Below the pieces are notes generated by a model. The model did no database searches. It saw only the letters and a list, made by a program, of their open reading frames with translations, and was not told where the DNA came from. Of a stretch of DNA of 42,632 nucleotides, positions 1 to 42,632 are shown one piece after another (position 1 is the first letter of the stretch; each line of letters opens with the position of its first letter). The DNA is from Stagnimonas sp. (GTDB lineage Bacteria > Pseudomonadota > Gammaproteobacteria > Nevskiales > Nevskiaceae). The translations under genes and the position numbers were made by a program. Where the stretch lies: assembly GCA_030652575.1 (NCBI GenBank), contig JAUSQI010000089.1, positions 1 to 42,632 on the forward strand, written 5' to 3'.

Positions 1-1970
<1,970 letters not shown>

Positions 1971-1972
1971 GC

Positions 1973-2821
1973 ATGAGCACTATCGGCCCCGGCAACCGAC
2001 CCGATGTGGAAGACATCGAGCTGGATGGCTTCGTGCGTGCCCTGCAGCAGCGGCACGGTTACGACTTCAGCGGCTATGCGCAGGCCTCGCTCAAGCGCCG
2101 CCTGCAATCGGTGGTGCACAGCGGCGGCTACCAGAACCTGAGCGAGCTCACCGGCCGCATGCTGCGCGACGATGCCCTGGTGCCCGAGATCGTCTCGGGC
2201 CTGTCGGTGCCGGTGTCGGACATGTTCCGCAACCCCAGCGTGTTCGCAGCACTGCGCGAAGAGGTGTTTCCGCTGCTTGCGTCCTACCCGCGTATCAATA
2301 TCTGGCAGGCGGGCTGCGCGCATGGTGAAGAGGTCTATTCGCTCGCCATCCTGCTGGAAGAAGCCGGTCTGTACGAGCGCTCGCAGATCTACGCCACCGA
2401 CTTCAGCGACGCTGCCCTGCTGCGCGCGCAGGAGGGCATCTTCCCCGCCAAGGAAGCGCACACGTATTCCGAAAACTATCTGGCCGCCGGCGGCCAGCGC
2501 ACGCTCGCCGACTACTACCACTCGCGTTACGAGCGCATCAAGCTCGACGAGCGGCTGAAGCGCAACATCCACTTCGCCAACCACAATCTGGCGGCCGACG
2601 GCGTGTTCTGCGAGGCGCATCTCATCCTCTGCCGCAACGTGCTGATCTATTTCAACAACGTGCTGCAGAACGAGGTGCTGGGGCTGTTTCGCGACAGTCT
2701 CGTGCGCGGCGGCTTCCTGTGCCTGGGCAACCGCGAGAGCCTCGACTTTGCTCCCGCCGCCAAGGCCTTTACGCCGATCAATGCCAAGGCGCGCGTCTAC
2801 CGGCTGGCCGCGCGTGCATGA
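1973..2821 (+). CDS. cheR: CheR-type protein-glutamate O-methyltransferase
   Basis: SAM-dependent methyltransferase of the CheR family, which methylates glutamates on chemoreceptors or receptor-like sensors. The helical CheR N-domain (HGYDFSGYAQASLKRRL, about residues 20-60) precedes the SAM-binding fold. Motif I reads AGCAHGEEVYSLA, and the late CRNVLIYFN signature is intact. The ATG at 1973 gives 282 aa, close to the usual 270-290; an open frame extends upstream but only inside the kinase gene. Its stop overlaps the cheB-like start (ATGA). No chemoreceptor, CheA or CheW is visible, so the upstream kinase or a distant receptor could be the substrate. That last point is inference. Confidence 0.92.
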   Translation: MSTIGPGNRPDVEDIELDGFVRALQQRHGYDFSGYAQASLKRRLQSVVHSGGYQNLSELTGRMLRDDALVPEIVSGLSVPVSDMFRNPSVFAALREEVFPLLASYPRINIWQAGCAHGEEVYSLAILLEEAGLYERSQIYATDFSDAALLRAQEGIFPAKEAHTYSENYLAAGGQRTLADYYHSRYERIKLDERLKRNIHFANHNLAADGVFCEAHLILCRNVLIYFNNVLQNEVLGLFRDSLVRGGFLCLGNRESLDFAPAAKAFTPINAKARVYRLAARA

Positions 2822-3387
2822 CGACCTACCGCGCCGTGGTGGTCGGCTGCTCGGCCGGTGGCGTGCACGCACTGACCACGCTGCTGGCCGGGCTGGCGCC
2901 GAAACTGCACGTGCCGCTGATCGTGGTCTGCCATACCGGCAGCGAGGACGTGGACATGCTGCGTGAAGTGCTGGCGTTGAAATCATCGTTGCCGGTGCAG
3001 GAGGCCCGCGAGCGCCATGTGCCGCAGCCCGGCACGGTATATCTGGCCCCGGCGGGCTATCACCTGCTGGTCGAATGCGACGGCTGTTTCGCCCTGTCGG
3101 TCGATGCGCGCGTCTGCTACAGCCGCCCCGCCATCGACGTGCTGTTCGAGTCCGCCGCCGCGCATTACGGCGCTCAGTTGATCGGCGTGGTGCTGACCGG
3201 TGCCAACGATGATGGCGCCCTGGGCCTCAAGGCCATCCGCGACCACAAGGGAATGGCCATCGTGCAATTGCCGGAGGATGCCGTCGCCTCCGCCATGCCC
3301 GAAGCCGCCCTGCGCGTTGCCGGCGCGGATCACGTTGTCGTACTCCCCGATATCGCGCCGCTCATCAACCACCTGTGCATGCCATGA
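2818..3387 (+). CDS. cheB: CheB-type methylesterase/deamidase, catalytic domain only
   Basis: Catalytic domain of CheB, which removes methyl groups added by CheR. The Ser motif (VGCSAGGVHAL, near residue 12), the His region (VCHTGSEDV) and the Asp loop (LTGANDDGALGLKAI) are all present. At 189 aa it lacks the N-terminal receiver domain of classical CheB (about 350 aa), so it cannot be switched on by its own phosphorylation. ATG 2818 overlaps the cheR stop by 4 nt, and its own stop overlaps the next ATG in the same way, which suggests translational coupling and fixed stoichiometry across the operon. Confidence 0.92.
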   Translation: MTTYRAVVVGCSAGGVHALTTLLAGLAPKLHVPLIVVCHTGSEDVDMLREVLALKSSLPVQEARERHVPQPGTVYLAPAGYHLLVECDGCFALSVDARVCYSRPAIDVLFESAAAHYGAQLIGVVLTGANDDGALGLKAIRDHKGMAIVQLPEDAVASAMPEAALRVAGADHVVVLPDIAPLINHLCMP

Positions 3388-4409
3388 CCAGCACCAAACA
3401 CGCGAAGGTTCTCGTCGTCGACGACACACCTGCCAACCTGCTGGTGATGCGCCGTCTGCTTGCCAAGACCGAGATCGAGCTGATCGAGGCCGCCAGCGGG
3501 CAGGATGCACTGGCCGCCTGCCTCGACCACGAATTCGCGCTGATCCTGCTCGACGTCAACATGCCGGAGATGGACGGCTTCGAGACCGCCTCGCTGATCG
3601 CGGAGGAAGACAACAACCGGCTGACGCCGATCATCTTCGTCACCGCCGCCTACAACGACGACATCAACCGCCTGAAGGGCTATCACTCCGGTGCGGTCGA
3701 CTACATCGCCAAGCCCATCAACGACCAGATCCTGCGCTCGAAAGTGCAGATCTTCCTGGAGCTGTGGAACGCCAAGCAGGATCTCAAGGTGCTGGCCCAC
3801 GACCTCAACGAACGCAATCTACAGCTGCAACATGAAGTCGCCGCGCGCGTGCGGACCGAAGCACTGGCGCTGCACCAGGCGCACCACGATGCACTCACCA
3901 ACCTGCCCAACCGCGTGCTGTTCCACGACCGGCTCGACACCGCCATCGAGCGCGCCAGCCGCAACGGCCAACCCTTTGCGCTGATGTATGTCGACATCGA
4001 CCACTTCAAGCCAGTCAACGATCTGCACGGCCACATCATCGGCGACATGCTGCTGCAACAGATCGCGCAGCGCCTGCACGATGGCGTGCGCCGCAGCGAT
4101 ACCGTGGCGCGGCTGGGCGGCGACGAGTTTGCGGTGATCCTCGAAGAAATCAGCCACCCCGACGAGGCCATGCGCATCGGTCAGTCGCTGTGTGGCTTGC
4201 TGGGCAGCATGTTCACGCTCGAAAAAGGCGACAGCAGCATCCAGGTGACGATCGGCGGCAGTGTGGGTATCGCCATCTATCCCGATCACGGTGAGTCGCA
4301 CGATGCCCTCATCACCGCAGCCGATGCGGCCATGTACATCGCCAAGCGCAGCGGCAAGAACCAGTGCTTGATGGCCATCGGCAGCCGTGTTGGCGACGTG
4401 GATTCATGA
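3384..4409 (+). CDS. Response regulator with GGDEF diguanylate cyclase domain
   Basis: Receiver domain (residues 5-120; VLVVDD, phospho-acceptor in ILLDVNMPEMDG, conserved Lys in IAKPI), then a short coiled linker and a GGDEF domain (about 165-335). The active site is canonical (RLGGDEFAVILEE), and an RxxD inhibitory site (RRSD) lies five residues before GGDEF. This predicts an active c-di-GMP synthase with product inhibition, similar in layout to WspR/PleD. It closes the four-gene operon begun by the hybrid kinase and is the likely output module. ATG 3384 overlaps the cheB stop; a GTG at 3375 is an alternative, less likely start. Confidence 0.94.
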   Translation: MTSTKHAKVLVVDDTPANLLVMRRLLAKTEIELIEAASGQDALAACLDHEFALILLDVNMPEMDGFETASLIAEEDNNRLTPIIFVTAAYNDDINRLKGYHSGAVDYIAKPINDQILRSKVQIFLELWNAKQDLKVLAHDLNERNLQLQHEVAARVRTEALALHQAHHDALTNLPNRVLFHDRLDTAIERASRNGQPFALMYVDIDHFKPVNDLHGHIIGDMLLQQIAQRLHDGVRRSDTVARLGGDEFAVILEEISHPDEAMRIGQSLCGLLGSMFTLEKGDSSIQVTIGGSVGIAIYPDHGESHDALITAADAAMYIAKRSGKNQCLMAIGSRVGDVDS

Positions 4410-4440
4410 ACTATTTGTGTGCGCTCAAGCGGTCAGGCCG

Positions 4441-5901
4441 ATGACCCCGTTGAACTGGACACCGGTAGACACCGGCTTACCGGATTCTCTTGCGCCTCGC
4501 ATCGAACCCACGTCGCTGCCGCAAACCCGGCTGCTGGCCTGGAGCGACGAAGCCGCCGCCTTGATCGGGCTCGACGCTGAGGATCGCAGCAATGCATCCC
4601 TGCTCGACACCTTGGCGGGGAACGCCGTGCCGCCCGGTGCACGACCCACCGCCACCGCTTACGGCGGTCATCAGTTTGGCCAGTGGGCCGGTCGCCTGGG
4701 CGATGGTCGCGCACTGACGCTGGGCCGCCTTGATGGCCCGCAAGGGTCATGGGATGTGCAACTCAAAGGTGCCGGCCCCACGCCGTATTCGCGCGGCGGT
4801 GACGGCCGCGCGGTGCTGCGCTCGTCGATCCGCGAATACCTGTGCAGCGAGGCCATGCACGCGCTGGGCATCCCCACCACCCGCGCGCTGGCCATCGTCG
4901 GCTCGCCGCAGAGCGTGCGCCGCGAGACGATGGAGACCACGGCCGTGGTCACCCGGCTCGCCCCCAGCTTTACCCGTTTCGGTCACTTTGAATGGCTGTC
5001 GCATCTCGATGACATCGAGGGCCTGCGCGGACTGGCGGTGCACGTCATCGCTAAGCACTTTCCCGATCTTGTCGGCAACACAACGGGCTGGCTCACCGAA
5101 GTGGTGCAGCGCACGGCGCGCCTTATGGCGCAGTGGCAATCGGTGGGCTTCTGCCACGGCGTGATGAACACCGACAACTTCAGCATCCTCGGTCTCACGC
5201 TCGACTACGGGCCTTATGGCTTCATCGACGGCTTCAACGCCAACCACATCTGCAACCACACCGACCAGGGCGGCCGCTACGCCTACGCCCGGCAGCCGCA
5301 GGTCGGCCAGTGGAACTGCGCGCAACTGCTCAATGCCTGCCTGCCCTTGCTGGATACGAATAGCGAAGCCGCCGTTGAAAAAGGCACGGCCATTCTCGAT
5401 GCCTACGGCCAGGCCTACGCCGCCGAGTCCGTGCGCCTGTGGCGCCTGAAGCTGGGCCTTGCCAGCGCACACGACGACGACCCCGCGCTCGTCAACCGCT
5501 GGCTGACTTTTCTGCATCGCAGCCATGCCGATTTCACGCTGTCGTTCCGTCGTCTGGCAACCGTCGATAGCCACTCGGAGGCACCCGATGCCGGCCGAGA
5601 CCACCACGTGGACCCCGCCGGTTACGACGTCTGGATCACCGACTACCGCGCCCGCCTGCGCGCAGAGCACTCGGATGAAGCAGCCCGCGCCATCGCGATG
5701 AATGCGGTGAACCCGCTCTACGTGCTGCGCAACCATCTTGCCCAGCAGGTGATTGCGCAGGCCGAAGCGGGCGCACCCGAAGGCATCGACGCACTGCGGC
5801 GTGTATTGACGCAGCCGTTCACCGAGCAGCCCGGCGCCGAGGTTTACGCCGCCGAGCCGCCGCCCGAACTGCGGCACATCGAGGTCAGCTGTTCGTCCTG
5901 A
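4441..5901 (+). CDS. selO: SelO/YdiU family protein adenylyltransferase
   Basis: Pseudokinase-fold enzyme that transfers AMP to protein Ser/Thr/Tyr residues (known for E. coli SelO). At 486 aa the length matches the bacterial family. Signature blocks include GGHQFGQWAGRLGDGRA, LKGAGPTPYSRGGDGRA, the catalytic-loop segment HGVMNTDNFSI and metal-binding DYGPYGF. The protein ends CSS: the Cys three residues from the C-terminus sits where human SELENOO carries selenocysteine. ATG 4441 is chosen because the frame upstream (GTG 4387) overlaps the GGDEF gene and codes for nothing family-like. The gene lies 31 bp downstream of the signalling operon and may be read through from it. It is linked to redox stress in other bacteria. 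Confidence 0.95.
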   Translation: MTPLNWTPVDTGLPDSLAPRIEPTSLPQTRLLAWSDEAAALIGLDAEDRSNASLLDTLAGNAVPPGARPTATAYGGHQFGQWAGRLGDGRALTLGRLDGPQGSWDVQLKGAGPTPYSRGGDGRAVLRSSIREYLCSEAMHALGIPTTRALAIVGSPQSVRRETMETTAVVTRLAPSFTRFGHFEWLSHLDDIEGLRGLAVHVIAKHFPDLVGNTTGWLTEVVQRTARLMAQWQSVGFCHGVMNTDNFSILGLTLDYGPYGFIDGFNANHICNHTDQGGRYAYARQPQVGQWNCAQLLNACLPLLDTNSEAAVEKGTAILDAYGQAYAAESVRLWRLKLGLASAHDDDPALVNRWLTFLHRSHADFTLSFRRLATVDSHSEAPDAGRDHHVDPAGYDVWITDYRARLRAEHSDEAARAIAMNAVNPLYVLRNHLAQQVIAQAEAGAPEGIDALRRVLTQPFTEQPGAEVYAAEPPPELRHIEVSCSS

Positions 5902-5904
5902 GAC

Positions 5905-6198
5905 TTACCGAAGTCCGCGCACGTAATGCGAACCCGTGGCAGTGAAAGCCCCGGTGGCGGTATGCGCCGCCGGGGTATTGGAGACCGGTTTGGGTGCCGG
6001 TGCGCCGCGCAGCATTGCCTCGTAACGGTGCGCAAGATCGGCGCATTCGGCATCGGCCGCGCGGGCGAGGCGAATCACTTCCTGCGCATAGGGTTCGTTC
6101 TGCAACAGCCACAACACGTCGATGACGCGCCCGCTGGAGCGTTTCAGCGCCGAGTAGAGGCGGGCTGCCAGTGCAAAGCGTTCGCTATCGCTGCTCAT
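5905..6198 (-). CDS. Small hypothetical protein downstream of amtB
   Basis: 97 aa, no signal peptide or membrane segment. The N-terminal two thirds look helical and charged (FALAARLYSALKRSSG, then VIDVLWLL and EVIRLARAADAECADLAHRYEAM). The last 30 residues are Ala/Pro/Thr rich and probably disordered. It starts 11 bp after the amtB stop on the same strand, so it is probably co-transcribed with the transporter. Its stop lies 3 bp from the convergent selO stop. I do not recognise the family. Reality as a gene rests on position, strand and the compact fit between neighbours. Confidence 0.7.
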   Translation of the reverse strand: MSSDSERFALAARLYSALKRSSGRVIDVLWLLQNEPYAQEVIRLARAADAECADLAHRYEAMLRGAPAPKPVSNTPAAHTATGAFTATGSHYVRGLR

Positions 6199-6209
6199 GG
6201 TCGGTCTCG

Positions 6210-7574
6210 CTATTCAACAGCCTCGCCGTGCTGGGTGATGTCGAGACCGACTTCCTCGTCATCGCGCGACACGCGCAAGCCAATGGTCAACTTCAGGGCA
6301 AGCAGGATCAGCAACGACACCAGCCCGCTGTAGAACAACACGATCAATGCGCCCAGGGCCTGCGTCAGCGCCTTGCCCGATGCCCCGCCGATATCCGGGT
6401 TGGCAAACACGCCGGTGAGCACCGCACCCGTGAGGCCGCCGATGCAGTGGATGCCGAACACATCCAGCGTGTCGTCGGCACCTATCGTCCACTTGAGACC
6501 GGTAGCACCCCAGTAGCAGAGCAGGCCCGCCGCCAAGCCGATGGCCAGCGCGCCCTTCACGTCGACGAACCCGGAAGCCGGCGTGATGGCCACCAGGCCC
6601 GCCACCGCACCCGAGCAGGCGCCGAGCAGACTGGCCGGCCGGCCGCGCAGGCGCTCCACTGCCATCCAGGTCAGCGAGGCCGTTGCCGCCGCCACCTGTG
6701 TGACCAGCATGGCCATGCCGGCGCGGCCATCCGCAGCCCCCGCAGAGCCGGCGTTGAAACCGAACCAACCCACCCAGAGCAGCGAGGCGCCCATCAAGGT
6801 GAACGCCAGGTTGTAGGGGATGAACGGCTCGCGCCCGTAGCCGCTGCGCGGCCCGACCATGTAGGCGCACACCAGCCCCGCCGCACCGGCGTTGATGTGC
6901 ACGACGGTGCCGCCGGCGAAGTCCAGCACGCCGAGCTTGGCGAGCCAGCCGGTGGGCTCCCACACCCAGTGGGCGACGGGTACGTAGACCAGCAGCGTCC
7001 ACAACAGGATGAACACCAGCATGGCGTTGAACTTGATGCGCTCGGCAAAGGCGCCCGTGATGAGCGCGGGCGTGATGATGGCGAACGTGAGCTGGAACAT
7101 GATGTAGACCGACTCGGGAATGGTCGGTGCGAGATGGCTGACGCTAAGCTCGCCAGTGCCCTTGATGTAGGTCAGGCCGTCCAGCAAGACGCGGTCGAAA
7201 CCGCCCAGAAACTGGGAGCCGGGCGTGAACGCCAGGCTGTAGCCGACCACCACCCAGAGCACCGTGACCAGTCCACAGATCGCGAAACTTTGCAGCGCGG
7301 TGGAGAGCACGTTCTTCTTGCGCACCATGCCGGCGTAGAACAGGGCGAGGCCGGGGATGGTCATCAGCAGCACCAGCGCGGTGGAAGTCAGCATCCAGGC
7401 GGTGTCACCGCTGCTGATCTTGTCGGCCGTCACCATGAACGGCGCGGCGGGCGCTTGGGCCAGCGCCAGTGCAGGAAGCGCACCGCACAACAAACACACG
7501 AATCTCACTACTGCACGCAAAGGCTCCGTCACTGGTTGCACTCGCTGGCTGGGGAAATACGCCGCCGACGTCAC
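6210..7574 (-). CDS. amtB: Ammonium transporter AmtB
   Basis: Amt/MEP/Rh channel with a cleavable signal (GALPALALAQ) and eleven predicted membrane spans. Key pieces are DFAGGTVVHINAG (conserved Asp and the first pore His) and VFGIHCIGG (second pore His). It conducts NH3/NH4+ across the inner membrane when nitrogen is scarce. The annotated start is a GTG at 7574, but a sigma-54-type promoter at 7598-7613 would place the transcript start near 7586, leaving only about 12 nt of leader. In-frame GTGs at 7541 or 7532 are therefore credible starts and still leave a full signal peptide. No glnK lies beside it in the window, unlike the usual glnK-amtB pair. Confidence 0.95.
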   Translation of the reverse strand: MTSAAYFPSQRVQPVTEPLRAVVRFVCLLCGALPALALAQAPAAPFMVTADKISSGDTAWMLTSTALVLLMTIPGLALFYAGMVRKKNVLSTALQSFAICGLVTVLWVVVGYSLAFTPGSQFLGGFDRVLLDGLTYIKGTGELSVSHLAPTIPESVYIMFQLTFAIITPALITGAFAERIKFNAMLVFILLWTLLVYVPVAHWVWEPTGWLAKLGVLDFAGGTVVHINAGAAGLVCAYMVGPRSGYGREPFIPYNLAFTLMGASLLWVGWFGFNAGSAGAADGRAGMAMLVTQVAAATASLTWMAVERLRGRPASLLGACSGAVAGLVAITPASGFVDVKGALAIGLAAGLLCYWGATGLKWTIGADDTLDVFGIHCIGGLTGAVLTGVFANPDIGGASGKALTQALGALIVLFYSGLVSLLILLALKLTIGLRVSRDDEEVGLDITQHGEAVE

Positions 7575-7597
7575 TGCCGACTAATGAACAGTACAAA

Positions 7598-7613
7598 GCA
7601 ACATGAGTGCCAA
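7598..7613 (-). promoter_or_regulatory. Sigma-54 (RpoN) -24/-12 promoter for amtB
   Basis: Read on the minus strand the site is TTGGCACTCATGTTGC. It has the invariant GG and GC separated by 10 bp, matching the RpoN consensus TGGCAC-N5-TTGC. It points at amtB, a classical NtrC/RpoN-controlled nitrogen gene. An NtrC enhancer was not identified. Confidence 0.8.
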
Positions 7614-7805
7614 AACAGGGCCCTTGCGAGTGGCGGTCAACGCGCTGCACGAAATTGCCATGCCGCCAACCGCATGCATCTTCGCTCACATGAGGCATTC
7701 ACCAAGGATTCAAACGTGTAGCCGAGGGTGTGTCACCAACAATCGCGCACTGGCTTACCGGAGCGAAGCGCAGGTTGTGGTGCAACCCACTTGGAGAATC
7801 CCGAT

Positions 7806-8234
7806 ATGAAAACTTTTTATCCCTTGGTCAGCGTGTTCGCATTAAGCCTCGCCCTGAGCGCCTGTAACAAGCCAGAGGCTCCCACCAAAACCGAAGCGGA
7901 CGTGATGCGCGCCACTGCCGAAGGTCAAGCCAAGGTCAATGAAGCGGCAGCCGAAGCCGTGACCGAGCACTTGGAAAACGCTGCCGATGCTGTGGAAGAC
8001 GGCAAGGCGCTGACGACGGCCGACAAGAAGGACGACGTCGACAACCTGCACACGGTTGACACCACTTTGGCCGATGCCAATTACAAGGTCGCCAAGGAAA
8101 AGTGTGACGCGCTGACCGGAGACGCCAAAAGTGGATGCCTGAAAAACGCCGATACCATTCACGAGATCGAACTGGGCAAAGCCAAGGCCGATCAGGAAGC
8201 CGCCAAGAAGGCACTTGCCGACGCGCCCAAGTAA
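7806..8234 (+). CDS. Small lipoprotein, helical and lysine/glutamate rich
   Basis: 142 aa with a short signal and a clear lipobox (LALSACNK, Cys near residue 19), so it is probably lipid-anchored. The mature part is rich in Ala, Lys, Glu and Asp and strongly helical. It has two cysteines (EKCDAL and SGCLKN, 14 residues apart) that could form a disulfide. The start at 7806 follows a ribosome site GGAG (7793-7796). It precedes a second lipoprotein gene by 42 bp on the same strand. Similar Ala/Lys-rich small lipoproteins occur widely, but I cannot name a function. Confidence 0.85.
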   Translation: MKTFYPLVSVFALSLALSACNKPEAPTKTEADVMRATAEGQAKVNEAAAEAVTEHLENAADAVEDGKALTTADKKDDVDNLHTVDTTLADANYKVAKEKCDALTGDAKSGCLKNADTIHEIELGKAKADQEAAKKALADAPK

Positions 8235-8276
8235 CGCGATCTACTGCGTGGCAAGGCCGACGCTGCGAGCTGAATC

Positions 8277-8831
8277 ATGACGACGAACATCGCTGTGCAC
8301 TCCTGCGTTGGCCTTCTATTCTTGGGACTTAGCGGCTGCGCAACAGCTTCACCTGACAGCGTCGAACGTGCCAAAAACGTCAACGAATCCATTCCGCTTC
8401 GGGTGAGTGACGCAGCGTCCGTATTTATCGTTGAAATGGTCGATGCGCGGCTGATGGACTACGAGCTGGGCAAGCTGGCTGCCGAACGAGGCAGCCAGCT
8501 TGGCATTCGCGCGTACGGTCAGCGGATGGTGCTCGACCAACCGCCGTTGCTCGAACAACTCAACCGGCTGGCCACCGCTTCACGCGTGACCGTCCCCGTG
8601 ATCATCGGCGCCGACAAGCGCGAGGACTACAAGGAATTGCTGACCTTGGAAAGCGAGTCATTCGACACCGCTTTCATCGCCTCCATGCGCAAGGCTCACC
8701 GTCGCGATGTCAGCAGGTTCAAACAGGCCATGCTGCTGCCCGACCCGGCTGTCGCTGCCTTTGCAGCCGCCAAGCTGCCGGTCATCGAGTCGCATCTGCA
8801 AGGCATCGAAAACATCGAACCTGCTCACTGA
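8277..8831 (+). CDS. DUF4142-like lipoprotein
   Basis: 184 aa with signal peptide and lipobox (GLSGCATA, Cys near residue 21). The body (about 45-180) is all-helical and resembles the DUF4142 ferritin-like fold: FIVEMVDARLMDYELGKLAAERG, split here as helix 1, is followed by RAYGQRMVLDQ, FDTAFIASMRKAHRRDV and a final PVIESHLQGIENI. The conserved ending H-L-x-x-x positions fit that family. Its role is unknown; members are often stress-induced envelope proteins. The stop overlaps the convergent phosphatase gene by 7 bp. Confidence 0.78.
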   Translation: MTTNIAVHSCVGLLFLGLSGCATASPDSVERAKNVNESIPLRVSDAASVFIVEMVDARLMDYELGKLAAERGSQLGIRAYGQRMVLDQPPLLEQLNRLATASRVTVPVIIGADKREDYKELLTLESESFDTAFIASMRKAHRRDVSRFKQAMLLPDPAVAAFAAAKLPVIESHLQGIENIEPAH

Positions 8832-8836
8832 GCAGG
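8820..8836. terminator. Inverted repeat across two convergent stop codons
   Basis: CCTGCTCACTGAGCAGG is a perfect palindrome (7-bp stem, 3-nt loop) that contains the stop codons of both the DUF4142-like gene and the PhoD-like gene. There is no U-tract on either side, so it is a weak terminator candidate or an RNA-stabilising hairpin for both messages. Confidence 0.4.
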
Positions 8837-10495
8837 TGCGGGCGCGGGCGCATTCTGACCTTGGGGGCTTTGCTCACTGCCCGTGATCAGCTTGTTGCTG
8901 CCAGTCTCGCTGACGAAGATCGCACCCAGCGATTCTTCGCTGCTCGCCTCGCCGACACGCGGCACAAACCAGAACTCGGACTGCACACGCGCCGGGGTGA
9001 AGTCGAGCAGCACATAGCCGTTGAGCGTGTTGTTGTAATACTTGAGATGCGGATTGGTCAGTCGCAGCAACTGCTCGGCATCGTTGGGCAGTGATTGCAG
9101 CAGCGCGGTGATCGAATCACCCACCGGCTCGTCACCGCGCGTGCTGGTGGACGTGACCACGAACTCCACCGCCAGCGATCCCGTGCCGCTCAATGCCTCG
9201 TAGGCGACCGGATTGTTGGGATCGGCCGTCACATCGAAGGCATAGGCCTCGTGCGCATCACCAGTCATCACCACGACGTTGTTCGTGCGGGCGATGGCAT
9301 CGAGGATGCGATCTCGCGCCGGTTCGTAGCCATCCCATTTGTCGTTGCTGAGGAACACGCTCAGCCCACTGGCACGCGGTGCGCCCACAAGCTTGAGCGG
9401 TGAGAAATACACCTGATTGCCCAGTACCCGCCAGCGGCTGGTGCTGCCATCGAGCTGGTCGATCAGCCACTGCTCCTGCGCAGTGCCCAGTATTTGCCGG
9501 GTGGCATCGGTGAAGGCCCCGTTTTGCATGTGCACGGGCACCGTGTCGCCAAACAATGTGTTGGGCGGCACCGGCTCGTCGCGGCCAACCTGCCGGGCAT
9601 CGACCATCAGCAGATCGACCAGATCGCCAAACACGAAACGACGGTAGATCACCGACAGATCGCCCGCATTCGGCGTGCGGATCGGCAACCACTCGTGCGC
9701 CGCCTTGAACGCATTGGCGCGGCGCACGGCGTAGTCGCCTTGCGTCGCCGGGTCATGCGCACCCGCGCCGCCGCGCCAGGCATTGTTGGCCACTTCATGG
9801 TCGTCCCACACCCAGATCATCGGGTGCTGACGGTGCAGTTCCTGAAGATCGGCATCGGTGTGCAGCGTGGCGTAGCGCAGGCGGTAGTCGTCCAGGGTCA
9901 CCGTCTCGCGCGCGGGGATTTGCGCTCGCACGCCGTCCTGAATCGCGTTCTCGTAGATGTAATCACCGAGGTGAACCACCGCCTGCAAGTCGCTGCGCTC
10001 GGCCACGCGCCGGTAGACATTGAACAAGCCGCGGGCGTAGTCGCTGCAGGTCACGAAGGCGAAGCGCAGATTGTCGACCGCACCCGTCGGCGCCGTGCGC
10101 GTGCGGCCAAGGGGCGAGCGCTGATCGCCGACGTTGAACTGGTAGTAATAGGCGCTGCCCGGCGAGAGTCCGCGCACATCCACCTTCACGGTGTAGTCGC
10201 TCGCCAGAGCAGCGGCAACGCTGCCCTCGCCCACCACATCCAGCAACTGCGGATCACGCGCGATGCGCCAACGCACGGGGATGGCGGCGAATGCCGGCGC
10301 ACTCGGCGTGACGCGCGTCCACAACATCACGGCATCGGTCAGCGGGTCGCCGCTGGCCACCCCGTGATCGAACAGGACTTTGGGCAGCTCTGAAACACCA
10401 CCCGGCGCCGCACTTTCACCACAGCCCGGCAGCAGGGGCATGAGGCTGGCAGCAGCAGCGGCCTTGAGAACATCGCGGCGGGAAATCGGCGGCAT
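8825..10495 (-). CDS. phoD: PhoD-like alkaline phosphatase/phosphodiesterase, Tat-exported
   Basis: 556 aa. The N-terminus has a twin-arginine signal (SRRDVLKAAAAA) followed by LLPGC, which could also be a lipobox, giving a Tat-dependent lipoprotein. A PhoD_N domain (about 35-135, fibronectin-like) precedes the metallophosphatase domain (about 145-520), with metal/catalytic segments FVTCSDYARG, HLGDYIYE, WVWDDHEVANN and VVMTGDAHEAYAF. The family cleaves phosphate mono- and diesters outside the cytoplasm using Fe/Ca. The start at 10495 is chosen because it puts the twin-Arg motif six residues in; an upstream ATG at 10618 would bury it. No Pho box was identified in the 167-bp divergent gap. Confidence 0.9.
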   Translation of the reverse strand: MPPISRRDVLKAAAAASLMPLLPGCGESAAPGGVSELPKVLFDHGVASGDPLTDAVMLWTRVTPSAPAFAAIPVRWRIARDPQLLDVVGEGSVAAALASDYTVKVDVRGLSPGSAYYYQFNVGDQRSPLGRTRTAPTGAVDNLRFAFVTCSDYARGLFNVYRRVAERSDLQAVVHLGDYIYENAIQDGVRAQIPARETVTLDDYRLRYATLHTDADLQELHRQHPMIWVWDDHEVANNAWRGGAGAHDPATQGDYAVRRANAFKAAHEWLPIRTPNAGDLSVIYRRFVFGDLVDLLMVDARQVGRDEPVPPNTLFGDTVPVHMQNGAFTDATRQILGTAQEQWLIDQLDGSTSRWRVLGNQVYFSPLKLVGAPRASGLSVFLSNDKWDGYEPARDRILDAIARTNNVVVMTGDAHEAYAFDVTADPNNPVAYEALSGTGSLAVEFVVTSTSTRGDEPVGDSITALLQSLPNDAEQLLRLTNPHLKYYNNTLNGYVLLDFTPARVQSEFWFVPRVGEASSEESLGAIFVSETGSNKLITGSEQSPQGQNAPAPAPAQ

Positions 10496-10662
10496 GGACA
10501 AAGATGACCGTGGGGCAATTGCACATGGTCCAGAGCCCGTATGGCGGTTGCATGACAATTTGAGGCGGAGTGTCGTCATCGCCTGGCAGATGGCGTCTTT
10601 AGGGATAAGCCTATTCACGGCAATCGACCCGTGCCGTCTTCACCCACTGCCCATACAACCTC

Positions 10663-11790
10663 ATGAACGTCACTTTCGGTCAAGCCACTACGCCAGAGCA
10701 GCTCGCTGCCTGCATGAAACTGCGCTACAGCGTCTACACCGAGGAGATGAACCTCTATCAAAGCAACGAGGCCCAAGCAGCCCAGGCGCTGACCGATGCC
10801 GACGATGCCTGGGCGCGCATCTTCTATGCGGCAGTGGATGGCGAAATCGTTGCCACCTCGCGCGGCAACCTGAGCTGCGATGGTGTCTACCCGCAGAACT
10901 GGAAGGACATCTGGGCCTTCGACCGTTTCGATCCGCACTGCGCATCCGGCAGCTATTGCGTCAGCTCGCGGACCACCATCGCCAAGGCCCATCGTGGTGG
11001 GCCGCTGATGGGGCAGTTGTTTGCCTACAAGGTGGCGGAGTGCATCAAGGCCGGCATGCGCATCGTGTTTCTCGATTGCGTGCCGCACCTCGTGGGCTAC
11101 TACCAACGGCTGGGCGCAAGGGTCTATACCGAGTCCATCGAGGACGCCGATGTGGGCATCCTGGTGCCGATGTGCATCGTCTTCGAAGACCAGCCGCATC
11201 TGGCGCGGGTGCGTTCGGCGTTCTTGCCCATCAGCCAGCAGCTGCTGCCGGAATCCACCAGCACGCCCGCCTGGGTGCACGAGGTTTTCCAAACCGGGCC
11301 GTATGCCGAGGCGGCGTTGCAGCAACGCGCGGAGAAGGGTTTGTTCGAGCTGCTGACGGACAACCGCCTGCCGCTGTTCGCGGGTTTCACGCCCGAAGAA
11401 GTGCTGAAGCTCACCGATAGCGCCACCTTGATCGACAACGAGGCCGGCCAGCTGATGATCCGCGCCGAGACGGTCTACCGCAGCGTGTTCGTGGTGCTGC
11501 AAGGCGCGGTGGATGTGCGGGCCGGCGGCCGCCACGTGGCGCAGTTGCACGCGGGCGAAGTGCTGGGCGAGATGGCGTATCTGTTGGGCGGCATGCGCAA
11601 TGCGACCGTGCATGCCGGGCCGGAGGGCGCGAGCATCCTCAACCTGCAGGAGCCGGTGCTGCGCAAGGTGTTCGAGGCGGAGCCGGCGCTGTCGGCGCGC
11701 TTCCACACCAACCTCGCGCGCATCCTGGCGCTGCGTTGCGTCAGCATGGGCCAGCAGCTGGCGGCACCCGCGCTGGCGCGCGCCGCATGA
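10663..11790 (+). CDS. GNAT N-acyltransferase (FeeM/LuxI-like fold) fused to a cyclic nucleotide-binding domain
   Basis: 375 aa. Residues 1-180 show an N-acyltransferase of the GNAT superfamily. It has a LuxI/FeeM-like opening (MKLRYSVYTEEM, then DADDAW and AVDGEIVATSRGNL), an acyl-CoA loop (KAHRGGPLMGQL, about 108-119) and the GNAT finish HLVGYYQRLGARVY (142-155). Residues 235-350 form a cyclic nucleotide-binding domain with phosphate cassette GEMAYLLGG at 302-310 and the following Arg312 in RNAT, so ligand binding is likely. The layout predicts acyl transfer to an amine substrate, gated by cAMP or cGMP. The stop overlaps the next start by 4 nt. The substrate is unknown. A protein-lysine acetyltransferase (as in mycobacterial cNMP-GNAT proteins, which have the opposite domain order) is the main alternative. 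Confidence 0.85.
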   Translation: MNVTFGQATTPEQLAACMKLRYSVYTEEMNLYQSNEAQAAQALTDADDAWARIFYAAVDGEIVATSRGNLSCDGVYPQNWKDIWAFDRFDPHCASGSYCVSSRTTIAKAHRGGPLMGQLFAYKVAECIKAGMRIVFLDCVPHLVGYYQRLGARVYTESIEDADVGILVPMCIVFEDQPHLARVRSAFLPISQQLLPESTSTPAWVHEVFQTGPYAEAALQQRAEKGLFELLTDNRLPLFAGFTPEEVLKLTDSATLIDNEAGQLMIRAETVYRSVFVVLQGAVDVRAGGRHVAQLHAGEVLGEMAYLLGGMRNATVHAGPEGASILNLQEPVLRKVFEAEPALSARFHTNLARILALRCVSMGQQLAAPALARAA

Positions 11791-12689
11791 GCGCCTTCAA
11801 CCCCGGCGACATGCTCAGCTATTCGGCGGGCAGCACGCAGACCGGGCCGGACGGCTTTCGCAAGATCAACCGCGCCGGCCTGCCGCTGCTCGGCCTGCTG
11901 CGGCAACTCTTCCCCGCCGTTTATGCACCGTTCGGCACGCGGCTGCCGCTGGTGCTCAATGCGTATCCGGCCAGCGTCGGCTTCCCCACCGACGGCGTTC
12001 TGGTGGACTGCTACCTGAGCTTTCGCACCGCCAGCCGCGCGCTGCAGCTGGCGGCACGCGAGGGCTTGCCGGTGCTGATTCTCGGGCAGTCGCTGTTCAT
12101 CGCGGAACTGCTGCGCCGCCATCAGTCGCAGGGTTTTGCCTGGCCGGATGCGCTCATCGCGCTCGTCGGCGGCTACCACACGCCGCTGAGCCTGGAACGT
12201 GCGATGCAGGCCACCGTGCAGTCCGCCGGCGTGTCGCTCGGCTTCGTGCACGGCTATGGCGCGGCGGAAGTCGAAGCCGGCATGTTGCTGGCCAGCGAGC
12301 GCAATGCCCAGGGCCAGCTGCGCTACCGCGCACGCGGGGCGGACATCCACATCAGCACGCCGGGCGGGCGACTGCACCTGGCCCTGCAGAACGCTGACGG
12401 CACGCTGCGTAGCGCGCCGTTCGACAGCGGTGACAGCGCCCGCGCCGACAGCGATGGCTGGATCATCGAGAACGCCGGGTCGCGGCTCTCGCCGGCCGTG
12501 CTGAATGCGCTGGAAAGCTGGACTGCACACGACTGGTCTCGCCGAACCGGCTACCTGCGCAGCGTGGACGGGACATTGCACATGCAGCTGCGTGAAGGCG
12601 CGCTGTCCGATGGCACCCATGAGCTGGGCTTTTACGCCTACGCCGAGCGCTTCGGCATGAGCTGGCTGGAAAAACCGAAGTGGGGCTGA
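11787..12689 (+). CDS. Truncated adenylate-forming (ANL superfamily-like) protein
   Basis: 300 aa, overlapping the acyltransferase gene by 4 nt (ATGA). The order of motifs follows acyl/aryl-CoA ligases. A P-loop-like segment YSAGSTQTGPDGFRK (residues 12-26) resembles YTSGTTGxPK. GYGAAE (156-161) resembles GYGxTE. FDSGD (212-216) resembles Yx(T/S)GD. GSRLSP (231-236) resembles the hinge GxRLSP. The usual ~150 residues before the P-loop and the C-terminal lid with the catalytic A10 lysine are absent or replaced by about 60 residues of other sequence. It may adenylate or bind an acyl chain for its partner, or have lost catalysis. The family assignment rests on motif order only. Confidence 0.65.
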   Translation: MSAFNPGDMLSYSAGSTQTGPDGFRKINRAGLPLLGLLRQLFPAVYAPFGTRLPLVLNAYPASVGFPTDGVLVDCYLSFRTASRALQLAAREGLPVLILGQSLFIAELLRRHQSQGFAWPDALIALVGGYHTPLSLERAMQATVQSAGVSLGFVHGYGAAEVEAGMLLASERNAQGQLRYRARGADIHISTPGGRLHLALQNADGTLRSAPFDSGDSARADSDGWIIENAGSRLSPAVLNALESWTAHDWSRRTGYLRSVDGTLHMQLREGALSDGTHELGFYAYAERFGMSWLEKPKWG

Positions 12690-12696
12690 GCCCGTA

Positions 12697-13521
12697 TCAA
12701 GCCGCCAGCGCCTCCGGCTGGGACTCGTCCATCCACACCCTGAAGCTCTCGAGTGTGGCCAAGCCGAAACTGGTGGTGATGGCGACATCGGCGGCGTCGC
12801 GGCCGCGCGCGATCAGCACACGACCGATGCGGCGGGCGTTGTTGCGCGGATCGAAGGTGTGCCATTGCCCGCCCAGATACACCTCGAACCAGCCGGCGAA
12901 ATCACCCGCGCCCCAGGGCTGCGGCGTGCCGACATCGCCGAGATAGCCCGTGCAGTAGCGCGCCGGCATGTTGAGGCAGCGGCAGAGCGTGATGGCGAGG
13001 TGCGCATAGTCGCGGCAGACACCGCGCCCCTGCTGGTAGGCATCCCAGGCGGTCTTGGTCGGGTTGGCGTGCTCGTAGCCGAAAGCGATGTGCCGGTGCA
13101 CGAAATCGCTGATGGCCTGCACGCGCGCCCAGCCGGACGGCACCTGGCCGAACTGCCGCCAGGCGATGTCGTAGAAACGATCGGTTTCGCAGTAGCGGCT
13201 GCCGAGCAGATAACCCAAGGCCTCCTCGGGCAGGTCCTGCACGAGATGCTGCTGGGCATCGAAGTCGACCGGGTCCGGCAGACCGCTGTCTTCGATCAGG
13301 GCATCGGTGCTGAATGTGGTGCGGCCGGCGGGCAGCAACAGCCTGTTGCACCAGTTGCCGAAGCCGTCGCGGTAGCCCCGAAGCGGCAGCGCAGGCCGGG
13401 TCACCAGGTAGTCGGGGCGAATCAGGTCGGAAACCCTGGAGTGATGCACGCCCAGAATGGCGATCATCGGCGTGGGCTGGGTGCAGCTGTAGGTCAGCTC
13501 GAAGCCGATACGGAATTGCAT
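12697..13521 (-). CDS. Transglutaminase-like cysteine protein
   Basis: 274 aa, no signal peptide. The N-terminal half is a beta-rich Bact_transglu_N-type region. The transglutaminase core follows, with nucleophile Cys169 in GRGVCRDYAHLAITLCR and GYLGD after it. The position where most family members have His-Ala-Trp reads FAGWFEVYLGG (about 208-218), while DPRNN with Asp224 is kept and His221 lies just before it. Either the subfamily uses a shifted His or the triad is incomplete. The ATG at 13521 gives a normal family length; the longer upstream frame is not family-like. It converges on the mini-ANL gene with a 7-bp gap. Substrate unknown. Confidence 0.85.
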   Translation of the reverse strand: MQFRIGFELTYSCTQPTPMIAILGVHHSRVSDLIRPDYLVTRPALPLRGYRDGFGNWCNRLLLPAGRTTFSTDALIEDSGLPDPVDFDAQQHLVQDLPEEALGYLLGSRYCETDRFYDIAWRQFGQVPSGWARVQAISDFVHRHIAFGYEHANPTKTAWDAYQQGRGVCRDYAHLAITLCRCLNMPARYCTGYLGDVGTPQPWGAGDFAGWFEVYLGGQWHTFDPRNNARRIGRVLIARGRDAADVAITTSFGLATLESFRVWMDESQPEALAA

Positions 13522-13707
13522 GGGGAACTCGGTAGCGCAGAACGCATGGGCGTGAATCGCCGGAAGGATTTCACCTCCGCAAGGGCCGTGCCGATACGGG
13601 CGATGAGACGCACAGTGGCACAGCCGAGCTTGCTGCATGGTGAGTGCCGTTGCACGTGGCGGGGGCCTGTCGCCGTACACTTGGGCATACCTTCACCGCA
13701 TTGCACC

Positions 13708-14283
13708 ATGACCCGCTTCGGCTACGACATCAAAACCGAAGGCCTGCCCGAACCCGAGCCAGGCCCGAGCAAGACCCGTGTGAAGGACGAGATGCACGAT
13801 CTGCAGGATTTCGGCCAGGCCCTGCTCGAACTGCCGCACGAGCGGTTCGCGCGCATCGAGATGGACGAGACGCTTCGCGATGCCTTCAACGAGCTGGCGC
13901 GCATCACCAACATGAGCGCGCGCAAACGTCAGGCCGGTTACATCGGCAAGCTGCTGCAACATGTGGATACCGCACCCTTTCGCGCGGAGCTGGCCTCATT
14001 CCGCAGCGGCCAGGCGCAGGCGGCGAAAGGCTTTCCGGATCTTGCCCGCTGGCGCGACCGCTTGCTGGAGGACGATGCCGCGCTGACCGAGTGGTGCCAC
14101 AAGTATCCCACCAGCAATACGCGCGCCTTGCGCACGCTGATCCGCAATGCGCGCACCGAGGAATCGACCGCGGCTGCCGAGGCGCTTCACAGCGGCGTGG
14201 CAGCGACCAAAGGGCGTCAGTTTCGCGCTCTTTTCCAGGCCTTGCGCGCAACGGCAGAAGATGCCGATGGCAACAAACACTGA
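13708..14283 (+). CDS. darP: DarP/YjgA ribosome-associated protein (50S assembly)
   Basis: 191 aa, DUF615 family. E. coli DarP (YjgA) binds late 50S precursors and helps 23S rRNA domain assembly. The family pattern is seen as ALLELPHERFARIEM, ARITNMSARKRQAGYIGKLL and the C-terminal RQFRALFQALR. The acidic N-terminal extension (EPEPGPSKTRVKDEMHDLQ) is usual. ATG 13708 begins MTRFGYD; the open frame upstream runs antisense to the transglutaminase-like gene and is not part of the protein. The next small gene overlaps its 3' end by about 23 bp in another frame. Confidence 0.93.
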   Translation: MTRFGYDIKTEGLPEPEPGPSKTRVKDEMHDLQDFGQALLELPHERFARIEMDETLRDAFNELARITNMSARKRQAGYIGKLLQHVDTAPFRAELASFRSGQAQAAKGFPDLARWRDRLLEDDAALTEWCHKYPTSNTRALRTLIRNARTEESTAAAEALHSGVAATKGRQFRALFQALRATAEDADGNKH

Positions 14284-14449
14284 AAATCAGCTTGGCCCAC
14301 GGCCCGAGCCGCCATCACAGGAAAACTGCTGTCGTGGCGACTGCGCGCCGAATTGCGTGTTCGATATCTACGAGCGCGAACTCGAACGCTGGCAGCTGGC
14401 GTTGGAGCGCTCGCACCAAGCGAAGGGCATCGACACCCAAGACGACTGA
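14261..14449 (+). CDS. OXLD1/oxidoreductase-like domain small protein
   Basis: 62 aa, starting inside the end of darP (ATG 14261; ATG 14267 is also possible). The core CCRGDCAPNCVFDIYERELERW matches, in shorter pieces, the oxidoreductase-like domain: CC-x3-C-x3-C followed by (V/W)D-x-Y-x2-EL. Such 50-70 aa proteins are common in Beta- and Gammaproteobacteria. Despite the name no enzyme activity is established; the four cysteines suggest metal or redox chemistry. The start overlap implies translational coupling with darP. Confidence 0.85.
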   Translation: MPMATNTENQLGPRPEPPSQENCCRGDCAPNCVFDIYERELERWQLALERSHQAKGIDTQDD

Positions 14450-14463
14450 AAGCCGGACGCGGC

Positions 14464-15072
14464 TCAGCGACCCGCGATGGGGATCTGCACCGAAGCGCGC
14501 ACGCCTTTGTCCTTCACGCGCACCCGCAGCGGGCCGGTACCGAGCGGCTTGGCTTTGAATTTGTCGGTGTTGCGGTCGATGACCGAGACCGATTCCTCGC
14601 CCAGGGCATCGGAATCAGCGGCGAGTTCAGCTACCTGGCCTGCCGGGGCGTCGGTTTCGTCGGGGATGAAAGCGGAGCCGTCATCGACCAGAGCGGATTG
14701 ATCCACCGGCGCGATGTTGATGACCTTTGAGCCTGCCGAGTCGTCGACCGTGACCGGCTGCTCGCGCAGCCCTTCGCCGGATTTGCTCAGGATGATCGGC
14801 GACAGGGCGGCAGATGCGGCACCCGCCGGCGGCGTGATGATTTGCGTCTGGTCCAGAGGCTGGAAAGCACTCAAGGTCGCCTTGGAAAGGCGCTTGGCAG
14901 GCTTGGTTTTTTTGCTCTTGCTGGTCTTGCTTGTCTTGACGGTGTTCTTGCTGGCTGCTGCGCCTGCGACGACCGGGGTGTTGGGCAGCGCATTGGCCTG
15001 CGCGATCCCTTGGGGCAGCAGCAGCAATGCCGCACCGAGAGTGACGGAAGAGAGCCAGAGATGAGTATTCAT
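14464..15072 (-). CDS. Hypothetical secreted protein, Lys-rich segment then acidic domain
   Basis: 202 aa with a signal peptide (LGAALLLLPQGIAQA, cleavage near residue 27). A Lys/Ser/Thr-rich low-complexity stretch (about 43-65: KTSKTSKSKKTKPAKR) could bind polyanions. The rest is Ala/Ser/Asp rich with a C-terminal beta-like ending (LRVRVKDKGVRASVQIPI). ATG 15072 is chosen because the signal follows immediately; the frame upstream adds 23 residues before it. I do not recognise the family. It lies downstream of the DUF808 gene on the same strand, 129 bp apart, so it probably has its own promoter. Confidence 0.7.
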   Translation of the reverse strand: MNTHLWLSSVTLGAALLLLPQGIAQANALPNTPVVAGAAASKNTVKTSKTSKSKKTKPAKRLSKATLSAFQPLDQTQIITPPAGAASAALSPIILSKSGEGLREQPVTVDDSAGSKVINIAPVDQSALVDDGSAFIPDETDAPAGQVAELAADSDALGEESVSVIDRNTDKFKAKPLGTGPLRVRVKDKGVRASVQIPIAGR

Positions 15073-15201
15073 AGCAGTCGCACCTGGTGAGCACAGCGGG
15101 GAGAAAAGTGATGTAACGCCTGCGAGTGTCTCCCCCAACAATGGCTGCTCACTGAATAGCCAAACAACCCCGAAAACATCGTCGAAACCACGGTCTTCGG
15201 G

Positions 15202-16137
15202 TCACGTCGGCCGCAGGATCTTCCAGAGTTTTCGCGCAGCGGTGACGCCCAGCAGCACCAGCCCGCCCGCCACCACACCCACCAGGGCGTCCAGCAGCGT
15301 CGGCGTGATGGCGGCCAGCGCACCACCGATGACCGGGACGGATTCGCTCCACCCGGCGGCGGACACGATGCCGTGGTGCAGTGCCGGAATGCCGTGGGTG
15401 AGAATGCTGCCGCCGACCATGAACATCGCCGCGGTGCCGACGACGGAGAGCGTCTTCATGAGATAGGGCGCCATCACCAGCAGGCCGCGGCCCACCGACT
15501 GCGCGACCGCACTGCCCTTGCGGGTGAGATGCAGCCCGAGGTCGTCGAGCTTGACGATGCCAGCGACCAGCCCGTAAACGCCGACGGTCATGATGATCGA
15601 GATGCCCGCCAGCACGGCGAACTGCTGCATCAGCGAGGCGGTGGCGACAGTGCCGAGCGAGATGACGATGATCTCGGCGGAAAGAATGAAATCGGTGCGC
15701 ACCGCGCCCTTGATCTTGTCGCGCTCGAAGGCGACGAGGTCGATTGCCGGGTTGACCACCGCCTCGACATGTTCGGCCTGCTGTGCCGCCACTTCGGCCT
15801 TGCCGTGCAGCAGCTTATGGGCGATTTTCTCGAACCCCTCGAAGCAGAGGTAAGCGCCGCCCAGCATCAGCAACGGCGTGATGAGCACCGGCAGCAGCAC
15901 GCTGATCGCCAGCGCCGCCGGCACCAGAATGAGCTTGTTCACCGCCGAGCCCTTGGCCACGGCCCAGACCACCGGCAACTCGCGGTCGGCCGCCACCCCC
16001 GCCACCTGCTGGGCATTGAGCGCCAAGTCGTCTCCCAGCACGCCGGCGGTCTTGCGCGCGGCGACCTTGGTCATCGCCGCCACGTCGTCCAGCACGGTGG
16101 CAATGTCATCGAACAGGGCAAAGAAGCTGCTGGCCAT
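15202..16137 (-). CDS. yedI: DUF808/YedI family inner-membrane protein
   Basis: 311 aa. The signature N-terminus [20 protein letters not shown] and [22 protein letters not shown] is that of YedI. Several membrane spans follow ([36 protein letters not shown]; an Ala/Gly-rich pair near the C-terminus), along with the LCFEGFEK segment typical of the family. The function is unknown. The start at 16137 is preferred over the ATG at 16146 because it matches the conserved N-terminus; three extra residues are the only difference. Length is as expected (about 300). Confidence 0.92.
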
Positions 16138-16297
16138 GCGGGTCACTGGGTGTTTGTGGTGGGTCGCATTATGGCGAGGCCGCAGCTATTCTCGCGCCCC
16201 TTTTCGGTGACGCCTTCGTCATTCTTTTACGAACCCTCAGCCGCACGGCACGTTTACTGCTGGCGGTACCGCATCTTCCCGCCCGATTCTGCTGCTC

Positions 16298-16927
16298 ATG
16301 CCTCACAGCGCCGCCACGCCCGATCACCCCAGCCGGCAGCCTCACAGCTGGTTCGACGATGCGCAGGGCTTCCTGATCGGCACCGTGCTCAGCTCGCTGG
16401 GCGTGGCGCTGTTCAGCGCCGGTGGCTTGATGACCAGTGGCACGGCCGGCATCGCCTTTCTGCTGCACTACCTCACCGGCTGGGGCGTGGGCCTGATGTT
16501 CTTCGCCATCAACCTGCCGTTCTTCGCCCTCGCCTTCTGGCGCATGGGCTGGGTGTTCGCGGCCAAATCGCTCACCTCGGTTGCCCTCTTGGGCCTGATG
16601 GTCGATCTACAGCCGCACGTGATCCAGTTCATCACCATCGAGCCGGTCTATGCCGCCATTGCCGGCGGGCTGTTGCTGGGCATGGGGGTGCTGGCGTTCG
16701 TGCGGCATGGGTCGAGCCTGGGTGGCATCAACATTCTGGCCGTGTATTTGCAGCAGACGCGCGGCATCCGCGCCGGCAAACTACAAATGGTGCTCGACGT
16801 GCTCATCACCATCGCCGCGTTTCTGGTGCTGCCGGTGGACCGGGTGCTGTATTCGATATTGGGCGCGGTGCTGCTCGGCGCGGTGCTGGCCATCAACCAC
16901 AAGCCCGGACGCTACATGGGCGTCTGA
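16298..16927 (+). CDS. YitT family membrane protein, short form
   Basis: 209 aa with five or six membrane spans. YitT-family features include FSAGGLMTSGTAGIAFLLHY, the HGSSLGGINILAVYLQ loop and RAGKLQMVLD before a span. Classical YitT proteins (about 280 aa) end with a cytoplasmic DUF2179 domain, which is missing; the protein stops after the last span (INHKPGRYMGV). Transport substrate unknown. The 3' end overlaps the convergent trhO gene by 16 bp. The 160-bp region upstream is shared with the divergent DUF808 gene. Confidence 0.9.
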   Translation: MPHSAATPDHPSRQPHSWFDDAQGFLIGTVLSSLGVALFSAGGLMTSGTAGIAFLLHYLTGWGVGLMFFAINLPFFALAFWRMGWVFAAKSLTSVALLGLMVDLQPHVIQFITIEPVYAAIAGGLLLGMGVLAFVRHGSSLGGINILAVYLQQTRGIRAGKLQMVLDVLITIAAFLVLPVDRVLYSILGAVLLGAVLAINHKPGRYMGV

Positions 16928-17661
16928 TCGCCGGTTGTCATGGGTTGCAGCTCGCCATCAAGCGCGCGGCGCTCGTCGAACACGAAGCAGCCGCCGGTGT
17001 AGTGGGCACTGCCGCAATCCTCGAAGTACTTGAGGATGCCGCCTTCGAGCTGCACCACGTTTTCATAGCCGGCTTGCAGCATCCAGGGCGCGGCTTTTTC
17101 GCAGCGGATGCCGCCGGTGCAGAAGGTCACCACGGTCTTGTCTTTCAGATCGCCGAGTACGCCGACATGGGCGGGATAGTCCGAGAACTTCTCGATGTCC
17201 GGATGCACCGCGCCATCGAAAGTGCCCTGCTCCACTTCAAAGGCATTGCGGGTGTCGAGCAGCACCAATGCCCGGCCCGCGTCGTCGTGGCCCTGATCGA
17301 GCCATTGCTTGAGCACTTGCGGTGCGACGGAAGGCGCGGGCGTCAGCGCCGGATTCACCTGCGGCTGGCGCAGGGTGATGATCTCGGGCTTGATCTTCAC
17401 CAGCAGTTTCTTGAACGGCTGCGTGGCGGACACGCTGCGCTTGATCGGCAGGCCCGCGAATCGCGCATCGGCGGCGAGTACCGCGATGAAGGCTTCGATA
17501 CCTTCCGGGCTGCCGGCCAGAAACAGGTTGATGCCTTCCTGCGCCAGCAGCACCGTGCCTTTCAGACCCTGCCCGCAGGCGGCCGCGGCGAGCCGTGACT
17601 TGAGTGCCGGCAGGTCACCAATCGAGACGAAGCGGTAGGCGGCGATGTTGAGAACGGACAT
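16912..17661 (-). CDS. trhO: TrhO-type rhodanese, tRNA uridine 5-hydroxylase
   Basis: 249 aa, YceA/UPF0176 family. TrhO makes 5-hydroxyuridine at the tRNA wobble position using O2 and prephenate-derived chemistry (shown in E. coli). The N-terminal acylphosphatase-like part (about 1-95, LLAQEGINLFLAG) is followed by a rhodanese domain (about 115-220) with catalytic FCTGGIRCEKA and LLDTRNAFEVEQGTF. It ends after GGCFVFDERRALDG and so lacks most of the Cys-rich C-terminal tail found in E. coli TrhO (350 aa). The start at 17661 gives the family N-terminus; a much longer open frame upstream is antisense to the next gene. Confidence 0.92.
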   Translation of the reverse strand: MSVLNIAAYRFVSIGDLPALKSRLAAAACGQGLKGTVLLAQEGINLFLAGSPEGIEAFIAVLAADARFAGLPIKRSVSATQPFKKLLVKIKPEIITLRQPQVNPALTPAPSVAPQVLKQWLDQGHDDAGRALVLLDTRNAFEVEQGTFDGAVHPDIEKFSDYPAHVGVLGDLKDKTVVTFCTGGIRCEKAAPWMLQAGYENVVQLEGGILKYFEDCGSAHYTGGCFVFDERRALDGELQPMTTGDQTPM

Positions 17662-17724
17662 GTGCGGGCAGCAGATTGCGAAGCGCGCATTATCGCTGCG
17701 GCGCGGGCGTTTATGCTCTGCCGC

Positions 17725-18612
17725 ATGACCCCTGCCCCCTTGCGAAACGGCCTCGCCGCCAGCCGCCTGCAATTGCCGCGCGGTGCGTGGGCGACGGTGC
17801 TGGCGGTCTTGGCCGACACTTTTCCCAGCGTGTCGCATGACGAATGGCTGCAACGTTTCGCACGCGGGCTGGTGCTGGATGCAGACGCGCTGCCCTTGCC
17901 GGCCACGGCCGCCTACCGGGAAGGTGCGGTGATCCAGTATTACCGCGAGGTGCCGGCTGAAGCTGCGATCCCTTTCGAGGAGGCCGTGCTGCACGCCGAC
18001 GCGCATCTGGTGGTGGCCGACAAGCCGCACTTCCTGCCCGTGACGCCAGCCGGTGCTTATGTGGAGCAGACCCTGCTGACGCGGCTGATCCGCAAACTGG
18101 GCAATGCCGACCTGGTGCCGCTGCATCGCATCGACCGCGGCACGGCTGGACTGGTGCTGTTCTCTGCCAACCCGGCCAGTCGTGCGCAATACCAAGCGCT
18201 GTTCCGCGAGCGGCGCATCAGCAAGCGCTACGAGGCCCTGGCTCCACCGCTGCCTGCACTCGTGCTGCCGTTGACACGCAAAAGCCGCATCGTCGAAGGC
18301 ATGCCCTTCTTCCGCATGCAGGAGGTGGACGGCGCGCCCAACAGCGAGACCCGCATCGAGGTGATCGAACAACAAGAGCGGCGATGGCGTTATGCGTTGC
18401 ACCCGATCACCGGCAAGAAGCACCAGTTGCGCGTGCACATGGCCGCCCTCGGTGCGCCGATCCACAACGACGAGTTCTATCCGGCCTTGCAGGCGCGCGA
18501 AGACGGCCAATATGAAAAGCCCCTGCAACTGCTGGCGCAGGGGCTTTCGTTCACTGATCCGCTCAGCGGTGAGGCGCGCGTGTTTGCCTCACGACTCTCG
18601 CTCGCGGTTTAG
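17725..18612 (+). CDS. RluA-family pseudouridine synthase
   Basis: 295 aa. The catalytic Asp is in PLHRIDRGTAGLVLFS (about 131-146), the standard HRxDxxTxGL box. Substrate-binding motifs RYEAL, HPITGKKHQLRVHMAALG and the closing QLLAQGLSFTDPLSG are present. The N-terminal 75 residues resemble a degenerate S4-like domain. It isomerises uridine to pseudouridine in rRNA or tRNA; the target cannot be read from sequence. ATG 17725 is chosen; an ATG at 17713 is nearly as good. The divergent trhO gene, another RNA-modification enzyme, starts 63 bp upstream, so the two share a promoter region. Confidence 0.9.
   Translation: MTPAPLRNGLAASRLQLPRGAWATVLAVLADTFPSVSHDEWLQRFARGLVLDADALPLPATAAYREGAVIQYYREVPAEAAIPFEEAVLHADAHLVVADKPHFLPVTPAGAYVEQTLLTRLIRKLGNADLVPLHRIDRGTAGLVLFSANPASRAQYQALFRERRISKRYEALAPPLPALVLPLTRKSRIVEGMPFFRMQEVDGAPNSETRIEVIEQQERRWRYALHPITGKKHQLRVHMAALGAPIHNDEFYPALQAREDGQYEKPLQLLAQGLSFTDPLSGEARVFASRLSLAV
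18516..18547 (+). terminator. Terminator-like hairpin inside a pseudouridine synthase gene
   Basis: AAAGCCCCTGC (18516-18526) and GCAGGGGCTTT (18537-18547) form a perfect 11-bp stem with a 10-nt loop, followed by CGTT. The A-rich left arm and T-rich right arm resemble a Rho-independent terminator, but it lies 65 nt before the stop codon within the conserved QLLAQGLSF coding segment. Confidence 0.4.
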
Positions 18613-18616
18613 GGGC

Positions 18617-21061
18617 TCAGAACTTCACCGCCAGGGTGGCAAACAGCTGCCGCCCGCTGGCCTGCTGCGCAAAATAGGTACCGGGGAAGAACGTCGCATC
18701 CGTCACCTGGTTGAGCACGCGCTTGTCGCCCAGGTTGCTGCCGCCGATGGACAGTGCCCACGCCTCGCCGGGGTGCGCCACCATCAGCCGCGCCGCATAG
18801 ATGAAGTGGCCGCCGACGCGGGTATTGGGGTCAAGGTCGGTGTCGGTGAACTGGTTGCCTTGATAGATCACATCGCCTGCCAGCGTCGCGACCACGCCCA
18901 GCAGCGGATAGCTCAGAGACGGCGTGAGCGTGCCGGTGCGGTCGGGCGAGAGGGCGATGCGCTTGCCGCTCAGGTCCTGCGTCTGGCCAATGCCCTGCGA
19001 GATCGGCGCGGGCGCGCCGGTGTAGCTCTTGTAGCGTGCGCGCAGCAGGCCCAGCGAGCCGTTGATACGCAGCGGCTCATAGGGTGTGCGCCAGTTGAAA
19101 TCGGCCTCAAGCCCGCGCGACACCGCACTGCCGGCATTGCTCACGTCGAAGAAAGTGCCGTTGAAGGCGAGCACTTGCAGGTTGTCGAATTGGGTCTGGT
19201 AGAAAGTCAGGTTGGCATTGAGCGTGCGGCGAAAGAACCGGCCCTTGGCCCCCAGCTCGTAGGTCTGCGCCTTCTCGGCCTTGTATTCAAGACCGGTGCC
19301 GGTGAGCGAGATCGAATTGAACCCGCCGCTCTTCGCGCCCTTGGTGTAGCTGGTGTAGTAGTTGATGCCGTGGTCGGCGAAATACTGCAACGCCAGCTTG
19401 GGCGAGATGTCGTCTTCGTTGCGGCGCAGGTTGCTGTAGCTGTAATCCTGCGATTCCAGCAGCAGCTCGATGATGCAGGGCCTGGGCAGTACGTCGCGCC
19501 CGGCGCACTGTGCGGTGCCGGCTGTGTTGACGCGCTTTTTCTCCTGATTGAAGCGTATGCCGGGCGTGATGGCGATCTTCTCGGTGAGGTTCCAGGTGAA
19601 CTGCCCGAAAAAGGCCGTGGACTTGATCGCCTGCGTGTAGTCGAACTGGTAGTGGTCGCCCTCGGTGAGAAATGACGTCAGGTCGCCGACAGGCAGGCCG
19701 GGCAGTGTCGGGATCAGTGCCAGCAGGTCGGTCAGCGCTGAAAGCTCCGACGGGATGATCAGTTGCCGCGCGTCCTCGGTGAGGATGTAGCTGAGGATGT
19801 CGCGGCCCGTGTTGATGCGCGCCAGCAGGCTGTAGTCCGATTTGAAGTTGAAGAAGCCGCCCACGAACTCGAAACCGGTTCCCAGGCCGAACAGGCTGTC
19901 CGCCTTGGCGGTGAAGCGCAGCTCTGTCGAGAACTGCTTGTGCTTCTCGAAGTTGTCGAGCCGCGCGATGTCGGCGGGCGACACATCGAGATCGTTCAGC
20001 TGGTCGATGTGGAACTTGCTGCCGCCCAGCACCAGCACGGTGTTGAGATCCTTGAGCCCGGCCAGATCGCCGATGCTCCATTGGGTTTTCAGGCCCAGGG
20101 TTTCAGAGCCTTTTCTGATGAACCCCGGCGTGTCCATCGAAGTGACGAAGTTGTAGGGGTCGTCTTCAACAGCCGCATCGAAGCCCCTCAGATATGTGCG
20201 GGTGTCTCCGTCAAGCTGCTTGAGCTGGAAGGGCCAGAACGGCGCGGCGGTATCCGACACCACGCCAGTCAGCTCCATCTCCACCGCTTCGAGCGGCTTG
20301 AGCAGCACTTTCATGCGATAGGCGTCTTGCTTCAGCGCCTCCTCGTTGCGCTGCAAAAAGGTGTTGGTGAGCTGCCCATCCTGCTGGCGCTTGAGCGCGC
20401 CGAAGCGCACGCCGCCCCAGTCGGCAAACATGCCGCCGACGCCGCCTTCGAAGCGGCGCTCGGCATGCTCGCCGTAGAAATAGCGGCCATCGAAACCGAA
20501 CTCACCGCCGTTGCTCTGCGGACCCTTGCTGGTCACGTTGAACACACCGGCAATGGTGTTCTTGCCGAACAGCGTGTTCTGCGGGCCGCGCAACACTTCC
20601 ACCCGATCGACATCGAACAGCGATTCGGTGAAGTAGCCGGGACGGCCGAAGAAGATTTCGTCCTGCACGAAACCGACCGAGCTTTCAAAACTCGGGTTGA
20701 AGGCATTGGTGCCGAAGCCGCGGATGAAAACCTGGGGGCTGCCGGGGTCATCGGCATCGACCCGCACGTTGGGCACGTAGAGCGAAATCTCGGCGAGGTC
20801 GGCAGCGCCGGTCTCGCGGATGAAATCACCGTTCAAGGCCGTCACCGACACCGGCACGCGACGCGCGTTCTGCTTGGTTTTCTGTACCGTCACCACCACT
20901 TCTTCGAGCTGCTTGGGGCCTGCTTCGGCAGCGGGTGCTGCCTCGGGCAAAGCCTGCACGGGGATGCTCTGCACCGGCTCGCTGCCGGGGAGTGGCTCTT
21001 GTGCCACAAGCACACAGGGCAACAGCAAAAATAGGGCGGTGATGCCTCGCAATGACTTCAT
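18617..21061 (-). CDS. TonB-dependent outer-membrane receptor
   Basis: 814 aa. Signal peptide (LFLLLPCVLVAQ), a proline-rich linker, then a TonB box (LEEVVVTVQK, about 52-61). The plug domain (about 65-180) contains VFIRGFGTNAFNP, VEVLRGPQNTLFGKNTIAG and VFNVTSK. The 22-strand barrel ends in the aromatic residue needed for BAM recognition (LFATLAVKF). It belongs to the large iron/carbohydrate/other-ligand group common in Sphingomonas-like and gamma bacteria. The ligand is unknown, and no Fur-box match or siderophore genes lie beside it. A ribosome site (GAGAGGG) precedes ATG 21061. Confidence 0.94.
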   Translation of the reverse strand: MKSLRGITALFLLLPCVLVAQEPLPGSEPVQSIPVQALPEAAPAAEAGPKQLEEVVVTVQKTKQNARRVPVSVTALNGDFIRETGAADLAEISLYVPNVRVDADDPGSPQVFIRGFGTNAFNPSFESSVGFVQDEIFFGRPGYFTESLFDVDRVEVLRGPQNTLFGKNTIAGVFNVTSKGPQSNGGEFGFDGRYFYGEHAERRFEGGVGGMFADWGGVRFGALKRQQDGQLTNTFLQRNEEALKQDAYRMKVLLKPLEAVEMELTGVVSDTAAPFWPFQLKQLDGDTRTYLRGFDAAVEDDPYNFVTSMDTPGFIRKGSETLGLKTQWSIGDLAGLKDLNTVLVLGGSKFHIDQLNDLDVSPADIARLDNFEKHKQFSTELRFTAKADSLFGLGTGFEFVGGFFNFKSDYSLLARINTGRDILSYILTEDARQLIIPSELSALTDLLALIPTLPGLPVGDLTSFLTEGDHYQFDYTQAIKSTAFFGQFTWNLTEKIAITPGIRFNQEKKRVNTAGTAQCAGRDVLPRPCIIELLLESQDYSYSNLRRNEDDISPKLALQYFADHGINYYTSYTKGAKSGGFNSISLTGTGLEYKAEKAQTYELGAKGRFFRRTLNANLTFYQTQFDNLQVLAFNGTFFDVSNAGSAVSRGLEADFNWRTPYEPLRINGSLGLLRARYKSYTGAPAPISQGIGQTQDLSGKRIALSPDRTGTLTPSLSYPLLGVVATLAGDVIYQGNQFTDTDLDPNTRVGGHFIYAARLMVAHPGEAWALSIGGSNLGDKRVLNQVTDATFFPGTYFAQQASGRQLFATLAVKF

Positions 21062-21181
21062 AAATCCCTCTCGCCTTCAATGGCTGTTTTGTCACACAAG
21101 CAAGCCACGGGCCAAAAACGACGTCAATAGACAGGGCCCGATTTATCGCTGACGCAGTTTCCACCGCCAAGCCGCTACCCT

Positions 21182-21841
21182 ATGCGGATGACCAGCCCCA
21201 CAAACAGTTTTTTCATCGGCCCCAATGTGCCCCGTCGTGGCAACGCCCTGTCACGCTTTCTCGGCCGCAGCTTTTTGCGGCTGCTGGGCTGGCGCATCGA
21301 GGGCGCGATCCCCAACCTGCCCAGGATGGTGATGATCGGCGCGCCGCACACCTCCAACTGGGATGGCGTCATTGCCATCGCCACGCTGGTGGCGCTGGGC
21401 CTGAAGGCCAGCACCATGATCAAGGACACCGCCTTCAAAGGCGTCATGGGGCCGATCCTGCGCGGCTTTGGCGCGATCCCCATCAATCGCAAGAGTCCCA
21501 AGGGCGTGGTGGAGCAAAGCGTGGACACCATCACCAACAGCGCCGGCATGCTGCTGTTGATCGCCCCCGAAGGCACGCGCCACAGCGCGCCGGAATGGAA
21601 GCGCGGCTATCTGCACATCGCCTACGGCGCGGGCGTGCCCGTGCTGCCGGCAGCCATCGACTACACGCGAAAGATCGTCACCTTCGGCCCGCCGCTGACG
21701 CCCACCGGCGACCATGCCGCCGACCTCGCCACGCTGCTGGATTTTTATGCCCCGCACATCAGTGCGCGGCACCCGCAGCGGCTGTCCAAGCCCCTGTGCG
21801 AGCGCCTGGGCCAGACCTGGCGGCCCGAGGCGGATGACTGA
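21182..21841 (+). CDS. PlsC-like 1-acyl-glycerol-phosphate acyltransferase family protein
   Basis: 219 aa. The HX4D catalytic motif (PHTSNWDG, about residues 56-63) and the substrate motif APEGTR (about 126-131) define the PlsC superfamily; INRKSPKG provides the middle block. It is a short form (true PlsC is about 245 aa), related to lysophospholipid or other lipid acyltransferases seen beside hydrolases in gamma bacteria. ATG 21182 or 21188 may be the start. It is followed 3 nt later by an MBL hydrolase gene, so the two are an operon. It is divergent from the TonB receptor. Confidence 0.9.
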   Translation: MRMTSPTNSFFIGPNVPRRGNALSRFLGRSFLRLLGWRIEGAIPNLPRMVMIGAPHTSNWDGVIAIATLVALGLKASTMIKDTAFKGVMGPILRGFGAIPINRKSPKGVVEQSVDTITNSAGMLLLIAPEGTRHSAPEWKRGYLHIAYGAGVPVLPAAIDYTRKIVTFGPPLTPTGDHAADLATLLDFYAPHISARHPQRLSKPLCERLGQTWRPEADD

Positions 21842-21844
21842 TCC

Positions 21845-22831
21845 ATGCTTGAGCAGACGACTGGGAACGCCATGAAAACCGCCCCCGCACAAGACCTCGG
21901 CTTCGGCATCACCTGCATCGACACCCTGCAGGAACGTGCCGGCATGGCCTGCTGCTATCTCATCGAGCGCGGCGCGGATGTGGCCTTCATCGAATGCGGC
22001 ACCTCGCCCGGCGTGCCGCGCCTGCTGACGCTGCTGGCCGAGAAAGACATTGCGCCCGAACGGGTGCGTTATGTGATCCCCACCCATGTGCATCTCGACC
22101 ACGCCGGCGGCGCGGGCGTGCTGATGGCGGCCCTGCCGCGGGCGACGCTGGTGGTGCATGCCCGCGGCGCGCGGCATCTGGTCGACCCCCGCAAACTCAT
22201 CGCCGGGGCCACGGCGGTATATGGCGCCGACGCCGTGGCCGGAATGTACGGCGAGATCAAGGCCGTGCCGGAAGCACGCGTGGTCAGCCCGGCCGATGGC
22301 GCCGCATTGCCGTTCGGCGATGGCGAGCTGGTGTTCGTCGACAGCCCCGGCCATGCACGCCACCACTTTTCGATCTGGGATGCCTCAAGCCAGGGCTTTT
22401 TCACCGGCGATACCTTCGGCCTGTCGTATCGCGATTTCGACAATGCCGACGGCATGAAGGACGCCTGGGTGATGCCGACCACCACACCGGTGCAGTTCGA
22501 GCCCGATGCCTGGCACCAGACGCTCGACCGCTACCTGAGCTTCGCGCCGCAGCGCATGTATCTCACCCACTACAGCGTGGTCGAGAACGTGCCCGCACTC
22601 GCAGCCCAGCTGCGCGCCGGCATCGACCGCTACGTGGCACTGGGGCAATCGCTGAAAACCGCCGAAGGCCGGCACGAAAAACTCAAGGCCGCGATGCTCG
22701 ACGACGCGCTCACCGAGCTGCACGCCCGCCAGTGCCCGCTGCCGGAAAACCAGGTGCGGGCGTTGCTGGACATGGATCTCGAACTCAACGCGCAGGGCAT
22801 GGGCATCTGGCTCGATCACAAGGCCGCTTGA
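21845..22831 (+). CDS. Metallo-beta-lactamase fold hydrolase
   Basis: 328 aa. The metal motif THVHLDHAGG (HxHxDH) is canonical, and further ligands are in DSPGHARHHFSIWD, FFTGDTFGLSY and LTHYS. The family includes glyoxalase II-like thioesterases and lactonases; the exact substrate is not visible. The C-terminal 100 residues are a helical extension (LRAGIDRYVALGQSLK onward). There is no signal peptide, so it is cytoplasmic. The start could be ATG 21845 (3 nt after the acyltransferase stop) or ATG 21872, nine residues later. Co-transcribed with the PlsC-like gene, which may hint at lipid thioester or acyl-ester turnover (inference). Confidence 0.88.
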   Translation: MLEQTTGNAMKTAPAQDLGFGITCIDTLQERAGMACCYLIERGADVAFIECGTSPGVPRLLTLLAEKDIAPERVRYVIPTHVHLDHAGGAGVLMAALPRATLVVHARGARHLVDPRKLIAGATAVYGADAVAGMYGEIKAVPEARVVSPADGAALPFGDGELVFVDSPGHARHHFSIWDASSQGFFTGDTFGLSYRDFDNADGMKDAWVMPTTTPVQFEPDAWHQTLDRYLSFAPQRMYLTHYSVVENVPALAAQLRAGIDRYVALGQSLKTAEGRHEKLKAAMLDDALTELHARQCPLPENQVRALLDMDLELNAQGMGIWLDHKAA

Positions 22832-22903
22832 ACCGGGCAGCAGGGACCGACGCATTGGCATTGCTTTTGCGCGACCCGAAGCAGTCTCGTTTCGGATGCT
22901 GTC

Positions 22904-24694
22904 GTGCACTCTTTTCCGTGTCTTGCCCCCGCCGCTGTTGCCCTTGTCGCGCTGCTCACCGCCTGCGGTGATTCGCAGCCGCTCACGAACGCAGGCAGCG
23001 GCCCGGAAACGCCGGTCGTCACCGCACCGGTGGCGCGCTACAGCGGCGTCGCACCCGATGCCAGCCTGCCCGGCCCGTTCGCGGCCTCGGAACCGCGCGA
23101 ATACGACCTCGGCCAATATCTGGTGTCGGATGGCGACAACGGCCTTGCCTACAACGTCGATGTGCACGGCCAGGTGCGCGCACCCACCAGCGGCAGCGGG
23201 CCGTTCCCGGTTGTGCTCTACCTGCACGGCCGCCACGTCACGTGCAGCTATGGCGGCTTCGAGTTTCTGAGCGCGGGCATCTGCCCCGAGATCAATGGCC
23301 TGGTTTTGGAGATCAAGCCGGTGCCGAGCTACGTCGGCTACGACTACATGGCCGCGCACCTCGCCTCGGCAGGCTATGTGGTGCTCTCGATCGACGCCAA
23401 CGACATCAATGACAAGGATCTCACCGGCGACCAGGGCGTGCAGGCGCGCGCGCAACTGCTGCTGCATCACCTCGACGTATTTCGCCAGATCAATCTCGCG
23501 GGTGGCGAGGGTTTTGACGATCTCAAGGGCCGCATGGATTTCTCCCGCATCGGCCTGATGGGCCACTCGCGCGGCGGCCAGGGCGTGGCGCATGCGGTGC
23601 GCTTCAACCAGGCACGGGTCAACGTGCTGCCGGCATTGCCGGGCGACCCCGAAGGCTTCACCGCGCCGCACCAGATCAAGGCCGTGTTCGCCCTGGCACC
23701 GACCGACTTCGACCGCCACACCACGCCCGGCGTCGCCTTTGCCACGCTGCTGCCGTACTGCGATGGCGATGTCTCCAACCTGCAGGGCGCGTGGATGTTC
23801 GACGACAACCGCGCGCTCGAAGGCGACGACAGCGGGCCTAGGTTCCAGATTCTCGCGCGCGGCACCAACCACAACTTCTACAACACCATCTGGGTCGACG
23901 ACGACTACGGCAGCGACGACCCCTATTGCGGCAGCGAAAGCGCAACCACCGGCCGTGATGTGCCGGAAGATCAGCGCCGCCACGGCGAGTTTCTGATGAG
24001 CGCGTTCTTCCGCGCCTTTGTCGGCAACGAATCCACGTTTGCCCGCTACTGGCAGGGCGTGGTGCGCGCACCCGATGCCGCCTGCCCGAACGGCAGCGGC
24101 CCCTGCGACGCGCGTCTGCTGCTCAGCGCCCAGCCCGGCAGCCAGAATCGCTGGCTGATCGACGCCTTCACGAGCGCCGAAAGCCTCACTGCCAACACGC
24201 TAGGCCTCGCCACAACCTTGCAAGGCTTTGTTGCGCCCAGCATCTGCACCAGCGCACAGGATGGCAGCGGCTGCGGCTCGGCCCGCACCTATTCGGTCGC
24301 CTCGCAACTGCAACTGGCCTGGGATGCGCCCAATGCCAGCTACCAGACCCTGCTCGGCGGCCTGGATGTGCGCGGCTACGACACCCTCAACCTGCGCGCC
24401 GGGCTGGTCGTCGGCGATGCCCGCAATGCCGGCGGCCAGCAACTGGTGGCGGTGCTGAGCGATACCGCGGGCCATTCGGCGGAGGTCGATGCCAGCCGCT
24501 TCACCGACGCGCTGTTCGACCCGCCCGGCAACCCCGAAGCCAGCAATGGCGCCAAGACCACGCTGAATGGTGTGGCGATCCCGCTCACGGCCTTTACCGG
24601 CGTGGACTTGCAGCGCTTGCAGTCGCTGACCTTGCGCTTCCCCCATGCGGGCGGCGCGCTGCAACTGACCGACCTGATGCTGCAAAAACGCTAG
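22904..24694 (+). CDS. Alpha/beta hydrolase lipoprotein (esterase/chlorophyllase-like)
   Basis: 596 aa. A GTG start leads into a signal with lipobox LLTACGDS (Cys near residue 21), so it is likely an outer-membrane lipoprotein. The alpha/beta hydrolase domain (about 80-380) carries the oxyanion region VVLYLHGRHV, the nucleophile elbow GLMGHSRGGQG and a likely His in GTNHNFYN. The C-terminal ~200 residues form a separate beta-rich region (carbohydrate-binding-like, ending LRFPHAGGALQLTDLML). Four or more cysteines in CTSAQDGSGCG and CPNGSGPC may pair. Probable secreted esterase; the substrate cannot be read. The 72 bp before it show no clear ribosome site. Confidence 0.85.
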   Translation: MHSFPCLAPAAVALVALLTACGDSQPLTNAGSGPETPVVTAPVARYSGVAPDASLPGPFAASEPREYDLGQYLVSDGDNGLAYNVDVHGQVRAPTSGSGPFPVVLYLHGRHVTCSYGGFEFLSAGICPEINGLVLEIKPVPSYVGYDYMAAHLASAGYVVLSIDANDINDKDLTGDQGVQARAQLLLHHLDVFRQINLAGGEGFDDLKGRMDFSRIGLMGHSRGGQGVAHAVRFNQARVNVLPALPGDPEGFTAPHQIKAVFALAPTDFDRHTTPGVAFATLLPYCDGDVSNLQGAWMFDDNRALEGDDSGPRFQILARGTNHNFYNTIWVDDDYGSDDPYCGSESATTGRDVPEDQRRHGEFLMSAFFRAFVGNESTFARYWQGVVRAPDAACPNGSGPCDARLLLSAQPGSQNRWLIDAFTSAESLTANTLGLATTLQGFVAPSICTSAQDGSGCGSARTYSVASQLQLAWDAPNASYQTLLGGLDVRGYDTLNLRAGLVVGDARNAGGQQLVAVLSDTAGHSAEVDASRFTDALFDPPGNPEASNGAKTTLNGVAIPLTAFTGVDLQRLQSLTLRFPHAGGALQLTDLMLQKR

Positions 24695-24764
24695 CGCAAA
24701 CCGGGCCTGACACGGACGATAATGCCGCGCGCATCGTCGCGCTCCGTTGCGAGAGTCCTGTTGC

Positions 24765-25559
24765 ATGAGCAGCCAAACCGATGCCCTCATCAATCTGCTG
24801 GCCGGCACGGTGCGCGGCTGGCGCGGCACGCAGGCGATGGCCCCGGCCCGGCTCAAGCCGGTCAAGCTGCTGAAGCTCTACGACATGGAGGCCAGCCCCT
24901 ACTGCCGCCTGGTGCGCGAGGTGCTGACCGAACTCGATCTCGACGTGCTGATCCTGCCCTGCCCCGCCGGCGGCACGCGCTATCGGCTTGAGGCCGGGAA
25001 GATCGGCGGCAAGCAGCAATTCCCGCTGCTGGTGGACGACAACACCGGCACGGTGCTGTACGAGAGCGCGGACATCATCGAATATCTGGGCCGCACGTAC
25101 AAGCGCCGGGTGCGGGTGCCACTCGGCGTGCTGCGCGGCCTTGCGGTAGGCACTTCGTACCTCTCCTCGGCCCTGATGTGGCGGCCGCGCGGCGTCACCG
25201 GTATGCGAGCGGTGCCCTCCAAAGCACCGGCGCAAGTGCTGGAGCTGTACGCCTTCGAGACCAGCCCCTACTCCAAGCCCGTGCGGGCGCGGCTGTGCGA
25301 ACTCGAACTGCCCTACGTGCTGCGCAACACCGGCAAAGGCGCCTGGGGCGACATGGGCCCGCCGTCCTTCCGCGACAAGTTGTTCAATACGCCCAAGGGC
25401 ACCACGCCCAACCGCCGGTGGCTCGAAACCCACACCGGCAAGGTGCAGGTGCCTTATCTCATCGACCCCAATACCGGCACGGCGATGTATGAATCGCAGG
25501 CCATCCTCGATTATCTTGGCCGCACCTACGCTGCCAAAAAACCGGAGAGAGAAAAATGA
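24765..25559 (+). CDS. Protein with two tandem GST N-terminal (thioredoxin-fold) domains
   Basis: 264 aa, cytoplasmic. Two copies of a glutathione S-transferase N-terminal domain lie at about 38-112 and 160-252. Repeated blocks are LYDMEASPYCRLVR versus LYAFETSPYSKPVR, and GTVLYESADIIEYLGRTY versus GTAMYESQAILDYLGRTY. The first copy keeps one Cys (SPYC) and the second has Ser. Neither is followed by the all-helical GST C-domain, so this is not a normal GST. The VES/YES glutathione gamma-glutamyl contact is kept in both. It overlaps the VOC gene by 4 nt, suggesting a shared thiol or detoxification task (inference). Confidence 0.85.
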   Translation: MSSQTDALINLLAGTVRGWRGTQAMAPARLKPVKLLKLYDMEASPYCRLVREVLTELDLDVLILPCPAGGTRYRLEAGKIGGKQQFPLLVDDNTGTVLYESADIIEYLGRTYKRRVRVPLGVLRGLAVGTSYLSSALMWRPRGVTGMRAVPSKAPAQVLELYAFETSPYSKPVRARLCELELPYVLRNTGKGAWGDMGPPSFRDKLFNTPKGTTPNRRWLETHTGKVQVPYLIDPNTGTAMYESQAILDYLGRTYAAKKPEREK

Positions 25560-25924
25560 TTGGCTATACCACCCTCGGCACCAACGACATATCCCGCGCC
25601 AACGCCTTCTACGACGCCCTGTTCGCCGAGATCGGCGGCAAGCGCCTGATGGATTTTGGTCGCCTCGTGGCCTGGGGCGTCGACCCCGCCATGCCGATGT
25701 TCGCAATCTGCACTCCCTACGATGGCAAGCCCGCCAACGCCGGCAACGGCACGATGGTGGCACTGGCGGTGAAGACGCCTGCGCAGGTCGATGCCCTCCA
25801 CAGGAAGGCACTTGCGCTCGGCGGCAGCGATGAAGGCGCACCCGGCGTGCGCGCCGATGTGTTCTACATCGGCTATTTCCGCGACCTTGACGGCAACAAG
25901 CTCAACTTCTTCTGCATGAAGTGA
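25556..25924 (+). CDS. VOC (glyoxalase/bleomycin resistance) family protein
   Basis: 122 aa, single VOC domain: MIGYTTLGTNDISRANAFYDALF opens the first beta-alpha-beta module (given here in family order), and VFYIGYFRDLDGNKLNFFC closes the second. Length fits one-module dimers. The typical metal-binding Glu near the end (DPDGNxxE) is replaced by LNFFC, so metal chemistry may be absent or altered. Coupled to the tandem GST-N gene through an ATGA overlap. Substrate unknown. Confidence 0.88.
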   Translation: MIGYTTLGTNDISRANAFYDALFAEIGGKRLMDFGRLVAWGVDPAMPMFAICTPYDGKPANAGNGTMVALAVKTPAQVDALHRKALALGGSDEGAPGVRADVFYIGYFRDLDGNKLNFFCMK

Positions 25925-25997
25925 GTTCGTCGTCGGTCATGCCCCGCCCTTTGGCGGCAGGCATTGGCCGACCGTCGCGTGCTGGCTAAGCTCGCGC

Positions 25998-27959
25998 ATG
26001 CACGACACGCACACCACGCGCACCAGCTGGCTGGGGCGCACCACGATCACCACCAAACTGGTGGCGATCGTGATGGTGTTCGTCGCCGTCATCGTCGCCG
26101 TGATCGGGCTCTTCGTGCTGGCCTACAACGTCAGCTCGGGCGTGCGCGCCTACATCGGCGGCGAGGGCCTGTGGTCCAGGGGCCAGAAGGAAGCGGTGTA
26201 TGCGCTCACCCGCTATCTGGACAGCCGGGCCGAACGCGATTACCAGGACTACCGCAACGCCATCGCCATCCCGCTGGGTGACCGTGCGGCACGTCTGGAG
26301 ATGGAAAAACCCGTGTTCGATCGTCGCATCGCCACCACCGGATTCCTGCAAGGTGGCAATGCGGCTGAAGACATCCCGCACATGATCTTCCTGTTCCGCC
26401 ACTTCGATGACCTGGCGTTTTTCGCGCAGTCCATCGACACCTGGCGGGCCGCCGAACAGGAGTTGCTGCTGCTGCCACCGGTTGCGGCCGATGCGCGCCG
26501 GCAGATTGCGGCGGGGACGCTCACCGTCCGCAGCAGGGCCGTGTTGCTGGAGCAAATCCACGCCATCGACGTGCGGGTGACGCCACTGGAGCAGCGGTTC
26601 TCGCAGATCCTCTCCGCCGGTGCACGCGAGGTGCAGGCGCTGCTGCTGAAGATCACCCTGGCAACCGCGGCCGCGCTGATCGCCATCGGCATGGTGTTCG
26701 CATGGAGCATCGCCCGCGCGATGCGCGCCAGCATCCGCGGCCTGCGCGAGGGGGCCTTGCGCGTCGCCAACGGCAACCTGGCCGAGCCGATCGTGATTCG
26801 CACGCAGGACGAACTGGGCGAACTGGCGCAGGTGTTCAACAGCATGACCGCCGCCCGCCGCGAAGCCGAAACCGCACTGCTCACCGCCAACCAGTTCCGC
26901 GAACGGGTGATGGAGAGCGCGACCAACGCCATCTACACGCTGGACATGGAAGGCTGCTTCACCACCGCCAACCGCCGCACCTGCGAGGTGACGGGCTACC
27001 CGCTGCAAGAGGTGATCGGCCAGACCTGGGCGAACATGGTGCGCGCCGAGGATCTGCCGGCGCTCCACGAAGGCTATGTCAGCACGGTGTCGGGCCTCAC
27101 ACCCATCACCAACCGCGAGATCGTGCTGCGGCAGAAGAACGGCAACGAGGTGGTGATCGTTTTCAGCATCGCCCCGCTCAGGCGCGACGGCGTGATCTTC
27201 GGCGTGGTGGGCACGGCGGAGGACATCACCGAACGCAAGCGCGCCGAGACGCAGCTTGAGGCGCGTGCCGAAGAACTGGTGCGTTCCAACCAGGAGCTGG
27301 AGCAGTTCGCCTACGTCGCCAGCCACGATCTGCAGGAGCCGCTGCGCACGGTGACCGGCTTCGCGCAGCTGCTGGTGCGCCGCTACCAGGGCAAGCTCGA
27401 CAGCGATGCCGACGAGTTTCTCGTCTACATCACCGACGGCGTGGCGCGCATGAAGAGCCTCATCGAGGACCTGCTCGCCTATTCGCGCGTGCAGCGCATC
27501 CATGCCGCACCCGCACCCGCATCACTCGGCAAGTTGCTGGCGGCGGCGGTGGCCAACCTGCAGGGCTCGATCGCGGCGGCCGGGGCCATCGTCACGCAGG
27601 ATGCGCTGCCGATGCTCACCGTCGATGCCTCGCAGTTCACGCAGCTGTTCCAGAACCTCATCGGCAACGCCATCAAGTTCCGCCGCGATATCGCCCCCAC
27701 CGTGCACATCCGTGCCGAGCCGCGCGAGCAGGACTGGCTGTTCTCGGTGATCGACAACGGCATCGGCATCGACAGCGAATCGGCCGAGCGGGTGTTCGTG
27801 TTGTTCCAGCGCCTGCACACACGCGAGCAATACGAGGGCAATGGCATCGGCCTGACCCTGTGCAAGAAAATCATCGAGCTGCACGGCGGACGCATCTGGG
27901 TGGAGCCGACACCCGCCGGTGCGGTGGGCACCACCTTCCGTTTCACCTTGCCGCGCTGA
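25998..27959 (+). CDS. Membrane PAS sensor histidine kinase, orphan
   Basis: 653 aa. The first membrane span is at about 20-43 and the second at about 217-238. Between them is a periplasmic, mostly helical sensor region with no recognised fold name (possibly CHASE3/4HB-like). HAMP follows (about 240-292), then a PAS domain (about 300-410, ending VGTAEDITERKRAE). The phytochrome-type HisKA has SHDLQEPLRTVTGF. The HATPase has LIGNAIKFR, VIDNGIGID and GNGIGLTLCKKIIELHGG. There is no receiver on the protein and no response regulator gene next to it, so it is an orphan kinase. The closest kin by sequence style are bacteriophytochrome-like kinases such as those paired with single-domain receivers. 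Confidence 0.92.
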   Translation: MHDTHTTRTSWLGRTTITTKLVAIVMVFVAVIVAVIGLFVLAYNVSSGVRAYIGGEGLWSRGQKEAVYALTRYLDSRAERDYQDYRNAIAIPLGDRAARLEMEKPVFDRRIATTGFLQGGNAAEDIPHMIFLFRHFDDLAFFAQSIDTWRAAEQELLLLPPVAADARRQIAAGTLTVRSRAVLLEQIHAIDVRVTPLEQRFSQILSAGAREVQALLLKITLATAAALIAIGMVFAWSIARAMRASIRGLREGALRVANGNLAEPIVIRTQDELGELAQVFNSMTAARREAETALLTANQFRERVMESATNAIYTLDMEGCFTTANRRTCEVTGYPLQEVIGQTWANMVRAEDLPALHEGYVSTVSGLTPITNREIVLRQKNGNEVVIVFSIAPLRRDGVIFGVVGTAEDITERKRAETQLEARAEELVRSNQELEQFAYVASHDLQEPLRTVTGFAQLLVRRYQGKLDSDADEFLVYITDGVARMKSLIEDLLAYSRVQRIHAAPAPASLGKLLAAAVANLQGSIAAAGAIVTQDALPMLTVDASQFTQLFQNLIGNAIKFRRDIAPTVHIRAEPREQDWLFSVIDNGIGIDSESAERVFVLFQRLHTREQYEGNGIGLTLCKKIIELHGGRIWVEPTPAGAVGTTFRFTLPR

Positions 27960-27990
27960 GCGATTCGACTCGGGCGCGATAAATTACGGC

Positions 27991-28683
27991 ATGGACACTT
28001 TTCAATCCCTGCTCGCCGCACTGCCCGTCGCCAGCCCGCTGCCGTTCGACCTCAACGCCGAGCGCGGCATGCGGCTGGACCTTTCGGAACACAACCCTGC
28101 TCTGGGTGGCTTTGACCCCGGCGATACCGCCGCTTTCAGCGCCTTCGTGGAGGGCGAGATCACACGCCACGGTGCGCGCTATGCCGCAGGCGGCTACGGC
28201 GAAAACCGCACGCTCTACGAGATGAGCCCCGTGTTCCGCAGCGGCGATGCCGAGCCGCGCACGCTGCATCTGGGCATCGATCTCTGGCTGGCGGCCGGCA
28301 CGCCCATCCACGCCGTGCTTTCAGGCGTGGTGCACAGCACGCAGGACAACGCCGCCTTCGGCGATTACGGGCCGACGCTGATCTTCGAGCATGAGGTCGA
28401 CGGCGAGCGCTTCCACACGCTGTACGGCCATCTCGCGCAGCCGACCCTGCAACGCATCCGGCCCGGCCAGCGGGTTGCGGCGGGCGAGCTGCTGGGCTGG
28501 CTCGGCGCCCCGCACGAGAACGTCGGCTGGCCGCCGCATCTGCATTTCCAGGTGATGCGCGACCTGGGCGGCCGCAGCGGCGACTACCCCGGTGTCGCCC
28601 GCCCCAGCGAGGCAGCCGAGTGGCTGGCGAACTGCCCTGATCCGAACCTCCTGCTGCGGATCAGGGCGCTCGCAACACCTTAG
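27991..28683 (+). CDS. M23 (LytM) family metallopeptidase without signal peptide
   Basis: 230 aa. The LytM metal site is intact: LHLGIDLW (HxxxD, about 92-99), LYGHL and HLHFQV. Classical members cut peptidoglycan cross-bridges in the periplasm, but this protein begins MDTFQSLLAALPVASPLPF with no signal sequence or membrane anchor. That fits either the M23 domains known as parts of cytoplasmic multi-domain enzymes or an unusual export route. ATG 27991 is the only good start; the open frame upstream covers the end of the kinase gene. It converges on the subtilase gene with a 4-bp overlap. Confidence 0.88.
   Translation: MDTFQSLLAALPVASPLPFDLNAERGMRLDLSEHNPALGGFDPGDTAAFSAFVEGEITRHGARYAAGGYGENRTLYEMSPVFRSGDAEPRTLHLGIDLWLAAGTPIHAVLSGVVHSTQDNAAFGDYGPTLIFEHEVDGERFHTLYGHLAQPTLQRIRPGQRVAAGELLGWLGAPHENVGWPPHLHFQVMRDLGGRSGDYPGVARPSEAAEWLANCPDPNLLLRIRALATP
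28635..28666. terminator. Strong hairpin at the 3' end of the M23 gene
   Basis: CCCTGATCCG (28635-28644) and CGGATCAGGG (28657-28666) form a perfect 10-bp stem with a 12-nt loop, 14 nt before the stop codon and just beyond the convergent subtilase stop. No U-tract follows on either strand. It is a candidate 3'-end stabiliser or terminator shared by both genes. Confidence 0.4.
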
Positions 28684-30695
28684 CTGCGACGACGACGCAG
28701 CGCGCCAAAGCCGAGCAGCGCCAACACACCAAAGCCAAAGCTGCCGCCGCCGAAGCGGCCCGCAGAAGGATCGGTCACGCCGGGCGTCGTCGGTGTGCTG
28801 CCGGAACCGATCACGGTCTTGGCCTGTACCGGGGCCACAGGGCTGACCTGATCGGCTTCCGCGGCAGCTGTCACAGTCAGCTCGCCCGACGTGGTTGCTC
28901 TCATCACCAATTCAATGGAATCACTGTCGCCCGGTTCCACTCTCTCGAACATGCCTTTGAAGCTGCGATCGGTTTCTTCCACATTGCTGGTGCAGCCAAT
29001 GCAGTCCACCAGCACTTGGGCACCCAGCAGGTTCACGTCGTACAAAACTTGTGTGGCGTCGATCTTGCCGCTGGCCGGCTGCATGAATTCGACAATGACG
29101 GAGAAGTCTTCGCCCACCTTCACCGAAGCCGGTGCGGTGATCTTTACCGACAGCTGCGGCCTTGCAACCACGGCGGCCAGCGCATCAATGCGTCCGTAAC
29201 CAAAGATGTTGTTGGGGATGGTCGTCCCGTCGGTGCCGCCGCAGGTGGAGGCGGTGTTACTGGTCTTCACATCCGGGTTGGCGGTGCGCTCGACCAGCAG
29301 GCGAATGTCAGCGACGCGGCCGATCAGGCGCGGCTCGGACGACATGAGGAGTGCCACCATGCCAGCCACGTGCGGGCCGGCCATGCTGGTGCCGCTGATG
29401 GTGTTGTAGTCGCCGTCGTTCCAGCTCGAACGGGTATCGACACCGGGCGCGGTGACATTGGGCTTGAGGCGCAGCGAGGCGTCGGTGAGCACCGGGCCGA
29501 GGCTGGAGAACCCGGCCATCTCGTCGCCGACATCGCTGGCACCCACCGAGAACGAGGACTCGTAGACCGCGAGCGGAAAGGCCACCGTCGAGCAGACGCC
29601 ATCGTTGCCATCGTTGCCGGCCGACACCACCTGCACCTGGCCTGCGGCATAGATGGCGTCGTTGGTGGCTTTCAGCAGCGGCGGCGCGCAGACTTCGAGA
29701 CAGCCCCAGCTGTTGCTGATGACGTCCGGCGCCATCGCCGGGTCGGCGGCAGCGGGCTCGCCCTCCGGGTACGGGGCGATCTGCCACTGCATGCAGTCCA
29801 TGTAGGTGGGCACGGTGCCCACGCCCAGTACCGGGTCGAGCAGCGAGCGGCAGGCCATCCACTTCGATTCCGGGGCCACGCCCACCTGGTTGTCGCCGTC
29901 GATGCCGACCATCGTGCCGGTGGTGTGGGTGCCGTGGCCGTTGCTGTCGCAGGGCACCACGGGGTCGGTGCAGAAGAGGTCCAGCGCGCCAAAGGCGTTG
30001 TGCCAGTTGTAGGCGTGGTTGGCGGTCGTGCCGTCCCAGCCGCGGTAGTTCTTTTTCAGTGCCGGGTGATCCCACATCACGCCCACGTCGTGGTCGCCCA
30101 CGACCACGCCCTGCCCCTTGAAGCCCATCGCCCACACCGCCGGGGCATTGATGAGTTTCACGCCGGCCTCGGCGGTATCGCCCAGCGCCTTGGCGACGTC
30201 GAACACCGCCGGTGCGCTGGCCTTCTTGGCCCCGGTGGGACGCTCCGGCATGCGAGCGATGGTGGCGGGCAATAGTTGCGGCAGGCGGGTGTCGATCTTC
30301 AGCAACTGCTGCACATCGGCACGGGCGGCGAGCGCCTCAATATCGGCCAGCGAGCCACGGGCGGTGATGGCGTTGGCGATCCAGAACGCACGGTGCTCCA
30401 GCCCGCGCGCGGCCAGCTCGGCCAATACACCGGCCTGGCTGCGGGCGGCCTCGGTCTTGAGGGCGGCGACCACGACGCGGCCCTTGTCGGCGCGGGTTTT
30501 CTGCGCGGCGGCCGCACTCAGGTCGGCCTGCTGCTGCATGAAGATCACGAAGTCGGATTCCCCCGTGAGCTGCACCGCGCTGAGCAGCGCCGGTTCGATC
30601 TTGGCCTGCACCGCAGCCGTTGCCGCCAGCGCCGAACCACCCATGCCGAAAAGACCCCAAGCCAGCACCACGTTTGTCGCCATGCGTCGCATCAT
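28680..30695 (-). CDS. Subtilisin-family (S8) protease with GlyGly-CTERM rhombosortase tail
   Basis: 671 aa. Signal peptide (about 1-24, GGSALAATAA), then an inhibitor-I9-like propeptide region (about 30-135). The S8 domain resembles bacillopeptidase F. Its Asp region reads GDHDVGVMWDHPAL where most have DTGV. His is in NGHGTHTTGT and Ser in SGTSMAGPHVAGM. A beta-rich domain (about 525-630) precedes a GlyGly-CTERM tail: RFGGGSFGFG, a hydrophobic helix, then RRRRS. Such tails are cut by rhombosortase during type II secretion to the surface; no rhombosortase gene is in the window. The start at 30695 follows a ribosome site (GGGAGCGGG); earlier in-frame ATG 30782 lacks one. Confidence 0.93.
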   Translation of the reverse strand: MMRRMATNVVLAWGLFGMGGSALAATAAVQAKIEPALLSAVQLTGESDFVIFMQQQADLSAAAAQKTRADKGRVVVAALKTEAARSQAGVLAELAARGLEHRAFWIANAITARGSLADIEALAARADVQQLLKIDTRLPQLLPATIARMPERPTGAKKASAPAVFDVAKALGDTAEAGVKLINAPAVWAMGFKGQGVVVGDHDVGVMWDHPALKKNYRGWDGTTANHAYNWHNAFGALDLFCTDPVVPCDSNGHGTHTTGTMVGIDGDNQVGVAPESKWMACRSLLDPVLGVGTVPTYMDCMQWQIAPYPEGEPAAADPAMAPDVISNSWGCLEVCAPPLLKATNDAIYAAGQVQVVSAGNDGNDGVCSTVAFPLAVYESSFSVGASDVGDEMAGFSSLGPVLTDASLRLKPNVTAPGVDTRSSWNDGDYNTISGTSMAGPHVAGMVALLMSSEPRLIGRVADIRLLVERTANPDVKTSNTASTCGGTDGTTIPNNIFGYGRIDALAAVVARPQLSVKITAPASVKVGEDFSVIVEFMQPASGKIDATQVLYDVNLLGAQVLVDCIGCTSNVEETDRSFKGMFERVEPGDSDSIELVMRATTSGELTVTAAAEADQVSPVAPVQAKTVIGSGSTPTTPGVTDPSAGRFGGGSFGFGVLALLGFGALRRRRS

Positions 30696-30838
30696 CGTCC
30701 CGCTCCCTAGTTTCTGTGTGTTTCGTGCCGGGACTTTGCCCTCGGCATCGGCTACCGTTGCGCCTAGCAGACATCGCGCCAAGATCGCGAATCGCTAGCC
30801 ACCACACAACCAACGTCACAGTCCCCAAGGGGTTGACC

Positions 30839-31897
30839 ATGCTGATCGACAAATCCAAGCCAGTGCTCGTCACCGGCGGCAACGGCTACATCGCGAGCTG
30901 GATCGTGAAATACCTGCTGGCGGACGGCATCGACGTGCACGCCACCGTGCGTGACCCGGCCAATGTCGGCAAAACCGGGCATCTGCTGAAAGCCGCCGAG
31001 GCTAGCCGCGGCAAGCTCACACTGTTCAAGGCCGACCTCTTGAAAGACGGCGCCTTCGACGCCGCCATGCAGGGCTGCGAGCTGGTCATCCACACCGCCT
31101 CGCCGTTCGTCATCAAGGGCCTGAAGGACGCGCAGAAGGAACTCGTCGACCCCGCCGTGATGGGCACCCAAAACGTGCTCGACGCCGCCAACCGCGTCAC
31201 CAGCGTGAAGCGCGTGGTGCTCACCGCCAGCGTGGTGTCCGTCTACGGTGACGCGCAGGACATGCACACCCAAGGCCTCAAGGCCTTTACCGAAGCGCAG
31301 TGGAACACCACCAGCTCCGTCAGCCACCAGCCCTACAACTACTCGAAGGTTGCCGCTGAAAAAGTGGGCTGGGACATCGTCAAGAAACAGAGCCGCTGGG
31401 ACTTCATCACCATCAACCCCGGCCTCGTGCTCGGCCCCTCGCTCACCACCGCGAGCGACAGCACCAGCCTCACCACCATCAAGGAACTCGCCGACGGCAC
31501 CCTGCTGACCGGCGTGCCCAACATGGAAATCGCCATCGTCGACGTGCGCGATGCCGCCCGCGCGCACATCCTCGCCGGCTTCACCCCCAGCGCCAGCGGC
31601 CGGCACCTGGCGGTGTCGGAATCCGTGACCATGTGGCAGATGGTGCAGGTGCTGAAAGCCCGCTTCGGCAACGGCTACCGCTGGCCGATGATGGTCGCCC
31701 CCAAGCTGGCGGTCTGGCTCATGGCCCCCATCGCCGGCTACAGTCGCAAGTTCGTCGCCCGCAACGCCGGCTGGCCGCTGCGCTTCGATACCAGTTACAT
31801 CAAAAAAGACCTGGGCCTCACCATGCGGCCGGTGGCCGAGACGCTGGGCGATCATTTTCAGCAGATGCTGGACGATGGGGTTTTGAAGCCGCGTTGA
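30839..31897 (+). CDS. Extended SDR, dihydroflavonol reductase/aldehyde reductase-like
   Basis: 352 aa. The NAD(P) motif is VTGGNGYIASWI (about 10-21) and the catalytic Tyr-Lys is in YNYSKVAAE. SVVSVYG supplies the active-site Ser. The family reduces ketones or aldehydes with NADPH (DFR, cinnamoyl-CoA and methylglyoxal/aldehyde reductases); the substrate is not readable. The ribosome site AAGGGG (30827-30832) fits ATG 30839. Its TGA stop (31895-31897) lies inside a GTTGAAC core sequence that marks the left edge of an integron-type cassette. Without that insertion the reading would end at TAG with the same last residue. Confidence 0.92.
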   Translation: MLIDKSKPVLVTGGNGYIASWIVKYLLADGIDVHATVRDPANVGKTGHLLKAAEASRGKLTLFKADLLKDGAFDAAMQGCELVIHTASPFVIKGLKDAQKELVDPAVMGTQNVLDAANRVTSVKRVVLTASVVSVYGDAQDMHTQGLKAFTEAQWNTTSSVSHQPYNYSKVAAEKVGWDIVKKQSRWDFITINPGLVLGPSLTTASDSTSLTTIKELADGTLLTGVPNMEIAIVDVRDAARAHILAGFTPSASGRHLAVSESVTMWQMVQVLKARFGNGYRWPMMVAPKLAVWLMAPIAGYSRKFVARNAGWPLRFDTSYIKKDLGLTMRPVAETLGDHFQQMLDDGVLKPR

Positions 31898-32290
31898 ACC
31901 TCAAAAGATAATGGCATCTGAACGCGCATTCTCTAAGTGGTTTCGGCTCTCGCTGGTTTTCGCCTGTGGGTGGCTGTTCGTTGCTGCGCTTTTGCTCGTG
32001 CAATTTTGGCCTTCAATCCCGCAAACAAAAGCTCAGTGGGCTTTGTTCGTGGCGTTCGGTCCGCCGTTTTATTTTTTGGCTGAGTTCGTCGCTGAAAAAA
32101 TCTTCCCTGCCAAGCACGGCTCTCGCATCACACCCGAGGGCTTTTCGTTTAAGCGCGTTCTAGTCGCACTGCCTTTAGCGTTGGTTTTTCTTGTGGTGGT
32201 TTTTGGTTTGGCATGGCTACTAACTCGCTATTAGCTATGCCCAACCATGCATTTAAGCGGACGGGCTACGCCCGTCGCCTAACTTGAGCG
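31894..32290 (+). mobile_element. Lone integron-type gene cassette at a secondary site
   Basis: A single cassette of 397 bp is bounded on the left by GTTGAAC (31893-31899) and on the right by the attC R' core GTTAGGC (32290-32296). Recombination occurs between G and TT. It contains one ORF (31911-32234) starting 17 nt inside the left edge, followed 4 nt later by attC. This is standard cassette layout. No intI, attI or second cassette is visible. About half of the bases in 31921-32100 are G+C, well below the surroundings. The left edge lies in the stop codon of the preceding SDR gene. Confidence 0.75.
31911..32234 (+). CDS. Cassette-borne small membrane protein, unknown function
   Basis: 107 aa with three hydrophobic segments: about 14-31 (LVFACGWLFVAALLLVQF), 42-60 (WALFVAFGPPFYFLAEFVA) and 83-104 (VLVALPLALVFLVVVFGLAW). 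A short basic loop lies before the last one. Codon use is AT-richer than any other gene in the window (runs of TTT, AAA, TTG). It is the only gene of the integron cassette and is probably transcribed from the upstream SDR promoter, as cassettes usually lack their own. Small membrane proteins of unknown role are frequent cassette cargo. No homologue recognised. Confidence 0.8.
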   Translation: MASERAFSKWFRLSLVFACGWLFVAALLLVQFWPSIPQTKAQWALFVAFGPPFYFLAEFVAEKIFPAKHGSRITPEGFSFKRVLVALPLALVFLVVVFGLAWLLTRY

Positions 32291-32296
32291 TTAGGC
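32239..32296 (+). repeat. attC recombination site (59-base element)
   Basis: R'' is GCCCAAC (32239-32245) and R' is GTTAGGC (32290-32296), matching RYYYAAC and GTTRRRY. Between them GGACGGGC and GCCCGTCG fold as the inner stem around TAC. The outer arms TTTAAGC and GCCTAAC pair imperfectly, with one extra G on the L'' side, as in true attC sites. The right half (TAACTTGAGCGTTAG) closely resembles that of the aadA-type attC. Confidence 0.75.
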
Positions 32297-32300
32297 CACC

Positions 32301-32316
32301 TCATATTCGCTTCAGT
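32301..32316. repeat. Left direct repeat flanking the REP pair (degenerate 3' gene end)
   Basis: TCATATTCGCTTCAGT matches the end of the FAD oxidoreductase gene at 32397-32412 (TCAGATTCGCTTTAGT) at 14 of 16 bases. Read on the minus strand both spell Leu-Lys-Arg-Ile-stop. It is a duplicated copy of the gene's last codons. Confidence 0.6.
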
Positions 32317-32319
32317 GCC

Positions 32320-32387
32320 GTAGCCCGGATGGAATCCGGGACTTCTCGCAACTTCCTGTAGCGGCTCCCGGATTGCATCCGGGCTAC
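32320..32387. repeat. Inverted pair of REP elements (BIME-like)
   Basis: GTAGCCCGGATGGAATCCGG (32320-32339, continuing GA) and its near-perfect reverse complement at 32366-32387 (one mismatch) flank a 24-nt spacer. Each unit has its own CCGGAT/ATCCGG hairpin. This GTAGCCCGGATG-type sequence is the common gammaproteobacterial REP. The pair can fold as one long hairpin between convergent genes and may end transcription from both sides. Confidence 0.75.
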
Positions 32388-32396
32388 ATCACTACG

Positions 32397-33611
32397 TCAG
32401 ATTCGCTTTAGTCGCTCGAACGAAAACAGCTTCGAGCAGGCGTGCGACTTGCCCTGCACCGTAGCCGTCAAAATCTCCGACCCGATCTGACTGTAGGTAA
32501 TGCCATTGCCGCCATAGGCCATCGCAAACAGCACCCTCGGGCCGTGCTGTGTGTGGGCGCCGAAGAACGGCAGGCCGTCTTCGGTTTCGGCGAAGGTGCC
32601 GGCCCAGGCGAAGGCGGGCGTGAGGTCGAGGTTGGAGAGCAATTTCTGCGCCTTGCGTTGCAGCGTCTTCGCTTTGGATAGCACCAGCAGATCGCGCCGC
32701 ATCGGTACGTCGATGTCGTCATCCTCGCCGCCGATCAGCACGCGGTTGTCACCGGTGCGGCGCATGTAGATGTAGGGCCGCGCAGACTCCCACACCAGCG
32801 TGTCGTCGAGGCCGCCGAGCGAGCCAGTCAAGGCATCGGTGATGTAGGCGTAGCTGCTGCGGTTGCGCGCCACTTTCTGTTGCAGATGGCGCTCGTTCTC
32901 GTAGCCGGCGGCCATCACCAGATACCTGGCGTCGATGCGGCAACCTTCGCCGGTGGTGGCCACCACGCCGCCGCGCCGGGTCTTGAACTCGGCGATGCCG
33001 GTGTGATCGTGCACCTGGCCGCCCGCGCGGCGCACCCGGCGCAGCAGCTTGTGCACCATCTGGTAGGGGTCCATCTCGGCACCGACCTCGCTCAGCAATG
33101 CCGTCGAGGCCGTGATGCCATAGCAGGCCTTGAGCGTTTCGCGGTCGAGCGTCGTCACCTTGAATCCGTTCTGGCGGCGCAACTCGCCCTCGTCCACCAG
33201 CCGTTGGCGGTGATACCAGTGGCTGGCGTAGTAGAGGCTTTTCATCGGCTGGAAGTCGACGCCACCCAGACTGCCCGCGAGCTTCTGCAACTTGCCGATG
33301 GCCGCTGCGCAGGCGCGATACGCCAGCACGGCGTCGGCGTCACCATAGCGCTCGCGCAAATCCTGCATCTCGGTGTCGATCTCGTATTGCAGCAGTGCGG
33401 TGCTGGCACTGGTGCTGCCCCAGGCCACGTCGCGCTTGTCCACCACGCAGACCTTGAGGCCGGCGCTGGTCATGGCGTTGGCGATGAGCGCGCCGGTGAT
33501 GCCGGCACCGACGATCAGCACATCGCACTTCACATCCTGTTGCAGCTTGGGGAAAGCCGTCATCAAGCCGTTGCGGACGGCCCAGAATGGGTAGCCACTT
33601 TTGAGATCCAT
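32397..33611 (-). CDS. FAD-dependent oxidoreductase (DAO family)
   Basis: 404 aa. The FAD dinucleotide motif VLIVGAGITGALIA (about 31-44) is followed by VVDKRDVAWGSTSASTALLQYE, the segment contacting the flavin in D-amino-acid/glycine oxidase-like proteins (motif given in family order). The C-terminal FAD part reads PFFGAHTQHG and AMAYGGNGITYSQIG. No Rieske domain is attached, although relatives often have one. The substrate is probably an amine or amino acid. A ribosome site AGGAAAG (33618-33624) precedes ATG 33611. Its last codons are duplicated beyond the REP pair. Confidence 0.9.
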   Translation of the reverse strand: MDLKSGYPFWAVRNGLMTAFPKLQQDVKCDVLIVGAGITGALIANAMTSAGLKVCVVDKRDVAWGSTSASTALLQYEIDTEMQDLRERYGDADAVLAYRACAAAIGKLQKLAGSLGGVDFQPMKSLYYASHWYHRQRLVDEGELRRQNGFKVTTLDRETLKACYGITASTALLSEVGAEMDPYQMVHKLLRRVRRAGGQVHDHTGIAEFKTRRGGVVATTGEGCRIDARYLVMAAGYENERHLQQKVARNRSSYAYITDALTGSLGGLDDTLVWESARPYIYMRRTGDNRVLIGGEDDDIDVPMRRDLLVLSKAKTLQRKAQKLLSNLDLTPAFAWAGTFAETEDGLPFFGAHTQHGPRVLFAMAYGGNGITYSQIGSEILTATVQGKSHACSKLFSFERLKRI

Positions 33612-33718
33612 CGAGTCTTTCCTGGCGGTTGAATGGCAGGCAGATTTACACTGCAGGCTTAACGTCAGGGCGCGCGTGCTACAAGCGACGCCCGTTTCAC
33701 ACCGAAGCAGTGCAACTC

Positions 33719-34132
33719 ATGGCCGCAACTATCCTGATGGTTTTCTGTGCCGGCATCGTGCTGCTGCTGGGGATCGTGCATCTGGTCTATACCTTTTCAG
33801 GCTCCATGCTCCAGCCGCGCGACCCGGCACTGCAAACCAAGATGCGGCAGGTGTCGCCGGTCATCAGCACCGAAACCACCATGTGGAAGAGCTGGATCGG
33901 CTTCAACGCCAGCCACAGCATGGGCGCGTTGCTGTTCGGGCTGATCTACGGGTTTCTGGCGCTGGCGCACGCGCCGCTGCTGTTCCACTCGCCGTTTCTG
34001 CTGGTCGTGGGGCTTGCCATGCTCGGCGGCTTCGTGGTGCTGGCCCGGCTGTACTGGTTCAGCATCCCTTTCGCCTGCATCAGCGTGGCGCTGGCGTGCT
34101 ACCTGGGCAGCATCGCGGTGTCGCTGCTGTGA
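33719..34132 (+). CDS. Small four-span membrane protein, conserved hypothetical
   Basis: 137 aa with four hydrophobic segments: about 3-24 (ATILMVFCAGIVLLLGIVHL), 62-82, 87-106 and 112-135. A conserved-looking soluble loop lies between the first two (SGSMLQPRDPALQTKMRQV, then ETTMWKSWIGFNASHSMG). Proteins of this pattern (LIC_13387-like) are found in several phyla without assigned function. ATG 33719 starts directly at the first span; the upstream extension adds 30 polar residues and is unlikely. It is divergent from the FAD oxidoreductase and ends 4 bp from the convergent mtgA. Confidence 0.75.
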   Translation: MAATILMVFCAGIVLLLGIVHLVYTFSGSMLQPRDPALQTKMRQVSPVISTETTMWKSWIGFNASHSMGALLFGLIYGFLALAHAPLLFHSPFLLVVGLAMLGGFVVLARLYWFSIPFACISVALACYLGSIAVSLL

Positions 34133-34136
34133 TGCG

Positions 34137-35003
34137 CTACTGAGGCTCGGGCGTTTCAGCGGGCGGCGGTGCGGGTTGTTCAACCGGTGTGTCGCGCTGC
34201 TGTTCTTCCTGCTGCAACTGCTGTTGCAGCTGCTGCTCGGGTGTCGGGCTTGCAGGTTCGGGGGTGGCGGTGGGCTCAAGCTGTGGTTCTGGCTCGGTGG
34301 CGTCTTCGGCTTCCGGGCCGGGCAGCGGCTCTGGCTCGGGGTCGTCCACCGGCTTGGCGCGCGGGCCGGCACCCATCTGCCGCAGGATCCACAGCGTGCG
34401 CTTCTGCACATAGGGGCCGGCCTTGGTCACGCTCCACTTGCGCGGGCTGGGCAGCACGGCGGCAAGGCGGGCGGCGTCACTGACACTGAGTTTGCTGGCG
34501 GGCTTTTTGAAGAAGGCCTGCGAGGCGGCCTCCACCCCGTAAATGCCGGGGCCGAACTCGGCGATGTTGAGGTACACGGTGAGGATGCGCTGCTTGGGCC
34601 AGAGCGCTTCGATCAGCACCGTGTAGATCGCCTCGACACCCTTGCGGAAGTAACCACCACCCGACCACAGGAACAGGTTCTTCGCCGTCTGCTGGCTGAT
34701 GGTGCTGGCGCCGCGCACGCGCCGCCCCTTCTTCTGGTTGTTGGCGTAGGCCTTCTGCATGGCCTCGATGTCGAAGCCCTGATGCTCGAAGAACTTCTGA
34801 TCTTCGCTCGCTACCACCGCGCGTCGGGCGGCATCGGGAATGTTCCCGGCCGACACCCACTGGTAGCGCACCGGCGTGGTATCGCTGGCCAACATGAAGG
34901 CGCTGGTGGGTGCGGGCAGCCAGCGCAGCGCCGCCACCGGCAGCACGAACACCATCACGCCTGCCAGCAGCAGCCACAGCAGTATTTTCAAGAACCCTTT
35001 CAT
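34137..35003 (-). CDS. mtgA: Monofunctional peptidoglycan glycosyltransferase with long acidic tail
   Basis: 288 aa. One N-terminal membrane anchor (about 5-26), then a GT51 domain (about 45-210) that polymerises lipid II into glycan strands. The catalytic Glu67 is in SEDQKFFEHQGFD (EDxxFxxHxG). GASTISQQTAKNLF, RKGVEAIYTVLIE and YLNIAEFGPGIYG complete the motif set. MtgA usually ends here (about 230-240 aa). This protein adds about 70 residues of Pro/Glu/Gln/Thr-rich sequence, including a Gln run, probably disordered. It is the last gene of the SDR-patatin-mtgA operon, with a 4-nt overlap to the patatin gene. Confidence 0.94.
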   Translation of the reverse strand: MKGFLKILLWLLLAGVMVFVLPVAALRWLPAPTSAFMLASDTTPVRYQWVSAGNIPDAARRAVVASEDQKFFEHQGFDIEAMQKAYANNQKKGRRVRGASTISQQTAKNLFLWSGGGYFRKGVEAIYTVLIEALWPKQRILTVYLNIAEFGPGIYGVEAASQAFFKKPASKLSVSDAARLAAVLPSPRKWSVTKAGPYVQKRTLWILRQMGAGPRAKPVDDPEPEPLPGPEAEDATEPEPQLEPTATPEPASPTPEQQLQQQLQQEEQQRDTPVEQPAPPPAETPEPQ

Positions 35004-35965
35004 GCGCTGGCCTTGGTGTGTGTCCAGGCGCGGATCAACGGTGCCTGCGCGCGCACGGCGGCGCGGCCGGCTTCGATGGCTTCGCCAGCGCGGTGGAAGT
35101 CCATCAATGCGAAATCTTCGAGATGCGGCACCAGCGTGACCTCGCTGGGGTCGCCCGCCATGCGGCTGCGGGTGAGGCGGTCTTGCAGGATGTTCACGCT
35201 CGCGGCCACCACATCGAAGAAGCCGGGATTCTCGCGGTCGCCACTCGACAGATAACCCGCCATCTTCTGCCAGAAGCCGCGCTCGGCGACCGACTTGGTC
35301 TTCTCGACCTCTTCCGCCTCGGCCAGCCCCGCACGCGAAAAATGCGCGCCGACCAGCTGTGCGTTGAGGTTGACGGCAATCACCACATCAGCGCCCAGCG
35401 CGCGACACACCGAGACCGGCACCGGGTTGACCAGACCGCCGTCGAGCATCCAGCGGCCGTCGTGTTTCACGGGGGCGAATACGCCCGGCAGCGCGCAGCT
35501 GGCGCGTGCGGCCGACAGCACCGGGCCTTCGGTGAGCCAGATCTCGCGGCCGGTGTGCATCTCGGTCGCCACACTGGCAAAGCGCTGCTTGAGCTTGCGG
35601 ATGTCGCGATTGCTGTGGTGCTGCTCGAAGTAACCAAACAGTTTTTCGCCGCGCATCATGCCGCCGGTAAACGTGATGTCGAGCAGGCGCACCACCTCGC
35701 GCACATTGAGCGTCTGCACCCAGTCGGCGAGTTTCTTGATCTCGCCCGAGACATAGATCGCGCCCACCAGCGCGCCGACCGAGGTGCCGGCCACCACCTG
35801 CGGATGGATGCCCATTTCTTCGAGTTCCAGAATCACGCCGATGTGCGCCCAGCCGCGTGCCGAGCCGCTGCCGAGAGCGAGCCCCACCACTGGATTCGCT
35901 GGCAGCGGTGCCAAGGTCTCGTCGGCTTTTTTCTTGCCTTTGCGGCTGGATGACGCGGGCTTCAC
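35000..35965 (-). CDS. Patatin-like phospholipase (RssA-like)
   Basis: 321 aa. The oxyanion loop GLALGSGSARGWAHIG (about 26-41), the nucleophile GTSVGA (about 60-65) and the dyad Asp in MLDGGLVNPVP are intact. The protein resembles RssA/YlbK-type cytoplasmic patatins. It begins with a basic stretch (KPASSSRKGKKKADE). The GTG at 35965 overlaps the SDR stop (GTGA), and no ATG lies before the catalytic core, so GTG is the start. Likely acyl hydrolase on phospholipids; substrate not proven. It is coupled to mtgA downstream. Confidence 0.9.
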   Translation of the reverse strand: MKPASSSRKGKKKADETLAPLPANPVVGLALGSGSARGWAHIGVILELEEMGIHPQVVAGTSVGALVGAIYVSGEIKKLADWVQTLNVREVVRLLDITFTGGMMRGEKLFGYFEQHHSNRDIRKLKQRFASVATEMHTGREIWLTEGPVLSAARASCALPGVFAPVKHDGRWMLDGGLVNPVPVSVCRALGADVVIAVNLNAQLVGAHFSRAGLAEAEEVEKTKSVAERGFWQKMAGYLSSGDRENPGFFDVVAASVNILQDRLTRSRMAGDPSEVTLVPHLEDFALMDFHRAGEAIEAGRAAVRAQAPLIRAWTHTKASA

Positions 35966-36780
35966 TGGGCGCTCTGCTCCAGCTTCTTGCGCAGCCTGGC
36001 GGCGCGATTGGCATAGAACGCCGCCAGCGTTTTCAGCGTCGGGCCGGGCAATATGGTCGTGGCGATATGGAAGGCCAGCGCCGTGCGAATGGTGCGCCGC
36101 GCCGGACGGGTTTCGATGGCTTCGACGATCCAGCGGGCGGCGTCGGCCACTTCCATCTGCGGCAGGAATTTGTAGATGGCGGTCGGCGCGGTCATTGCCG
36201 TCTTGACCAGCGGGTAGTTGATGCTGGTCACCGCCAGGCCTTTCTCGGCCAGCTCGATGCGCAGCGAGCGGCTGAAGGCATCGACCGCCGACTTGCTGGC
36301 GAGATACGCGGCGAAGCGCGGCGTGGTCATGAGTGCTGCGACACTCGATACGTTGATGATCTGGCCGCCGCGCTTTGCCAGCAGCCGTGGCAGCAAACCC
36401 AGCGTGAGGCGCACCACGGCGAGGTAGTTGAGCTGCATGGTGCGTTCGAAATCGTGCGGGCGGTCGAGGCTTTCCAGCAGTGGCCGGCGGATGGAGCGAC
36501 CCGCGTTGTTCACCAGCACGTCGATCTCGGGATGCGCCTTGAGCAGGGTTGCAATCAGCGCATCCACCGAATCGTTCTCGGCCAGGTTGGCGGTGTAGCA
36601 ATGCGCGGTGCCGCCCGCAGCGGTGATCTCGCCCTGCACGCGCTGCAATTCTTCCAGCCGACGCGCCACCAGGCAGACGACCGCACCCTTCGCGGCCAGC
36701 TGCTTGGCGGCCTCTTCGCCGATGCCGCTCGATGCGCCGGTGATGACGATGGTCTTGCCCTGCCAGGGATCGCGTCGCAT
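35962..36780 (-). CDS. Short-chain dehydrogenase/reductase, classical
   Basis: 272 aa. The NAD(P) motif TGASSGIG (about 14-21), NNAG (about 90-93), the catalytic Ser in INVSSVAAL and YLASK (Tyr and Lys, YxxxK) are all canonical. The C-terminus is helical and basic (ALAFHIATTILPG, RAARLRKKLEQ). It resembles SDRs acting on acyl or lipid-like substrates that sit beside patatins. First gene of a three-gene operon with 4-nt overlaps; 65 bp separates it from the divergent cyclophilin gene, which leaves room for two promoters. Confidence 0.92.
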   Translation of the reverse strand: MRRDPWQGKTIVITGASSGIGEEAAKQLAAKGAVVCLVARRLEELQRVQGEITAAGGTAHCYTANLAENDSVDALIATLLKAHPEIDVLVNNAGRSIRRPLLESLDRPHDFERTMQLNYLAVVRLTLGLLPRLLAKRGGQIINVSSVAALMTTPRFAAYLASKSAVDAFSRSLRIELAEKGLAVTSINYPLVKTAMTAPTAIYKFLPQMEVADAARWIVEAIETRPARRTIRTALAFHIATTILPGPTLKTLAAFYANRAARLRKKLEQSAQ

Positions 36781-36845
36781 GCCGCCCTACTCCTCGTGAA
36801 ATTCCGGCAATCTTCGGGCAAGCCCGCCCTTTGCGAAACCCTGCC

Positions 36846-37757
36846 ATGCGCCCTGCCCTGTTCCTTGCCCTGCCGCTGCTGTTCGCAAGCTCCCTGTGCG
36901 GCGCGCAAACCACGCCGGATAAACCCCGCACCAGCGCCGATATCCTTGCTGCCAGCAGTGCCGAAGACTGGCGACGCATCGACCCCGAAAACCTGCTGGT
37001 GCTCGAACTGCCCAAGGGCAAGGTGCTGATCGAACTCGCCCCCCGCTTCGCGCCGCAGCATGTGGCCAACGTCAAGGCGCTGGCGCGCGAGCGCTATTAC
37101 GACGGCTTGGCGGTGCTGCGCGTGCAGGACAACTACGTTGCGCAGTGGGGCGATGCCGATGCGAAGAAGCCGGTCAAGACCGCGCAGAAAAACCTGCCCG
37201 CCGAGTTCTTCCGCAAGCTCGACGACACGCTCGCCTTCACGCCGCTGGGCGACGTGGATGCGTATGCGCCGGAGACCGGCTTCAGCGATGGCTTGCCGAC
37301 CGTGCGCGATGTGAACAAGGGCGCGGCCTGGCTGGCGCACTGCTACGCGATGGTCGGGGCCGGACGCGACATGGCGGCCGACAGCGGTGGCGGCACCGAG
37401 CTGTATGCGGTGATCGGCCATGCGCCGCGCCACCTCGACCGCAACGTCACGCTGCTGGGCCGCGTCGTGCAGGGCATCGAACAGCTCTCGTCGCTGCCGC
37501 GCGGCACCGGCGCGCTGGGGTTCTACGAAGACAAGAAACAGAACGTGCCGATCCGCCGCGTGCGCGTCGCGGCCGATCTGCCCGTCGCACAGCGCCCTGC
37601 ACTTGAAGCCCTGCGCACCGATACCGCCACGTGGTCAGCGTTCGTCGATGCGCGCCGCAACCGTCGCGACGACTGGTTCATCGAACCCACCGGCCATATC
37701 GAGGTCTGCAACGTGCCGCTGCCGATCCGCGCCATAAAAACTGCCTCGAAAAAATAG
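36846..37757 (+). CDS. Periplasmic cyclophilin-type peptidyl-prolyl isomerase
   Basis: 303 aa with a signal peptide ([13 protein letters not shown], cleavage near residue 20). The cyclophilin domain (about 50-250) has [23 protein letters not shown] in split form and [16 protein letters not shown], where the usual FHR and QGGDP appear as VLR and QWGDAD. The key Arg is kept but the Phe is not. [19 protein letters not shown] precedes the domain. It carries a C-terminal extension of about 50 residues ([18 protein letters not shown]). ATG 36846 is chosen; a TTG at 36831 is possible. It probably helps fold envelope proteins. Confidence 0.88.
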
Positions 37758-37809
37758 CCCGCGACACGCGCCAAGCCGGTACGATGTCGCGTCTCTCCGC
37801 TCACTCTGG

Positions 37810-39261
37810 ATGCCCGTTTTGTCTCTGACTCGTTTGCTGTCCGCAGCCCTGTTGTTCGTCACCACCACCCTCGCCCACGCGGACTTCCCCGCGCTCGGTG
37901 CGCTCGAAGCCAGCGGCGCGCGCGTCACCGCCGTGGTGGTCGATCTCGAAACCGGCAAGCCGCTGGAGCGCCGCAACGCCGACCTGCGCCTGGCACCGGC
38001 CTCGGTCACCAAGCTGGTCACCGCCGCTGCCGCCCTCGAAACCTGGCCCGCCGACAAGGTATTTCTCACCCGCGTCTCGGCCACCAGCGGCATCGGCGCC
38101 AACGGTGTGCTCGATGGCGATCTCATCCTGCACACCGAAGGCGATTCCACACTCGACCATTCCGCGCTCTGGTCGCTGGCCGCACAGATCCGCGCCGTCG
38201 GCGTGCGTCGTGTGACCGGCGAGATCAAGGTGAGCACCGCGCCGTTCGGCCCGCTCGGCTGCGAAACCAAAGACCGCTGCGACGCGCTGGAGAAAAGCAG
38301 CACCGCCTACAACGCGCCGCTCGCCGCGATTGGTGCGGACTACGGCAACTGGTGCATCGACATCAAGCCGGTCACGGCCGGCAGCCCCGCCACCATCACC
38401 GGCTGCGGCGGCATGGCGCTGCCGATCCCCATCGAGGGCACGGTCAACACCGTGGCCGGCAACGGCCGCATGACCTACTGGGCCGACCGCTTCACCGTCG
38501 CCGGTCAGGGTGACGTGCTGCGCGTCGGTGGCAACCTGCCGCAGGGCTCGCCGCAGAGTCTGTATCGGGCCATGTCCAACCCACCGCTGGGCTTGGGGCT
38601 GCTGCTGCGCGAAACCCTGAAGGTGGTGGGTGTGGAAGTGATCGGCAACATCCGCGTGATTGCCACACCCGCGCCCGGCAGCAGCATCGAGATCGCCCGC
38701 GTCGATGGTCTGCTGCTGAAAGAGCAGCTCGGCCGCATGCTGCGCTTCAGCAACAACTACATCGCCGATCTGCTCACGCTCAACATCGGTGCGGCCGCCA
38801 ACGGCAAGGCCGGGCCGCTCTCCGATGGCGCGCGCGCCTTGAGCAGCTACATGCAGCGCGTCGCCCCGCAGGTGCTGCCTGCGCCCTTGTTCAGCGGCAG
38901 TGGACTCACACCGGAGAATCGCCTCTCCGCCGGCGAACTGACCGCCATGCTGGCGTCGGTCTACCGCGACCCGGTGCGCTTCCCCGCGCTCTACGGCGGC
39001 ATGGTGGTGCCGCGGCAGGCGCCGTTCGCCTTTCTGCGCCAGGGCAACAAGGACTGGATGGAGCGCGTGGCACTCAAGACCGGCACCATGAACGACCCGG
39101 TTTCGGTGTGCGGCGTGGCCGGCTATCTGCGCAAGAAAGACGGCGGCTGGATGAGCTTCGCCATCCTCGTCAACGGCGGCACCGGCTTCAAGCACGTGCC
39201 GCTCTACAAGAGCATGGAAGCGATCCGCAAGGACATCGAGTCGATCCTGGAGCGGAACTAG
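37810..39261 (+). CDS. dacB: D-alanyl-D-alanine carboxypeptidase/endopeptidase (PBP4, S13)
   Basis: 483 aa with signal peptide (LLFVTTTLAHA). The active-site Ser65 and Lys68 are in PASVTKLV (SxxK). SNN is in RFSNNYIADLL, and KTG is in ALKTGTMNDPV. The long insert between SxxK and SNN, typical of PBP4, contains paired cysteines (LGCETKDRC, NWCIDIK, TGCGG). It trims pentapeptides and cuts 4-3 cross-links in the periplasm. The stop overlaps the convergent cyclase gene by 4 bp. It follows the cyclophilin gene by 52 bp on the same strand. Confidence 0.94.
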   Translation: MPVLSLTRLLSAALLFVTTTLAHADFPALGALEASGARVTAVVVDLETGKPLERRNADLRLAPASVTKLVTAAAALETWPADKVFLTRVSATSGIGANGVLDGDLILHTEGDSTLDHSALWSLAAQIRAVGVRRVTGEIKVSTAPFGPLGCETKDRCDALEKSSTAYNAPLAAIGADYGNWCIDIKPVTAGSPATITGCGGMALPIPIEGTVNTVAGNGRMTYWADRFTVAGQGDVLRVGGNLPQGSPQSLYRAMSNPPLGLGLLLRETLKVVGVEVIGNIRVIATPAPGSSIEIARVDGLLLKEQLGRMLRFSNNYIADLLTLNIGAAANGKAGPLSDGARALSSYMQRVAPQVLPAPLFSGSGLTPENRLSAGELTAMLASVYRDPVRFPALYGGMVVPRQAPFAFLRQGNKDWMERVALKTGTMNDPVSVCGVAGYLRKKDGGWMSFAILVNGGTGFKHVPLYKSMEAIRKDIESILERN

Positions 39262-40538
39262 GCGCGCAGGGCGTAGATCTCCACTGCGTCCTCGATGCCT
39301 TTCAGGCTTTCGTCCGGCCGCTGTGCGAAGCGTGTTGCATCCTCCGCAGACAGTGCCGCCTGCGTGCTGCGATCGATCAGCAGCTCGCCATCGACAGCAC
39401 GCTGGCACAGCCGTGAAGCGAGATTGATGACCGGCCCCACCGCCACGTATTCGAGCCGTCCCGCAGCTTGAATCGCACCCACGGTCGCTTCGCCGGTCGC
39501 CACGCCAATACCTAACCCCAGGCCATGCAGGGCGAGCAGCGGCGGCAACCGGTGCCGCAGCAGGGTGGCCAGGCGAACGGCGCGCTCGGCATGGTCCTTC
39601 TGCGCCACCGGCGCGCCCAGCAGCAGCAATACGCCATCGCCCGCGTGGTCCTTGACGGTCGCGCCCAGCTCTGCCGCCGCAGTGCCCACCACGCCGTAGT
39701 ACTGCTCCAAGAGATCGACCACCACCGGCGTCTCGCGCGCCTGCGTGAAGGCCGTGAAGCCACGCAGATCGCAGAACACCGCACTCAGCACCCGGCGCTC
39801 GCGTTGCAGCACCTGATCCACGCCTTTCAGCCGCACCAGCCGCGCCACGTCCGGCGCCAGGAACTGGCTCATCAACTGGCCGCGTCGGCCCAGCACCATG
39901 AGGTAGCGCACGGCCCCGAACAGGAAGATCAAGAGGCCCAGCGTGATGAACAGCGGCACCGAAGCCGGTTGCACCAGGAGTGCGGCGAACAGGAACGGTG
40001 CTGCGACCAGCAAGCCCCGCAGGCGGATCGCCTCCGCCGGGTCGCTGCGGCCGAACACCAGCAGCAGGATGGCGATGGCCGAGAGCAGGATGCCCGTGCC
40101 CAGCACGGGCGCAAACACCGCCCACTCGATGGCGCGTACGCGGAAGAATCCCGCCGAGCCTGTGGTGGCGTCGGCCGGGTCGAGCGCGAGGTAACCGAGC
40201 GCCAGACCCGCATAGACCAGCACCAGGATCTGCGCCGCCAGAATCAGGCCGCGCGCAGCACGCCGCAGGCCACGACGCACGGTGTCGGCAATATGCTTGG
40301 CCCACTGCATGCCGGCGAGGATCGACAGCGCCTCCAGCCCGCGGGCAACGGCGGTGATGGCGACCGAAGGCGTGGCGATTTCAATCGGCGCGAGCAGCAG
40401 GCGCACGCCCAGCACCGCAAAGCACAGCGCCAGCGCACGGCTGCCGCGACCGTGCCGGTCGGTAAAGAAAAAGATCGCGCCGAGGCCGGTGGTGAAGAGA
40501 CCAACGACGTGGAAGGCAGCGGGGACGGGGATTTCCAT
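39258..40538 (-). CDS. Membrane-bound class III nucleotide cyclase
   Basis: 426 aa. About seven hydrophobic segments fill residues 5-225. A class III adenylate/guanylate cyclase domain follows (about 245-420). Metal-binding Asp257 (VFCDLRGFTAFT) and Asp301 (DHAGDG) are present, as are transition-state Asn372 and Arg376 (GPVINLASRL). The two base-recognising positions, usually Lys and Asp/Thr, read Asp297 and Val365, so cAMP versus cGMP output cannot be assigned. ATG 40538 sits at the start of the first span; the open frame upstream is antisense to the next gene. It could feed cyclic nucleotide-binding proteins such as the acyltransferase at 10663-11790 (inference). Confidence 0.88.
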   Translation of the reverse strand: MEIPVPAAFHVVGLFTTGLGAIFFFTDRHGRGSRALALCFAVLGVRLLLAPIEIATPSVAITAVARGLEALSILAGMQWAKHIADTVRRGLRRAARGLILAAQILVLVYAGLALGYLALDPADATTGSAGFFRVRAIEWAVFAPVLGTGILLSAIAILLLVFGRSDPAEAIRLRGLLVAAPFLFAALLVQPASVPLFITLGLLIFLFGAVRYLMVLGRRGQLMSQFLAPDVARLVRLKGVDQVLQRERRVLSAVFCDLRGFTAFTQARETPVVVDLLEQYYGVVGTAAAELGATVKDHAGDGVLLLLGAPVAQKDHAERAVRLATLLRHRLPPLLALHGLGLGIGVATGEATVGAIQAAGRLEYVAVGPVINLASRLCQRAVDGELLIDRSTQAALSAEDATRFAQRPDESLKGIEDAVEIYALRA

Positions 40539-40619
40539 AGGGTCGGCAGCATAGTCGCTGCCATCGGGCGTGGCGCTGTGGCACGCTTGGCCGCCGCAAC
40601 TTTTCCCGCAGGAAACCGC

Positions 40620-40889
40620 ATGCTGCGTCCACCCGAAGCCGACGCCGACCATACCGAAACCGTGCTGGACTGGCTGGCCGACTACACCATCGACGGCGAG
40701 GACGATGCCCTCACCGAAGCCTGTGCGATGGCCGCCAACCAGCCGGTGAAAATCGACGTGCTGATGGCCGGGCTCGAAGCGCTGGCCTCGCAGCGCGCCG
40801 ACGCCAGCCGACTGCGCCAGGCCCGCGTCGCGCTGCGTGCCGCCCTGCAACTGCCGCTGATGCCCGGCCCGGTGTGCCGTGCCGAATGA
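40620..40889 (+). CDS. Small acidic hypothetical protein coupled to hslR
   Basis: 89 aa, no signal or membrane segment, acidic N-terminal half (EADADHTETVLDWLADYTIDGEDDALTEA) shown here only to indicate charge, then a helical second half (IDVLMAGLEALASQRADASRLRQ). ATG 40620 is the only sensible start. Its stop overlaps the hslR start (ATGA), so the two are probably translationally coupled. Divergent from the cyclase gene with an 81-bp gap. No family recognised. Confidence 0.75.
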   Translation: MLRPPEADADHTETVLDWLADYTIDGEDDALTEACAMAANQPVKIDVLMAGLEALASQRADASRLRQARVALRAALQLPLMPGPVCRAE

Positions 40890-41272
40890 GTGACGTGCGT
40901 TTGGACGTGTGGCTGTGGGCCGCGCGCTTCTACAAGACCCGCACGCTCTGCAAGGAGGCGATCGATGCCGGCCAGGTGCGCGTCAATGGCGAGCCGGTGA
41001 AGCCGGCCAAATCGGTGAGCATCGGCATGCGGGTGCGCATCAAGCAGGGCAGCACCCTGCGCGAAGTGGCGGTGCTGGCCTTGAGCGATGTGCGGCGCGG
41101 CGCGCCCGAGGCGCAGCAGCTCTACGCCGAGACGCCCGAAAGCCTCGCCAAACGCGAGCAGGAACAACTCGCCCGCAAGGCCGCAGACGGCATGGTGGGC
41201 GACGGCAAGCCGAGCAAGAAGTTTCGCCGCGCCGTGATCCAGTTCAAGCAGTCGCTCGGCTACGACGACTAA
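40886..41272 (+). CDS. hslR: Hsp15, S4-domain ribosome rescue factor
   Basis: 128 aa. The S4 RNA-binding domain (about 3-62) begins RLDVWLWAARFYKTRTLC and continues with AGQVRVNGEPVKPAKSV. The basic C-terminal half ends RRAVIQFKQSLGYDD, as in E. coli Hsp15 (133 aa). Hsp15 recognises free 50S subunits carrying a blocked nascent chain after heat shock. ATG 40886 overlaps the previous stop; the frame upstream adds only four residues (alternative start 40874). No heat-shock promoter was identified. Confidence 0.93.
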   Translation: MSDVRLDVWLWAARFYKTRTLCKEAIDAGQVRVNGEPVKPAKSVSIGMRVRIKQGSTLREVAVLALSDVRRGAPEAQQLYAETPESLAKREQEQLARKAADGMVGDGKPSKKFRRAVIQFKQSLGYDD

Positions 41273-41349
41273 GCACGGCGGTTCAGACCGCGTTCAGCGA
41301 CCCGCGACGTAAGATTGCCGCCACGCCATTCCGCAACACGAGAACCTCC

Positions 41350-41655
41350 ATGACCCGCCTGAAGACCCTGCTGATTGCCTTCGCCTTCCCTTTCACGGTG
41401 CTCGCCGCCGATCCGGTGGTGGTGCTGCAAAACCCGCAGGCGCGCGGCGACAGCAGCTTCAGCTATCGGCAGGAGTTCACTGCCACTTGCGGCGCGCCCA
41501 GCGTCGGCGATTGCAGCAGTTGCACTGTCAGCTGCCCGGTGGGTGCTGCCGCCACCTGCAAGCCCGGCAAGGTTTCAGCCGCGATGGGCGACGGCACCTG
41601 CCAGCGCGAACCGAGCTGCACCTGCGTCAGCAGCGCGCCGACTGCCAAGAAGTAA
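41350..41655 (+). CDS. Small secreted cysteine-rich protein
   Basis: 101 aa. Signal peptide (LLIAFAFPFTVLA, cleavage before ADPVV, about residue 20). The mature part of about 80 residues has eight cysteines (C at TATC, GDC, SSC, VSC, ATC, GTC, PSC, CTC), so up to four disulfides, and otherwise low-complexity Ser/Ala/Pro/Gly. ATG 41350 is chosen since it gives the signal; the open frame before it belongs to the hslR region. Family not recognised; it could be a secreted effector or an envelope binding peptide. It ends 76 bp before the convergent helicase gene. Confidence 0.72.
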   Translation: MTRLKTLLIAFAFPFTVLAADPVVVLQNPQARGDSSFSYRQEFTATCGAPSVGDCSSCTVSCPVGAAATCKPGKVSAAMGDGTCQREPSCTCVSSAPTAKK

Positions 41656-41675
41656 GGCGGGGCCGGTTACAGGGA

Positions 41676-41700
41676 ATGGGGTTGGTTTTTCCCACCCCAT
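41676..41700. terminator. Hairpin between convergent genes
   Basis: ATGGGGT (41676-41682) pairs with ACCCCAT (41694-41700), with GG/CC extending the stem inside and a T-rich loop (GGTTTTTCCC). It lies in the gap shared by the Cys-rich gene and the helicase gene. Weak terminator candidate for either direction, without a clean U-tract. Confidence 0.35.
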
Positions 41701-41731
41701 CCCCCGAACCCCACACCCGCTTTTGCTTTAG

Positions 41732-42632
41732 TCAGCGATTACCGGAACGATTGCCGCTATTGCTGCGCGGCTGGGGCGCACCGCTGCGACCGGGTGCACC
41801 ACCGCCACCCGGACGTGGGCCGCGACCCGGCTGACCGCCGCCATTGCCGCGCGGCGCACCGGCTTTCGCACCACCGTTGCCACCACCACCCGAACGACCG
41901 CGACCCGCCTGCGGCGGACGCGCCGGACGCGGCTCGCTGTTGATGGCGATCGCATCGGTGCGCGGCACGAAGCCCTCGACGATGAGCACCGGGATCTCGC
42001 GCTTGATGACGCGCTGGATGTCCTTCAGCTCCTGACGCTCGTCGCTGGCGACAAAGCTCAGCGCCTCGCCCTTCATGCCGGCACGACCGGTGCGGCCGAT
42101 GCGGTGCACGTAATCCTCCGGCACATTCGGCAGCTCGAAGTTGATGACGTGCGGCAGGTTGTCGATGTCGATACCGCGCGCGGCGATGTCGGTGGCCACC
42201 AGCACCTGGATGCGGTTGGCCTTGAAGTCGGCCAGCGCCTTGGTGCGCGCGCTCTGCGACTTGTTGCCGTGCAGTGCGGCGGCACCGATGCCATTGGCGT
42301 TGAGGTGATCGCAGATGCGGTTGGCACCGTGCTTCATGCGCGCGAAGACGAGAACTTGTTGCCAGTTACCCTGCTTGATGAGATGCACCAGGAGCTCGCG
42401 CTTGTGGCGCTGCTCGACCATCGTGATCTTCTGCGCCACCGACTCGACAGTCGTGTTGCGCGGCGCGATGTCGATCTCTTGCGGATTGGTGAGAAACTGC
42501 TTGGCGAGGCTGCGGATCTCGTCAGAGAACGTGGCCGAGAAGAGCAGGTTCTGCCGCTTGGCCGGCAGCATCTTCAGCACTTTCTTGATGTCGTGGATGA
42601 AGCCCATGTCGAGCATGCGGTCGGCTTCATCG
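41732..42632 (-). CDS. rhlE: DEAD-box RNA helicase, RhlE type (N-terminal half missing)
   Basis: The frame is open to the right edge, where it begins inside motif II ([11 protein letters not shown]), so the first RecA domain is largely cut off. Visible motifs are III (LLFSATFSD), IV-like ([15 protein letters not shown]), V ([11 protein letters not shown]) and VI ([10 protein letters not shown]). The C-terminal tail of about 70 residues is Gly/Arg/Pro rich (RGG-like: [22 protein letters not shown]) and likely binds RNA. Such RhlE helicases act in ribosome assembly and RNA turnover. The TAA-type stop is at 41732. Confidence 0.93.

Follow-up and report, generated by a model that had tools for sequence, protein, structure and literature searches.

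Two overlapping genes of Stagnimonas sp. probably form a second-messenger-controlled two-enzyme pathway for a small lipid-like molecule. They lie on a stretch of 42,632 nucleotides (contig JAUSQI010000089.1 of assembly GCA_030652575.1), which was analysed as a whole and is called the window hereafter. Gene A codes for a GNAT domain followed by a C-terminal cyclic-nucleotide-binding (cNMP) domain, and gene B for a compact protein with a predicted ANL fold. A sequence-only reading of the same DNA had described this arrangement, and the observation is confirmed: both domains of A are recognised by Pfam (PF21926 narrowly, and PF00027), the predicted folds agree with them, and the open reading frames bear out a B of 300 residues whose start shares an ATGA with the stop of A. 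The interpretation attached to it, acyl activation by B followed by acyl transfer by A, is partly supported; that succession may be one of several possible orders for the two proteins. The features on which the following discussion draws are listed below, with L005 and L006 denoting the pair loci of the relatives G030 and G034, and G000 the genome of the window.

10663..11790, + strand: gene A, 375 aa, GNAT (FeeM/LuxI-type) domain, linker and cNMP-binding domain (open reading frame, Pfam, AlphaFold model, conservation)
10663..11247, + strand: GNAT domain of A, residues about 1-195 (FeeM 2g0b, Z 16.1 over residues 1-184; residue table)
11368..11760, + strand: cNMP-binding domain of A, residues about 236-366 (PF00027, PDB sequence matches, VIA-align)
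11566..11607, + strand: phosphate-binding-cassette-like stretch of A, residues 302-315 (GE...R-N-A-T); G302, E303 and R312 conserved
11787..11790, + strand: ATGA overlap of 4 nt, start of B over stop of A; same overlap in L005 and L006
11787..12689, + strand: gene B, compact protein with predicted ANL fold, 300 aa (open reading frame, predicted model, fold matches, conservation)
11817..11864, + strand: P-loop-like stretch of B, residues 11-26 (SYSAGSTQTGPDGFRK), invariant in 3/3 B proteins
12252..12284, + strand: A5-like stretch of B, residues 156-166 (GYGAAEVEAGM), from a weak hhalign alignment; E161 invariant in 3/3
12423..12434, + strand: A7-like stretch of B, residues 213-216 (D-S/T-G-D); D216 invariant in 3/3

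The AlphaFold model of A, which we grade as good (pLDDT 80.4, pTM 0.73), places its N-terminal part close to the acyltransferase FeeM. According to VIA-align, 170 residues of the 184-residue FeeM chain (2g0b) superpose at an rmsd of 2.8 and 8% identity, the longest GNAT alignment among the matches above Z 15. Small GNATs reach Z 14.7-16.4, which is level with FeeM, and the AHL synthases TofI, LasI and RpaI reach 14.8, 14.1 and 13.9, respectively. At the sequence level, the FeeM family PF21926 matches residues 16-164 of A with 28.3 bits against a cut-off of 27, and the homologues in G034 and G030 with 31.4 and 21.2 bits. A six-frame search of the whole genomes G000, G030 and G034 with PF21926 returned no match in any of them at E <= 0.001, so that the resemblance of A to FeeM is marginal by sequence. 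A profile built from seven A-type GNAT parts matches ElaA (4.3e-6), SACOL1063 (1.1e-5) and the AHL synthase BjaI (2.7e-5), ElaA-like small acetyltransferases thus coming slightly ahead of AHL synthases.

In the GNAT part, every one of the 13 aligned rows retains R21, and 12 retain D45, D48 and R67, the exception being the row of G088. At the position inferred for the catalytic Glu, three residues before R103, A and its homologues in G030 and G034 have a valine (Val100 in A), and a Glu is found in one row of 13 (G122). This register is that of the E-x-x-R of AHL synthases in an alignment made without FeeM, and the alignment with BjaI puts the Glu within an insertion; nevertheless, the translation of A has no acidic residue anywhere between positions 91 and 110. 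A study of Nas354 reports that this Glu (Glu95 of FeeM) is required there (PMC4897644). By its sequence, A therefore fails the defining catalytic-Glu feature of N-acyl amino acid synthases and is not filed as one, but it may still act like one. The proposal of a LuxI/FeeM-like enzyme thus holds for the fold and for the Arg and Asp positions, but not for the catalytic Glu.

The C-terminal half of A is a cNMP domain by several measures. PF00027 covers residues 260-338 with 31.8 bits against a cut-off of 27.5 (1.4e-7), sequence matches in the PDB cover residues 235-349, and the cyclic-nucleotide-binding structures 3gyd and 3mdp align with Z 17.1 and 16.5 (VIA-align). We take residues 302-315 to be the phosphate-binding cassette, with Glu303 and Arg312 presumably contacting the phosphate. 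G302, E303 and R312 are identical in the window and at loci L005, L006, L083 and L084; the presumed phosphate-binding Arg is a Ser at L085, and both Glu and Arg are lost at L021. As the domain resembles structures that bind cAMP, cGMP and cUMP, and also matches the cUMP-binding PycTIR, its ligand may be cAMP, cGMP or another cyclic nucleotide. In the genome of the window, class III cyclases are matched at five places, one of them inside the window. A role in anti-phage defence was considered and discarded: the PADLOC matches, mainly to Pycsar TIR effectors, are confined to the cNMP part.

Gene B is recognised by its predicted structure. No family match was obtained in Pfam (E up to 10), NCBIfam (E up to 1), PADLOC or PHROGs, neither PF00501 (AMP-binding) nor PF14535 (AMP-binding_C_2) appeared in any of the three B proteins at E up to 10, and sequence comparison with the PDB gave no meaningful match. 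The best AlphaFold model, computed from three sequences, has a mean pLDDT of 69 and a pTM of 0.73 and is graded fair; the other four of the five models have pLDDT values of 50-58. Compared with the PDB, it yields 38 Foldseek matches at E <= 0.001 (best 1.2e-5), all of which we take to be ANL adenylating enzymes, by their titles or by the known identity of the protein. VIA-align ranks PaaK1 (2y27; Z 12.7, 228 residues, rmsd 3.7) first, ahead of others such as NatL2 (6tm4, Z 11.6) and ClxA (9s45, Z 11.1), and putative acyl-CoA ligases are among the best. The ANL fold of B, the outcome anticipated by the sequence-only reading, is thus well supported at the level of the predicted model. In this respect B is like the PaaK-family ANL enzymes; it differs in having 300 residues against 400-430 in the PaaK1, NatL2 and ClxA chains, in its lack of a Pfam AMP-binding match and in seeming to start at the P-loop.

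Which part of an ANL enzyme B corresponds to can be outlined. Residues 19-275 of the model align with residues 99-431 of the PaaK1 chain, and residues 11-26 look like the A3 motif of ANL enzymes; this stretch, Glu161 and Asp216 are the candidates for the P-loop, the A5 Glu and the A7 Asp. As PaaK1 aligns from residue 99 and a P-loop-like stretch is present at 11-26, B seems to start near the point that corresponds to the P-loop of PaaK and to have a reduced C-terminal part. The exact extent of the match is uncertain because other ANL alignments span residues 1-300 of the model against nearly whole chains, over its low-confidence ends. Residues 10-26 form a long invariant run in the three B proteins, and Glu161 and Asp216 are likewise invariant. 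The A5-like stretch comes from a weak profile alignment of B with 13 PaaK-type proteins of relatives (hhalign E 0.017), in which GYGAAEVE of B is paired with IYGLSEV of PaaK; the A7-like stretch aligns with DLGD of the protein of G088, an alignment that is not significant. The C-terminal part is short and modelled with low confidence (pLDDT below 50 for residues 283-300). It contains K296 in a WLxKPxWG motif, invariant in 3/3 proteins. On inspection of the sequence, the A8 region looks remodelled. Catalysis by B is likely.

The two genes belong together beyond this genome. G030 and G034, which belong to a different genus of the family, carry the same pair with the identical 4-nt overlap, which agrees with the expectation that A and B are conserved neighbours. 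A shares 51 and 49% identity with its counterparts at L005 and L006, and B 59 and 58%. Between G030 and G034, the dN/dS ratios (NG86) are 0.32 for A and 0.27 for B, both below 1. The recurrence with the same overlap and these ratios indicate that the pairing is beyond chance. When the 17 kb around each pair were compared with the window (open reading frames of at least 100 aa), no flanking gene was common to them except for one 69-aa match at 38%, in a distant place. A gene for a LuxR-family regulator diverges from the pair in G030.

B is rare. It occurs in 3 of the 61 genomes of the set of relatives, the own genome included, and in 1 of the 369 genomes of the class sample, again the own genome; A-type GNATs are present in 5 of the 61 relatives. 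In the order, 6 of 85 genomes gave matches to B, but those in G057, G051 and G041 (E 1.7e-4 to 0.0065, six places) were rejected as chance because the open reading frames there read as other proteins: manganese catalases, a solute-binding protein and, on the opposite strand, what we take to be an enzyme of the aminotransferase type. The sole locus with B to come out of the contig scan, L004 from Frigidibacter (34% over residues 24-91), was set aside as well: it lies in the frame of a gene whose product looks like a lactate/malate dehydrogenase. Viral contigs and plasmids contained no relatives of B, and the 11 plasmid records matched by A, all from Sphingobium, are matched in the cNMP half. 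Two further candidates for A were discarded. The second A-type GNAT of the relative G033 is without a recognised cNMP domain and without an adjacent B, and a match in G051 (1.5e-4) reads as a GNAT-amidohydrolase-like frame.

Fusions between FeeM-like and cNMP domains are found elsewhere, with other partners. We counted 13 such loci; 10 pass the PF21926 cut-off (those of G030, G371 and G088 lie below it) and 11 that of PF00027, the locus of G088 falling short and that part of G371 lying outside the Pfam scan. Among the 369 genomes of the class sample, 16 gave matches to the GNAT profile, at 18 places in all. A cNMP domain was sought at 17 of these places (G260 was left out), and fusions were found in eight genomes: G000, G088, G122, G152 with two loci, G206, G295, G371, whose assembled sequence has a single TGA breaking the frame, and G402. 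The profile matched 17 of 398 genomes of the phylum sample. Testing 11 places besides the window (G602, G568, G749, G799 and G820 were left out) added a fusion in G460 and one in G615 with the reversed domain order, cNMP first. The proteins of G295, G206 and G402 are longer, at 410-417 aa, and that of G295 matches CRP through its added C-terminal part.

According to a survey of open reading frames of at least 150 aa, the fusion gene overlaps a partner on the same strand at 7 of the 13 loci and is without an overlapping partner at the other 6. The partner is B at three of them, the window, G030 and G034. At G152 it codes for an iron-containing redox enzyme of the Haem_oxygenas_2 type, similar to diiron oxidases, at G460 for a protein of the leucine-carboxyl-methyltransferase (LCM) type and at G615 for a fatty acid hydroxylase. 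In G088, a divergent GNAT-cNMP-like gene overlaps a gene for an AMP-binding-like protein of 331 aa by 26 or 41 nt, depending on the choice of start codon. The product of this fusion gene is a full-length relative of A (8.9e-9), with both domains below the Pfam cut-offs (cNMP 24.8 bits against 27.5; FeeM E 0.031) and the presumed phosphate-binding Arg replaced by Ser; it forms a long branch of the GNAT tree, which is unresolved there. Its partner matches PF00501 with an E-value of 7.6e-5, below the family cut-off, and its similarity to B is not significant. In G295, the fusion gene is about 290 nt away from divergent ThiF and nitroreductase genes, with polysaccharide-export genes nearby; ThiF and nitroreductase are partner types of the tyz and stieleriacine pathways (PMC12479983, PMC10404671). 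Each of the overlapping partners is a possible tailoring enzyme.

The domains, the overlap, the conserved pairing and the class III cyclase genes are observed and the folds predicted; ligand binding, activity, substrates and order are proposed as follows. A cyclic nucleotide would bind to the C-terminal domain of A and switch on its acyltransferase, and the FeeM/LuxI-fold transferase would then transfer an acyl group, with an acyl-thioester as donor and a small amine as acceptor. Co-translated with A, the PaaK-like ANL protein B would adenylate a carboxylate; acting after A, it might activate the one on the product of A, so that cyclisation, amidation or ester formation could follow. Its place would be that of the ThiF-type adenylating enzyme of the tyrazolone pathway. 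We tentatively favour this small-molecule module, with A under the control of a cyclic nucleotide and B most likely adenylating the carboxylate of A's product. In its favour count the domains and predicted folds, the pair kept with its overlap between unshared flanks, the overlapping genes of G088, the partners at 7 of 13 loci, the surroundings of the fusion in G295, the five cyclase matches and NasP as a precedent for cAMP activation. B is placed after A because the overlapping partners at other loci are tailoring-type enzymes, because published enzymes of the kind of A can draw acyl-thioesters from the cell and because B looks too reduced for thioester formation. We counted against the module the absence of the Glu from A, the marginal resemblance to FeeM, the slightly better profile match to ElaA, the lack of a family match for B, its weak alignment with PaaK, the single fair model among five, the sub-threshold domains and Ser substitution of the G088 fusion, and the 6 of 13 loci without an overlapping partner; the preference itself is based on the pair in the window.

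It is tempting to extend this proposal to a new gated pathway in which a minimal ANL enzyme starting at the P-loop works in one complex with a Glu-less FeeM/LuxI-fold transferase to make an undescribed acylated metabolite, FeeM-cNMP fusions being a recurrent control module, each with a translationally coupled tailoring enzyme. This larger picture is possible but doubtful.

Alternatively, B might come first, as the sequence-only reading had it, and activate a carboxylic acid, for instance a fatty or aryl acid, whose acyl group A would transfer to an amine to give a gated N-acyl signal or lipid. The ANL fold of B with PaaK and putative acyl-CoA ligases among its best matches, the FeeM/LuxI fold of A and the overlap of the genes are all consistent with this order, and an AMP-forming acyl ligase is encoded in some of the clusters with exosortase-linked N-acyl amino acid synthases. 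We nevertheless consider it unlikely. Published enzymes of the kind of A can take acyl-ACP from the host (PMC4897644), and TyzA is described as using acyl-CoA (PMC10404671, PMC12479983). Moreover, B looks short for a thioester-forming ligase (from PaaK1 residue 99, and up to residue 275 of B, with the extent uncertain), and the catalytic Glu of A is missing.

Another reading, by analogy with the mycobacterial Pat/Acs system, would make A a cyclic-nucleotide-gated protein lysine acyltransferase and B its substrate or client. Pat is, to our knowledge, not reported to overlap the gene of its target. MtPat (Rv0998, a type III GNAT) combines cNMP and GNAT domains as A does, acts on an ANL enzyme and, once activated, inactivates Acs by acetylating a C-terminal lysine (PMC8556138). 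The ingredients are thus the same, a cNMP-GNAT protein and an ANL protein; B has the invariant K296 near its C-terminus, and ordinary acetyltransferases are among the matches to the GNAT profile of A. In Pat, however, the cNMP domain precedes the GNAT domain, whereas A has the GNAT domain first, and the NCBIfam model of Pat (NF058543, cut-off 460) reaches 28.1 bits with A, in a match confined to residues 237-318 of the cNMP part. Furthermore, the genes overlapped by FeeM-cNMP fusions elsewhere include tailoring-type enzymes outside the ANL family. We consider such a regulatory role for A slightly less likely again than the order with B first. It is more improbable still that B is a non-catalytic ANL fold serving as a scaffold, a sensor of acyl-adenylates or nucleotides or a regulatory subunit of A: its 300 residues against 400 or more in the matched ANL chains, the appearance of its A8 region and the silence of all family models would fit, but the P-loop-like stretch, Glu161 and Asp216 are invariant and conservation is higher in B (58-59% identity) than in A (49-51%).

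The favoured module, with B acting on the product of A, has relatives among described systems. NasP presumably has a C-terminal cyclic-nucleotide-binding domain, as in A, and we know of no ANL partner for it. It is said to be a cAMP-activated N-acyl amino acid synthase, reportedly described by Clardy and Brady in 2007 (J Bacteriol 189:6487). This likeness is drawn from the description of NasP, and A is without the Glu reported for the NasP family. Given the precedent of cAMP activation, cyclic-nucleotide control of such synthases is not new. Nas354 and Nas343 similarly have a FeeM-like domain first and a second-messenger-binding domain last; unlike A, they have a c-di-GMP-type PilZ domain and a Glu103 that is needed for their phenotypes, and their authors presume that there is no biosynthetic operon (PMC4897644). 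As for FeeM and the AHL synthases, they share the GNAT/LuxI fold over 170 residues, whereas A lacks the catalytic Glu and has the added cNMP domain. The clusters of TyzA, TyzB and TyzC and of NasY, like A-B, combine a FeeM-like acyltransferase with a carboxylate-adenylating enzyme, which in tyrazolone-type pathways acts on the carboxylate of the acyltransferase's product; that enzyme is ThiF-like instead of ANL, and the available texts do not mention a cNMP domain (PMC10404671, PMC12479983). A literature search that was partial, with most subscription journals outside it, found no report of the pair, of a compact ANL partner, of the missing Glu or of the range of overlapping partners. The claim that no described system is alike thus stands for the pair but not for its control, and the novelty is in the compact ANL protein and its pairing with A.

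Bacterial cyclic nucleotides are best known as ligands of transcription factors. If the larger picture sketched above is true, a cyclic nucleotide would directly time the making of many different small molecules. NasP is the published case that we found of a small-molecule-making enzyme switched directly by a cyclic nucleotide. Were FeeM-cNMP fusions a recurrent module whose overlapping partners are exchangeable, such pathways could be found by genome search, and B would be a test of the smallest portion of an ANL enzyme that still adenylates.

As for the surroundings of the pair, a divergent gene for a PhoD-type phosphatase precedes it and a convergent gene of the transglutaminase type follows. 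Composition gives no hint of a foreign origin of A and B, whose GC3 is within the range of seven neighbours in the window. Among these nine genes, B has the highest GC content, at 0.684.

FeeM-type genes, with a cNMP-binding domain as in A, the GNAT-cNMP-binding fusion gene of the window, or without one, also adjoin partners other than B, A's ANL-like neighbour:

L084 (genome G152) 7457-9321, FeeM-cNMP fusion gene and iron-containing redox enzyme gene (Haem_oxygenas_2), with a 4-nt overlap
L108 (G806) 4693-6083, FeeM gene without cNMP-binding domain and an adjoining, convergent iron-containing redox enzyme gene (Haem_oxygenas_2)
L111 (G460) 4696-6536, gene of the carboxyl-methyltransferase type (LCM, 8.1e-31) that shares 4 nt with a FeeM-cNMP fusion gene
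L110 (G615) 5405-7146, minus strand, cNMP-FeeM gene with the domain order reversed, whose overlap with a fatty acid hydroxylase gene is 4 nt long

The association of FeeM-type and Haem_oxygenas_2 genes possibly represents an undescribed oxidase-acyltransferase pair.

The fusion itself varies in length and perhaps in integrity:

L140 3881-5113, L141 3339-4583 and L142 3866-5119, longer FeeM-cNMP proteins of 410-417 aa, from G295, G206 and G402
L082 (G371) 8943-10076, minus strand, FeeM-cNMP gene whose frame is broken in the assembly by a single TGA, which may not be real

As the C-terminal part of the longer G295 protein also matches CRP, this protein is perhaps a fusion between an acyltransferase and a transcription factor.

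As for B, its residues 24-91 share 34% identity with L004 2214-2420 of Frigidibacter, a stretch in frame with what we take, from reading it, to be a lactate/malate-dehydrogenase-like gene. We regard this match as probably fortuitous and do not count it as a relative.

Two further genes lie beside the pair in another genome or in the window:

L005 (G030, another genus of the family) 5825-6937, minus strand, LuxR-family regulator gene (PF00196, 1.9e-13), divergent from the A-B pair
Window 39258-40850, minus strand, class III adenylate/guanylate cyclase gene (PF00211, 3.9e-12)

Unlike in G030, no LuxR-family regulator gene adjoins the pair in the window. The window's own genome contains five class III cyclase matches, and it is possible that such enzymes are the source of A's ligand.
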